Below are positions 1 to 51,374 of a DNA stretch of 51,374 nt, piece by piece. A program made the translations under genes and the position numbers. The DNA is taken from contig MVQI01000021.1 of assembly GCA_002067795.1 (NCBI GenBank), positions 1 through 51,374 of the forward strand. Reading direction: 5' to 3'. The stretch is from Methanosaeta sp. PtaB.Bin039. Lineage in GTDB: Archaea; Halobacteriota; Methanosarcinia; Methanotrichales; Methanotrichaceae. The notes beneath the pieces were generated by a model. It made no database searches. It worked only from the letters and a program-made list of their open reading frames with translations, and was not told the origin of the DNA. Each line of letters opens with the position of its first letter. Within the stretch, counting starts at the first letter, position 1.

Positions 1-9
1 CGTAGATAT

Positions 10-47
10 GGGCTGTATCCCGCCAATGAATTGGCGGGGATTAGCCC
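10..47. repeat. Nested stem-loop at window edge
   Basis: An outer stem GGGCT (10-14) pairs with AGCCC (43-47). An inner eight-pair stem, CCCGCCAA (19-26) with TTGGCGGG (31-38), closes on a TGAA tetraloop. The pairing is directly visible. It could be the transcription end of a gene lying left of the window. It also resembles the hairpins near the right ends of IS200/IS605 elements, but no transposase or TnpB reading frame is present, so that reading is only a suggestion. Confidence 0.5.
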
Positions 48-103
48 TGAGTTCGTCCTAAAAAAAAGGACTACGCCAAAAGAAATCCAATAGACGATCG
101 GCT

Positions 104-526
104 CTACCTGACCCTTTGGAATGTGTCGATGAGCGCGCAACCGTTTTCTCCATCTTCAAGGTAATTCAATTCGATCGTGTCATTGGATATAATCGTGCCT
201 ATGTCGTACCCCTTATCGTATTCCGCTATGTAGAGCGTCTTATTATCCAGGGCGATTATTCCTGAGAACCCTTCTGCCCTCGTGCCCAGGTCTTCTGGAA
301 TTGAGCTGACATTCAGGCTTAAGTTGCCGGTGAAGAGCCGACCGGTCTGCTCGGAGATCGTCAAGATCATGATCCCGGTCTCATTTCTGGCCACGTAGCC
401 CATTCCATTTTGGTACCCCTCGAAGGTACCTGTCCATGTTCCTACCAGATCGGGGACGTCTGCTGCTGATATCCCTATTATTGCCAGCACCACGCCCGCC
501 GCAATCAACGCCGGTTTTGGGGACAT
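104..526 (-). CDS. Small secreted protein of unknown function
   Basis: The protein has 140 residues. A hydrophobic N-terminal segment (about residues 5-22) ending in ISAADV is a probable Sec signal peptide. The mature part begins with LVGTWTGTFEGY, the kind of opening seen in lipocalin-like small beta-barrel proteins, but I cannot assign a family. Several N-glycosylation sequons (NET, NLS, NVS, NKT, NDT) fit a surface protein. The ATG start has a clear GGAGGTG Shine-Dalgarno about eight bases upstream. It is a single gene, transcribed toward the left edge. Confidence 0.75.
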   Translation of the reverse strand: MSPKPALIAAGVVLAIIGISAADVPDLVGTWTGTFEGYQNGMGYVARNETGIMILTISEQTGRLFTGNLSLNVSSIPEDLGTRAEGFSGIIALDNKTLYIAEYDKGYDIGTIISNDTIELNYLEDGENGCALIDTFQRVR

Positions 527-874
527 AAAACACCTCCATTTAATTTGCAGCGTATTCTGATATTAATGTATTGCAATTTTCCCAATCGTATCCCTGCATT
601 TATGGACGTAGCCAGGTCCGAATCTCCTTCGATCTGGCAAAATTTCCGGGGATCAAATGGCGTGATACGCAGCTGCAATTTGCCAGTGCCTTCATTTATG
701 TCTCCCTGCCATCTTCTATTGGTATGCCAGATGGCAAAAGAATCATCCGTGCGGCCATTTCAGCCATCCGAGGCGACTCGACTATTTTTCCAGGGCGTCG
801 ATTTCATGAGCCCAAGCTCTTTGGTGCTGCATCATAATATATCGAGGTTAGCCAAACAGAAACTGCAAATATCC
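527..874. other. Non-coding gap between cobN end and the secreted protein
   Basis: This gap of about 350 bases separates the stop of cobN from the start of the small secreted protein; both genes are on the minus strand. Open frames here have no ribosome-binding site and no recognisable protein. A short inverted repeat TGCCA-GA-TGGCA lies at 725-736. The right half must hold the end of the cobN transcript and the left half the promoter of the next gene. I see no RNA gene. Confidence 0.5.
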
Positions 875-3800
875 TCATTTATGGTCTTCAAGCACCTTTG
901 CCATCTTTTCCTTCCAGGCAGCAACGTCGTCCATGTTCAGGACATCTATCGTTCCTCCCTGAAACTCTCCTCCGACGTCGCCCATGCGCTCCTCCATCCA
1001 TCCCTCGATCTCCAGGTACAGGGACTTGAGCGCATCCAGGACCCGAGGATCGGCCTTCCAAAGCCCCCTCTGCTCGGCCTCCAGAAGCCTGCGGCCCATC
1101 TCCTCCATTGCCCATGGATTGTTTTCCTCGAAGAACCTGCGCATCTCCTCATCCATTATGAACGTCTTTGCGATGTCGTCGAATATCCAGTCGTCCACCT
1201 CCTGAGTCGTCGCCTCCCAGCCGTATACCCTGCCAACGCGCTTTGAGATGTCGCCAGCGCCCTTGTATCCGTGCCTCTTCATGCCCTCTATCCATTTGGG
1301 ATTTAGCAGCTTGGATCGTACGACGCGTCGAACCTCGTCTGCAAGGTCGCGCACCTCCACGTGATCTGGATCCCTGGTATCCCCGTAGTATGCCTCCACA
1401 TCCCTTCCGGAGACCTCCCTGGCAGCCATGGTAAGCCCTCCGTGATTGCCGAAGTAGCAGCAGCATCCGAAGAGATCTTTCTCATCCGTCGTGGTCTTGT
1501 TGAATGTGATGTCCACGGATCTGAGCTGCCTGATCATCTGATCCTGGGCCTGCTCCCCGAAGAATCCTTTTCCGTAGGCATATCCATTCCAGAAGATGAA
1601 GACGTCTGAGAGGTCCTTCTCTTTCTTCCATGCAGAGGCATAGACTGCCAGGTTGACACCGTTGCCGTAAGTTCCAGGCCGGCTGGCGAAGATGCGATGA
1701 GCAGGCCCGTTCTCAGAATCGTGTTTTCTCAGATAGTTCATCTCTGGCGGCTCATCCAGATCCGCGACCTCCTTCATGGCCTGATCCAACGTCTCGATGC
1801 AGTTGTAGAAGCAGTCCCTGATGATGCCGCTGACCCTGACGGTCAGATCGATCCGGGGCCTGCCAAGCTCCTGCAGAGGTACTATCCGGTATCCCTGCAG
1901 GCGGCCTGATCTCCAGACGGGCCTAACGCCGATGAGGCTGAACATCTGGGCCATCTGCTCTCCGTCGGCGTACATCACATCACCAGCCATCCAGAACATA
2001 GCGACGTTCTCAGGAAATCGCCCGTGCTCAGCATGGTGCTTCTCTATCAGGCGGTCTGCAAGCTTTCTGCCGACCTCCCAGGCAGCCTCTGTGGGTACTG
2101 CTGACGGATCTAGGGTGAAGAAGTTTCGTCCGGTTGGCAGAACATCGATCTTTCCCTTGCTTATCAGGCCTGACGGTCCAGGCTCGATGAAACCTCCCGA
2201 AAAGCCGTGCATGAGGCTCTCGATCTCCTTTGACTCATCCATACGCCAGCAAAGCTCATGCACCCGAAGCCTAAGTGCGGAAAGCTCTCCGTTTGCCTCC
2301 AATCCCCGGGCGTTCAGGACGGCCATGAGCTTATCTGAGCCATTCTCCCCTTTCTCTTCAAGGTCTCTTTGCTGCAATATGGCAAAGACTATCTCCTTGC
2401 AGAGTTGATCCAGCTCCCGCAGGTCTTCTATCCTGGTGGTGACCTCTTTTCCAAGCAGCTTGGCGGCAGCCTTTCTCGCCTCCTGCCTCAGTATGGACCC
2501 GACCATATCCTGACGCCTCTTCCCCTCAGGCAGACCGCCGAATACGTGCATCCCATCTGGGATCTGGGTGTTGTAAAGCTGCGAGATTTTGTCGTGGGCC
2601 CTCTCCACAATATCCTCAAAGTCCCCACCTGATGCAATCAACTTCTCAAGCTGCATCTCATCTGCAAGATTGCTCTTCTCCAGGAGCTCGAGAATCAGAT
2701 GTTCCAGGACGTGGGCCCGTCCTCCTTCGGAGACCTTTGCACGGTTGTACTCGGCGATCTTATCCTCGAGGTCCTTCAGCTCGCCGTAAAGATCGGAGTC
2801 GGTCATCAACGTCTGCATATGATCGACCAGGGCAGCATAGCTGCGCCGCTTGGCAATGGTCCCTTCAGGTGGATTATCCGAATTGTAGATGTAAAGATGA
2901 GGCATATCGCCGATGGCGATGTCGGGATAGCAGTCTCTTGAGAGGCCTACGGACTTTCCAGGCAGAAACTCCAGGTTTCCGTGCGTTCCAACATGAACTA
3001 TCACATCGGCGCCGAAGCACTTCTCTATGTACCTGTAGGTGGCAAGGTACTGATGGGTGGGCGGGACCTCTGGATCGTGCAGTATCTTGCAGACCTGGCC
3101 GTCACAGCGCGATCCGGCACAGCCCCGTTTCGGCTGAGCGCAGACAAGGGCATTGCCATATCGCACTCCAGTGATCACAATCTTCCCCTGATAGACCATG
3201 GCCGCAGGAATCCCGTCCTTCTCCTCGCCGGGAGGACTTCCCCAGGCGTCGCACAGACGGCTCCGTACTTCGGAAGAGAGCCTGTCAAACCACTGCCTGT
3301 ATTCGTCCACGCTCAAATAAGCGATAGCTCCGCCTTTGCTTACGATCTCCTCAATGGAAGTCCACCGGAACTCGGATACGGCCTTTCGGTTCATTATGGT
3401 CCCGATCAGCTCTTTGCCGTCTTTGGGCGGATCTTCCAGTGTGTAGCCGGCCCTGGCCATGCGTTCCATTATGCGGGCCACGCTCTCCAGGGTATCCAGG
3501 TGTGCGCCTCCGCCCACAGATGCCTCAACCGAGACGCAGGGATTATTGTGTAAGATGAATGCCACGCGCCTCTCTGAGATCGGCTTGCGCTTTAAGGCGA
3601 TCCAGGCAGAGACCCGCCTGCGGATCCGAGAGGCCCTCTCCTGGATGGGCAAATGCCTCTCTACCAATGCACCATCGTCCACCGACCTATCGGTCACCCC
3701 CATGATGATGGGCTCGATGACCCCAGCAAGCTCGGGCATCGCCACAGACCAGCCCACCTCGCTGCTCGAGAGTCCGTGGATGTCTTTCATCCATTCCTCG

Positions 3801-4600
3801 TGGGTCTTATGGTATGCTACCAGTGGATGGAAGACTGGCACATCCAGATCCTTTAAGAGCCGGATCCAATCCCCATGGTCGTGTGTCCGGAAGACCGGCT
3901 GGAGGTTGATTACGGCATCGACCTTGCCCTTGAAGATCCTCTCTGCCACCTCTCCGCTGGACCAGGCCCCAAGATCGCTATCACCCATGCTGAAGCAGAA
4001 TGCTGCAAGCACATCGAACTCGTGCTCCATCTCCCGGATGAGGGAATCTATCATGGATAGGTCGCCGCTGGTCCAGTAGTTGCGTCCGAACAATATTCCA
4101 ACTGTTGGGCGATCTCTCTGGCCGTACCACTTCCTGTAATCTTCCAGTGTGGCAAACGGTGCAGCAGAGTCTGGATGGTACAGCCCGTGCCAGAGCAGCT
4201 CGGCTGGCGGCTCTGCCTGGAGGTCCATTCCCAGCGCCTTCTGGCAGGCGTATTTTAGCATGTTCTTGTAGTTCTCCGGTCCGCCGAATAGTACATACCT
4301 GTTGACTGTGGAAGTTACCTCCAGGGGGACGCTGGATAACGTCCAGTGGGATGGGTCTCTGCCAAATGATATTACAGGTATCTTGGGGTCAAGCGCGGGG
4401 ATTATCTGGTCCCAGCAGGGATCGCTGGATGGGTGAAGCAATATCAACTGGGCTTTCTCGAGAGATTGGATGCATCTATTCAGGTCTGCCTGATCGCTTA
4501 ATTGGGTATATGACCAAGCAGAAATGTCCATGGCCATCTCCTTGGCTCCCTCAAGCAAGAGGGGAAGTTCGCTGCTCCATGTTATGGAGACAATTTTCAT
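875..4600 (-). CDS. cobN: Cobaltochelatase large subunit, CobN/BchH family
   Basis: This is a protein of about 1241 residues, the usual length for CobN, the large porphyrinoid-binding subunit of ATP-dependent cobalt (or magnesium) chelatases. The central block GTHGNLEFLPGKSVGLS followed by DNPPEGTIAKRR is a hallmark of the family, and the C-terminal half has the usual CobN chelatase region. In aerobic B12 synthesis CobN works with CobS/CobT-type AAA subunits. No ChlI/ChlD-like partner is encoded here, so the partner must be elsewhere. Methanogens can insert cobalt with CbiX-type chelatases, so the exact substrate is uncertain. An in-frame GTG at 4609 is an alternative start; I prefer the ATG at 4600 because GTGATC sits just upstream of it. 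The gene is divergent from a gate-domain membrane protein. Confidence 0.88.
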   Translation of the reverse strand: MKIVSITWSSELPLLLEGAKEMAMDISAWSYTQLSDQADLNRCIQSLEKAQLILLHPSSDPCWDQIIPALDPKIPVISFGRDPSHWTLSSVPLEVTSTVNRYVLFGGPENYKNMLKYACQKALGMDLQAEPPAELLWHGLYHPDSAAPFATLEDYRKWYGQRDRPTVGILFGRNYWTSGDLSMIDSLIREMEHEFDVLAAFCFSMGDSDLGAWSSGEVAERIFKGKVDAVINLQPVFRTHDHGDWIRLLKDLDVPVFHPLVAYHKTHEEWMKDIHGLSSSEVGWSVAMPELAGVIEPIIMGVTDRSVDDGALVERHLPIQERASRIRRRVSAWIALKRKPISERRVAFILHNNPCVSVEASVGGGAHLDTLESVARIMERMARAGYTLEDPPKDGKELIGTIMNRKAVSEFRWTSIEEIVSKGGAIAYLSVDEYRQWFDRLSSEVRSRLCDAWGSPPGEEKDGIPAAMVYQGKIVITGVRYGNALVCAQPKRGCAGSRCDGQVCKILHDPEVPPTHQYLATYRYIEKCFGADVIVHVGTHGNLEFLPGKSVGLSRDCYPDIAIGDMPHLYIYNSDNPPEGTIAKRRSYAALVDHMQTLMTDSDLYGELKDLEDKIAEYNRAKVSEGGRAHVLEHLILELLEKSNLADEMQLEKLIASGGDFEDIVERAHDKISQLYNTQIPDGMHVFGGLPEGKRRQDMVGSILRQEARKAAAKLLGKEVTTRIEDLRELDQLCKEIVFAILQQRDLEEKGENGSDKLMAVLNARGLEANGELSALRLRVHELCWRMDESKEIESLMHGFSGGFIEPGPSGLISKGKIDVLPTGRNFFTLDPSAVPTEAAWEVGRKLADRLIEKHHAEHGRFPENVAMFWMAGDVMYADGEQMAQMFSLIGVRPVWRSGRLQGYRIVPLQELGRPRIDLTVRVSGIIRDCFYNCIETLDQAMKEVADLDEPPEMNYLRKHDSENGPAHRIFASRPGTYGNGVNLAVYASAWKKEKDLSDVFIFWNGYAYGKGFFGEQAQDQMIRQLRSVDITFNKTTTDEKDLFGCCCYFGNHGGLTMAAREVSGRDVEAYYGDTRDPDHVEVRDLADEVRRVVRSKLLNPKWIEGMKRHGYKGAGDISKRVGRVYGWEATTQEVDDWIFDDIAKTFIMDEEMRRFFEENNPWAMEEMGRRLLEAEQRGLWKADPRVLDALKSLYLEIEGWMEERMGDVGGEFQGGTIDVLNMDDVAAWKEKMAKVLEDHK

Positions 4601-4767
4601 ATAGATCACTTTATTGAATTCTTCTCGGGAGGCGGTTTTTTTGTCGTGTCTCAGCCGATGCGGCCGAAAGGTGCCGGGATAGTCGCAACTGAATCGCCCT
4701 AAACCACATATCGCGACCCATCGATGGATGCCGCGCGCCTGGATTGCGATGTATCCTGAGGGCAGAT

Positions 4768-4782
4768 CTCATATAGTATGAG
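4768..4782. promoter_or_regulatory. Perfect 15-base inverted repeat in the cobN/gate-protein divergent region
   Basis: CTCATA-TAG-TATGAG is a perfect inverted repeat followed by AT-rich sequence (TAATCAATAAAATTTATG). It lies about 170 bases upstream of cobN and about 380 bases upstream of the divergent membrane protein. It overlaps AT-rich sequence that could be the cobN TATA element on the minus strand, so an operator role is plausible but unproven. Confidence 0.35.
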
Positions 4783-4864
4783 TAATCAATAAAATTTATG
4801 CTTCTTACTAATAACTCTTTTGATTTGAGTGATAATAAATGGGCAAAGTATATCCTAAAAGGTG

Positions 4865-4880
4865 ATTTAATAATACGATT
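4865..4880 (+). promoter_or_regulatory. Possible TATA element for the gate-domain membrane protein
   Basis: GATTTAATAATACG lies in a long AT-rich patch. If it is used, the transcript would have a leader of about 260 bases. The leader shows no recognisable riboswitch; cobalamin-box sequences were looked for and not seen. Confidence 0.25.
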
Positions 4881-5157
4881 ATTTAGATACTCTTGGGCCT
4901 ATCACGCTGCTGGGGAGATCACACTGCACCGTATCAACGCATGCGAATCGATCATATCTTGGGCGATTCCCCATTTCGATTCGGCATCTGGCTGATGCTA
5001 CGGCCTCTTAAGGGACATCTGGCAAAAGCGGCATCGCCCATGCGATCTTTGAGAACGCTGCATCTGGAGGCGAGCGGATCTTTGCAGATCTCATCATTGA
5101 TAACTCAAAACGGCTCCGATATGGCAAAGAGCTGTCAGATTGCTGCCAGGAATTGAT

Positions 5158-6099
5158 ATGATCGATCTCCTGCTTGAGGCGCTAAACACCACCGTCTCCA
5201 CCATGATAACGGTATTTGTCATGCTCTTCATCACCGGGCTGATGTCCGAGATGGGAATGTTTCAGAGGTTATCCTTTCTGGCCCGCCCTCTGACCTCGGT
5301 TTCTCGTCTGCCGTCGATCTCTGCAACATCCTTTGTGATCAGCCTGGGATCTGCCCTGGCTGCAAACACCATGATAGCGAGGATGAGGGACGACGGGCAC
5401 CTGAGCGATCGTCAGGCGTTCTTGAGCGCACTCATGAACGGCGTTCCAGTCTATTTCCGGGAACTGTTCACCTATCAGCTCGCCTTTGTGATACCCATCC
5501 TCGGAATATTCGTAGGCGGTGCTTATGCCTGCGTCGCCATCTCAACTGGTCTGATAAAGCTATTTCTGGTCGTAATCCTGGGCAGAGCCTGCCTGCCCCG
5601 CAGCCAGTCTTTCTCCTCGGAGGCTTTAGAGGTCGACTCGAGTAAAGACATACTGGAGGCGGCAAGAAAGTCCCTGAGGGGACAGATCAGGATCTTTCTG
5701 AGGATCGCAGGCCTTTACTTTTTCATGACTCTATTGGTCCTCTTCCTGAGCAGACGAGGCATACTCCAATCTATGGATGCCATCCCAATCGCACAGCTCT
5801 TTTGCATCCCTCCAGAGACCGTTATGCCTCTGGCCATTTACGTGGCCAGCCCCAAGGCAGGCATTTCCCTGCTCGGGCCTATGATTCAAAGCGGGGAGAT
5901 ATCCGAGGTCAAGGCCCTGATGGTGCTGATGCTTGGCAGCCTATTCATGCTTCCCATATACTCATTAAGGTCCTTGCTGCCGAATTACACCTCGGTATTC
6001 GGCATGAGGCTGGGGCTATCTCTGGTCTTAACCTCGACGGGGATCAGCGTCTTTGTAAGGCTGATTGTGCTGGCTTTGCTGCTGATAGCAGCCGGCTAA
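5158..6099 (+). CDS. Nucleoside-recognition (Gate) domain membrane protein
   Basis: This 313-residue polytopic membrane protein has roughly eight hydrophobic segments. It shows the Gate-domain pattern (FVISLGSALAANTMIARM, then FLSALMNGVPVYFRELFTY) of the nucleoside-recognition family related to SpmA/SpmB and to the gates of FeoB and concentrative nucleoside transporters. The substrate is unknown. The ATG at 5158 is preferred over the upstream TTG at 5140 because CCAGG lies seven bases before it. It is divergent from cobN, so a link to metal or corrinoid physiology is possible but is only inferred from position. Confidence 0.7.
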   Translation: MIDLLLEALNTTVSTMITVFVMLFITGLMSEMGMFQRLSFLARPLTSVSRLPSISATSFVISLGSALAANTMIARMRDDGHLSDRQAFLSALMNGVPVYFRELFTYQLAFVIPILGIFVGGAYACVAISTGLIKLFLVVILGRACLPRSQSFSSEALEVDSSKDILEAARKSLRGQIRIFLRIAGLYFFMTLLVLFLSRRGILQSMDAIPIAQLFCIPPETVMPLAIYVASPKAGISLLGPMIQSGEISEVKALMVLMLGSLFMLPIYSLRSLLPNYTSVFGMRLGLSLVLTSTGISVFVRLIVLALLLIAAG

Positions 6100-6319
6100 T
6101 TGAATTCATGAACCTGGCCGCCTCTTGGATCCGCCTCCTTCTATATGATTTGATTATATCGCGTTTCCGATAGCGTCTTTGAGATGGAGATCGATAAAGG
6201 TCCGGCCTCTTTCATCCTCAAATCAGATCGGCTCATACTGCACTTGGGACCAGATGTATCTCAGTATTTGCAAAATGTAGATATAGAAATGGCTTTTTCA
6301 TGCCAGATGGACGAAATAC

Positions 6320-6328
6320 TTAAATAAT
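6320..6328 (+). promoter_or_regulatory. TATA box of the DUF2193-DUF2180-aquaporin operon
   Basis: TTAAATAAT preceded by GAAATAC fits the archaeal BRE/TATA pattern. The start codon of the first gene is about 220 bases downstream, implying a long untranslated leader, unless a second promoter lies closer. Confidence 0.5.
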
Positions 6329-6332
6329 TTGT

Positions 6333-6347
6333 TAGCATTAAATGCTA
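6333..6347. promoter_or_regulatory. Operator-like inverted repeat TAGCA-N5-TGCTA, copy 1
   Basis: TAGCATTAAATGCTA is a perfect palindrome around a central A. It begins five bases after the TATA box, a place where a bound repressor would block the start of transcription. It matches copy 2 in both arms and in spacer length. Confidence 0.5.
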
Positions 6348-6373
6348 CGGGGATATCTGATGGATCGCGGCTT

Positions 6374-6388
6374 TAGCATATAGTGCTA
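6374..6388. promoter_or_regulatory. Operator-like inverted repeat TAGCA-N5-TGCTA, copy 2
   Basis: TAGCATATAGTGCTA has the same arms and the same five-base spacing as copy 1 and starts 41 bases downstream of it, close to four turns of DNA. Two identical half-site pairs at this spacing suggest cooperative binding by a dimeric regulator. I do not recognise the motif as that of a known archaeal regulator. Confidence 0.5.
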
Positions 6389-6550
6389 TCAGCAATCGGT
6401 CCTTGCCACTGAGATATGCTTTATCATCTTCGTTGGCAAAGCGTTTACTGTCATCATCAGCTCAAGGTCAGCAGCATCCACCGGGTCAGAGGACGATAGT
6501 TTTTCCGAAAACCTGGCAAAATCCGATATTCCCCGTTCCAGGTGATGGAT

Positions 6551-8050
6551 ATGTCTGAGCTATACCAGAAGATGATTGACGAGGCCATGATGGCCCAGCG
6601 GGCAGACGTTGAGACGGTTAAGAAGAAGCGAGGTCAGACGTTTCAGATAAGCGATACCAAGGCCTACCTGGATGTCGTAAACAAGATGAAAGCAGTCCAG
6701 AACCAGGCTCAATCGGTCATAGATCTGCACGTGAAATCCGTGAACGCCCACTATGAGACCCTGAGTTCCCTCACAAAGGCAGTACGCCCAGAGGACGATC
6801 CATTCGTAGAGCACTATCAGACGCCGCCGATTCTGGAAATCCTAGGTGAGGAGGACTCAGGCTTCAAGAAGAGCCTGAGCGATTTCGTAGCCGCTATTCC
6901 CAGGTCCGAGGCCCTCATCGGTCTGGAAGTGGCCAGACGGTATGGAGGTTTCTACGGCCCGACCTGCGTCGTCGACTTCGCCCTGATACCAGGAAGCACC
7001 AGCAACATTGTTAACAGGATACTGCAGACCGTGGACATACCCGCACATCACAAGCAGGCCATACTGGCTGCCAAGTCATGGGGGATGAATACCTCCTACG
7101 GCTTTGGAGAGGTCTTTGCCAAGCAGATCGAGGCTGGAAAGACCCTCTCTCAGGCCAGCGAGATGGAGGTTGAGATGATCCAGGCCATCTACAGGGAGCC
7201 GATAGAGGCCCAGGCCAGGTTGATGGACGAGGCAGGTCACAGTTCATTTGACGTCAGGAAGTACATGCATGAGTACAAGCGCAGAATGGCCCCTGTCGTC
7301 AGAGCAGCCATGGACGATGGCGTGCATTACGGGAACATCGTGACAGTTCCTGCCTACTGCGTGGGCGATATCTCCCACCACATATCCCAGTCCACCTTCA
7401 ATATGTGCAAGGACGACGTGATAATGGCCTGCATCGAGGCAGCAACCGAGGTCATGCAGTCCACATTGAACAGAGCTGTCAGCTCCTTCAAGAACGAGTA
7501 CCAGCCCTTATCTCTGGCCACAGGAGCCGCAGCTTGCACTGTTGAGCGCATATTGGAGCTGGACGGCTTCAACGCTCCCATGGTCGTGGACCTCCTGACC
7601 AAGAGGTTCCACAACTTCGTGCAGCTCTACCCGACCAGGAGCGCGGCAGCCGAGCTTCACAACTGCGACTTCATGGACATGATATACCGGGGCTGGAAGA
7701 TCATGGATCGGACTATGCGTGCCAGAAACGGCCAGAAGACCAAGCTGGTGCCAAGGGTCTCGGGATTTGCGGTCGACCTGGATCCAATTGAGGCAAACCA
7801 GGTGCTGATGAACCCTCAGAGGTATGCTTACCCCGGTTGTGCTATCACGGTCAGGTTCTCAGCGCTGATGAGGCTGGCTGATTATCCATGCCTGCTTACC
7901 AGCGAGCCGGTCACAGCCACGATGATGACCAATATAATCGCTCTGCACAAAGAGGTACCTGCTGCCCCGGCCAGGACGTGCAAGGACTGCGCAGCTGCGT
8001 CTCTGATGGACTTCAGGCACGCCTACTGCCAGTACAAAGAGGCGGTCTGA
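6551..8050 (+). CDS. DUF2193 family protein
   Basis: This 499-residue soluble protein matches my recollection of DUF2193, a family found in methanogens with no known function. Long conserved-looking stretches rich in His, Cys and Asp (VHYGNIVTVPAYCVGDISHH, AAELHNCDFMDMIYRG) and a C-terminal CKDC (residues 477-480) suggest a metal or cofactor site, which is inference. The ATG at 6551 follows AGGTGAT at a good distance; the GTG at 6542 is less likely. It is the first gene of an operon with a DUF2180 protein (25 bases downstream) and an aquaporin, behind a TATA box and two operator-like repeats. Confidence 0.8.
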   Translation: MSELYQKMIDEAMMAQRADVETVKKKRGQTFQISDTKAYLDVVNKMKAVQNQAQSVIDLHVKSVNAHYETLSSLTKAVRPEDDPFVEHYQTPPILEILGEEDSGFKKSLSDFVAAIPRSEALIGLEVARRYGGFYGPTCVVDFALIPGSTSNIVNRILQTVDIPAHHKQAILAAKSWGMNTSYGFGEVFAKQIEAGKTLSQASEMEVEMIQAIYREPIEAQARLMDEAGHSSFDVRKYMHEYKRRMAPVVRAAMDDGVHYGNIVTVPAYCVGDISHHISQSTFNMCKDDVIMACIEAATEVMQSTLNRAVSSFKNEYQPLSLATGAAACTVERILELDGFNAPMVVDLLTKRFHNFVQLYPTRSAAAELHNCDFMDMIYRGWKIMDRTMRARNGQKTKLVPRVSGFAVDLDPIEANQVLMNPQRYAYPGCAITVRFSALMRLADYPCLLTSEPVTATMMTNIIALHKEVPAAPARTCKDCAAASLMDFRHAYCQYKEAV

Positions 8051-8075
8051 TCGGATCTAAAAGAAGGGATTCGAT

Positions 8076-8285
8076 ATGAGATGCTACCTCTGTGCCCTGG
8101 AAAAGAGGGATAGCGATGCAGTGGCCATATGCATAGTATGTGGAATGGGGGTTTGCATGGATCACCTGGTAAGGGAGGAGGTCGAGGTCTGGGAGGGCGG
8201 CTATCCCTTCCCCTCCAGGAAGCTCAAACGCAAGCTGCCCCGGATCCTTTGCCGGCCCTGTTACAGCGTCTATCATGAGGATTGA
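8076..8285 (+). CDS. DUF2180 family small zinc-binding-type protein
   Basis: This 69-residue protein matches DUF2180, a small methanogen family. It has CYLC near the N-terminus, CIVC followed by GVCMDH in the middle, and CRPC near the C-terminus, arranged like a treble-clef or B-box-like zinc-binding fold. The EVWEGGYPFPSRKLKRKLPR stretch is typical of the family as I recall it. The function is unknown; a structural-zinc adaptor or regulator is inferred. AAGGGAT precedes the ATG. It sits between DUF2193 and the aquaporin, whose ATG is five bases after this stop. Confidence 0.8.
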   Translation: MRCYLCALEKRDSDAVAICIVCGMGVCMDHLVREEVEVWEGGYPFPSRKLKRKLPRILCRPCYSVYHED

Positions 8286-8290
8286 GCTTT

Positions 8291-9028
8291 ATGTCACTGA
8301 TGAGACGATCGCTGGCTGAGCTTGTGGGTACATTCATCCTTGTCTACTTCGGAGCCGGGGCTGCTGCGGTAACCCTGATGATCTCCAGAGGTGCCGTCTC
8401 GCCAAACCAGTTCAACATAGGAATCGGAGCTCTGGGCGGTCTGGCCGACTGGCTGGCCATAGGGATGGCCTTCGCCATAGCCATAGCTGCCTCCATATAC
8501 GCACTCGGCAGGATCTCCGGCGCCCATCTAAATCCGGCTGTCACAATTGCCCTGTGGGCGATCAGGCGATTTCCAGCTGCCGAGGTGGCTCCTTACATCC
8601 TGGCCCAGCTGGCCGGAGCCTCTCTGGGGTCTCTCCTATTCGCGGCATCCGCCGGCATGGATGCTGTGATGGTAGGTGGCCTGGGAGCTACTGCACCGTT
8701 TCCGGGGATCACCCCTGTGCAGGCTATACTGGCTGAGCTTGTGGGCACTTTTCTCTTGATGCTGGTCATCATGGGGATTGCGGTGGACGAGAGGGCCCCT
8801 CCGGGATGGGCAGGCATTGTTATTGGACTGACGGTAGGCGGCATAATAACTACAATCGGAAACATCTCCGGAGCATCGCTCAACCCTGCCAGGACCTTCG
8901 GCCCATATCTGGCAGACCACATCCTGGGCGGAGCGGTGATGTGGGGGCACTATTACATCTATGTGATAGGTCCGGTGGCCGGAGCCCTGATCGCAGCTCT
9001 TCTCTACGATTACCTCTCAAGAGAATGA
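8291..9028 (+). CDS. aqpM: MIP-family aquaporin/glycerol facilitator-like channel
   Basis: This 245-residue integral membrane channel has six hydrophobic segments and both NPA boxes: GAHLNPAVT (N81-A83) and GASLNPARTFGP (N198-A200). Members of this archaeal branch (AqpM) pass water and sometimes small solutes or gases; the substrate here is not established. The ATG at 8291 has GAGG upstream inside the end of the DUF2180 gene. The TTG at 8282, which would overlap that gene, is rejected. It is the last gene of its operon and is followed by a T-run. Confidence 0.9.
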   Translation: MSLMRRSLAELVGTFILVYFGAGAAAVTLMISRGAVSPNQFNIGIGALGGLADWLAIGMAFAIAIAASIYALGRISGAHLNPAVTIALWAIRRFPAAEVAPYILAQLAGASLGSLLFAASAGMDAVMVGGLGATAPFPGITPVQAILAELVGTFLLMLVIMGIAVDERAPPGWAGIVIGLTVGGIITTIGNISGASLNPARTFGPYLADHILGGAVMWGHYYIYVIGPVAGALIAALLYDYLSRE

Positions 9029-9046
9029 GGCTGCCAGGGTTCTCTC

Positions 9047-9053
9047 TTTTTTT
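9047..9053 (+). terminator. T-run after the aquaporin gene
   Basis: Seven consecutive T in a pyrimidine-rich stretch (TCTCTCTTTTTTTG) start 18 bases after the stop codon. T-runs are the usual intrinsic termination signal in archaea. Confidence 0.5.
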
Positions 9054-9204
9054 GCCTGATAATTTGCCCTCAGCTCGCGTCGAAAGCCGCATGCTTTTTC
9101 CAGCGGTCTTCATGCTCCGGCTGCTGCCTGATGATGCTTGCTTTTCTGTATCGGCATATCGGCTCTCGATAGGCTCATAAACCATACGGCACGACAACAT
9201 CACC

Positions 9205-9831
9205 GTGACCCCTCGAGAAAGGAACGTCGGGACCTATGACCGCATATCAAGGGCATTTCTCGCATCTTTGCTGTTTGTGGCAGGCCGCTACTGGGTCTCC
9301 ATGGACTGGCAGATCCTTCTCTACCTGATGGCTCTGCTGCTGGTCATAGAGGCTGCCACCTCCAGTTGCGGCCTGTACAGCTTGTTCAAGGTCAATACTT
9401 GCGAGCGTGTGAAGACCAGGGGTCAGAGACAGACCATGCTGATTTCCCTCTTTCTCATCGTGATGATCCTTGTTGTTGGAAGCGCTATCAGCTCCATGAT
9501 GACCAGGCAGGCTTTCCTGGACGATGTCTTATCTATGGAGCAGGAATTGAGCCGCGCGTTGAACGCCACATATCCTGGAGCAACGAATCCTGTGGCCGCC
9601 TTCGAGGATCTCAACAGAACTTCCGGCGCCTTTGCCGATAAGTACTCACACTATCGCCCGGTGATCATCCGGTCCGATTCCAGCTTTGCGGGAGATCTGC
9701 AGAATATATCCTCAATCATGACGAGAGCGAGGCCGGTGTTTTATTCCGGTAACCTGACTTCGGGAAGGGCTGCTCTTCAACCGATGGTCTCCGTCCTGCA
9801 GGAAATGCTTGACCGAAACGGCCTTGGTTGA
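9205..9831 (+). CDS. YgaP-like transmembrane domain fused to an extracellular region
   Basis: This 208-residue protein begins with a DUF2892/YgaP-like membrane domain: ERNVGTYDRISR, two hydrophobic segments, then CGLYSLFKVNTC, which matches the family's ending in an LxxLxxxNTC motif. A further hydrophobic helix (about residues 78-96) leads to a roughly 110-residue tail with N-glycosylation sequons (NAT, NRT, NIS, NLT), likely outside the cell. The tail has no family I recognise. YgaP-like domains are often linked to sulfur (rhodanese) proteins, but no rhodanese is present. The start is a GTG without a clear ribosome-binding site; CTCATAAACC about 30 bases upstream may be the TATA box, giving an almost leaderless message. 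Confidence 0.65.
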   Translation: MTPRERNVGTYDRISRAFLASLLFVAGRYWVSMDWQILLYLMALLLVIEAATSSCGLYSLFKVNTCERVKTRGQRQTMLISLFLIVMILVVGSAISSMMTRQAFLDDVLSMEQELSRALNATYPGATNPVAAFEDLNRTSGAFADKYSHYRPVIIRSDSSFAGDLQNISSIMTRARPVFYSGNLTSGRAALQPMVSVLQEMLDRNGLG

Positions 9832-9945
9832 GTCTGCTTTGCTCCCTTTCCACCGTTTGGCCCTGGTCTCAAACCCGGCCATTTGAAAAAGCATGAGCCA
9901 CCAGTCCTGCATCTCCATTTCGCGTGATCTGCAGTCCGGGGTTTT
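9832..9945. other. Intergenic, nothing recognised
   Basis: This is the space between the YgaP-like gene and a doubtful small minus-strand frame. With 9946-10147 it forms a gap of about 316 bases without a secure gene. No RNA or repeat was recognised. Confidence 0.4.
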
Positions 9946-10110
9946 TCAGGAGACCCTGTGTTCCTGGTGAAATGAAACGAGCGTCTCCCCATGCACCCGG
10001 ATCGGCTTAGTCATCGGTGACTGCCAGGATATCCTGCCGTGTTTTAGCTGGTCATCAGGCGCTATTATTCTGAGCGGGCGTATCTTCAGTTCAAGGTCGT
10101 CCTGGGCCAT
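9946..10110 (-). CDS. Doubtful 54-residue open frame downstream of the beta-helix operon
   Basis: An ATG frame of 54 codons starts 37 bases after the last beta-solenoid gene on the same strand (it begins MAQDDLELKIRPLRII). It has no signal peptide and only a weak GGA upstream. The residue composition (charged, with few rare residues) is protein-like, but there is no family match from memory. It may be a small last gene of the operon or chance. Confidence 0.25.
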   Translation of the reverse strand: MAQDDLELKIRPLRIIAPDDQLKHGRISWQSPMTKPIRVHGETLVSFHQEHRVS

Positions 10111-10147
10111 TGTCCAGAATACGTAGCTCCCCTATTCCTTCATACCA

Positions 10148-11347
10148 TCACTTTGGTTCGGCACTCTCCAGCAGGACCTCTCCTCGGCTATTGTTCTCGA
10201 ACTGGTTGCCTTCCAGGAGCACCCCCTGGCTGCCCGGGTCGATATTTATCCCGTAACCTCCATTTCCTCGCAAGACGTTATTGCGCACAATGTGGTGGGG
10301 GGCATTGTAGAAGCGAATTCCATCGTAGCGGCTCCAGACGATATCGTTGCTGGTCAGCGTGCAGTCTGTGGAGTTCAGCAGGCCGATCCCATCATCACCG
10401 CTTCTATTCACCATGTTGCCTTCTACAGCGATCTGGTGGCAGTCATTGAGATATATCCCGTACTCCTCGCTTCTATCCATATAATTTCCTGATGCTGTGC
10501 CGTTATCGCATCGGTCCAGGTTTATACCGTATTCGTTATCGTATAGACGATTTCCCTCAAGATTCCCGGCGGTCTCGTTCTCAAGGCTTATCCCCAGTTC
10601 ACATTCTGCTACCTGGTTTCCGCCTGCCAGGTTGTTCGTCCCACCCACCAGGCCAAGCCCTATCCTGCTGCCGTCAACGGAGTTGTTGATAAGCGCGCTT
10701 TCGGCAGACTCGTGCAGCATGACCCCGGCTCTCAGGTTCTCTGACAGGTTATTTGCCTCCACGGCGCAGGATGTGGCCGCCTCCAGCTCAATCCCGGCAG
10801 CACCGCAGCCCATGATGGTATTTCGAATCACCCTCACCATCGAGGCCTCTTCCAGGACGATCCCGCTTCCTCCGCTCTCCAGGACCTGGTTCTCCTGGAT
10901 GGTGCCGTCTGCTCCTCCCATCACATATATGCCAACATAATTCCCCTGTATCTGACAGCCCTGTATCAGGAACTGTGATGAGAGCACCTTGATAGCGGCA
11001 TCCCTGGCCATATCTCCACAGCCCTGGGCAGAGAAGTTCTGCACGGTCACCTGGGGAGAAGTTATGGTAACGGCAGATCCCTGGCCAGGCAGGATGAGGG
11101 TGGCAGATCCATTGACTGCAATCAGAGATAGGCATCTATCGATCACCACCGCTTCCTCGTACTCTCCTGCCTCCACTTCCACCCGGTCTCCCGGGCAGGC
11201 GGACTGCACCGCTTCCTGTATGCCGGCGAAGTCACAGCCATCTGGGCATACCGTCCAGGTATCTGCAAGTGCGGTGGAGGCGGGCGAAGAGAGCATCACC
11301 GCCGCCATCACTGCCAGACGCATCTGTATTTCAATCCCCTTAATCAT
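10148..11347 (-). CDS. Secreted right-handed beta-helix protein (NosD-like, PbH1 repeats), smaller paralog
   Basis: This 399-residue protein has a signal peptide (hydrophobic about residues 10-25, ending TALADTW) and then an entry region with paired Cys (CPDGCDF). After that come about a dozen parallel beta-helix repeats of the form (N/S)xxxxNxxxxxGxGIxLxxxxxxxIxxN, as in NosD/CASH-domain proteins. Such solenoids bind polysaccharides or build surface structures; the ligand is unknown. The ATG at 11347 has GGGAGGT upstream and overlaps the previous gene's end by eight bases, so translation is probably coupled. An upstream start would add 33 residues that do not look like a leader. It is the last gene of the four-gene beta-solenoid operon. 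Confidence 0.85.
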   Translation of the reverse strand: MIKGIEIQMRLAVMAAVMLSSPASTALADTWTVCPDGCDFAGIQEAVQSACPGDRVEVEAGEYEEAVVIDRCLSLIAVNGSATLILPGQGSAVTITSPQVTVQNFSAQGCGDMARDAAIKVLSSQFLIQGCQIQGNYVGIYVMGGADGTIQENQVLESGGSGIVLEEASMVRVIRNTIMGCGAAGIELEAATSCAVEANNLSENLRAGVMLHESAESALINNSVDGSRIGLGLVGGTNNLAGGNQVAECELGISLENETAGNLEGNRLYDNEYGINLDRCDNGTASGNYMDRSEEYGIYLNDCHQIAVEGNMVNRSGDDGIGLLNSTDCTLTSNDIVWSRYDGIRFYNAPHHIVRNNVLRGNGGYGINIDPGSQGVLLEGNQFENNSRGEVLLESAEPK

Positions 11348-13418
11348 ACAATACCTCCCAGCGGTAGTTCGGGAACGGCTGAATAAGAGGGCAGCTGTCT
11401 TCTTCTGCTCCCATGGTATGTGGGTGGTCGCAGACCCCATCGTCATTGCCGTCAGTTCGCCGATCGTCCTCCCAGAAGTTGCCCAGGCTGCCGTAGAAGA
11501 GGCGGCCGCGATAGGTATAATTCATCTCGGGGGTCGTCCAGACGTTGCTGGATATGAAGCTCTGGACGTGGTAGAGGTTGCCGGCAAATGTGTTCAATAC
11601 TATCCGGTTCCCGCTCGACTCAGCCGGGTATATCCCCTCGTCAAGGCAGAGCGCGTAGGTGTTTTCGGTTAGGTTGTTCATGGCGAGCAGATTCTCTGCT
11701 GAGAGGTCCAGGCGAATCGCATACATCGATCCGCCGACCTGGTTTTCAGTTACATTGTTTTGGGAGGACCTCTCAAGGCCGATTCCGGTGGAACTGGCGT
11801 GGGCATGGTTGGCGCGGATCCGGTTGCGGGCGGAATTGACAAGCGATATACCATTGTCCGAGACCTGCATGTGGCAGCCGGTAATATTGTTATGGCTGGC
11901 TCCATTTAGGACCAGCCCCGTCTTGCCCTGTTCTATCGTGCAGAAATAGACCCGGTTTTCATGAGACGATGCAAGGCCGATCCCCACTTCGCATTGCCGT
12001 ATGCTATTCGACGTCAGATTATTTCCGTCGGATTCGTTCAGGTATATAGCCTGTGTCGATCTGTTGACGGCATTTCCCATAAGCTGGTTACCGGAAGAGC
12101 GAAGCAGGTATGCTCCCTGTCTGGAGATCCTTTGTATCTGGTTTTCTCGGACGGCATTTAAGCTTGAGTTGTCCAGGACGAGCGCGTTTGGGCTATCTGC
12201 AACGCTATTTTGTGCAAGGAGGTTTCCTTTAGTCAGCGTGAGCCCTATCCCGCCTATGCCATTTCCCTCCAGCAGGTTGCCGGCGATGGTGTTATTGCTG
12301 CCGGCAAGTATGCTCATTCCCCATTCCGAGCTGAGGTCGATGCGATTGGATGATACGTTATTTTGATCGGACTCCTGAAGGGATATGCCGGTTCCGTCTA
12401 TAGTTTGTGATATCGCATTGCCAAGTAGGGTGTTTGCATGGGAGCTCTGCAGTTTGATCGCACCTTCTTGGTTTTGCCGGACGTCGTTTGCGGCCAGGAC
12501 GTTGGAGCGGCAGTAGTACAGGATCGCCCCGTATCCGTCGTTGGCTGCCAGAGTATTGTTTTCGATTGTGTTTTGATCCGACTCGTAGAGGTAAATGGCA
12601 TAATCGTTCCTGGTGCACAGGTTGTCCGACACGCGGTTATGCTCAGACCTGTATGGGTAAATCCCATAATCGTTGTTCGTTGCCAGGTTCTTGCTCACCA
12701 GGTTCTCAGCGGTATCTGAGAGCACAATCCCATAGTCGTTTGTATCAACCAGGTTGCCGATGATAGCGTTTCCTGACGCACCCGAGATCTTTATCCCTAT
12801 TCCCATGTTGAGGCTGGCATTATTGTCCTTCAGGGAGTTGTTGCTTGAATCTATCAGCAGAATGCCGGCATGGTTGTTCTCGTACACCTTGTTCTCGGAC
12901 AAGATGTTGCCGTCCGATCCCAGCAGGACCGCTCCTCCGAGGTCGTTTCTGCAGATGCCGTTTGAGGACAGCGTATTGTTGTAGCCGGTCATCAGAAGGC
13001 CCACACAGCTGCCTGAGAGCATGCAGCCCTCAATTGTATTGTTGTCGGATGATATCTTCAAGGCTGCCCTTGACCAATCCCTGGCGCCGGTGATTTCCAG
13101 GTTCTTGATCCAGATCCCATCTACGGATATTGATAGTCCGTCCTCCCCGATCGGAGCTATAATGACGGGACGTCCACGACCGCTGTCAACACCCTGCAAG
13201 ATGACCGTCTTGGTCAGGTTCACGCTCTCGTGGTACTGGCCGCTGCGAATTTCTATGATGTCGCCGATGCCAGCCGCTTCCACAGCAGCGCATATCCTCG
13301 AAAAGTCGCCTCCATCTCCAACCGACCAGGTGGCTGATTGAGCGCAGCACTCAAGCATCAGGCACGCCACCAAAAACGAGACGCCCGTCAGGGCCCGATC
13401 TCGATCTGTATCATCCAA
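11340..13418 (-). CDS. Secreted right-handed beta-helix protein (NosD-like, PbH1 repeats), larger paralog
   Basis: This 692-residue protein has a signal peptide (about residues 9-28, ending CCAQSATW). About 25 PbH1-type beta-helix turns, rich in Asn ladders (NNTIEGC, NNTLSSN, NRVSDN and so on), fill most of the chain. The C-terminus has the NosD-type cap GNFWEDD...TDGNDDGVCDHPH...CPLIQPFP. It is probably attached to or outside the cell surface. The start is a TTG with GGTGATGTGAT just upstream; the preceding pentapeptide-repeat gene stops at 13424, five bases before it. It overlaps the next beta-helix gene by eight bases. Confidence 0.85.
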   Translation of the reverse strand: MDDTDRDRALTGVSFLVACLMLECCAQSATWSVGDGGDFSRICAAVEAAGIGDIIEIRSGQYHESVNLTKTVILQGVDSGRGRPVIIAPIGEDGLSISVDGIWIKNLEITGARDWSRAALKISSDNNTIEGCMLSGSCVGLLMTGYNNTLSSNGICRNDLGGAVLLGSDGNILSENKVYENNHAGILLIDSSNNSLKDNNASLNMGIGIKISGASGNAIIGNLVDTNDYGIVLSDTAENLVSKNLATNNDYGIYPYRSEHNRVSDNLCTRNDYAIYLYESDQNTIENNTLAANDGYGAILYYCRSNVLAANDVRQNQEGAIKLQSSHANTLLGNAISQTIDGTGISLQESDQNNVSSNRIDLSSEWGMSILAGSNNTIAGNLLEGNGIGGIGLTLTKGNLLAQNSVADSPNALVLDNSSLNAVRENQIQRISRQGAYLLRSSGNQLMGNAVNRSTQAIYLNESDGNNLTSNSIRQCEVGIGLASSHENRVYFCTIEQGKTGLVLNGASHNNITGCHMQVSDNGISLVNSARNRIRANHAHASSTGIGLERSSQNNVTENQVGGSMYAIRLDLSAENLLAMNNLTENTYALCLDEGIYPAESSGNRIVLNTFAGNLYHVQSFISSNVWTTPEMNYTYRGRLFYGSLGNFWEDDRRTDGNDDGVCDHPHTMGAEEDSCPLIQPFPNYRWEVLYD

Positions 13419-13423
13419 TCACA

Positions 13424-14599
13424 TCACCTTTTCAGGTCCTGCAGATCCTGCTGGAGATCGCTGCTAAATCTTGCTCCGTCAAGTATGGACACAGAGATGC
13501 TGTGCAGCGTAAAATCATCGTAGACGATCCTCTCCAGGTTCGCTCCGCTGAGGTCCACCCCCCGCATCATGACCATTGTCAGGTCGGCCTCTCGCAGATC
13601 AGCGCCTTTGAGGCTGACGTTATCCAGCAGTACCAGCTCCATCCTGGAATTCTTGAGGATTGCAGAGGTCAGGTCCACCTCCCGCAGAAGGGCCGGACCC
13701 TGGATGACCATCCTGGGCATTATGGCGCCGCTCAGGTTGCAGCCGACCAGGTTTGCGTATTGCAGCCTGGCTCCTGACAGGTCCGCTTCCCTGGCAGTCA
13801 CGCGGTTGAATACGGCGTAAGGCAGCTTTGCCCCAACCAGGCTGCATCCGGAGAGGTCGGCCTCAGTCAGATCCGCATAGGAAAGGTCAGCCCCATCAAG
13901 GCTGGCATTCTGAAGGTCTGCCCTCATGAGAAAGGCCCGGGTGAAATCCGCCTCTTCCAGGTCCGCTTCCCGCATGACGGTCATATACAGCTCAGCCCTG
14001 GTAAAACGGCTGGACCGCAGATATGCTTGGCTCAGGTTGGCGAAGGCCATGTGGGCGCCCAGGAAGTTTCCCCGGGGGAGAAATATGCGGCTCAAATCAG
14101 CTCCGTACAGCTCTGCACCATAGAGCCGAGAATCGGACAGGTCGGCTTGGGTGAGCACCGCATCGGTGAGGACTGCGCAGGTGAAGTCCGCCTCCCTGGC
14201 CCGGGCATTGGTCAGGTTGGCCTTCTCCAGTACTGTCCGGGTCAGGCGGGCTTTGTCCAGATCCGATCCGGATATGTCTGATCCGGTCAGATATGCCGAA
14301 GTCATATCCGCTCCGGTCAGATTCGAACCGGTCAGGACGGCTTCGGTCAGCCAGGCAGATCGCAGATACGAATAGCTGAGATCGATCCCTGCCAGGTCCA
14401 GGCCTGAGAGTTTTGACTGGTTCAGATGAGCACCAGATGCATCTATTCCAGCCAGATCCGCTCCCCACAGGTCGGATCGGTCCTTTAGATCCGCTGCCAT
14501 TGCCGGATTCAGGACAACCGCCACCACCAGAACCAGCTGATACAACAGCCGAGGCTCGATCTCAATCCCGCGTTCGCTCACCGTTTTTTCTCTCATCAT
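13424..14599 (-). CDS. Secreted pentapeptide-repeat protein
   Basis: This protein of about 391 residues has an N-terminal hydrophobic segment (about residues 18-35, ending NPAMAADL), probably a signal peptide. It is then built of A(D/N)LXX pentapeptide repeats almost to the end, which form a right-handed quadrilateral beta-helix. It closes with a segment, RIVYDDFTL...LDGARFSSDL, that is clearly shared with the C-terminus of the neighbouring pentapeptide protein. The double ATG at 14594-14599 is preceded by TGATGAGC. A GTG-type upstream start would overlap the neighbour and adds no signal. It is the second gene of the beta-solenoid operon. Confidence 0.85.
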   Translation of the reverse strand: MMREKTVSERGIEIEPRLLYQLVLVVAVVLNPAMAADLKDRSDLWGADLAGIDASGAHLNQSKLSGLDLAGIDLSYSYLRSAWLTEAVLTGSNLTGADMTSAYLTGSDISGSDLDKARLTRTVLEKANLTNARAREADFTCAVLTDAVLTQADLSDSRLYGAELYGADLSRIFLPRGNFLGAHMAFANLSQAYLRSSRFTRAELYMTVMREADLEEADFTRAFLMRADLQNASLDGADLSYADLTEADLSGCSLVGAKLPYAVFNRVTAREADLSGARLQYANLVGCNLSGAIMPRMVIQGPALLREVDLTSAILKNSRMELVLLDNVSLKGADLREADLTMVMMRGVDLSGANLERIVYDDFTLHSISVSILDGARFSSDLQQDLQDLKR

Positions 14600-14612
14600 G
14601 AGCTCATCAATG

Positions 14613-16475
14613 TCAGATGCTCTGAAGCGCACTTCGCAGCCCCGCACTCATCGTGGCCCCTTGAAGCTGGCAGGACTTCAGTGCGGCCAGGGTGGAGTTG
14701 TCGTAGACGATCCTTGTCAGATCAGACCAGGAGAGGTCAACGTTCATCAGGAATGCCACCTGGAGCTGCGCCCCCTCAAAGCTGGCCCTGGAGAAATTGC
14801 AGTTCTCGACGGCAAACCTGCTGATCTTTGCACTCTTAAAGCTGGCCTCCTGCGCCTCCACATCCTGCAGATAGACCCCCTTTATGGTCGCGCCATCAAA
14901 AATGGCCCTCATCATATTATTTCCGACGGATTTGGTCGAATCCAGATACGCTCCGGTGAGATCTGCCATGCTCAGATCGGCCTGCGAGAGATCGGTTCTT
15001 ACCAGACGTGAGCCTTTGAGGTTGGCAAATGAGAGATCGGCATTGGTGAGATCGGCATAGGATAGGTCAGCTTCATTCAGCCCGGCACCGGTGAGGTTGC
15101 ACCTGATCATGTACGACTTGGTGAAATCCGATCTTGACAGGTCAGCTCCTGCCAGCTGGCAGGAATAGAGTTCAGCCCTGGAGAACTGGCTGCGTGAGAG
15201 GCGAGCCCCTTCCAGGTTCGCCCAGTTGAGGGTTGAGGCCAGCATGTTGGCCTTAAATAGACGTACCCTGGGCATTTGAGCTCCGGATAGGTCGGCTCTG
15301 TAAAGCCGGGCTCCTGTGAGGTCGGCATCGGAGAGCTGAGCATCTCTGAGGCCTGCATAACTGAGGTCGGCCCCTGTCAGGTCGGCTCCTGAGAGATCAG
15401 CTTCATTGAGCAGAGCATAGGATAGCCTTGTCTGTGACAGATCTGCTCCGGTGAGGTTGATCCTGGTCAGGTTTGCGAAAAACAGATCTGCGCCATGCAG
15501 AATCGCTCCATCCATTCTGCTCTCCATGGCCCTGGCCTCCGAGAGCACGACACCGGAGATGGCTGCACCACGGAGGTCAGCCCCCATGATATTGGCGGCG
15601 GTAAGGTTTGAATTCTCAAGCGATGCTCCCCTGAGGCTACAGCCTCGCAGCAGGGCACGGTGCAGTGAGCATTCCGAAAGGTCGGCTCCTTCGAGAAGGG
15701 CACTTTCCAGGTTGGCTCCGTCCAGGTTGGCTCCGCTCAGCGTCGCCTCGCGGATGTCGGCTCCGGTTATGGTTGTCTCCCGCAGATCAGCCCCCAGAAA
15801 ATCGGCAGACGTCAGATTGCTCTTATGCAGATTGGAGTAGGAGAAATCTGCATCTCTAGCATCAAGATCTCGAAGAGACGCACCTTGGAGGCGGCATGCT
15901 GTCAGATTTGATCCTGTCAGATTGGAGCCGGTCAGGTTGGCTCCGATCAGGCCTGCTCGATCGAGATCCGCACCGCTGAAGTCCGAGCCGCAGAGGCTGG
16001 CGCCGTTTAGCCTTGCGCCTCGCATATCCGCCCCAGCTCCCTCGACCATATTGAGCTTGGCATCCTCGGCTATGATCTGGCATGCACTGGCGTAAGATAG
16101 GTTTGCTCCGGTCAGGTCAGCACTGCATAGGTTTGCGCCGCTCAGATCTGCCCCGCACAGGTTTGCATTTCTGAGGTTGGCTCCTTTCAGCCATGCGGAT
16201 CTGAGATGAGCTCCTCTGAGGTCAATCCCCGTGAGATTCGCTCCGGAAAGGTCTGATTGGTTTAGATGTGCTCCCATCAGGCTCTGTCCTGAGAGGTTAA
16301 ATCCTGTCAGGTCCAGCCGGTCGGCCGGCAGGACCGCATGATTCGCGGCGCAGCCAGCCAATGTCAGGGCGATGCACACAATCATGCTCCAGAAGAGAGG
16401 TCTCCTCCGGTCTCTGAGCAGCTCGTAGTTGGGCGATCTGGTTGGCTCTTCACTTGAATCAGCGGATCTGCTCAT
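14613..16475 (-). CDS. Pentapeptide-repeat lipoprotein
   Basis: This 620-residue protein opens with a long charged n-region (RDRRR), a hydrophobic stretch and the lipobox LTLAGC (Cys42), predicting a membrane-anchored lipoprotein facing outward. From about residue 55 to 580 it is pentapeptide repeats (for example SGANLTGIDL, LTGADLSYAG), about 100 of them, one of the longer arrays for the family. The C-terminal end RIVYDNSTL...LQGATMSAGL resembles that of the next protein. GTGTGATGAATAG lies upstream of the ATG. It is the first gene of the four-gene operon; its role is unknown, with surface scaffold or ligand-binding rod as inference. Confidence 0.87.
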   Translation of the reverse strand: MSRSADSSEEPTRSPNYELLRDRRRPLFWSMIVCIALTLAGCAANHAVLPADRLDLTGFNLSGQSLMGAHLNQSDLSGANLTGIDLRGAHLRSAWLKGANLRNANLCGADLSGANLCSADLTGANLSYASACQIIAEDAKLNMVEGAGADMRGARLNGASLCGSDFSGADLDRAGLIGANLTGSNLTGSNLTACRLQGASLRDLDARDADFSYSNLHKSNLTSADFLGADLRETTITGADIREATLSGANLDGANLESALLEGADLSECSLHRALLRGCSLRGASLENSNLTAANIMGADLRGAAISGVVLSEARAMESRMDGAILHGADLFFANLTRINLTGADLSQTRLSYALLNEADLSGADLTGADLSYAGLRDAQLSDADLTGARLYRADLSGAQMPRVRLFKANMLASTLNWANLEGARLSRSQFSRAELYSCQLAGADLSRSDFTKSYMIRCNLTGAGLNEADLSYADLTNADLSFANLKGSRLVRTDLSQADLSMADLTGAYLDSTKSVGNNMMRAIFDGATIKGVYLQDVEAQEASFKSAKISRFAVENCNFSRASFEGAQLQVAFLMNVDLSWSDLTRIVYDNSTLAALKSCQLQGATMSAGLRSALQSI

Positions 16476-16793
16476 GATCTATTCATCACACCCCATGTAT
16501 CTGGAGGCCTGAATTGTCTCCTTTTTTGCTCTTGCACATCCGGTCTTTTTTCGCCCATCATCAGATCCTGCCCGAACCGGTCCACCCTTTTTGCCGACGC
16601 CAGGCATAGTGACGATTCTATCTGTACCTCTTCGGCTGGCTGAAATGCAGTGCATCATTTCTCTGGCTCGATATCGGAATCGCCGCTTCTGAATTTCGTT
16701 TAGACCGCTTCCATCGTATGTTTGGGCCTATTGCCTTTCCGGATATCCTGGACTTGCTGCTCACCATTTCTCCAATCCTTTCACAATACTCAG
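16476..16793. other. Upstream region of the beta-solenoid operon
   Basis: This stretch of about 320 bases lies between the end of the transglutaminase-like gene and the start of the pentapeptide lipoprotein. It should hold the operon promoter, yet no strong TATA box is obvious. On the minus strand there are only A-rich patches (GCAAAAAAGG, GCGAAAAAAG) at about 16520-16555. No coding frame or RNA was recognised. Confidence 0.4.
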
Positions 16794-17459
16794 TCAGATC
16801 AATCTCCATTCTGGGTTTACCGAATCAAGATATTTAAAATCTGTGAAACTGTAAGGCGCCTTGTAGTATCCCTCCTCTTCCACGATGCCGTAGTAGCTAT
16901 CCACTGCCAACCAGGTGTTCGGGACGGATGGATCTTCCACAACGACCCACAGATGTCCCTGGTTTTGGTATTGAGCCGGATCGAACAGGTAGGTCACATT
17001 GTATCCAAAGCTCCGGTATATCTCATCCAGCTTCTGCGATCCGTCATAGCACATCCCCAGGGGAGTCACCGGAAAGATGACGTATCTGCTGGCCGTATTG
17101 ATGAACTCCTTATCTTTGGTCCTGCTGTATGTCCTGTTCAGCTGGATCGCATTTGAGGGGAGCACCTTGGTGGGGCCCGCGTCTTTTTCGGGCGGGTCCA
17201 TCCAAAAATCTGCCAGCCTGGCAGCTCCTCCGTTCGGGGTGAGGTAGACTTCCTTTTGTGACTGGAACCTCACGGTCACGTAATCGCGACTTGGCGTGGC
17301 GTCGTATCCGTGAGTAGCCAGGAAGAACGCCAGGTCGTCGACTGTGATGCCTATATCCTCATAGCTTGATAGCAGCAACCACAGGTCGTTCTCCTCACCC
17401 CCGTCGGAGACCGGAAGGAACAATAAAAATATCAGGACCAAGATCGCGGCCGCTTTCAT
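16794..17459 (-). CDS. Secreted transglutaminase-like cysteine protease-fold protein
   Basis: This 221-residue protein has a signal peptide (MKAAAILVLIFLLFLP). The second half has the order expected of a transglutaminase-like catalytic triad: GMCYDGS (C137), QGHLWVVVE (H169) and LAVDSYYG (D187). Proteins of this superfamily act as peptidases, amidases or cross-linking enzymes; the activity here is inferred from the motif order only. The ATG at 17459 has GAGGATAC upstream and removes a 23-residue non-signal extension. It is on the same strand as, and upstream of, the beta-solenoid operon, so it may process or cross-link surface proteins. A 335-base gap to the operon makes co-transcription uncertain. 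Confidence 0.6.
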   Translation of the reverse strand: MKAAAILVLIFLLFLPVSDGGEENDLWLLLSSYEDIGITVDDLAFFLATHGYDATPSRDYVTVRFQSQKEVYLTPNGGAARLADFWMDPPEKDAGPTKVLPSNAIQLNRTYSRTKDKEFINTASRYVIFPVTPLGMCYDGSQKLDEIYRSFGYNVTYLFDPAQYQNQGHLWVVVEDPSVPNTWLAVDSYYGIVEEEGYYKAPYSFTDFKYLDSVNPEWRLI

Positions 17460-17670
17460 CGTATCCTCGGCTGGGGTGGCCATCCTGCGCAGAATTATGA
17501 CGCTTTGTCGGATATAACCTTTTGGCAAAATTTACCCCATGCTCCAGTGACTTTCCCATTAAAACCATGTCCTACTGCGTGATGAAACCCAGTATGTCTT
17601 ATTCAACTGATTAAATTAGTGTTGAATCGATCTTCGATACGGTATCATATAACTCCGCCCCGCCTCTCCG

Positions 17671-17720
17671 AGTTCGCTTGGGCGGCATATCTGTGCCGGA
17701 TCTCTCGACGCAAGCGGACT
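17671..17720. repeat. Stem-loop carrying the first copy of a 34-base repeat
   Basis: AGTTCGCTTG (17671-17680) pairs with CAAGCGGACT (17711-17720) through ten positions, one a G-T wobble. The loop holds the 34-base unit at 17681-17714, which itself has a small inner hairpin GGCA...TGCC. It is non-coding, between the transglutaminase-like gene and the next plus-strand gene. Confidence 0.5.
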
Positions 17721-17787
17721 TGTCCCCAGGATGAAAGATGACGCGGTCGGGTAGGCGGCATATCTGTGCCGAATCTCTCGACGCAAG
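17681..17787. repeat. Two direct copies of a 34-base unit, 73 bases apart
   Basis: The unit begins GGCGGCATATCTGTGCCG and ends CTCTCGACGCAAG. It occurs at 17681-17714 and 17754-17787 with one difference (G versus A). The flanks are unrelated, so it is a dispersed direct repeat rather than one large duplication. It lies upstream of the unknown gene at 17907. Confidence 0.75.
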
Positions 17788-17906
17788 AGCCATCGTTCTT
17801 GAAAAGGCCAACGTGATCAGTTGGCTTGTCACATAGAATGCGGAGAAATCGCTACCCTCAAGAGATCCTCACGAAAAGATCATCACCAGGGATAGGCAGA
17901 AGAGCG

Positions 17907-18467
17907 ATGAAGACGTCTCACGAATATATGGCCGATTTAATCGATCTTGAACCTGGGCTGCTCTACGGGGAGGATCCTCGCTGGCTATTCCGCTGGGGCG
18001 ACAGGCTTGTGGCCTTCAGCATAGTCTTCGAAGTTGTGCGATCAGAAGACGGCGATTATCCTTACACCGTCGAGGCCCAGATCATGGCAAGGCCTGAGGA
18101 CATTGATGAGGATGTCTTGGCTTCTCTGGAGGACTGGCCTGCCGATCGGGAGGCAGCTGTCCTGTCGGTCTATCGGCAGCTTGGCGGGATACCCTTCAAC
18201 GTGGATGCGGTGCAGCCCCCGAAGAGCTCCTGCGGGATGTCAAGCTTCGTTGCCGACAGCGCGATAAAGCAAAGCTCCGGGATGGAGGTGCGACATTTCA
18301 GGGACCAGGAAGAGGCACGCAGGTTCATAAAGGATTTTTATGCCGTCTATGCCTACGTGCTTGCAGGGTTCATGGATGAGATATTATCGTCCACCCTGGC
18401 TGCTGGAGGCACCGGTCGTGATAGGCTGAGATGCCTCTTGAAGGATTCTTATGCCTCCAGAGAGTAG
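17907..18467 (+). CDS. Unknown soluble protein
   Basis: This protein of about 186 residues is acidic and has no signal peptide or membrane segment. It begins MKTSHEYMADLIDLEPGLLY and contains WLFRWGDRLVAFSIVFEVV. I do not recognise the family. The start at 17907 is a best guess (AGAAGAG upstream); an ATG at 17838 and a TTG at 17826 are in frame. Its 3' end overlaps the end of ABCE1 by 19 bases, tail to tail, and both frames are intact. Repeats lie in its upstream region. Confidence 0.6.
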   Translation: MKTSHEYMADLIDLEPGLLYGEDPRWLFRWGDRLVAFSIVFEVVRSEDGDYPYTVEAQIMARPEDIDEDVLASLEDWPADREAAVLSVYRQLGGIPFNVDAVQPPKSSCGMSSFVADSAIKQSSGMEVRHFRDQEEARRFIKDFYAVYAYVLAGFMDEILSSTLAAGGTGRDRLRCLLKDSYASRE

Positions 18468-20206
18468 TAGTACTCCCCGAGATCGCGCTGTGTCCGGTCC
18501 AGGCGTGAGCCCGGTTTATTGACTCTTGGCCTGTGCGTATCCTCATCACGGCGGAAGGTGATGCCGATGGAGGACAAGAACCGGTTCATTCCGTCGCGCA
18601 TATCGGTGGGCGGATGGGCTATGCCTTTGACTCCAGGAATCCCATCAAAGACCATCAGCCTCTCAGACAGCAGGTCGATGGTGTAGATATCGTGGTCCAC
18701 CACCATGACCGCCCTCTCAGTGGCCTCGGCGAACCGGCGCATGACCTTGGCAGCCAGCATCCTTTGCTCCACATCCAGGTGCGCAGAGGGCTCGTCGAGC
18801 AGGTACAGATCGGCTTCGCGGCTGAGGCAGGCTATTATGGCCACACGCTGCAGCTCGCCTCCGCTCAGGTTTGATAGGTTCTGATCATAGAGCTTCTCAA
18901 TGCCCATGGGCCTTATCAGCTCAGCCTGGTAGTAGCTGGAGTCAAAGTCATGCGACAGATCCCGAAGGAGTCCCTCGACAGTGATATCCGACTCTGCCTT
19001 GAGGTATTGCGGCTTGTACGAGATCTTCAGCTTTATGTCCAGAGTGCCGGTGGTGGGCTTCTCAAAGCCCCCTATGATCTTGATATACGTGGTCTTGCCG
19101 ATTCCATTCGGTCCTAAGATCCCCACCACCTCGCCCCGTCGGATGGTCCCGGCCTCAGCAGCCAGCTGAAAGGCCGGGTAGCTCTTTGTAAAATCGTCGT
19201 ACGAGACCAGGGTGGGTATATCCTTCTCCTGTCGTGGGGCATGAACCTCGAACTCGATGGCCTCTGTCCGCACCCGCACGTTCTCTTCAGGAAATACGCC
19301 TTTGAGATACTGGTTTATGCCCACCCTAACCCCTTTGGGCCTCGTGATGACACCATAGGCACCAGGCGATCCATAGACCAGATGAAGGGAGTCTGCCAGC
19401 AGGTCCAGCAGTGCCAGATCGTGCTCCACCACCATAACTGCCCTGGTGGATGCCAGCTCCTGAAGGGTGCGTGCCGCGATGATGCGCTGGTGGATGTCCA
19501 GGTAGGGGCTGATCTCGTCGAAGAAGTAGAAGTCAGCATCGCGGGATGCCGCGGCTGCGATGGCCACACGCTGCAACTCGCCACCAGACAGGCCGGAGAT
19601 CTCGCGGTCCAGAAGGGCTGAAAGCCCAAGCACCTCAACCAGGCCGTCGAGCGCACCCCGCTCATCGGTCTTCTCCAAGAGCCCGCGGACCAGGCCGCGG
19701 TAACTCTGGGGGATACGGTCCACGTACTGGGGCTTGTAGGCGGTCCTTATGTTGCGATCTGCCACCCTCTTAAGGTAGTCCCCCATGGCCGAGCCTGAGA
19801 AGCGGTCCAGGACCTGGTCCCACGTGGCATTGCTGCCCAGGTTGGGGCGAAGGATCCCGGTCAGTATCCCCACGGCAGTTGATTTGCCGATTCCGTTGGG
19901 GCCTAGCAGGCCTGTTACCTTTCCCTCCAGCGGTATCGGCAGTCCGTAGAGGGCGAAGCCGTTCTGGCCGTATCGGTGGACTGGGGCCTCCATCTCCTCG
20001 GGTAGGTTGACGATGCTTATCGCGTCAAAAGGGCATTTGCGCACACAAATGCCGCATCCCACGCAAAGGTTCTCTGTTATGACCGGCTTTCCCTCGACGA
20101 ATACCACGGTCTCGTCGCCGGTCCGTACCGGCGGACAGAAGTACTCGCACTCTTTGGCACACTTCCTGGGTTGGCAACGATCCTTGTTGATCACTGCTAT
20201 GCGCAT
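18449..20206 (-). CDS. abce1: ABCE1 (Rli1) ribosome-recycling ATPase
   Basis: This 585-residue protein has two 4Fe-4S clusters at the N-terminus (C11, C16, C20, C24 and C48, C51, C54, C58). They are followed by twin ABC ATPase domains, each with GPNGIGK(S/T)T (K108 in the first), LSGGELQRVAIAA-type signatures and DE(I/P)S Walker B motifs. It splits the ribosome into subunits after termination with aRF1/Pelota and takes part in initiation. The length and layout are those of archaeal ABCE1. GGAGGG precedes the ATG. It is transcribed after the EMC6-like gene with a 17-base gap. Its 3' end overlaps the convergent gene. Confidence 0.97.
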   Translation of the reverse strand: MRIAVINKDRCQPRKCAKECEYFCPPVRTGDETVVFVEGKPVITENLCVGCGICVRKCPFDAISIVNLPEEMEAPVHRYGQNGFALYGLPIPLEGKVTGLLGPNGIGKSTAVGILTGILRPNLGSNATWDQVLDRFSGSAMGDYLKRVADRNIRTAYKPQYVDRIPQSYRGLVRGLLEKTDERGALDGLVEVLGLSALLDREISGLSGGELQRVAIAAAASRDADFYFFDEISPYLDIHQRIIAARTLQELASTRAVMVVEHDLALLDLLADSLHLVYGSPGAYGVITRPKGVRVGINQYLKGVFPEENVRVRTEAIEFEVHAPRQEKDIPTLVSYDDFTKSYPAFQLAAEAGTIRRGEVVGILGPNGIGKTTYIKIIGGFEKPTTGTLDIKLKISYKPQYLKAESDITVEGLLRDLSHDFDSSYYQAELIRPMGIEKLYDQNLSNLSGGELQRVAIIACLSREADLYLLDEPSAHLDVEQRMLAAKVMRRFAEATERAVMVVDHDIYTIDLLSERLMVFDGIPGVKGIAHPPTDMRDGMNRFLSSIGITFRRDEDTHRPRVNKPGSRLDRTQRDLGEYYYSLEA

Positions 20207-20223
20207 GGAGGCCCTCCACTCTT

Positions 20224-20634
20224 TCAGTTGAGCAGGACGGTCCAGGTCACCGCCCAGAGATCCACAGCGATGAACTCAACATAGAGCCAGTCCTTCGTCT
20301 TGAACTCGGCGACATTGATCCCCAGGAACGGATATACTGCTTTTTGCACCAGATAGGTTATCAGCAGCAGGTTCATCAGTATGAAATGCCACTCCAGCTT
20401 GGCTTCCCGAAAGACAATGTTCGTGCCGTCTCCCAGGAAGTAGAAACAGATCACGCCGGCCGCCACTCCCAGCAGCGCTGCGTAAAGGGTCTTTTTTATG
20501 CCTTCTATCTGGGCCCTCCTCCGCTCCGCTGGGGTCTTTCTCTTTGGAATCTTGGGGGCTGGCCGGTCTGCGGGGGAAGCAGAGGCAGGGGTCTGGCCAG
20601 CCTCACCCTTATCCTTTTTCTTATTCTTGGCCAT
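20224..20634 (-). CDS. EMC6-like archaeal membrane protein
   Basis: This 136-residue protein has a strongly basic, Ala/Pro-rich tail of about 50 residues (MAKNKKKDKGEAG...) followed by three hydrophobic helices. They end in KDWLYVEFIAVDLWAVTWTV, which I recall as typical of the archaeal EMC6-like family. Eukaryotic EMC6 belongs to the membrane protein insertase complex, so a role in membrane protein biogenesis is plausible. The ATG at 20634 follows GGAGATCC; an in-frame upstream ATG would add 22 residues without support. It forms an operon with ABCE1, which fits a link to translation at the membrane. Confidence 0.6.
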   Translation of the reverse strand: MAKNKKKDKGEAGQTPASASPADRPAPKIPKRKTPAERRRAQIEGIKKTLYAALLGVAAGVICFYFLGDGTNIVFREAKLEWHFILMNLLLITYLVQKAVYPFLGINVAEFKTKDWLYVEFIAVDLWAVTWTVLLN

Positions 20635-20867
20635 CGGATCTCCGTTGGGGAAGTCACATCCAACGATAATAGCGTTTTGGTCCATGATGCTCGTGGACAT
20701 TTTCGTAGGAATGGACTGATGGCGTCGGCCAGTTTAAAAAGCATAAAAATCCAGATTGATCCTGAAATTCGATGACAGCGGCTCAGCTGCCACTATCTAG
20801 GGCGGCGCGGAAATTGTCGCCTGGGGAAGGCAAAATCCAAGTAGTTTAACCGGACAAGCATAGAGGG
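20635..20867. promoter_or_regulatory. Divergent promoter region, EMC6-like/ABCE1 versus Nob1/GfcR
   Basis: On the minus strand TTTTTAAAC (about 20730-20738) is a candidate TATA box for the EMC6-like-ABCE1 operon. On the plus strand AGTTTAACC (about 20842-20850) lies about 20 bases from the Nob1 ATG, which would make that message leaderless or nearly so. Confidence 0.4.
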
Positions 20868-21332
20868 ATGGGAGCTTATATCGTAGCTGATTCGTCGGTC
20901 TTCATACTGGGAAAGGAGCTGCCCGGCGAGGTGATCACCGTGCCCTCCGTGGTCAGGGAGCTCAAGGATATCCGCTCAAGGATGAGGTTTCAGATATCCG
21001 ATATCCGGGTGGAGAGCCCATCAGGTCGGTCGCTGGCCCGTGTGAGGATGGCGGCGGAAGAGACCGGCGATCTGCGTGCGCTCTCAGCCACCGATCTTGA
21101 AATCCTGGCCAAAGCTCTGGAGCTGGGGGCCGCGGTGGCCACGGACGATTATGCCCTGCAGAACCTGGCAGCTCATCTCGACCTGAAAATCGAGCCTGTG
21201 GCGCAGCCAGGTATCAGGAGGTCGCGAGTACGCAAGCAGAGGTGTTATGCCTGCAAAAATGCATACGAAGGCGACTCCTGTCCGGTCTGCGGGACACCTC
21301 CCCGAAGTGGAAAGGCTGCTAGAAAAGGCTGA
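20868..21332 (+). CDS. nob1: Nob1-like endoribonuclease (PIN domain plus zinc ribbon)
   Basis: This 154-residue protein begins with a PIN domain (VADSSVFI with D8, further acidic residues SATDLEIL and ATDDYALQN). It ends in a zinc ribbon (C126, C129, C138, C141). This is the layout of Nob1, which cuts the 3' end of 16S-type pre-rRNA in small-subunit maturation. The length is normal for archaeal Nob1. GfcR follows four bases after the stop. It is divergent from the ABCE1 operon, placing two ribosome-related units back to back. Confidence 0.92.
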   Translation: MGAYIVADSSVFILGKELPGEVITVPSVVRELKDIRSRMRFQISDIRVESPSGRSLARVRMAAEETGDLRALSATDLEILAKALELGAAVATDDYALQNLAAHLDLKIEPVAQPGIRRSRVRKQRCYACKNAYEGDSCPVCGTPPRSGKAARKG

Positions 21333-21336
21333 TACT

Positions 21337-21951
21337 ATGAAGAATATCGAGAGTTTGATCAGAAAGGCCACCGAACTGAAGTCCGAGGGTCTGGTGGAAG
21401 GCCAGATCTCTGAAGAGCTGAATGTCTCCAGGGAGACCGTGACCTGGCTGCTGACCCATGGCGAGAAATCCGTTGAGGCTGGAGGGCCCAAGGACATATC
21501 AGTCGACTGGTCAGAGATAGGGAGGAGTGCGTTTAGGCTGAACAATATCTCTCAGGCCCTGACCGAGCTGGTCTACGAGGTCCTGGGAGAAAGTGACCTG
21601 GATGTCGATGTTGTGGTAGGCATAGCCCTCAGCGGTGTGCCTCTTGCCAGTCAGGTGGCCACTCATCTGGATGTCGATCTTGCGGTCTATATGCCCAGCA
21701 AACAGGTAGCTTCTCAGGGTACCGATTTTCATGGAAATCTCAGCGTCAACTTCGCCGGAGTAAACGGCAAGTGCTGCGTGATCATCGACGACGTGATAAC
21801 ATCCGGGCGCACGCTTGAGGAGGCGGTGGCCTATCTCGAGGAGCATGGGGCAAAGGTCAACGCGATCGTGGTGCTGATCGACAAGAAGGGCGGAGAGAGG
21901 GTCTCCGGAGTAAATGTCCGCTCGCTGATGAAGGTTTTGAGGGTCAACTAA
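21337..21951 (+). CDS. gfcR: GfcR-type regulator (HTH plus PRPP-binding phosphoribosyltransferase-like domain)
   Basis: This 204-residue protein has an N-terminal helix-turn-helix (GQISEELNVSRETVTWLL) and a type I phosphoribosyltransferase fold with the PRPP loop VIIDDVITSGRT (D151, D152). Archaeal databases call this family orotate phosphoribosyltransferase-like or GfcR; in haloarchaea GfcR controls central carbon metabolism genes. It could regulate nucleotide or sugar genes here. The ATG at 21337 is four bases after the Nob1 stop, with AAAAGGCTGAT upstream. The longer frame starting inside nob1 is rejected. Confidence 0.85.
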   Translation: MKNIESLIRKATELKSEGLVEGQISEELNVSRETVTWLLTHGEKSVEAGGPKDISVDWSEIGRSAFRLNNISQALTELVYEVLGESDLDVDVVVGIALSGVPLASQVATHLDVDLAVYMPSKQVASQGTDFHGNLSVNFAGVNGKCCVIIDDVITSGRTLEEAVAYLEEHGAKVNAIVVLIDKKGGERVSGVNVRSLMKVLRVN

Positions 21952-22072
21952 AAAAGGGCGCGCTGGCGGCAAGAGACGGATCTGGCTGCACTGAACTTGC
22001 CTTCAGCCATAAGTGCAGCCGGCTTGGACATCGGTTGGGTGGCATATCGGCTCGATCTGGCCCGCGAGCCGG

Positions 22073-22375
22073 TCAAAGCCTCCCTCTTTCCAGCTCAGCT
22101 CTGGAAAAGATCGTGCGACCGTCATAGACGATCTTTTTTATCCGGTGGTATGGTATCTCGGTCTCTCCAACCTGAAAGAAAGAGCGCCCCGGGACTATCT
22201 GGTCGGCTCGAACCGTGATCGTGTCATTGGGAGCACCCCGATGTACTATCTCTACCTGAGCCAAAGTGAGGTCAAGCCCGCGCCATCTGATCTCGTTGAG
22301 CACCTGCCGGGGATGCCTGCCCCTGATAAGTGGGACTGCCGGATCGTCCCCATCGCCCTGCGCAGGCACATACAT
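22073..22375 (-). CDS. DUF504/UPF0248 family protein
   Basis: This 100-residue protein shows the DUF504 pattern: RHPRQVLNEIRWR, then VEIVHRGAPNDTITV, SFFQVGETEIPYHRIKKI and VYDGRTIFSR. The family is widespread in archaea and its function is unknown; an RNA-related role has been suspected. The ATG at 22375 is preferred (GGAAAGATCA upstream) over the ATG at 22438, which adds 21 non-conserved residues. It is convergent with gfcR and divergent from alaS. Confidence 0.85.
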   Translation of the reverse strand: MYVPAQGDGDDPAVPLIRGRHPRQVLNEIRWRGLDLTLAQVEIVHRGAPNDTITVRADQIVPGRSFFQVGETEIPYHRIKKIVYDGRTIFSRAELERGRL

Positions 22376-22488
22376 TGATCTTTCCGTCCTATCTTCGGCT
22401 GGTCCGCCCACCCTCGTTGCCGGATCGTCCCTATGCATATATTCTCTCGGGCTTGATATGGCGGCCGGCGGGAAAACCTTTTAGGTCT

Positions 22489-22511
22489 GATAGCATATTC
22501 GCCCTGCTATC
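22489..22511. promoter_or_regulatory. Inverted repeat upstream of alaS
   Basis: GATAGCA (22489-22495) and TGCTATC (22505-22511) are perfect seven-base arms separated by nine bases, 46 bases before the alaS start codon. The arms contain the same TAGCA/TGCTA core as the repeats at 6333-6388 but with a different spacing. It could be an RNA hairpin in the alaS leader or a protein site. Confidence 0.4.
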
Positions 22512-22557
22512 CTACTTGCGGCGGTTGATCTACAGGTCGATTTACAGGTTGATCCAC

Positions 22558-25302
22558 ATGTTTTCCCAGGATGAGTACAAGCTGGAATTCTTCGTCTCCC
22601 ATGGATTCCTGCGGCGGAGGTGCACCAAATGCAATAAGCACTTCTGGACGCGGGACCAAGACAGGGAGACCTGCGGCGATCCGCCATGCGATCCCTACTC
22701 TTTCATCGGCTCTCCCGTATTCTCCAGTCCCAGCGATCTGGGCGAGATGCGCGAGCATTACCTCAGCTTCTTCGAAGCCCGTGGCCATACCCGGATCCCC
22801 CGCTACCCCGTTATCGCCCGCTGGAGGGACGATATCTACCTGACAATAGCTTCGATCGCTGATTTCCAGCCTTTCGTAACCAGCGGGCAAGTCCCCCCAC
22901 CGGCAAATCCGCTTACAATCAGCCAGCCCTGCATCAGGCTGGACGACCTGGACTCGGTAGGACGCAGCGGCCGGCACCTCACCACGTTTGAGATGATGGC
23001 CCACCACGTGTTCAACAGCAGGGAACATGAGATATACTGGAAGGATCGCACCGTGGCCCTCTGCGACGAGCTGCTGCTGGGACTGGGGGCGGATCCCCTC
23101 GCCATCACCTACAAGGAGAATCCATGGGCAGGCGGCGGAAACGCTGGACCGAGCGTCGAGGTGCTGGTCGGCGGGCTGGAGCTGGCCACGCTGGTATTCA
23201 TGGACCTGAAGGCCACGCCTGCCGGTGACGTTGAGATCAAGGGGGAGCGGTACCAGAAGATGGACAACTACATAGTGGATACCGGCTACGGCCTGGAGCG
23301 ATTCGTCTGGGCATCCCAAGGCACCCCTACAGTTTACGATGCGATATTTCCAGAAATGGTGCGCAAACTGGCAGATCTGGCCGGTGTGGAGCACGACCTG
23401 ACCGATCCCGAGTACGCTGAGATCTTCGCCCAGAACGCCAGGCTGGCCGGCATGGTTGACCTCGAGGAGTCCTCCATGAAGGAGCTGCGGGAGCGGATAG
23501 CCAGGATGCTTCGGATCTCGCCCGAGAGGCTGGAGGCAGCCATCGCCCCCATGGAGAGGATCTATGCGGTGGTCGATCACACCAGGTGCCTGGCGTATAT
23601 GCTGGGCGACGGCATAATTCCATCCAATGTGAAGGCTGGCTACCTCGCCAGGCTTGTGATAAGAAGGACGCTGCGTCAGATGATGGATCTGGGCCTAGAC
23701 ATGCCTCTGGCTGATCTGGTCAGGATGCAGATCTCCAGCCTGGACTATGCTGACTGGGAGCAGCGGATGCAGACGATATCCGAGATACTGTCCCTGGAGG
23801 AGCAGCGCTATGATGAGACGCTGGAGCGGGGTCGCAGGATGGTTGCAAAGACCGCATCCCACTACGCAAAGCGCGGGGAGAGCATGCCGCTATCCTCACT
23901 GGTATCGCTCTACGACAGCCATGGCATTCCTCCTGAGATCGCCAGAGAAGCCGCTGAGTCGGCCGGGGTCTCGGTGGATCTGCCTGACAACTTCTACTCG
24001 ATTGTGGCCTCTACCCATATCAAGGCCGAGGAGGTTGAAAAGAAGGCTGCAAAGGTCTCCGGTCCCAAGACCAGGCGCCTGTTCTATGAGCGCCCATTCG
24101 AGACGGAGTTTTTCGCAAAGGTGCAGGATCTGCTTGACGGATCGGTGATTCTGGACCAGACGCTCTTTTATCCGGAAGGCGGAGGTCAGCCAGCCGATCA
24201 TGGAAAGCTGGTTTTTGGTGGAGAGGTCTACCTGGTGAAGGACGTGCAGATTTCAGACGGCGTTGTGCTGCATCTCCTGGACAGGACATCGGGTCTCTCC
24301 CCAGGCGATCGGGTCTTTGGCCAAATCGACCTTAATCGGCGCCTGGCACACGCTCGCCACCACACTGCCACCCACCTCGTTCATGATGCGGCAAAGCGGG
24401 TGCTGGGTGAGCATGTCTGGCAGGCCGGAGCCCAGAAGAGCGAGGAGAGGGCCAGGCTGGACATATCGCACTTCAAGAGAATCACCGGGGACGAACTGAA
24501 GGCCATTGAGATGGAGGCCAACCGGCGGGTCATGGAGACCATCCCTGTGGATACGAGCTTCTTGCCCCGTACAGAAGCGGAGAAGCTCTTCGGGTTCCAG
24601 CTCTACCAGGGCGGTGTGCCTCCAGGCAACGAGATCAGGGTGGTTCGCGTGGGCAGCGATATCGAGGCCTGTGCCGGAACACATGTCACAAATACAGGGA
24701 TGATCGGGTCGATCAAGATCCTGCGAACAGAGCGCATCCAAGACGGTGTGGAGCGCATCGAGTTCTCTGCCGGAGAGGCGGCGGTGCTACGCGGCCAGGA
24801 GAGGGATGACCTGTTGTCAGCCGCTTCTGAGATCCTGCGTGTCCCAGCTGAGCAGCTGCCCAAGACGGCAGCTCGTTTCTTCGAAGAATGGAAAGGCCAG
24901 CAGAAGGAGATCGAGCGGCTCAAGGACGAGCTGGCCATCTCTCGTCTCTCAGGCCTTGCAGCAGGGGCTCTGGAGCTGGATGGTCTGAAGGTTGTATCCA
25001 AGGATCTTGGTGAGGCCGATGTCGATGCCCTGCTGAAGGCTGCCACTCTTCTGGCGCAACAGGATATCGTTGCCTTGCTTGGTGGCATCAGCGAGGGAAA
25101 CGCAAAGCTGGTTGCAGCCGTGGGAAGGAGCGGGCTTTTCAGGGGGATCAAGGCGGGTGATATGATCAAGGCCGCGTCCAAAATGGTGGGAGGAGGCGGT
25201 GGTGGCAGGCCGGACCTGGCTCAGGGAGGCGGTCCCGATGCCGGAGGGATGAAGGCAGCCCTGCAGACCGGGCTGGATGTGGTGCGCAAGTCCATCTCCT
25301 GA
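22558..25302 (+). CDS. alaS: Alanyl-tRNA synthetase
   Basis: This 914-residue class II synthetase charges tRNA-Ala with alanine. The archaeal-type N-terminus (CTKCNKHFWTRD, CGDPPCDPYSFIGSP) leads into the catalytic domain. The editing domain has HTATH (H602, H606) with C705 and H709 completing the zinc-binding HxxxH/CxxxH set. The C-terminal DHHA1-like region ends with a Gly-rich GGGGGGRPDLAQ motif. The length is normal for archaea. The ATG at 22558 with AGGTTGATCC upstream matches the expected N-terminus. The frame stays open 76 codons further upstream, but that extension is not protein-like. Confidence 0.97.
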   Translation: MFSQDEYKLEFFVSHGFLRRRCTKCNKHFWTRDQDRETCGDPPCDPYSFIGSPVFSSPSDLGEMREHYLSFFEARGHTRIPRYPVIARWRDDIYLTIASIADFQPFVTSGQVPPPANPLTISQPCIRLDDLDSVGRSGRHLTTFEMMAHHVFNSREHEIYWKDRTVALCDELLLGLGADPLAITYKENPWAGGGNAGPSVEVLVGGLELATLVFMDLKATPAGDVEIKGERYQKMDNYIVDTGYGLERFVWASQGTPTVYDAIFPEMVRKLADLAGVEHDLTDPEYAEIFAQNARLAGMVDLEESSMKELRERIARMLRISPERLEAAIAPMERIYAVVDHTRCLAYMLGDGIIPSNVKAGYLARLVIRRTLRQMMDLGLDMPLADLVRMQISSLDYADWEQRMQTISEILSLEEQRYDETLERGRRMVAKTASHYAKRGESMPLSSLVSLYDSHGIPPEIAREAAESAGVSVDLPDNFYSIVASTHIKAEEVEKKAAKVSGPKTRRLFYERPFETEFFAKVQDLLDGSVILDQTLFYPEGGGQPADHGKLVFGGEVYLVKDVQISDGVVLHLLDRTSGLSPGDRVFGQIDLNRRLAHARHHTATHLVHDAAKRVLGEHVWQAGAQKSEERARLDISHFKRITGDELKAIEMEANRRVMETIPVDTSFLPRTEAEKLFGFQLYQGGVPPGNEIRVVRVGSDIEACAGTHVTNTGMIGSIKILRTERIQDGVERIEFSAGEAAVLRGQERDDLLSAASEILRVPAEQLPKTAARFFEEWKGQQKEIERLKDELAISRLSGLAAGALELDGLKVVSKDLGEADVDALLKAATLLAQQDIVALLGGISEGNAKLVAAVGRSGLFRGIKAGDMIKAASKMVGGGGGGRPDLAQGGGPDAGGMKAALQTGLDVVRKSIS

Positions 25303-25425
25303 GGCTATCCCTCAAGGCGGCATTGCGCCATGAGATCTCCGTTAACGGCGACGGTAGATCTCCAGCAGTTTGGATGATGAGAACGGGTTTAGTCCAGGGT
25401 GCCTTGCGGCCATCCACGGGAATAA

Positions 25426-26325
25426 ATGAGCCCAGAGGATTATTTGGAGATCGCCCAATTGCTGGTCAGGATTTGGGCGGAAGTATCTTTCCTATTTCTG
25501 GCCATCACCTTTTTGGCGTTCTTGATGGTGGAACTGCTGCCTGGAAAACGGCTGGTTCACTGGTTCTCCGAGCGGAGCAGGCTGGACGGAGCTTTTTTGG
25601 GATCTTTGCTGGGATCGGCCACACCCTTTGGCTCATGTTCCACAATTCCGCTGCTCCTCTTGATGATCGATCTGAAGCTTCCCTTCGCAGCCATCATGGC
25701 ATTTCTATTTTCCTCTCCGGTCCTAAATCCTGTGATGCTTGTCCTTCTCTACGGTGCGTTTGGCCCGTACTCAACATCTGTATACGTCATCCTGACGTTC
25801 TTTCTATCGATGGCTTTTGGCCTGGGGCTGGACATAATGGGATTCTCAAGTCAGGTAAGATCTCAACCGCTGGTCAAGGGAATCTGCCTGCAGGGTAGCT
25901 GCCCCGGCGCAAGGGCGAGGCTGACCTCGTCTATGGTCCAGACCTGGTCTCTCTTCCGAAGGATCTCCATATACCTCCTTGCCAGCTCTGCCATCGGGGT
26001 TCTGATCTACAGCTTTGTCCCCGATGGCATTGTGACTCAATTTGCTGGAATTAGCAGTTTCTTGTCAATTCCAATCGGAACAATCATAGGCATCCCGGTT
26101 TATATGAGGGCGGAGACCATGGTCCCCATCGGCTCCCTGCTGAATGAGAAGGGGATGTCGGTCGGATTGATCATGGCTCTGACGGTCAGTGGGGCCGGGG
26201 CCAGCCTTCCGGAGATCCTGCTCTTATCAGCGGTATTCAAGCGAGGTCTGCTGCTGGCTTACCTCTTCTCAATTTTCTGCATCTCTGTGATCGTCGGCAT
26301 CACATTCAACATCTATCTGAGCTGA
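25426..26325 (+). CDS. YraQ/DUF318-type permease
   Basis: This 299-residue membrane protein has about eight hydrophobic segments. The motif GSATPFGSCSTIPLLL matches the DUF318/YraQ permease signature (usually PFCSCSxxP), and a second similar half carries IPIGTIIGIPVYMRAETMVPI. Relatives include ArsP-type exporters of organoarsenicals and metal efflux permeases, so export of a metal or metalloid is possible. The first Cys of the usual motif is Gly here. The start is the ATG at 25426 with a weak upstream signal. It is a monocistronic gene about 120 bases after alaS. Confidence 0.7.
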   Translation: MSPEDYLEIAQLLVRIWAEVSFLFLAITFLAFLMVELLPGKRLVHWFSERSRLDGAFLGSLLGSATPFGSCSTIPLLLLMIDLKLPFAAIMAFLFSSPVLNPVMLVLLYGAFGPYSTSVYVILTFFLSMAFGLGLDIMGFSSQVRSQPLVKGICLQGSCPGARARLTSSMVQTWSLFRRISIYLLASSAIGVLIYSFVPDGIVTQFAGISSFLSIPIGTIIGIPVYMRAETMVPIGSLLNEKGMSVGLIMALTVSGAGASLPEILLLSAVFKRGLLLAYLFSIFCISVIVGITFNIYLS

Positions 26326-26707
26326 GAATTGCGTCTTATAGTCGAGGACCTAATGACTTCAATATATGCAATCCAAAAATAGGCGATACATTGTGGTGAT
26401 AAGTTCAGATTCTTGGATTATTGACCATTGATCCGTTTTTCTGAAATTGTTTCATCGGTCAGATCCCGGCCAGATCGACCGCTTTGGCGGTTTTCGATGT
26501 ACCCACTTTCCCGGCGAATCTCTCTGGCGTTTGGGATGGTTCTTCAGCTTCGGGGCGGATGCTGCCATATATTTTCCGGGCCTTCCTCGGGAGAACGACG
26601 CCCTTTTTCGATACGGTCTGGATACGTCTTGGATATTCGTTGGACCATGGAGCTTGAGGCCCTCTATCGGCCTGCAAGATCGATGCTCCATAATCTGGCC
26701 ACAACCG
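26326..26707. other. Long non-coding stretch after the permease gene
   Basis: Together with 26708-27121 this makes about 800 bases without a secure gene. Open frames exist on both strands at 26447-26838, but they mirror each other and have no ribosome-binding site or family. No transposase remnant, tRNA or terminal repeat was recognised. Confidence 0.4.
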
Positions 26708-27067
26708 TTAGCCACTAATGCTGGCTGCTGTCGGGAACCAGCCCGAATATACAATAAGATTTGTTTGCTCGTGGGCTGCTGTAGCAGACCGAAAAGCGGG
26801 ATTTTTGAGCCTATCAGGAGATGAGTTGATCTTGTCAAGGCTCGTATTCAGTTCCAATAGCCCATGACCCTTCCTGCGGACAATTCTCATTGCGGTTGAG
26901 CCAAATATCGTCATATTGGCCACTACATTGTCCAGGACATTACTGCGATTTCCAGATAATTTTACCAAATACTTTTCAATTGATCCATAATTTCTTTGAT
27001 TTATCTGCAATTGATCCTGATTTATCTTGTGTAAATCGTTGTGGCCAAATAATTGTCTTTTTAACAT
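26708..27067 (-). CDS. Doubtful 119-residue frame, possibly gene remnant
   Basis: This open frame begins MLKRQLFGHNDLHK in clearly AT-rich DNA, unlike its neighbours. The middle (NVVANMTIFGSTAMRIVRRKG) looks protein-like, while the C-terminal third does not. There is no clear Shine-Dalgarno. It may be a decayed or transferred gene or simply chance; no family was recognised. Confidence 0.2.
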   Translation of the reverse strand: MLKRQLFGHNDLHKINQDQLQINQRNYGSIEKYLVKLSGNRSNVLDNVVANMTIFGSTAMRIVRRKGHGLLELNTSLDKINSSPDRLKNPAFRSATAAHEQTNLIVYSGWFPTAASISG

Positions 27068-27078
27068 TTATCCGAAAA

Positions 27079-27088
27079 GGTTAAATCC
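27079..27088 (+). promoter_or_regulatory. Promoter of the small membrane protein-mtrE operon
   Basis: GAAAAGGTTAAATCC is a good BRE plus TATA candidate. It lies about 35-40 bases before the ATG at 27122, giving a short leader with a GGTGGA ribosome-binding site. Confidence 0.5.
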
Positions 27089-27121
27089 TATTCAACCAAG
27101 AGTGCCTCTGGTGGACCGGCG

Positions 27122-27283
27122 ATGAACCCCCCAATGGCCTCTGAATTGCTGCTGAGTTTCTTGGTACTGGCTATTCTCCTCGTCTGGAATTCGGTCCAGA
27201 ACGATAGGCTAACCTACAGATTGGTGGGACTGTTGCTGGTCTGCCTGACTACATTTCTGGCATTGAGACTGCCGCAGTTCTAG
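27122..27283 (+). CDS. 53-residue two-helix membrane protein upstream of mtrE
   Basis: This small protein begins MNPPMASELLLSFLVLAILL, followed by a short polar loop (NSVQNDRLTYR), a second hydrophobic helix (LVGLLLVCLTTFLAL) and the end RLPQF. GGTGGACC is placed well before the ATG, and a TATA box lies 35 bases upstream. It is too long to be MtrF/MtrG by pattern and resembles none of the Mtr small subunits I know. Its position 45 bases before mtrE suggests co-expression and perhaps assembly of the membrane complex. Confidence 0.6.
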   Translation: MNPPMASELLLSFLVLAILLVWNSVQNDRLTYRLVGLLLVCLTTFLALRLPQF

Positions 27284-27328
27284 GTTTCAGAGATTATTCG
27301 TGCTCTTAAGGAGGAAAGGAGGAGGACA

Positions 27329-28234
27329 ATGGACGCATTCAGCATGTCTCTGGTGGCTGCCTCGGGGGCTCTGGCCCTGGTGGCAGGTGCCAGTGAGGAT
27401 ATAGAATCCGATGTTGGGTCCCAGAGCAATCCCAACTCTCAGGTTCAGCTAGCCGCTCAGGTGGGCTTCCCTCACAGGATATTCAACAAGGCAGTATCTG
27501 GTGAGCCGCCTTCCAATGCATTGTATTGTGCACTGGCCGCTAGCGCGGCCTCAATGCTCATAAGCTCAGCAGGCATGCCTGCTCTGTTCTCACTGGCCAT
27601 AGGGGCCAGCGTGGCTGCGCTATTTGGGGCTATCTTTGCCGTCAGTGCCTACATGGGGCGAAACTCAAGCCAGGGCCGGTTCAACCAGTGGGTATATCTG
27701 GACATAATCAGGTCGCATACGCCCACCATCATGGCTCACATCTGGGTCACTGCATTTTGTATATCTGCCATATCCTACATCATGGTTTACATGATGCCGC
27801 TCAAACACCCCTTCCCCATGCCTGTTGTGGCCCTTATCTGGGGCCTGGCGGTTGGAGCTGTGGGCTCCTCGGTTGGAGATGTGCATTACGGGGCTGAGAG
27901 GGAGTTTCAGAACACAATGTTTGGAGCCGGCCTCAACACGATGAACTCAGGCATGATCGTGCGCAAGGCGGAGGCGGGCTTGCGTTGTTCCATAGAAAAC
28001 GGCTGGTTCTGCTCCAAGCTCGGCGGGCCGCTGACCGGGATGGCCTTTGGGCTGACGGTATTTCTCAGCAACTGGATCACAAACGTCTTTGACCCGATAA
28101 CACAGCCCGGCCACGTGATCGGTCTCGGCCTTCTCATAGTCCTGGCCATGATATTCTATGCGAATTACGTGGAGAGGAGCGCACGCCGCAAGTACGGCCC
28201 GTATCCTGAGTACAAGGGGGACATCAAGCCTTGA
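27329..28234 (+). CDS. mtrE: Tetrahydromethanopterin S-methyltransferase subunit E
   Basis: This is a 301-residue integral membrane subunit of the Mtr complex, which moves the methyl group from methyl-tetrahydro(sarcina/methano)pterin to coenzyme M and pumps Na+. The N-terminal block DIESDVGSQSNPNSQVQL, then GFPHRIFNKAVSGEPPSNAL, is diagnostic for MtrE, as is GSSVGDVHYGAEREFQNT. It has six or so hydrophobic helices and normal length. The ribosome-binding site is very strong (GGAGGAGGACA-ATG), fitting an abundant protein. Unlike the usual mtrEDCBAFGH order, no mtrD follows; the next gene is a DUF1646 transporter. Confidence 0.93.
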   Translation: MDAFSMSLVAASGALALVAGASEDIESDVGSQSNPNSQVQLAAQVGFPHRIFNKAVSGEPPSNALYCALAASAASMLISSAGMPALFSLAIGASVAALFGAIFAVSAYMGRNSSQGRFNQWVYLDIIRSHTPTIMAHIWVTAFCISAISYIMVYMMPLKHPFPMPVVALIWGLAVGAVGSSVGDVHYGAEREFQNTMFGAGLNTMNSGMIVRKAEAGLRCSIENGWFCSKLGGPLTGMAFGLTVFLSNWITNVFDPITQPGHVIGLGLLIVLAMIFYANYVERSARRKYGPYPEYKGDIKP

Positions 28235-28272
28235 ATCCCCCTCTGACAACCATTTTATTGGGGGTGTGATTT

Positions 28273-29346
28273 CTGGACGTAACACCGGTTGACATTGGGC
28301 TCTTCGCCGTAGTCCTGGTAGTCCTGTTGGCCCCCTTCCTGGTGAAGAAGGTAGAGCATAATCTGGAGGCATTCCTTTTCGTAATGGGCGTCATAGCCGT
28401 TACGATATCCGGGGCCTGGACCATGCACCTGGTGGAAGAGGCTGTGACAGAGCCGCTGGTCAAGGGCATCGTCCCTGCCGTCCTTGTGGCCGGACTGATC
28501 TTTCATTATGGGCGATCAGCAGCCAAGCGGGGCATGGAGAGCATACTTGCCAGGATCTCGCTAAAACCTGTCATATTCCTTATAGTCGTTATCCTTGGAC
28601 TGGCCTCAAGCCTCATAACCGCTATCATCGCATCCCTGCTACTTGTAGAGCTGATGAACTGCCTGCCCATGGAGCGGAAGACCAAGGTCAATGTGGTCAT
28701 TGTGGCTTGCTTCGCCATCGGCCTGGGTGCGGTCCTCACACCGGTGGGCGAGCCGCTATCCACCATTGCCGTGACCAAGCTGCAGGCAGAGCCCTATCAT
28801 GCTGGCTTCTTCTTCCTGTTCAATCAGCTGGCTGTCTACATAATTCCCGGTGTTTTGGCCATGGGCCTTCTGGCAGTCTTCATGTCAGGCCGCCAGGGTG
28901 CAGGACAGTGTCTTGAGGTGAAGGAGGATGTCGAGGGCCTGCCGGATGTCGTGATGAGGGCACTCAAAGTCTACATCTTCGTCATGGCGCTTCTTCTACT
29001 CGGCGGGGGTATGAAGGTTGTCATCGACAAGTATCTGCTGGGCGTTCCGTCCGAGGTCCTTTACTGGGTCAATATGATATCGGCAATCCTCGACAACGCT
29101 ACGCTCACCGCTGCCGAGCTGAGCCCCAGGATGGAACTTGAGCAGATCAAGGCGGTCCTGATGGGACTCCTGGTCTCGGGAGGCATGCTTATTCCGGGGA
29201 ATATTCCAAACATAATCTCGGCCAGCAAGCTCTCGATCACCAGTAAGGAATGGGCAAGGCTGGGCGTGCCTCTGGGCCTGGTCATGATGCTGGTTTACTT
29301 CGTCTGGGTCTTCTATGTGCCATTTCACATAGAGTTCTCCCTCTGA
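28273..29346 (+). CDS. DUF1646 family cation-transporter-like membrane protein
   Basis: This is a polytopic membrane protein with about ten hydrophobic segments, of the DUF1646 family, members of which have been annotated as cation transporters in methanogens. Conserved-looking features are GLGAVLTPVGEPLSTIA and the C-terminal GGMLIPGNIPNIISASKL, typical of the ArsB/NhaD-like ion transporter superfamily. A Na+/H+ antiport role would fit its partner mtrE (inference). The start is a problem. The only ATG/GTG/TTG in frame that I find is a TTG at 28327, inside the first helix. A CTG at 28273 (LDVTPVDIGLF...) would restore the N-terminus and has GGGGGTG six bases upstream, so I choose it. Confidence 0.75.
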   Translation: MDVTPVDIGLFAVVLVVLLAPFLVKKVEHNLEAFLFVMGVIAVTISGAWTMHLVEEAVTEPLVKGIVPAVLVAGLIFHYGRSAAKRGMESILARISLKPVIFLIVVILGLASSLITAIIASLLLVELMNCLPMERKTKVNVVIVACFAIGLGAVLTPVGEPLSTIAVTKLQAEPYHAGFFFLFNQLAVYIIPGVLAMGLLAVFMSGRQGAGQCLEVKEDVEGLPDVVMRALKVYIFVMALLLLGGGMKVVIDKYLLGVPSEVLYWVNMISAILDNATLTAAELSPRMELEQIKAVLMGLLVSGGMLIPGNIPNIISASKLSITSKEWARLGVPLGLVMMLVYFVWVFYVPFHIEFSL

Positions 29347-29357
29347 CCCGGACCAAC

Positions 29358-29364
29358 TTTTTTT
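29358..29364 (+). terminator. T-run after the mtrE-DUF1646 operon
   Basis: Seven T follow the DUF1646 stop codon by 11 bases (CCAACTTTTTTTG). Confidence 0.5.
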
Positions 29365-29559
29365 GTTGTATCTTCCGTCAAATTGTATGCTCAAAATCAG
29401 AAAAGTCACGCTTGAGACCCTTTCCTCTCGACTCCGCCTAAATCAGCTCGGAAGAGCTATTCTTCTGAGAATGCCTTCTTTTTCCGGCGGATAATGGCAA
29501 TGATGCAAGGCTATTTATCTTGGGGAAGGATGACGGAACTAAAGGAGCTTCTCCGGATC

Positions 29560-29576
29560 AGGGGATAAATTCCCCT
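29560..29576. promoter_or_regulatory. Short inverted repeat upstream of the unknown gene at 29632
   Basis: AGGGGA-TAAAT-TCCCCT forms perfect six-base arms, followed by ATATAGG. It lies 56 bases before the start codon and could be an operator or leader hairpin next to a TATA-like element. Confidence 0.35.
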
Positions 29577-29631
29577 ATATAGGTCAAAAGCAGGGAAGAT
29601 CAGTTCAGGACCATCATAAGGGGGTATCCTG

Positions 29632-30468
29632 ATGTATCTCAGACTTCAGGGCAAAGAGGTATTGGCGATTCCCGAGGCCGAGTCGACCTTTCGGTCCAGG
29701 CACACTGGCTCGGACCTGAGGCGGATCAGGGTGAGCATAACTGCAAGGAGCACACAGGAGCATAAAAGCCTCCTGTTGGAGCTCAAACGGGGTGAGGCCG
29801 ACAGCATCAGCTCTTACGATGAGAATGGAGAGTTCTCCGGGTGGTGGTTGGTTCATGACAGCTCGTTCGCTTATGTCCGTGACGGCGACTTTCCACATTA
29901 TCATCATCGTGTCTATCTGGACGAGGTCGAGGAACTGGAATTGGAGCGGTTGGATATAGAAGATCTTAGTTTGCATCCCTACTTCTACGAGGAGGAGTTT
30001 GATTGCGATGACCTCTCAATCAAGGCCAGGGTCCTGATCTCTCCCTCAGAGGATGCTCGCCTCAGGTCCCTGATTAGATCAGGGGACTTCTTTTCCGTGG
30101 TGAGGCATGGAATAGATGAGCAACCCAGGGAGATGCGTTTTGGAAAGACCATCCTCTGGTCCAGGCATAATGATGGATTCAAGTACGAGATAATCATGGT
30201 GGACCGGAGCTATGATGAAAGGGACCGTCCCCTCGCAAGGATATTTCAGCCCCAGACCTCGCGAATGCAGTTCATGCTGGCAGCCAATATGGAGCTATTA
30301 GATGGTCTGATCCAGGCGCTCCTGGAGAAAGGGACGCTGTCCCCGGAGGAGGCATCGTCGATCCGCAAGAGGGCTGAGGAATCCTCATGGGATCGGATGC
30401 GTGAGTTCTTTGAGGTCAAGGATGTGGACGAGTTCCTCAATCCTCAGCTCCGAATAACCTGGGATTGA
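29632..30468 (+). CDS. Unknown soluble protein
   Basis: This 278-residue acidic protein has no signal peptide or membrane helix. The N-terminal half has several beta-rich stretches (MYLRLQGKEVLAIPEA, KYEIIMVDRSY). The C-terminal part is helical with MQFMLAANMELLDGLIQALLEKGTLSPEE, a pattern often seen in a C-terminal oligomerisation or regulatory helix. I do not recognise a family. The ATG is preceded by GGGGGTATCC. It is probably monocistronic between the DUF1646 gene and a small regulator. Confidence 0.75.
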   Translation: MYLRLQGKEVLAIPEAESTFRSRHTGSDLRRIRVSITARSTQEHKSLLLELKRGEADSISSYDENGEFSGWWLVHDSSFAYVRDGDFPHYHHRVYLDEVEELELERLDIEDLSLHPYFYEEEFDCDDLSIKARVLISPSEDARLRSLIRSGDFFSVVRHGIDEQPREMRFGKTILWSRHNDGFKYEIIMVDRSYDERDRPLARIFQPQTSRMQFMLAANMELLDGLIQALLEKGTLSPEEASSIRKRAEESSWDRMREFFEVKDVDEFLNPQLRITWD

Positions 30469-30598
30469 TATGAGATCCTGCGAAATTGAACCGGGATGTT
30501 TTTCAAAAAAAGCCCGACTATTGAAAGCTTTGATATGCGATAGTTTCTTTAATATAGATGTAGTTGCTTGATATAACTAGCGAGGCGATGGAGTATAA

Positions 30599-30985
30599 AT
30601 GCCCAGCTGCCGATACACCAGGATTGAGATCACCCAAGAAGCCTATATGGGTCTCGAGGCCGAGGCCATCATTCAGGGAAAGACCCTGAAGCGGCTGGCT
30701 TCCGACATTATCTTGACCGGGATATCTGACAAGGCCATGAAATTCATCCGGGAGGATGTTGTTCCCATGCGAGAGGGCGCATCCAGGCCAGAAGATGATG
30801 GGGCTCACCAGTCACGCAGGCCCCGGATCTCAAGCCATCCGGAGATAGCCGAGGAGATAAAACGCCTTTGGGAAGCTCATCCCAGGCCTTCCCAGAGGGA
30901 GATAGCAAAGCGGGTTGGCTATCCGGCTTCAACCGTGAAATACGTGATCAAGAAGATGCTGGAGAAGGGCGAGCTTGTGGAGTGA
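30599..30985 (+). CDS. Small DNA-binding regulator (C-terminal winged HTH)
   Basis: This 128-residue protein has an N-terminal segment CRYTRIEITQEAYMGLEAEAII, which could be a ribbon-helix-helix or dimerisation element. After a Pro/Arg-rich linker comes a C-terminal helix-turn-helix, SQREIAKRVGYPASTVKYVIKKM. It is a likely transcriptional regulator with unknown target. A TTTAATATAG TATA-like box lies about 45 bases upstream, and GATGGAG precedes the ATG. No obvious partner gene lies beside it. Confidence 0.65.
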   Translation: MPSCRYTRIEITQEAYMGLEAEAIIQGKTLKRLASDIILTGISDKAMKFIREDVVPMREGASRPEDDGAHQSRRPRISSHPEIAEEIKRLWEAHPRPSQREIAKRVGYPASTVKYVIKKMLEKGELVE

Positions 30986-31253
30986 AGAGCAAGATCTCAA
31001 ATCAGGACTCCCTGATCTCGCCTTGATTCATCCCATATGCCAGCCATATTCGTGATAAGCGAAGCGATCTATCATTCTCTTCCGGCAGTGCTGACTTTCC
31101 CACGCATATAGCTTCATCGGGACGATTAGGCAGCGGCTTGGATCTTAAGTGCGCCGCCGCCTTTCAACTTCTTCAGATCTCTCTTTTCCGCAGAAATCCT
31201 CTTCCCCCATATCGCAGACAAATCACATTAAATCCAGACAGCTCCTATCGGAA

Positions 31254-31535
31254 TTACTTCTTGTCCAGTACCTTTATTACGTGATAGCCAAAATCGGTCT
31301 TTACTGGGCCTATAATCGCTCCCTTATCCCCCTCAAAGGCGGCCTTCTCAAATGGTGGGACCATTCTCCCGCGGCCGAACCACCCGAGATCGCCACCGCT
31401 TTTGCCGGAAGGACACAGGGACTTCCTCTTGGCGAGGTCTGTGAAGGACTCACCGCCTTTGATCTTCTCGATTATCTCCTGGGCCTTTCTCTCGCTGTTC
31501 ACCAGTATATGTGCAGCATGCACCTCTTTGGTCAT
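31254..31535 (-). CDS. ppiC: Parvulin-type peptidyl-prolyl cis-trans isomerase
   Basis: This 93-residue stand-alone parvulin domain has AAHILV near the start, SFTDLAKRKSLCPSG, GGDLGWFGRGRMVPPFE and FGYHVIKVLDKK at the end, the typical core of the family including both His. It catalyses cis-trans isomerisation of peptidyl-prolyl bonds in protein folding. It has no signal peptide, so it is cytosolic. It lies 35 bases downstream of a membrane protein gene on the same strand and may be co-transcribed with it. Confidence 0.95.
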   Translation of the reverse strand: MTKEVHAAHILVNSERKAQEIIEKIKGGESFTDLAKRKSLCPSGKSGGDLGWFGRGRMVPPFEKAAFEGDKGAIIGPVKTDFGYHVIKVLDKK

Positions 31536-31570
31536 GTAGTAGGCCTTGCTCCATAATCCTTAAAAAGGTT

Positions 31571-32638
31571 TCAGGCCGAGGATGGCTCTTCCTGGGCGAT
31601 CATGTACCTCAATACGGCCAGTACCAGGATGTTCAGAGCAAGTCCGGCCAGTGCTGTGAGCTGGTCACGGTAGAAGGCCAGGGTCTGGACCAGAAATATC
31701 TGTACGAGGACAGCGCTCTTGAACTGATGAAAGGCCGAGAGGCGGTCCTTTCTCATGTGCAGCACACCCCTCACAACGAGCAAGGCTGCCAGGGCGGATG
31801 CTGCAAGCATCATCCAATCTGATGGACTTAGGTCGATCAGGTGCTGATGGAAAACCTGTTCCAGGGATTTGACCGCGACCAGAAAGATGACCTGGATGAT
31901 GGATACCAGCGACTGTATTACGAAGAATACCACAACCGCCTGGGAGAACCATCGCTGCGCTATCATTTGATGATAGATCCGCCTGACCAGTTCTTTGGCC
32001 CGGCTGTAGAGACCTGGCGGTGGAGCTGGAATCGAGTCAAGCTCCTGGTAAAGGTTACGCAGGGCCTTTACAAGCGGATCGGATTTGTCGCAGCCCTCCA
32101 GCAGTTCCAGGGCTTTCTTCCTCTCCATGATATCCAGGTCGTCCAAAACCACCTCCTTGGTGATCTCAAGCACGTTGGCCACCTTCTCCTGGTGGCAGAG
32201 GTGTCCATCTCCGTTCAGAGACTGAACCGCGATGTAGAGCATCACGAAGACTATGTAGATGAGGGCTATGGCCGGCTGAAAGAAGTAGTTGTTATCGCTG
32301 GTCACGAACTTGCCGATCTCGTCGATGAAAGCCCCGAAGCCAAGTCCCCCGATCACCGCGGCAAGGTTGCGTGAATGCCAGTCTATGAATGCCAGCAGTA
32401 TGACCAGTGCGACCAGCATGAACAGCCCGCCCAGCAGTACGTGGGCGATGTGCAGGCCGCCCCCGCCTAGCTGAGGAAATCCGGTCATCTTGAGGAAGAA
32501 GCGAATCGCCAGGATTGCAGTGACCGAAGATACCAGGAAGATCTCCAGCAGTCGTTCTGCCTCCACATTTCGGATGAATGGTCGCCCACCGCTGCATGCT
32601 TCGCATATCCTCTGAATCATCCTCTCCAACAGTTGCAT
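31571..32638 (-). CDS. Polytopic membrane protein of unknown function
   Basis: This protein of about 355 residues has at least three N-terminal hydrophobic helices (EIFLVSSVTAILAIRFFL; HVLLGGLFMLVALVILLAF; GGLGFGAFIDEIGKF) plus IALIYIVFVMLYIAV. A charged cytosolic stretch of about 80 residues follows, then several more helices at the C-terminus. GFGAFIDEIGKF suggests a charged residue buried in the membrane. No family was recognised. A TTG at 32677 is in frame, but a TATA-like box (TTAGATAAACC on the minus strand, 32685-32695) lies right in front of it, so I prefer the ATG at 32638. It is divergent from the HTH-desulfurase-FdhD operon. Confidence 0.65.
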   Translation of the reverse strand: MQLLERMIQRICEACSGGRPFIRNVEAERLLEIFLVSSVTAILAIRFFLKMTGFPQLGGGGLHIAHVLLGGLFMLVALVILLAFIDWHSRNLAAVIGGLGFGAFIDEIGKFVTSDNNYFFQPAIALIYIVFVMLYIAVQSLNGDGHLCHQEKVANVLEITKEVVLDDLDIMERKKALELLEGCDKSDPLVKALRNLYQELDSIPAPPPGLYSRAKELVRRIYHQMIAQRWFSQAVVVFFVIQSLVSIIQVIFLVAVKSLEQVFHQHLIDLSPSDWMMLAASALAALLVVRGVLHMRKDRLSAFHQFKSAVLVQIFLVQTLAFYRDQLTALAGLALNILVLAVLRYMIAQEEPSSA

Positions 32639-32684
32639 GTCTAGGAGAAAAAGATAACCGCGTCCTTGCCATATCAAGAAGGTT

Positions 32685-32750
32685 TATCTAAGCCGCATAC
32701 CAATGGACTTGAGATCTGATTGATACGCCGTCTCGACTTTCGATATATAT
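32685..32750. promoter_or_regulatory. Divergent promoters of the membrane protein and the HTH-desulfurase-fdhD operon
   Basis: On the minus strand TTAGATAAACC (about 32685-32695) and on the plus strand CGATATATATTG (about 32738-32749) look like TATA elements. The plus-strand box lies only 10-25 bases before the two possible ATG codons of the regulator, implying a leaderless or nearly leaderless message. The 120-base shared region is a natural place for autoregulation. Confidence 0.45.
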
Positions 32751-32759
32751 TGCATATCA

Positions 32760-33119
32760 ATGGTGCTGGAGGATATGAGATCGCCTTGTGAAGAGATAGT
32801 CTGGGAGGTGCTGCCTGGCATTCGCGCAGCCATAGCGCTGGAGCTTGTGCGACGTGGTCTGTCGCAGCGAGACGCCTCAAGGGTGCTGGGGATCACTCCT
32901 GCTGCCGTCTCTCAGTACGTATCGAGAAAACGCGGTTACAGCATAGAGTTTCGGGAGGATGTCCGGGCATCTATAGAGCAACTGGCCGAGGAGCTGGTGG
33001 CGGAGGTCCCCGTAGACCTGCAGTCTCGCATCTGCCAGATCTGTCAGTCAGCCAGGGGCAGCGGGAGCTGTAGCACCAAAGTCTCGGAATGCACAGTTCA
33101 GTCTTCCACCCCTCCCTGA
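32760..33119 (+). CDS. HTH regulator with a four-cysteine C-terminal motif
   Basis: This 119-residue protein has a helix-turn-helix at the centre, GLSQRDASRVLGITPAAVSQYVSRKRG (XRE-like), and a C-terminal Cys motif C-x2-C-x8-C-x6-C (ICQIC...SGSC...SEC). The motif could bind an Fe-S cluster or zinc. Related archaeal regulators have this layout, but their signals are mostly unknown. The start may be the ATG at 32760 or the one at 32775 (GGAGGAT directly before it). The next gene, a cysteine desulfurase, starts 25 bases downstream and then fdhD, so the protein is likely a regulator of sulfur transfer or Fe-S supply (inference). Confidence 0.75.
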   Translation: MVLEDMRSPCEEIVWEVLPGIRAAIALELVRRGLSQRDASRVLGITPAAVSQYVSRKRGYSIEFREDVRASIEQLAEELVAEVPVDLQSRICQICQSARGSGSCSTKVSECTVQSSTPP

Positions 33120-33144
33120 CCAGTGTCCCTTGTGGAGGTGCGAT

Positions 33145-34323
33145 TTGATCGACGAGTCGGTCCGCTCAGACTTCCCGGTACTGGATCAGGGTATCTACAT
33201 GGATAGCGCCTCGTCCAGCCTGACCCCGGAACCGGTCTTAGCTGCGGTGCTGAGCTACTATCGTGGGTACCGGGCAAACGTGGGCCGTGGCATCTACCGT
33301 CTGTCCCAGATCGCGGACCAGCGCTACCGAAGCGCACACCGCCTGGTGGCCAGGTTCATTGGCGGCGGAGAGGATCAGGTGATCTTCACCAGAAACGCCA
33401 CCGAGGCCATCAACATTGTGGCGGGGGGCATCGGTTGGACGCGGGGAGATAAGGTGGTGACAACCGTAATGGAGCACCACTCCAATCTTCTTCCCTGGAT
33501 GCGGCTGCGTGATCTCGGGGTCGATGTGGAGCTGATTAAGCCCTCGGCAGAGGGATTATTCGACCTATCCGACTTCGAGGCCGCCATAGACGGCCGCACA
33601 AGGCTGGTTGCAGTAACATGGCTGTCCAACGTCCTCGGGTCGATCGTGCCTGTCAAAGAGATCTCCGGCATCTGCCGGGATCGCGGGTCCATGTTGCTGG
33701 TAGATGGAGCGCAGGGCGTGCCTCACCTTCCGACAAGAGTTGATGATATCGATTGCGATTTTCTGTGCTTCTCCGGGCATAAGATGCTCGGACCAACAGG
33801 TACCGGTGTGCTCTGGTCAAGTCGGGAGCTAGCCCCTCTGATGCTTGGCGGGGGCATGGTCAAGGACGTCTGCTTGCCGAATTTTTCTCTGGAGAGCGGA
33901 TACCGTGGGATGGAGGCCGGAACTCCGGACATTGCAGGAGGAATTGGACTTGGTGCCGCCGTGGAATACCTGCAGCGTCTGGGAATGGATGATGTGAGGG
34001 ACCACGACTCGGTTCTGGGCCAGAGGCTTGCTGAGGGATTGCGCGAGATCGACGGGGTATCTGTTTTTGGCCCCCTGGAAAGCCGGCACCGCTCGGGTCT
34101 GGTCTCATTCAATCTCGGAGATGTGAGCCCCCACCAGCTGGCGTTCATGCTGGACGAAGCTTACGGGATCATGGTGCGCTCTGGCATGCACTGCTGCATC
34201 CCCCTTATGAAGCACCTGGGCCTGACCGGAGGAACCGTCCGAGCCTCGCTCTACATCTACAACACCGCTGCCGAGGTGGACGAGCTGCTCAGCGCAGTCG
34301 AGGAGATCGCCAGGGCCGGGTGA
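33145..34323 (+). CDS. Group II cysteine desulfurase (aminotransferase class V, SufS-like)
   Basis: This 392-residue PLP enzyme is predicted to take sulfur from cysteine as a persulfide. The PLP lysine is K213 in SGHKMLGPTGTG. The likely sulfur-carrying cysteine is C350 in RSGMHCCIPLM, at the place of the SufS HCAQPL cysteine; a second Cys follows directly. TRNATEAIN and VDGAQGVPH are other class V motifs. The TTG at 33145 is chosen because GGAGGTG lies seven bases upstream; a TTG 15 bases earlier is in frame. The FdhD gene follows nine bases after the stop, suggesting that this enzyme feeds sulfur to FdhD. A role in general Fe-S assembly is also possible. Confidence 0.88.
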   Translation: MIDESVRSDFPVLDQGIYMDSASSSLTPEPVLAAVLSYYRGYRANVGRGIYRLSQIADQRYRSAHRLVARFIGGGEDQVIFTRNATEAINIVAGGIGWTRGDKVVTTVMEHHSNLLPWMRLRDLGVDVELIKPSAEGLFDLSDFEAAIDGRTRLVAVTWLSNVLGSIVPVKEISGICRDRGSMLLVDGAQGVPHLPTRVDDIDCDFLCFSGHKMLGPTGTGVLWSSRELAPLMLGGGMVKDVCLPNFSLESGYRGMEAGTPDIAGGIGLGAAVEYLQRLGMDDVRDHDSVLGQRLAEGLREIDGVSVFGPLESRHRSGLVSFNLGDVSPHQLAFMLDEAYGIMVRSGMHCCIPLMKHLGLTGGTVRASLYIYNTAAEVDELLSAVEEIARAG

Positions 34324-34332
34324 GCGCCGTCT

Positions 34333-35109
34333 ATGGTTGTAGAGGACCAGCCGTTTGCACTGGAACGGGCCTGCCTGCGGGTGGACGATTCCAGGGTCTG
34401 GGAGGACCGGCATTTGGTGGTGGAGGAGATGCCCCTGGCAATATCGGTCAATGGACGTGCCTTCACCACAGCCATGTTAAGCCCTCGACAGCTGCGTGAG
34501 TTCGTTGTGGGCCATCTGTTCACCGAGGGCGTGATCCGCTCCACGTCCGAGATAGAGTCCCTGGAGGTGGAGGGACGTCAGGCCAGGGCAATCGTGGCCA
34601 ATCCGCTTGCGGCCCGGCTCCCCCGTCGGATGGTCCTGAGCGGCTGCGGCGGCGGCTCCAGCTACCTGGACGAGGATCGTTTGCCGCATGTAAAGTCAGA
34701 TCTGGCAGTGTCGGCAGGGCAGATCTTCCGGGCGGTCTTCGCCCTTTCCTCCTCGCCGCTTCACCGGGAGACCGGAGGGATACATTCAGCAGGCCTATTC
34801 TCCACCAGCGGCGAGCCGGCGGCTCTGGCCGAGGACATAGGCCGTCACAACGCCATGGACAAGGTCATCGGCCATTCTCTGCTTCTAGGACCGGATGTGA
34901 GTGCGCATTTTGTCGTATGCACCGGGCGCATATCCTCGGAGATGGTCATGAAGGCCTCACGCGCCGGGATACCGATACTGGCATCACGAGGCGCGTCAAC
35001 AGGACTGGCACTGGACCTCGCCGAAAAGACCGGCCTATGCGTGGTGGGATTTGCCAGGGGAAAAAGGATGAACATATACACCCACCGTCACAGGGTCTCG
35101 CTTCCATAA
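34333..35109 (+). CDS. fdhD: Formate dehydrogenase accessory sulfurtransferase FdhD
   Basis: This 258-residue protein matches FdhD: EMPLAISVNGRAFTTAMLSP near the start, the Cys loop MVLSGCGGGSS (C105), RETGGIHSAGLF, AEDIGRHNAMDKVIG and TGRISSEMVMKA. FdhD carries sulfur from a cysteine desulfurase to the molybdenum or tungsten cofactor of formate dehydrogenases. The Escherichia coli protein has two Cys (CGxCG); here only one is seen in the loop. GGTGAGC precedes the ATG. No formate dehydrogenase genes are in the window, so the target enzyme (Fdh or formylmethanofuran dehydrogenase) is encoded elsewhere. Confidence 0.92.
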   Translation: MVVEDQPFALERACLRVDDSRVWEDRHLVVEEMPLAISVNGRAFTTAMLSPRQLREFVVGHLFTEGVIRSTSEIESLEVEGRQARAIVANPLAARLPRRMVLSGCGGGSSYLDEDRLPHVKSDLAVSAGQIFRAVFALSSSPLHRETGGIHSAGLFSTSGEPAALAEDIGRHNAMDKVIGHSLLLGPDVSAHFVVCTGRISSEMVMKASRAGIPILASRGASTGLALDLAEKTGLCVVGFARGKRMNIYTHRHRVSLP

Positions 35110-35175
35110 GTGCGGCATAATGCACCTGCCCATACTGCCCTGGCAAAGCGACCTATCCAAGAATAGTTCTCAAGG

Positions 35176-35190
35176 TTTTTGAAAAAAAAA
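35176..35190. terminator. Back-to-back T-run and A-run between fdhD and the LTD gene
   Basis: GTTTTTG followed by nine A gives a T-run for both directions. The A-run (35182-35190) would end the minus-strand lamin-tail gene, whose stop is at 35212; the T-run serves fdhD less strongly. Confidence 0.45.
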
Positions 35191-35211
35191 GTTGAATGGA
35201 TGTGCTTTCTT

Positions 35212-35688
35212 TCAGGTGCGCACCGAACCGGCGCCGTTGGGCTTGCCTTTGCTCCCCAGCATGTTGGCCCAGTCCCTGTTGGTATCGGTATCCTTCCCGT
35301 CAGGCAGCCGTCCCCAGGTAAATGTGCTGGCCCGTTCATCCAGCAGGGCGCGGCTCCTGTCGATCTCAGATCCGTTCTGGTCGTATAGGATGGCAGTGGC
35401 GTTGATATGTCCGACCCATGTATCAAGTCCTTCAAGGACCAGGAAGCCGCTGGGCGAAATCATCGTACCCTCAGGGACTGTCATGGGCCCCTGCCAGGCT
35501 TCGTCCATCAGGACGACCTTCCAGCCGCCGACGGATACGTTCTCCTGGCCGCTGTTATAGAGCTCCACCCACATGATTCCGTTTGCGGGTGGATTTAGCT
35601 CCACCTCGTTGATGACCACATCGGCCATTGCGAGCCCGGTCAAAGCAGCCAGGCTAACCATAATGCAGAGCATAATGCTGTTTCTCAT
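35212..35688 (-). CDS. Secreted lamin-tail-domain (LTD) protein, copy A
   Basis: This 158-residue protein has a signal peptide (MLCIMVSLAALTGLAMADV) and one LTD domain: VVINEVELNPP, WVELYNSGQENVSVGGWKV, GTMISPSGFLVL, ending TDTNRDWANMLGSKGKPNG. LTD is an Ig-like fold found in surface proteins and nucleases of prokaryotes. No enzymatic part is present. GGGAT lies before the ATG. It is a paralog of the next gene, 103 bases away on the same strand. Confidence 0.85.
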   Translation of the reverse strand: MRNSIMLCIMVSLAALTGLAMADVVINEVELNPPANGIMWVELYNSGQENVSVGGWKVVLMDEAWQGPMTVPEGTMISPSGFLVLEGLDTWVGHINATAILYDQNGSEIDRSRALLDERASTFTWGRLPDGKDTDTNRDWANMLGSKGKPNGAGSVRT

Positions 35689-35791
35689 TATCCCAACTCC
35701 AGGGGGCCGGCTTTACTGCCCCCCTCTCATCACTCTTTTCCATCTTTCATCTTCCTGATATAGGTTTTCCCCAAGACCAGCCAAGCGTTTT

Positions 35792-36262
35792 TCAGCTCTT
35801 GCCGACCTGGTTTGGCCTTCCCTGGCTGCCCATCATAAGGCCCCAGTCACCGTCCTTATCTGTGTCCCGGCCGTCTGGGTAGCGCCCGTATGTCATGTCG
35901 TTGTCGAAGTAGTCGCTTCTTGAGCCGGTCTCATCGACCTTTTGGCCGGAAGCGTCGAAGAGGAATGCCTTTCCAGAGCCGGAATGGTTCCATCCTCTCT
36001 GTCCGAAGCCCACTGCGAATTCCTTGGGGGCGATGATGGTGCCCGGCGGCATGGTTATATCTCCTCTCCAGCTGCCGTCCTCTATCGATATTCTCCACCC
36101 GCTCACGTCCACAGTATCGTTGCCCGAGTTGTAGAGTTCCACCCACTCCAGGCCCCCGTCAGGCGGATTGACCTCCATCTCGTTGATTACCACGATGCCT
36201 GCGGCACCTGTTGCCAGTGCCAGCAATGCCAGCACGCTTATGAGTCCAGGACAGAATTTCAT
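35792..36262 (-). CDS. Secreted lamin-tail-domain (LTD) protein, copy B
   Basis: This 156-residue protein has a signal peptide (LISVLALLALATGAAGI) and an LTD domain: VVINEMEVNPP, WVELYNSGNDTVDVSGWRI, GTIIAPKEFAVGF, ending DTDKDGDWGLMMGSQGRPN. The same order and the same C-terminal signature as copy A show a tandem duplication followed by divergence. GGGAGATG lies before the ATG. Both are probably surface-exposed; the partner is unknown. Confidence 0.85.
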   Translation of the reverse strand: MKFCPGLISVLALLALATGAAGIVVINEMEVNPPDGGLEWVELYNSGNDTVDVSGWRISIEDGSWRGDITMPPGTIIAPKEFAVGFGQRGWNHSGSGKAFLFDASGQKVDETGSRSDYFDNDMTYGRYPDGRDTDKDGDWGLMMGSQGRPNQVGKS

Positions 36263-36454
36263 TATAACATCTCCCTACGTATCGATATCCATCCGTTTGC
36301 TCTGGCGAATTGGGAGCAGCTTCGTCTTCCCGAGCTCCCCTTAGCCTGTTCATCCTGCCCCTGGCAAATAACCGTAGCGGTCATGGGCACCGGTGGCGAG
36401 TGGTTGGTCAAAACGCCGGATCGTAAATGACTTTGCGCTGTCCGGCCGCCGCTT

Positions 36455-39268
36455 TCAATCCCAGAATCGTTTTGTCCTGGCATACTCCCGCTCTGCACGC
36501 AGTATATCCCGGTAAAAACCCGTCTCGTCCTTGCGCAGCTTGGCTATGACCCTGGCTGCAGTCTCAGGTCCCACGCCACGGCTTGCCAGAGCTATTGCTG
36601 CGGTCCGGCCGTAGGTCAGGACCAGGTTCGCGTTGCGGTACACCCGTTTGGTGCGGCGGCGGTCCTCTGCCGTCTTCTTGGATTCCGGCATCCTCACCAC
36701 CCGTATCTCCTCCTCCTCCCAGGGCTTGAGGGCGGCGATCAGGCGGGAGCTGCACAGAGGGCACTCTGGCCTCTCCGGCACCCTTTGCACCTCCCGCAGG
36801 GATTTCCATTTGCGGCAGTTCACGCAGAACAGGATGACCCGGTCGTGCAAGATCCGGTTCTTCAATAGCTCGATGACCGCAGCATCCGGATGTTCAGGTG
36901 CTATCAGGTCCCTTCCTCCACCGCGGCCGGATGAGCCGATGGGGCTTGGCGGAGATACGCTGACCGTGATCTTGCCGCACCGCAGCCTATCCAAGCTATC
37001 CCGGGCCCTGGCCAGGTCCAGGCGATCGTGATATATCTCCCGCAGGGCTTCCCGGTAGAGCGGAGTGCCCTCAAATACGCCCAGCAGCTTGGCCATGGAG
37101 ATCCGCTGATGATCTATCTCGCGGGAGAGCGCCCCGAACTTTCTCGCCACATGGACCATCTTCCAGCGGAGAAGTGTTGTGTTCTTGAGGGTCAGCTCCA
37201 GGATGGTCTCGAGATGTTCCGGCTCGAGATCCTCCAGAAGCGATGTCAGCTCCTCGGCAAGGAGGCGGCGGGGCAGCTCCATCTGGATCCTGTACGGGTC
37301 GATCTCAAGGCCCACGCTTGAGCCGAACCTTGAGGATAGAAGGGCAGTTATCACCCTGCCCAGCGCATCGTTTGTCTTGTGGCCGAAGCAGGCGTTGATA
37401 ACGGCAGCCGTACCGTCAGCCTCCACGGTGAGATGGAGATGATCAGGTACAGGCAGGTTCTCCTTCATCTGGCTGACAATAAGACCCACAAGCTCAAGGG
37501 CTGCCTCTGCGGTCACAGGATAGGACCTGGCCAGGCAGGCAGCCGCATACTCTGGGCTGCGGCCATCTTCAAGCATGTCCCTGACACAGGCCCGAATCGC
37601 TCCGACCTCCTGGGCCACAGCATAGGGTACAGGTATCTCCTCCCCGGTCCAGCTTGGTATCTCGCCAGAGCGCTGGATCGGCACGACCTTGATCCTGTCC
37701 TCCTCAACCTCTGCGATCTCCCAGATCTCTCCCCGCGTGATGAAGGTGGCTCCGGCTTGTGCGAAGTTAACGACAAAGGCCTCATCCAGGGTGCCAACCG
37801 CACGGCGGGAGACCATATCGTACACCTCATACCTCTTTTCGTCTGGGATCATGGAGAGGTTCTCGAAGTAGTACTGCATCCCCTTTCTTCTTCGCTGCAG
37901 CACACCATCGCTCTCCCTCGCCAGGCGATTGCCATCGATCTCTGTCACAACCTCGGCCAGATCCCGCTCGCTCAGGTCCCGGAATGGATAGGATCTTTGC
38001 AGTATGCGCAGGATACGGTCGAGGCCGATCTCTCCGAAGTCCATCGTCAGTCCAACTATCTGGTTGGCAAGCACGTCTAGCGGCCTTTCGTGAATGCGGA
38101 TGTCCTCCAGCTCTCCGGCAGAGGCTCGCCTGGCAATGGCGCAGGCTTCGGCGATGTCGTCGGCGCTGGTGGCGATTATTGTTCCCGAGGCCACCCGCCC
38201 CATGCCGTGGCCGGCGCGGCCCACGCGCTGTATCAGCCTGGCCACCTGGCGGGGCGAGCTGTACTGGATGACATGCTCCACGTCGCCAATATCGATCCCA
38301 AGTTCCATCGATGACGTGCATATCAGCCCTTGCAGCCGCCCCTCCTTGAAGGCCTCTTCAGCCTCCATGCGAGCCTCTTTTGCCAGGCTGCCGTGATGGA
38401 CGCCGATGGGCTCTCCCATCTGGCGGAAGCGGGACCCCAGAACCTCGGCAGCCTGGCGGGTGTTCACGAATATCAGGCTCTTTTTCGCCCGCACCTCCTT
38501 TTGTATCCACCGGATCTGGGCAGCGAGATGAGGATCGGTTTCAAGAGTCCCGGCCAGGGTGGCATCCGCTCTGGTGGTCTTGGGGCTGACCACCATGAAG
38601 CTCGTCTGCCTCTGGATATCGGCCCGCAGGATACGGCACTCACGGCTGCTGCCGGCCAGCAGCCGCGCTACCTCTTCCGGCGAGCCCACTGTTGCGGACA
38701 GCCCGATGCGCTGAAACTCTCCCGCCACCTCCACCAGACGTTCCAGCAGCACTGCCAGCTGCGAGCCTCTCTTCGACGTGGCCAGCTCGTGCACCTCGTC
38801 CACGACGACGGTCTTGACTGAAGACAGGCTCTGCCGCAGCCTCTTTCCGGTGAGCATGACCTGCAGGGTCTCCGGCGTTGTGATCAGAAGCTTTGGCGGC
38901 TTGCGGCTCTGCTTGACCCGCTCGGACTGGGACGTATCTCCGTGCCTGACAGCAACCTCTACCCCGAGCACAGCTCCCCACTCATGGAACCGGCGCAGCA
39001 TGTCACGGTTCAGAGCACGCAAAGGCGTGATGTATATGGCCCGGATTCCTGGCCTCTCTGCAATGGCCTCCTCCTGACTGAGTATCAGGTGAAAGAGCGG
39101 CAGAGCCGCTGCTTCGGTCTTGCCGGTGCCGGTAGGTGCTATCAGGAGAACGTTTCTGCCCTGCACTATCTCAGGTATGGCCATCTCCTGAGGCGGAGTT
39201 GGGCTCTCAAATCCCTGCTGGGCAAGCATCTGCTGCAATCTGGCATGCAGCAGGAGAAACGCTGACAC
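36455..39268 (-). CDS. lhr: Lhr-type ATP-dependent DNA/RNA helicase
   Basis: This superfamily 2 helicase of about 937 residues has Walker A APTGTGKT (K50), DEVH (D157-H160), SATVGSPEE and QRVGRAGHG motifs in order. The Lhr core winged-helix and beta-barrel regions follow. A C-terminal Cys4 motif (CVNC...CPLC) and a KKT(A)EDRRRTKRVYRN tail are present. Lhr proteins act in DNA repair and 3'-5' unwinding. The start is taken as the GTG at 39268, because conservation should begin near SAFLLLHARLQQML; the frame is open to 39463, but that extension is not protein-like and runs into the divergent gene's promoter. No ribosome-binding site is clear. Confidence 0.9.
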   Translation of the reverse strand: MSAFLLLHARLQQMLAQQGFESPTPPQEMAIPEIVQGRNVLLIAPTGTGKTEAAALPLFHLILSQEEAIAERPGIRAIYITPLRALNRDMLRRFHEWGAVLGVEVAVRHGDTSQSERVKQSRKPPKLLITTPETLQVMLTGKRLRQSLSSVKTVVVDEVHELATSKRGSQLAVLLERLVEVAGEFQRIGLSATVGSPEEVARLLAGSSRECRILRADIQRQTSFMVVSPKTTRADATLAGTLETDPHLAAQIRWIQKEVRAKKSLIFVNTRQAAEVLGSRFRQMGEPIGVHHGSLAKEARMEAEEAFKEGRLQGLICTSSMELGIDIGDVEHVIQYSSPRQVARLIQRVGRAGHGMGRVASGTIIATSADDIAEACAIARRASAGELEDIRIHERPLDVLANQIVGLTMDFGEIGLDRILRILQRSYPFRDLSERDLAEVVTEIDGNRLARESDGVLQRRRKGMQYYFENLSMIPDEKRYEVYDMVSRRAVGTLDEAFVVNFAQAGATFITRGEIWEIAEVEEDRIKVVPIQRSGEIPSWTGEEIPVPYAVAQEVGAIRACVRDMLEDGRSPEYAAACLARSYPVTAEAALELVGLIVSQMKENLPVPDHLHLTVEADGTAAVINACFGHKTNDALGRVITALLSSRFGSSVGLEIDPYRIQMELPRRLLAEELTSLLEDLEPEHLETILELTLKNTTLLRWKMVHVARKFGALSREIDHQRISMAKLLGVFEGTPLYREALREIYHDRLDLARARDSLDRLRCGKITVSVSPPSPIGSSGRGGGRDLIAPEHPDAAVIELLKNRILHDRVILFCVNCRKWKSLREVQRVPERPECPLCSSRLIAALKPWEEEEIRVVRMPESKKTAEDRRRTKRVYRNANLVLTYGRTAAIALASRGVGPETAARVIAKLRKDETGFYRDILRAEREYARTKRFWD

Positions 39269-39362
39269 GATCTCGTAGGTCTCTTCTGGTGGATATGAAA
39301 AGCTTGCGACGAAAAAAAAGCTCCCCCGCAAGGAAGAGCACATTTTCGCCTGCCTGGGCAGC

Positions 39363-39369
39363 TTTATAT
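39363..39369 (+). promoter_or_regulatory. TATA box for the secreted SOR-like protein gene
   Basis: GCTTTATATCG lies about 50 bases before the ATG at 39416. Confidence 0.4.
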
Positions 39370-39415
39370 CGATAGATGCGCAAAATGGGATAAAAGAAAT
39401 CGATCGGGGGTTTTC

Positions 39416-39847
39416 ATGTCGAGAGATATCCGATATTCTGGGTGTCGCATCAATGGAATACATGGATCCGGCTTGCTGCGTCAGCAGACGAAAGGTGCAG
39501 GCAGAGCTCTGCTGCTGTCTCTTGCGCTGCTCGCATTGGCGTTGATGTGGCCTGCTGCAGCAAATCCTCCCTCAGACATCGCCCTTACCTACGACGGGTC
39601 CAACCAGACCCTTAACGTCACCATAGTCCACGATATCGGCTCGGCCGATCCATCCAGGCATTTCGTCAGGGAGGTCGAGGTCAAGCAAAACGGCGTGGAG
39701 GTCCATAAAGAGGAGTACACCTCTCAGCCGGGGCTTCGGCAGTTCAGCTATCTGTACAACATATCGGCCGTAGCCGGTGACGAGATCGAGGTGGAGGCAA
39801 AGTGCAGCATATTCGGATCCAGAGAGGTCAAGCTGAGGGTACGCTAG
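39416..39847 (+). CDS. Secreted protein with a desulfoferrodoxin/superoxide-reductase-like fold
   Basis: This 143-residue protein has a long N-region, then a signal-type hydrophobic segment (ALLLSLALLALALMWPAAA) and a beta-sandwich domain. LNVTIVHDIGSADPSRHFVREVEV (H72 and H82) and EVEAKCSIFGS (C130) follow the order of the iron site of superoxide reductases (HxxxxxH, then CNxHG). The last His of the site is replaced by Phe-Gly, so iron binding is doubtful. Similar proteins occur in methanogens and I recall them as desulfoferrodoxin-like. The function is unknown. A TATA box lies 50 bases upstream. Confidence 0.5.
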   Translation: MSRDIRYSGCRINGIHGSGLLRQQTKGAGRALLLSLALLALALMWPAAANPPSDIALTYDGSNQTLNVTIVHDIGSADPSRHFVREVEVKQNGVEVHKEEYTSQPGLRQFSYLYNISAVAGDEIEVEAKCSIFGSREVKLRVR

Positions 39848-40084
39848 CGTTACGCTAGACTGCGGCCGATCCGTGGCGCGGGTATGATAGTCCGGCGATG
39901 CATCGGTTATTGATGGATGGGAACTGGCGGCGAGGCGAGGGCTCTATTTATGTCCCCTCGCATTTGGCGGTCCCGCCGTTTGGGTTATCGCGGCTTCGCA
40001 AACCTTCGGATGCCAGGGCCCTTGGATCGCGCCGCATCTCCTGCCGGCTAGAACGGGAAATGCTGATTGGCCGCCTCTTTTTTC

Positions 40085-40954
40085 TCAGGTCTTGATATAT
40101 CCCAGGGACCTGGCCCTGTCAGCGGCTTGCTGAGCGTTTTGCTCGTCTCCAAGCGCAGCATAGGCGAGGGACTTGCCCTGCCAGGCCCCGGCATTGTTCG
40201 GATTGAGCCGGAGAGCCTGCACAAAGGAGTCAAGCGCTTCTGCGCTCCTGTTGAGCATCAGAAGCGCGCCTCCCTGGTTGGTCCAGGCCTGGTCGAGGCT
40301 GCTGTCGAGCCGAATGGCTTCCTGGAAGCAGGGCAGCGACTGGGCATAATTCTGAAGGGCCCTGGCCAGAATGAATCCCTTGAAGTTCCATGCCTGGGCG
40401 TTCTCAGGATTGATAGCCAAAGACCGGTTCAGGGCGTCCAAGGCTGCCTGGGAGTCGTTCAGAGCAGCCTTCGCGTAGCTCAGGCGGTAGTAGGCATCGG
40501 CGTAGTCTGGATCTATCTCTATCGCCCGGTTGAACGATGACACGGCCTTTTCGTACTGCCCGGCGGCCATGCGAACTACGCCGTTCTTCAGGTGAGCCAG
40601 CTTATCGGAATAGTTCAGGTCGACGGCCTTATCCAGGCTCTTCATTGCGTCTTCCAGCTGTCCCTGGGAAAAGTGAAGGACGCCTTTCATCTCCCATGCG
40701 TCCTGATTGCCCGGATCTTCCTGCACAGCTCTCGTTGCGGATTCGAGTGCCTGCTCCAGAGAGCCGTTCATGTACTGCAGGGTGGCCTGCTGCATCCAGT
40801 CTATCCTCTCTGCGGTTGCATCTTCCGAGACAGACCTTGCGGGAGCGGGCGGATTGGTCTGAAGGCTTTTTACCAGCTCTTCGGCTGGGTTGCCGGCCAG
40901 GGCCAAGGGGCAGACCAGCCACAGGATGAGGAAGGCGGCGAGGATAGATCTCAT
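40085..40954 (-). CDS. Secreted tetratricopeptide-repeat (TPR) protein
   Basis: This 289-residue protein has a signal peptide (FLILWLVCPLALAGNPAEE) followed by about six TPR units (for example NQDAWEMKGVLHFSQGQLED, YADAYYRLSYAKAALNDSQ, NAGAWQGKSLAYAALGDEQ). TPRs bind proteins, so it is probably an extracytoplasmic scaffold. The message may be nearly leaderless: the minus-strand TATA-like AAATTTATGCC (about 40977-40987) is about 25-30 bases from the ATG, and no Shine-Dalgarno is seen. Confidence 0.85.
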   Translation of the reverse strand: MRSILAAFLILWLVCPLALAGNPAEELVKSLQTNPPAPARSVSEDATAERIDWMQQATLQYMNGSLEQALESATRAVQEDPGNQDAWEMKGVLHFSQGQLEDAMKSLDKAVDLNYSDKLAHLKNGVVRMAAGQYEKAVSSFNRAIEIDPDYADAYYRLSYAKAALNDSQAALDALNRSLAINPENAQAWNFKGFILARALQNYAQSLPCFQEAIRLDSSLDQAWTNQGGALLMLNRSAEALDSFVQALRLNPNNAGAWQGKSLAYAALGDEQNAQQAADRARSLGYIKT

Positions 40955-41294
40955 GCTTTTTATCTATTTAGGATGCAGGCATAAATTTTGCGGTCGATCG
41001 GTGGCTCGACAGAGCCGTTGCTTCGGAAATGCCGCAAAATATCAGAAAATAGAGCCGACCTATGCCATGTATATGAGATCCGGTCTGCCGGCAGATCTTT
41101 TTGGATGGCCCACTCCAGTTTGAGGACTTTACGATGCATGCTGGCTGAGATGCGCTGCCACAGCGCAAAATCCTCTCTGAGCCTGCAGAACAGATCAGTG
41201 CGACAGCTTTGTCTCACCCATGCGAGATCGCCCGGCCGCGTTTTCCAGCGCGGTCAGGGCGTATTGATCTCCCATTATCCAAAACGGCTCCGGG
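40955..41294. other. Gap between the TPR gene and ADH synthase
   Basis: These 340 bases hold the promoter of the TPR gene at the left side and the end of the ADH synthase transcript at the right. Short open frames on both strands lack ribosome-binding sites. No RNA gene or repeat was recognised. Confidence 0.4.
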
Positions 41295-42089
41295 TCACTT
41301 AACCTTGATTGCTTCCTCCGGGGTGAAGTTCTCGTGGACTATCTTGCAGAGCCGTCTGGTCAGAAGTGTCGGGTCCTCTGCCTGGAATATGTTGCGGCCG
41401 ATGGAGATTCCTGCCGCTCCCACACCCACTGCGTCGTAGACCATTTGAAGCAGATCTGCCTCGGTGTCCATCTTTGGGCCGCCGGCGATCACAACCGGAA
41501 CCTGGCAGCCCTTGACCACGTCCTGGAACGTCTCGGGAGTTCCTGTGTAGTTGGTCTTGACGATGTCCACCCCAAGCTCAGCCCCGACACGCGCAGCATG
41601 CTTCACATACTCTACGCTGTGCTCCGATTTTACCCTTGGTCCGCGGGGGTACATCATGGCAAGCAGTGGAATCCCCCACAGGTCGCACCGACGGGCTACC
41701 CGGCCCAGATCGTGCAGCATCTCGGCCTCGTCATCTGCACCCACATTGACGTGGATGCTCACGGCATCTGCCCCGATCCTGATCGCATCCTCCACAGCAG
41801 TGACCAGCACCTTATGATTTGAATCGGGACCCAGCGATGTGGATGCGGAGAGATGAACTATCAGCCCAACATCCCGGCCGTATCCGCGGTGGCCGTGCAT
41901 GGGCAGACCCATGTGGCCCAGTACAGCATTTGCGCCCCCCTCTGCTACCCGGTCCACGGCGGCTGCCAGATCGATGAGACCAGGGATCGGCCCCACAGTC
42001 AGCCCGTGGTCCATGGGCACGATCACCGTTCGCTTTGTCCTGCGATCTATAATACGCTCCAATCGTATCTTCTTGCCGATCTTGCTCAT
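41295..42089 (-). CDS. 2-amino-3,7-dideoxy-D-threo-hept-6-ulosonate synthase
   Basis: This class I aldolase-type enzyme of about 264 residues makes ADH, the first intermediate of the archaeal shikimate route used in methanogens instead of DAHP synthase. It has [13 protein letters not shown] near the start, DIVKTNYTG with the Schiff-base lysine K178, and PVVIAGGPK. Class I fructose-bisphosphate aldolases of the DhnA type are close relatives, so that alternative cannot be fully excluded. The ATG at 42089 has GGGAG five bases upstream; the ATG at 42101 is four codons earlier. Confidence 0.88.
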
Positions 42090-42308
42090 GTCTTCTCCCA
42101 TACCTGAGGAGGAGTTAAAGGCAGCGGACCCGGGCCTGCATAGTGTCGCTCAAAGACAGCCCGAGCCTCTGCTGGCGGGATATGAGCTGCGCAGGATTTT
42201 CATCTTCGGATGCTTGGAGAAAAAATCGCCTGCTAGCTTGTCACGCCCCTCCGACCGAGCGATTGAAACAGCCGAGTAGGCCTCATCTGACTGCCACATA
42301 TACCATTC

Positions 42309-42319
42309 GCTTAAATATG
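42309..42319 (+). promoter_or_regulatory. TATA box of the SIMPL gene pair
   Basis: CGCTTAAATATGAC lies about 40 bases before the ATG at 42353, which itself has GGGGGT upstream. Confidence 0.5.
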
Positions 42320-42352
42320 ACTCTAGACAATTGCCGTACGGGGGTTTTGAAA

Positions 42353-43093
42353 ATGATGCGATGGTTGATCGCCATAGGAATGGTAATGATAGTGGCGGCC
42401 TCGGCCGCCAGCGCAGAGAGCACCCCGTCCATCACCGTGATGGGTGTAGGATCTGTGGTGGTTCCGGCTGATACGGCAGCGGTCGCCATCTCGTTCTCCA
42501 GTAACAACCAGGATCGCGATCTAGCGGTCTCGGAGAACGCAGAGCGCCTGAATGCCACGCTGAAGGATCTCAAAGCTGCTGGGCTTCGGGACGATGAGAT
42601 CATCCCTGGCTTTTCCAGCGGCTACTCGATGAGCCAGAGCATGATCCGCACCTCGCAGACGGTCGATAACAACACCACCACGCGCGTTATGAGCTCCAAC
42701 TTCAGCGGTTATACCACCACCGTTATGCTGAAGGTGGGCAGCGCCGACGAAGGCCGGGTGCGCACCATAATCGATGAGGCTGAGAAGTCCGGGGCTGCTG
42801 CTCAGGTCACTGGATATTATCTGAGCGACGACTCGGCCGCCGTGGCTGAGGCCAAGAAGAAGGCCCGCCAGGACGCGGAGGACAGGGCCAGGGCTGAGGC
42901 TGCCGTATGGGGATTCAAGCTTGGCAAGGTTCTTGAGATCATAGATTGCGACGCCTATGGGATGATGGGTATGCCGCTTATGATCAGCATGGACGATCCG
43001 TTTGAGCAGCTGATGAAGCAGCCGTCGCCCAGCGGTACGGTGGAGGTTTCGGCCTGCGTTCTATTGACCTACGAGACGCGTCTGTTGGTTTGA
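42353..43093 (+). CDS. Secreted SIMPL-domain (DUF541) protein, first copy
   Basis: This 246-residue protein has a signal peptide (WLIAIGMVMIVAASAASAES) and a SIMPL domain. It starts ITVMGVGSVVVPADTAAVAISFS, has AKKKARQDAEDRARAEAAVWGFKLGKV in the characteristic helix, and ends GTVEVSACVLLTYET. SIMPL proteins are periplasmic or surface oligomers of unclear function. GGGGGT before a double ATG fixes the start; the frame is open 70 codons upstream but that part is not protein-like. The second SIMPL gene follows 48 bases later. Confidence 0.9.
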   Translation: MMRWLIAIGMVMIVAASAASAESTPSITVMGVGSVVVPADTAAVAISFSSNNQDRDLAVSENAERLNATLKDLKAAGLRDDEIIPGFSSGYSMSQSMIRTSQTVDNNTTTRVMSSNFSGYTTTVMLKVGSADEGRVRTIIDEAEKSGAAAQVTGYYLSDDSAAVAEAKKKARQDAEDRARAEAAVWGFKLGKVLEIIDCDAYGMMGMPLMISMDDPFEQLMKQPSPSGTVEVSACVLLTYETRLLV

Positions 43094-43141
43094 TGATGGT
43101 TTGACGGATCCATAACGTCCGGGATAATCGGAGGTAGATGA

Positions 43142-43840
43142 ATGAATAGGTACTCGGTAATGGCTCTGGCACTGGTTGTCATGCTGGCCACGATGAGCGT
43201 AGGCATTGCAGAAGACAGCACGAATTTGCCCCGCCTTGAGGTGACTGGTGAGGGACGGGCGTCATCTCCAGTCGATTCGGTCGTCCTGCTGATCGGGGTC
43301 GAGACCACCGACCTGAAGGCCTCGGTGGCTGTAGCCCAAAACGCCGACCTGATGAGCCAGGTGATGGCAGCACTGGAGGACAATGGTGTCGGTCAGGAGA
43401 AGATGAAGACCGTTGAGTACAGCGTGGCCGCGACCCAGCCCGACTGGGACGAAACAGAGCAGCAAAGGCCGCGGGAGTTCGTGGTCACCAACCGTCTCCA
43501 GGTGGACCTGAACCTGTCCGACTTCGATATAGCCCCGCTGGTGGACGCAGCGGTGGATAGCGGGGCCAACAACGTCCAGATCAATTTCGCAGTGCGCGAT
43601 CTTCGGCCGCTCAAAGAAGCTGCACTGGAGAAGGCCATAACCGAAGCCCGTTCAAAGGCCAAGGTCATGGCAACAGCAGCTGGAGTGGAACTGGGACCCA
43701 TCAGGGCGATCTCGGAAGGATTCTCGCTGCAGCCAACAATGGGCGCAGTTGCATTTGACCGGGCTGCGACACCGCTGGTGCCTGGATCTCTCGAGGTGAC
43801 TGCCTCGGTCAGCCTGATATACGACATCACGTCGGGATGA
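43142..43840 (+). CDS. Secreted SIMPL-domain (DUF541) protein, second copy
   Basis: This 232-residue protein has a signal peptide (VMALALVVMLATMSVGIAE) and a SIMPL domain (LEVTGEGRASSPVDSVVLLIGVE, ALEKAITEARSKAKVMATAAGVELG, GSLEVTASVSLIYDI). GGAGGTAG precedes the ATG strongly. It is a diverged paralog of the previous gene; the pair is likely one operon ending in the stem-loop at 43894-43945. Confidence 0.92.
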   Translation: MNRYSVMALALVVMLATMSVGIAEDSTNLPRLEVTGEGRASSPVDSVVLLIGVETTDLKASVAVAQNADLMSQVMAALEDNGVGQEKMKTVEYSVAATQPDWDETEQQRPREFVVTNRLQVDLNLSDFDIAPLVDAAVDSGANNVQINFAVRDLRPLKEAALEKAITEARSKAKVMATAAGVELGPIRAISEGFSLQPTMGAVAFDRAATPLVPGSLEVTASVSLIYDITSG

Positions 43841-43893
43841 ATCCCAGTCCGTCAGTTGATGGATGAGGCCTGGAATGTATCGGAAAAGAGGGC

Positions 43894-43945
43894 AGCGATC
43901 CCCTCTATGTCAGGGCCCGGATATCCCCTGGGTCCTGACATCGCT
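43894..43945. terminator. Large stem-loop between convergent genes
   Basis: ATGTCAGGGCCC (43907-43918) pairs with GGGTCCTGACAT (43930-43941) with one wobble, and AGCG (43894-43897) can pair with CGCT (43942-43945). It sits between the ends of the second SIMPL gene and arcS and is followed by ATTTTGACTTTAT. It probably serves as a transcript end for both directions. Confidence 0.6.
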
Positions 43946-43954
43946 ATTTTGACT

Positions 43955-45694
43955 TTATAGCTCCTTCAGCTGCCGTATCTCTACTGCCACTCCTCGATGA
44001 GATGCCTCCATCTCCCAGCCTGACATCTTGGCCTTGCCTATACCAAAGGCCTTCTCCCCCCTGATGAGTACCGTGTCCCCGGGACGGATCTGGGGATCCG
44101 CACCATCCACTCCCGGGGCCAGGAGGCTTCCTCTAGGCACGAAGCTTCCTATGCTTACCTGGTAGCAGTCGAGCGGCAGGAGGCGCTCCGCACCGTTCAG
44201 GGTTATGGACCAGCCGGCCAGGGTCTCTCTCGCGAGAACCTCGCCATCCTGGTCGATAAGAGACCGTCCCTTGATCCTGGCCTGGCTCATGAGGGTCTCG
44301 CCTGCGCCTCTGCCGAATGAGAAATCGGTCATGGCCCTGATGTGGCGAAGCCGCGGGTCCGGCAGCTTGCGAGCGCCGCTGACGGCCTGGGCTGTGGCCT
44401 GGTGAAGGGCGACCAGCGCCTCGTCCCCGGTCCCTCCTCCTGTAAAGACCGCGTCGATGCCGTGCTCCTTCACAGTCTCCTCCAGCTCCCCTTCCAGGTG
44501 GGCGACTATGCTTGTGTATATGCCGCTCTTCAAAAAGGCGTCCAGAACGAGGACCAGCCAGGCTCGTTCCTCCAGGTCCCACCGTCCAGTCACCGGTACG
44601 TCGTAAGAGGCTGCGGGGTAAGCCTCCTCAAGCTCTCTTGGAACAACAGCCAGTGGCGAGGTCAGGATCACCTCATGCAGGAATCTGCGGGCTGGTCCGA
44701 TCGCTTCTGAAAAGAAGCGGTGGCTACGGGATGTGGAGTATGGCTTGCGGGCAGAGCATGGCAGCAGCAGGAGAACGTCGCTTTCCACAGGCTTGTAACG
44801 GGTCAGCACGCGATTCGCAAAGCGTTTCACCTCTGCCCTTTGCAGAGACTCGGCAGAGCAGGCCAGAAGCGTGCTCCTCCTGGTGGTGGGCGTGCGCCGC
44901 TCCAGGTATGTCTCCTCCTGATCCAGGAGCCGCAGAGCCGCGGTAAGCTCCGGGCGCGCTCGTACCTGCATCTCAAGGTGCTCTCGAAACATCTCCGCCC
45001 GTATGATCTCCCTCAGGTTTGCCAGCTCCTCTTCGAGCTTCAGGATGTTATGGGCAGCCAGCAGAGGGCGGGGATCTTTTGCCTCGCTCTTCGCAAGGCA
45101 CTGGCAGCTTGGGCAGCGGCATGGCAGCTCCAATCCATCCTGCCAAAGCCTGGCACCGTCCCGTGTATGGTATATGCCCTGATAACCATCCATCTCCATG
45201 CGCACGCCGTCCACCATATCCACGCCGGAATAGACCAGCATGGCAGCGTTCCACGGAGTGGCCAGGGCCGGGGCCATGACTGCTGAGTCGGGGGGCAGCC
45301 TTTCTCTGGTCCCTGCAAGCGCCTTCAGCAGGTCACGCGGGTTTTGGAGCTGGCCAAGCCCTCCCAGGATGTAGAGGTCGGCCCGCGGCAGCTCCTTTGG
45401 GAAGAACGGGTGAATCACGGCTCCAAGAGGGCCGGAAAGATCCATCGATGCAACTTCAAGAGGGGGCGCAGTGTGCAGAGGCGATGGGACGAAGGGTAAT
45501 ATGGTGAGGCGATCATGTGAGGCCATCTTGGTGGTCGCATCCAGGGCCTCTGCAATCGACTCAAATGAGAAGACCGATCCTGCGGAGATGAAATCATCAG
45601 GCTCAAGCACTCCGGGTGTGGTTATCCGGCGTGCGAGCGAAAGCCTGCCAAGCCTCGCTGGGCCGTCCCTTCTTATAACCTCAAAGTATCTCAC
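43955..45694 (-). CDS. arcS: Archaeosine synthase ArcS (TgtA2)
   Basis: This 579-residue protein has a diverged TGT-like N-terminal domain with a CRCPSC zinc-type motif. The ArcS core motif is PCSARKPYSTSRSH (P312 to H325; PC-x3-KPY-x2-S-x2-H). A C-terminal PUA domain (RPGDTVLIRGEKAFGIGKAKMSG) completes it. ArcS acts on the preQ0 base that TgtA has placed at position 15 of tRNA and, with a partner, turns it into archaeosine. Its ATG overlaps the tgtA stop by four bases (ATGA), so the two are translationally coupled. Confidence 0.93.
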   Translation of the reverse strand: MRYFEVIRRDGPARLGRLSLARRITTPGVLEPDDFISAGSVFSFESIAEALDATTKMASHDRLTILPFVPSPLHTAPPLEVASMDLSGPLGAVIHPFFPKELPRADLYILGGLGQLQNPRDLLKALAGTRERLPPDSAVMAPALATPWNAAMLVYSGVDMVDGVRMEMDGYQGIYHTRDGARLWQDGLELPCRCPSCQCLAKSEAKDPRPLLAAHNILKLEEELANLREIIRAEMFREHLEMQVRARPELTAALRLLDQEETYLERRTPTTRRSTLLACSAESLQRAEVKRFANRVLTRYKPVESDVLLLLPCSARKPYSTSRSHRFFSEAIGPARRFLHEVILTSPLAVVPRELEEAYPAASYDVPVTGRWDLEERAWLVLVLDAFLKSGIYTSIVAHLEGELEETVKEHGIDAVFTGGGTGDEALVALHQATAQAVSGARKLPDPRLRHIRAMTDFSFGRGAGETLMSQARIKGRSLIDQDGEVLARETLAGWSITLNGAERLLPLDCYQVSIGSFVPRGSLLAPGVDGADPQIRPGDTVLIRGEKAFGIGKAKMSGWEMEASHRGVAVEIRQLKEL

Positions 45695-47157
45695 GCGACA
45701 CCACCCGGGTCATGGCAGACTGTGGAGGGCTCGGTCGGATATCCTTCTAGCGACCTCTGCCCTCCGATCTTTTTGGTGAACCTGGCATCTGGGCATGCTG
45801 ATTCAAGCATGCTCAAGGCCTCCACTGCAGCTCGCGTGCTCTCTTCATCCGGCTCTCTTGGAACCTCGGCATTCAGCGGGTACGTCTCTGAGAGTGCGGC
45901 AGGTATGGGACCGAAGGGGGGCTTGAAGGCAAGAACGTGATCGTAGAGTTCCTTCTCGGCACGGTCTATCCTCTGGTCGGTCACAAGGACGCTCCCGGAG
46001 AGACATAATCGAGTCAGACGCATCTTGTGGCGTAAGACCTCCGGCCGCCTGGCTGACCGGGAGCTCAATGAGAAGAACGTCGATTTAGACGCACGGTCCA
46101 GCCCCTCAAGCCAGGAGGCGTGGCCGGTCAGGCGTCGAAACGCCTCGTACATGCGGGGATGAGATCGGCATCGGCCTTCCAGGTGCTCCCATAGCGATCC
46201 ATCCCGGATATGCTGCTTGACCAGCCGGATCTCCTGAAACGATACCTCCAGGTTGTGCCTTGCCAGCAGCCTAAAGCGATCCGGACTCTCTCTGAGGGTT
46301 TGAATATCGTTTTTCTTGCATACGGGGCAGCTGCACGGCAGGTACTCCAGATCTTCCAGCTTCCATGTGCCTCCAGCGGTAAGGTAGCGGCCGTCGCGGG
46401 CATATATGGCGTAGGCGGCAGAGTCGAAGAGGTCGCAGCCCAGAGCGACGGCCAGTGCGAATACCATGGGGTGCCCTGCACCGAAGAGGTGAACCGGGAC
46501 CCCGGGACCAAGTCCCCTCTTTGCAGCAGCCACCACTTCCACCAGGTCTGAGAAGCGGTACGACTCCATCAGGGGGACCACTCCGCCAACCGGGTAGATG
46601 TCGAATGGCATATTCCTCAGCCTTCTGCCAGCCTCCTCACGCAGCTGCGGATACGTCGAGCCCTGTACCGGTCCTGCCAGCAGGAGATCGTCCCGGTGAA
46701 GAGCGGCCTCTTCCAGCCGGCGGAATGTCTCTCTCAGCTCCCGCTCAGCTCTCTGCAGGTCCACATCCGGAGGTGTCGGGATGTCCAGGGGCACGCATAC
46801 ATCGGAGCGTATGGACTGCTGGAACCGCAGGATCTCCAGGGGTTGCACGTCGATGCTTCCATAGACCGAGAGCTGAAATGCTCCGGAATCGGTCATTATG
46901 GGGCCTGAGAAGTCGAGGAGGCCGTGCAATCCCTTCTCTTGGGCGGCGGAACTGAGCTCTTCGTCCTGGCTGATGATGTAGCTGTTTGTGATAAGCATCT
47001 CGGCCCCAATTTCCTGGAGCTGAAAAGCCGGGAGCATGAGCAGATGAGGGTTGACCACCGGCATCAGTAGAGGTGTCTCTACCGTTCCATGTGGTGTGGT
47101 CAGCCTGCCGATGCGGCCAGCCAGATCCTTGTAGGCGATCTCAAAACAATCTGGCAT
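45691..47157 (-). CDS. tgtA: tRNA-guanine(15) transglycosylase, archaeosine type
   Basis: This 488-residue protein exchanges guanine 15 of the tRNA D-loop for preQ0, the first step to archaeosine. Typical motifs are IMTDSGAFQLSVYG (catalytic Asp near residue 90), GPVQGSTYPQLR, PVGGVVPLMESYR and the zinc set LPCSCPVC (C273, C275, C278). The ATG at 47157 gives the expected N-terminus FEIAYKDLAGRIGRL; the frame is open 55 codons further but that part is not conserved. A TATA-like CTATTTATG lies about 25 bases before the ATG, so the message may be leaderless. The arcS gene follows with a four-base overlap. Confidence 0.95.
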   Translation of the reverse strand: MPDCFEIAYKDLAGRIGRLTTPHGTVETPLLMPVVNPHLLMLPAFQLQEIGAEMLITNSYIISQDEELSSAAQEKGLHGLLDFSGPIMTDSGAFQLSVYGSIDVQPLEILRFQQSIRSDVCVPLDIPTPPDVDLQRAERELRETFRRLEEAALHRDDLLLAGPVQGSTYPQLREEAGRRLRNMPFDIYPVGGVVPLMESYRFSDLVEVVAAAKRGLGPGVPVHLFGAGHPMVFALAVALGCDLFDSAAYAIYARDGRYLTAGGTWKLEDLEYLPCSCPVCKKNDIQTLRESPDRFRLLARHNLEVSFQEIRLVKQHIRDGSLWEHLEGRCRSHPRMYEAFRRLTGHASWLEGLDRASKSTFFSLSSRSARRPEVLRHKMRLTRLCLSGSVLVTDQRIDRAEKELYDHVLAFKPPFGPIPAALSETYPLNAEVPREPDEESTRAAVEALSMLESACPDARFTKKIGGQRSLEGYPTEPSTVCHDPGGVA

Positions 47158-47180
47158 GCTGATGCAGTCCACCGATAAGG

Positions 47181-47190
47181 CATAAATAGG
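47181..47190. promoter_or_regulatory. TATA-like element between tgtA and the secreted protein gene
   Basis: CATAAATAGG reads as CCTATTTATG on the other strand. It is placed about 25 bases from the tgtA ATG and about 65 bases from the ATG at 47253, so it could serve either gene; the distance fits tgtA better. Confidence 0.4.
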
Positions 47191-47252
47191 TTGGGAAGGA
47201 TCTCTGCCGCAAGATACAATCCCCTGGGCATTGCTTAGGGGGGGTGGATCAA

Positions 47253-47765
47253 ATGAGATGTACAAGCTTCTTGTTACTGTTTTGCCTGCTTTGCCTGGCA
47301 GGCGAAGCTGCGGCCGACGCACTGTCTTCTCCTCAGCTGACCAGCAATCAGGCCTTATTCCTTAGCGGGCCTACTGCGGAGGGATTCAACCAGATAGCTC
47401 GCAGCTACTGGAACGCCTATATCAATGATTCCGCAAGTGGCTATATGCTGAGCAGAGGACCGAACCAGACCATGAACATCTGGGGAAACCAGTTTTACAA
47501 CAGCTTCTCAACTCCGGTCCGGAGGACAGGGACAACGTTTTCTGCTGGCGGGATCGGGGCTAGCGGCATAGCGTCTGCGCTTTGGAACAGCATGATGCTG
47601 GAGAGGGATACCGTATACAGGTTCAATACCGGGCGGAGCTGGGCTTTCGTTCCGGGCCAGACGAACTCCAGTTTCAGCATGGTGAACGAGCGGGGCGTCT
47701 ATTTCCCTGGCCAGTCTCAGGGAATGATCCTAACCCAGGCCATCGCTACGAAGTTCAACCAGTAG
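47253..47765 (+). CDS. Secreted protein of unknown function
   Basis: This 170-residue protein has a signal peptide (SFLLLFCLLCLAGEAAADA). The mature part is rich in Asn, Ser, Gly and aromatic residues (GFNQIARSYWNAYINDSASGY, QTMNIWGNQFYNSF) with several N-glycosylation sequons and only polar repeats. No family was recognised. The ATG at 47253 has GGTGG six bases upstream; the GTG at 47244 overlaps this site and is less likely. It is divergent from tgtA and convergent with aconitase. Confidence 0.75.
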   Translation: MRCTSFLLLFCLLCLAGEAAADALSSPQLTSNQALFLSGPTAEGFNQIARSYWNAYINDSASGYMLSRGPNQTMNIWGNQFYNSFSTPVRRTGTTFSAGGIGASGIASALWNSMMLERDTVYRFNTGRSWAFVPGQTNSSFSMVNERGVYFPGQSQGMILTQAIATKFNQ

Positions 47766-47800
47766 TTCTCGGCCGACCGAATCGTAAAAGATAGAGGAGA

Positions 47801-47835
47801 TGGGGGAACCGTGTCCCCCAGCAACTTCTTTTTAT
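47801..47835. terminator. Hairpin and T-run between convergent genes
   Basis: TGGGGGA (47801-47807) pairs with TCCCCCA (47814-47820) around ACCGTG, followed by CTTCTTTTTATC. It lies between the ends of the secreted protein gene and aconitase. Confidence 0.6.
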
Positions 47836-47861
47836 CATGCGGTTTTTCGTTTCCGATCAGG

Positions 47862-49814
47862 TCAGATCATGCTCTTGCTGACCGTGTATGGGAGGAGCCC
47901 TCCTGCCAGCAGTATCTCCCTTTGCCTCCTGCTTAAGCTGACCTTCAGATCGATCCTCCGCCCGCTGGACAGCTCAACGGCCTGAAGCGCGTCCCTCCCC
48001 TCCTTGAGCGACGACCGGGCGTCGGGGATTCGAATTTCATCTCCCTGTTTCAGGATCAGGTAGTCGTCCTCGTTGGCGAAGACCAGGGGCAATATCCCGA
48101 AGTTGATCAGGTTGGCGGCATGGATGCGCTCGATTGACTTTGCGAGCACGGCCTTAACCCCCAGGTACATCGGGCACATGGCTGCATGCTCCCTGGAGGA
48201 GCCCTGCCCATAGCTGAGGCCGGCCACCACTAGGTTGTGTACTCCCCGGTCGCGTTGAGCTGCCGCCCTGGAGGCGAAGTCCGGGTCAAGCGGCTCGAAT
48301 ACGAAAGAGGCATACTTGGGAACGTTTGACCTGTACTTGAGGCGGGAGCCAGCCGGCATGATATGGTCCGTAGTCACGTAATCTTCCACCCGGATGCTGA
48401 TTATGCCCCGTATCTCTTCAGGCAGGGGCGTATTGCGCGGCGGCTCACCGATATTGGGGCCGCGCAGGATCTCCGTCGAGGCTCTCTCTGCTGGCGGAAG
48501 TGGCGGAATTATCATGCTGTCGTCTATCATGAAACGATCCGGCATCTTCGTTTGAGGAAATCCCATGGGAAGGTCGCGCGGATCGACCAGTTCTCCCTCA
48601 AGTGCGGCTGCCGCAGCAACCACAGGGCTTGCCAGATAGACGTTTGCGCTGGGCGTCCCCGACCTCCCCTTGAAGTTGCGGTTGCTGGTGCGGACCGAGA
48701 CTGCATCGGTTCCGGGCGACATGCTGTTTCCGATGCAAAACCCACAGGCCGATTCGAGTATGCGTGCTCCAAATCCGATCAGGTCGTCGAGAGCCCCGGA
48801 CCTGGTCATCATCCTCAGCACCTGGCGGGACCCTGGAGCCACCCCAAAGCTGACCCTGGGGTGAAGACTTCTCCCCTTCAGCATAGCAGCAACGGTCATC
48901 ATGTCGATGTAGGACGAGTTGGTGCACGACCCCACCATGACCTGATCCACCGGAGTTCCTGCAAGCTCGCTGACCGGGCGGATGTTTCCGGGGCTGTGGG
49001 GCGCAGCCACGAGCGGCTCCAGTTCGGAGAGGTCTATCTCAAGCGTCTCGTCGTAGATCGCGTCGGGGTCCGCGGACATGGGCTTCCATTGCTCTTCGCG
49101 GCTCTGGGCTGCGAGGAAGCGCCTTGTCTGCTCGTCGCTTGGAAAGACCGATGTCGTGACCCCCGTCTCCGCGCCCATATTCGCGATTGTGGCCCGCTCA
49201 GGAACGGTGAGCCCTTCTGCGCCCGGGCCGGTGTACTCGCATACAGTGCCTACGTTTCCCTTGGTGCTCAGCGCCTGCAGCACCTTCAGCACAACGTCTT
49301 TCGCGTTTACCCATGGATTGAGCTGGCCGCTCAAGTGAACCTCAGTCACACGTGGACAGGTGATGTAATAGGCGCCTCCGCCCATGGCCACGGCCACGTC
49401 CAGTCCGCCTGCGCCCATGGCTATCATGCCAAGGCCGCCTCCGGTGGGGGTGTGGCTGTCAGAGCCCAGCAGGGTTTTTCCCGGCTGGCCGAAGCGTTCC
49501 AGGTGGACCTGGTGGCATATGCCGTTTCCCGGTCGCGAGAAGTATATGCCGAAACGCGCGGCTATGGACTGCAGGTAACGGTGGTCGTCGGAGTTCTCGA
49601 AACCCACTTGGATAGTGTTGTGGTCGATGTAGCTCACCGAGAGCTCCGTAGCGATGGAAGGCAGGCCCATGGACTCAAATTGCAGGTAGGCCATGGTTCC
49701 TGTAGCGTCCTGGGTTAGGGTCTGATCTATCCTGATACCGATCTCCGATCCCGGCTCGTAATTCCCGTCCGCCAGATGCTGGCGCAGGATCTTCTCAGTA
49801 AGCGTGTGTCCCAT
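47862..49814 (-). CDS. acn: Aconitate hydratase (aconitase)
   Basis: This 650-residue enzyme interconverts citrate and isocitrate through a 4Fe-4S cluster. The cluster cysteines are C297 (VGSCTNSS) and C357 and C360 (SACGFCIGN). Other marks are LLGSDSHTPTGGGLGMIAMG near the start and the swivel-domain motif GLSYGQGSSREHAAM. Fused small and large domains and this length match the monomeric aconitases rather than two-subunit isopropylmalate isomerases. In methanogens it would serve the partial TCA path to 2-oxoglutarate. The ATG follows GAGGAGAGC. No other TCA gene lies nearby. Confidence 0.95.
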   Translation of the reverse strand: MGHTLTEKILRQHLADGNYEPGSEIGIRIDQTLTQDATGTMAYLQFESMGLPSIATELSVSYIDHNTIQVGFENSDDHRYLQSIAARFGIYFSRPGNGICHQVHLERFGQPGKTLLGSDSHTPTGGGLGMIAMGAGGLDVAVAMGGGAYYITCPRVTEVHLSGQLNPWVNAKDVVLKVLQALSTKGNVGTVCEYTGPGAEGLTVPERATIANMGAETGVTTSVFPSDEQTRRFLAAQSREEQWKPMSADPDAIYDETLEIDLSELEPLVAAPHSPGNIRPVSELAGTPVDQVMVGSCTNSSYIDMMTVAAMLKGRSLHPRVSFGVAPGSRQVLRMMTRSGALDDLIGFGARILESACGFCIGNSMSPGTDAVSVRTSNRNFKGRSGTPSANVYLASPVVAAAAALEGELVDPRDLPMGFPQTKMPDRFMIDDSMIIPPLPPAERASTEILRGPNIGEPPRNTPLPEEIRGIISIRVEDYVTTDHIMPAGSRLKYRSNVPKYASFVFEPLDPDFASRAAAQRDRGVHNLVVAGLSYGQGSSREHAAMCPMYLGVKAVLAKSIERIHAANLINFGILPLVFANEDDYLILKQGDEIRIPDARSSLKEGRDALQAVELSSGRRIDLKVSLSRRQREILLAGGLLPYTVSKSMI

Positions 49815-50465
49815 CTCTTAGCTCTCCTCTGTTTTCAGACGGCCAGGGAAAGCCGCCTGTGTCTTTCGAAGATGAATCCCTATATCTGCTGAGGTCATGC
49901 CTAATTAAACCTCCCTTCTCCAGATGATCGTGCAGGGCCCGTGTCGGCAAGGGGTCCAACTGTATCGCGAAGGCCTCCAGTCGATAAAATCTTTAAAGTC
50001 CGATCAGGCCAACCAAAAAGGTTAAATATAGATGTGGTATTGGGTAGGTTCGGCCTTCTGGCGCTGGGCCTGCAAATGGCTCTCAGCATGCCGGAATGAA
50101 TCTCCTGCGTGATCAAAGTCATGCTGGAGGATCAAAAGGCTTAAATAACAAGTTGGCCTGGTATCCAGGCCGGTGGTTTGGTGCCTGCCTTGTCAGGTGC
50201 TCGGTATCTCTCCCTTCTCGGCGAGGGATTCCTGGCCGAAGGGTCGTAATCCTTAAATAGGGTGGGGCACAACCATAACGGGCCGATGCTTGACCGCATT
50301 GGTTGACCGGGGTATAAAGGCTTCAGAGCTGACATGATGATGTTCTGATTTCCAGACTCTGGTACAGATTGAGGTATGGAGACGCGAGTTGTTTCGTGTC
50401 TGACGTTGTCCTGTTAGCGACTCGGCCAATTTCGACCGATACTAATAAACTTCCCGAGACAAGCA
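49815..50465 (+). promoter_or_regulatory. rRNA operon upstream region and 16S leader
   Basis: About 650 bases lie between the aconitase start and the 16S gene. Four TATA-like boxes are visible on the plus strand: TTAAATA at 50022-50028, 50141-50147 and 50253-50259, and TATAAA at 50313-50318. The first two carry A-rich BRE-like flanks (AAAAGG). The last 150 bases form the 16S leader, expected to pair with sequence after the 16S gene in the pre-rRNA processing stem, which lies outside the window. Open frames on the minus strand here are not supported. Confidence 0.6.

Positions 50466-51374
<909 letters not shown>

Follow-up and report, generated by a model that had tools for sequence, protein, structure and literature searches.

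What brings exported proteins of two unrelated beta-solenoid types together in one locus of a filamentous methanogen, and does the locus encode a functional unit? The question is raised by a contig of Methanosaeta sp. PtaB.Bin039 (Methanotrichaceae; GCA_002067795.1, MVQI01000021.1), analyzed here over its stretch of 51,374 nucleotides, hereinafter the window. Species of Methanothrix rank among the major methanogens that use acetate, and they form filaments enclosed in a sheath. The initial annotation described an operon of four minus-strand genes, two encoding pentapeptide-repeat proteins and two encoding PbH1 proteins, and interpreted it as consisting only of exported solenoids. Our gene calls reproduce the coordinates of all four genes as well as their spacing, with gaps of 13 bases between A and B and 5 bases between B and C, and an overlap of 8 bases between C and D. 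The notion of a solenoid-only operon turned out to be wrong: T, a further gene located 5' of these four on the same strand, belongs to the unit even though its product is not a solenoid.

A gene unit led by a non-solenoid protein

The five genes, in the order of transcription, are the following.

Gene T, 16794..17459, minus strand: 221 aa from the ATG at 17459; first gene of the unit; predicted exported transglutaminase/papain-like protein
Gene A, 14613..16475, minus strand: 620 aa; predicted exported pentapeptide-repeat protein (PF00805, 353 bits)
Gene B, 13424..14599, minus strand: 391 aa, ATG start; predicted exported pentapeptide-repeat protein (PF00805, 225 bits)
Gene C, 11340..13418, minus strand: 692 aa, TTG start; predicted exported PbH1 right-handed beta-helix protein (PF05048/PF13229)
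Gene D, 10148..11347, minus strand: 399 aa; predicted exported PbH1 protein (PF13229, 155 bits)

The ATG was taken as the start of B; an alternative upstream GTG present in the list of open reading frames would make B overlap A. In the window, T and A are separated by 318 bp, compared with small gaps in most relatives. A simple scan of the T-A gap for terminator-like sites on the minus strand detected none, and searching upstream of the individual genes for archaeal TATA boxes gave no useful information. A and B are the sole pentapeptide-repeat genes in the 2.45-Mb genome, and they adjoin two (C and D) of its approximately one dozen PbH1 loci; thus, the clustering of A, B, C, and D exceeds chance. 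We delimit the gene unit as T-A-B-C(-D). In about 13 to 15 loci (L062-L143), the unit is flanked by members of two clusters encoded on the opposite strand, a divergent AAA+ ATPase gene and a gene for an ACT-like domain protein, and the recurrence of these flanking genes points to a shared chromosomal location of the unit.

Export signals and family assignment of the solenoid proteins

At the N terminus of each of the A, B, C, and D proteins is a hydrophobic, signal-like stretch (KD15 1.6-2.4). Later segments above a KD15 of 1.6 are lacking in A, B, and C, and D contains a single borderline one (1.9, just past residue 60). An export-like N terminus is also present in T, and a hydrophobic leader is found in 40 of the 42 B proteins. 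Judging by these leaders, T and the A to D proteins would be located at the cell surface. The initial description of A to D as exported beta-solenoids agrees with the signal-like leaders, but the designation of A as a lipoprotein is weak, being tied to a single LAGC box that is missing from most A relatives.

A and B are members of the PF00805 family, with 353 bits over 15 stretches and 225 bits over 11 stretches, respectively (cut-off 20.2), and are predicted to be long square beta-solenoids. The PbH1 assignment holds for C and D, which match PF13229 with 212 and 155 bits, respectively (cut-off 25.9); C also matches PF05048. Both are therefore akin to NosD/PbH1 proteins (PF05048, PF13229, TIGR04247) in being PbH1 right-handed beta-helices, but unlike NosD itself, they remain below the TIGR04247 subfamily cut-off of 300, at 156.9 bits for C and 155.6 bits for D. 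Their assignment as NosD copper maturation proteins was rejected on these scores, and no nosZ, nosF, or nosY neighbors were found among the flanking genes scanned.

A passes the cut-off of the HetL equivalog NF047416 (311 bits vs 260) and also exceeds that of the NCBIfam "Alr5209" equivalog, so that automatic annotation may name it a heterocyst protein. We judged the NF047416 match to be an artifact of length and repeats in a protein that is archaeal and, by prediction, exported, and a HetL or Qnr identity of A and B was likewise rejected as a repeat artifact. In contrast to PF00805 proteins of the MfpA/Qnr/HetL type, A and B carry export signals, are paired with T, and possess conserved non-repeat motifs; the gyrase-mimic roles of Qnr and MfpA do not fit proteins that are predicted to be exported. 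A role in anti-phage defense was rejected as well, PADLOC having matched none of the five proteins. The non-repeat motifs retained in B (NQS, SAWL, FSRAELY, ADFTRAY, and YDQFTLYSL) could be contact or modification sites, and the Gln of NQS, which is invariant, can be viewed, speculatively, as a candidate acceptor.

Conservation of the solenoid genes in Methanotrichaceae

BLAST searches with B in 80 relatives showed that most genomes of the family contain full-length homologs (41-49% identity), and regions of 10-20 kb were fetched and annotated around about 40 of the loci. Among these, the order T-A-B-C recurs, and an A-like gene sits between T and B in nine loci. A same-strand PbH1 gene lies directly 3' of B in 17 loci from at least four genera, which are drawn from few lineages and hence do not represent 17 independent events; in one genus (g6), the PbH1 gene downstream of B belongs to a different PbH1 subfamily. 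The orthologs of C form a family present in about 20 genomes, with 35-39% identity and scores of 350-450 bits, compared with about 115 bits for other PbH1 proteins. For D, no ortholog was found in 50 family genomes, the best relative scoring 103 bits. Given the recurring gene order and the orthology of C, as opposed to the lack of D orthologs, A, B, and C appear to constitute a conserved set, whereas D appears to be a local, lineage-specific addition. The proposed genetic linkage of two unrelated exported solenoid types in this filamentous methanogen is thus upheld by conserved neighboring genes; the expectation of joint conservation in relatives is borne out for A, B, and C, but not for D.

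The composition of the locus varies. Two loci contain T and C without A or B. Exported proteins of about 200-240 aa that belong to one family (f3) are encoded after C or B in nine loci (L066:12196-13611 and L061, L068, L069, L072, L073, L118, L142, and L143) and are possibly further members of the unit; the two L066 copies had no NCBIfam match. In another locus (L065:9918-12779), a 953-aa protein that combines a periplasmic-binding-protein-like N terminus with an A-type pentapeptide solenoid is encoded directly 3' of T-B.

T is very probably a divergent papain/transglutaminase-like protein

The window's T has no family match in Pfam at an E value of 1 or in NCBIfam at an E value of 0.1, and comparison of the T profile with PDB sequences gave no meaningful match. 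Two domains and three putative catalytic residues are distinguished in this protein.

T N-terminal domain, 17193..17399, minus strand: also occurs by itself, as an exported protein of about 100 aa
T C-terminal catalytic-like domain, 16797..17186, minus strand: AlphaFold2 pLDDT 88.9, pTM 0.83
Putative catalytic Cys (PLGMCYDGS), 17049..17051, minus strand: invariant in 31 main-clade sequences; aligned with the transglutaminase (TG) Cys
Putative catalytic His (GHLWVVVED), 16953..16955, minus strand: invariant in 31 main-clade sequences; aligned with the TG His
Putative catalytic Asp (LAVDSYYG), 16899..16901, minus strand: invariant in 31 main-clade sequences; aligned with the TG Asp

Using hhalign, the C-terminal domain was aligned with a TG-core profile based on 29 PF01841 loci in related genomes, with a score of 28.7 (P 2.4e-4, 55 columns, probability 44%); the Cys, His, and Asp of T are in register with the TG core and have the same order and spacing. 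In the controls, the highest score was 19.7 for 150 column shuffles of T and 24.1 for 52 other families. An earlier, shallow TG profile, derived from one paralog group, had yielded a P value of only 0.004. The AlphaFold2 model of full-length T was poor (pLDDT 58) and its fold matches were meaningless; that of the C-terminal domain alone was confident. In the latter model, the Cys occupies the N-terminal end of a helix, and successive strands carry the His and the Asp, an arrangement (with a His-x-Trp motif) that resembles PF01841 Transglut_core/papain-like enzymes; unlike these enzymes, T includes a new N-terminal domain and represents a Methanotrichaceae-only family. Most of the PDB neighbors that Foldseek gave for the domain are papain-like or TG-like cysteine enzymes, including the catalytic domains of SseI and GtgE, vasohibin, the protease domains of the MOA and PSL lectins, USPs, PLpro, C39 peptidases, and an amide synthase, with a best E value of 0.08 and no individually significant match; a fold search against viral proteins found nothing significant. 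Judging from the profile alignment and the model, T very probably belongs to the papain/transglutaminase-like superfamily as a divergent member, its exact branch being uncertain given the best Foldseek E value and the hhalign probability.

In three divergent T paralogs (L184:2615-3289, L185:2425-3105, and L187:2482-3162), the putative catalytic Cys is replaced by Arg, and the His is also lost in L185 and L187. Such paralogs without catalytic residues make a binding role possible. In at least 31 of 87 cases, the gene for the stand-alone form of the N-terminal domain is no more than 3 kb away from a pentapeptide gene, compared with an expectation of less than 1% of the genome sequence. Two further matches to this domain, away from any pentapeptide gene, are found on contig C22 of the window's genome, where L198:4253-4711 encodes a stand-alone exported protein with the domain.

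Coupling of T to pentapeptide-repeat genes

In all 28 relative loci that carry both genes, T precedes B on the same strand, either directly (19 loci) or with A in between (9 loci), and by this comparison T is the most conserved partner of B. The identity of T across the main clade is 55-67%, and its conservation is above that of B or C. T was identified in 42 of the 50 Methanotrichaceae genomes, a few of which contain the N-terminal domain or fragments only, and was not found outside this family in a sample of 394 genomes from the phylum. The named T records come from Methanothrix, Methanosaeta, and Methanotrichaceae, along with some uncultured or unclassified archaea and one entry with a bacterial label; the latter, L258 (DCTU01000162.1, "bacterium UBP9_UBA1432"), bears a Methanothrix T gene and is probably a mis-binned contig.

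Among the family genomes, 35 have both T and B, 2 have B only, 2 have T only, and 10 have neither (Fisher p 5e-7, an optimistic value because the genomes are related). Pentapeptide-repeat genes are entirely lacking in seven genomes of the family that have no intact T and also in G004, whose sole T lacks both the Cys and the His. One of the seven, G007, retains a broken T remnant (L199:2711-3612). Departures from the pattern are G034 and G037, which have short or marginal pentapeptide matches yet no T, and G030, where an intact T has no neighboring pentapeptide gene and a single gene with few repeats is present. Overall, the identity of the components and the coupling between T and pentapeptide-repeat genes are well supported.

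Proposed function and alternative explanations

The best overall reading, which we consider about evenly poised between right and wrong, is that T acts on the exported pentapeptide solenoids at the cell surface, with a PbH1 protein as a partner. As a putative cysteine enzyme, T would work outside the membrane on A and B, most likely making isopeptide cross-links in these solenoids or cutting them during maturation; we infer either cross-linking or cleavage as its reaction. In this way, A and B would come to form a stable fiber- or rod-like component of the envelope, with the PbH1 protein supplying a glycan- or protein-binding face or serving as a structural partner. A more specific version, in which the TG-like enzyme covalently builds a fiber or plug from pentapeptide and PbH1 solenoids as part of the filamentous Methanothrix envelope, septal plugs, or matrix, is rather unlikely.

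Each component can be placed in a known family or fold, but the system as a whole matches none known to us, and, in keeping with the initial annotation, which knew of no described system of such composition, we found no paper combining these components in the open-licence literature. A family-specific, widespread unit, predicted to be exported and including an enzyme-like protein, provides named candidate genes for envelope or plug assembly. If correct, the proposed mechanism would be the first link found between a TG-like enzyme and exported pentapeptide solenoids, and a possible route to covalently stabilized protein rods.

Alternatively, T might be a non-enzymatic binder or chaperone with a TG fold that holds or delivers exported pentapeptide solenoids, themselves functioning as surface binders. 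TG-like folds can lose catalysis, and the persistence of Cys-less and His-less paralogs and the location of the N-terminal domain alone next to pentapeptide genes are compatible with such a role; what makes it doubtful is that none of the 31 main-clade copies departs from the Cys, His, and Asp, and that G004, whose sole T is without both Cys and His, lacks any pentapeptide gene. T could also trim or release surface proteins as a peptidase or amidase; the solenoids would then be adhesins or glycan binders of the extracellular matrix instead of a cross-linked structure. Papain-like peptidases account for most of the fold neighbors of T, and activity on carbohydrates, or binding of them, is common among PbH1 proteins, but a peptidase or amidase role by itself leaves the specific tie to pentapeptide proteins unexplained, and no conserved cleavage site was identified. 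We regard this explanation as unlikely. It is highly improbable that the neighborhood is a chance assortment of ordinary exported repeat proteins devoid of joint function: PbH1 genes are indeed numerous in these genomes and D is unique to the window's lineage, but chance does not account for the constant order and strand of T and B (28/28), the co-loss of T and pentapeptide genes, and the orthology of C.

A sheath or plug role of the unit can be envisaged, and the initial annotation had suggested a link to the sheath or matrix. The unit shares predicted export and the same filamentous organisms with the archaeal sheath (SH/MspA) proteins; the SH proteins, however, form amyloid-like rings and were found in all Methanotrichales in a 2024 survey (PMC11576556), whereas the unit consists of other folds and is not universal. 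According to the survey, the plug and assembly proteins are unknown, and no additional protein could be linked to the making of the sheath or the plugs (PMC11576556). The restriction of the unit to Methanotrichaceae, which are sheath-growing organisms, would be consistent with a dedicated module for assembling the sheath or septal plugs, but such a module appears quite unlikely: several genomes of the family contain neither T nor B, which hence do not occur wherever SH proteins are reported (PMC11576556), T was detected in no genome outside the family in the phylum sample, and no sheath gene was found beside the unit. The sheath link is therefore not supported, and since some family genomes lack the unit, the sheath probably does not depend on it; the unit may still have an accessory function or one in the plugs. 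In G016, which we take to be M. thermoacetophila PT, sheath protein genes were not found at 640-820 kb, near the position expected from locus tags. The region scanned in this genome includes a CRISPR-like repeat array (L304:11031-17757).
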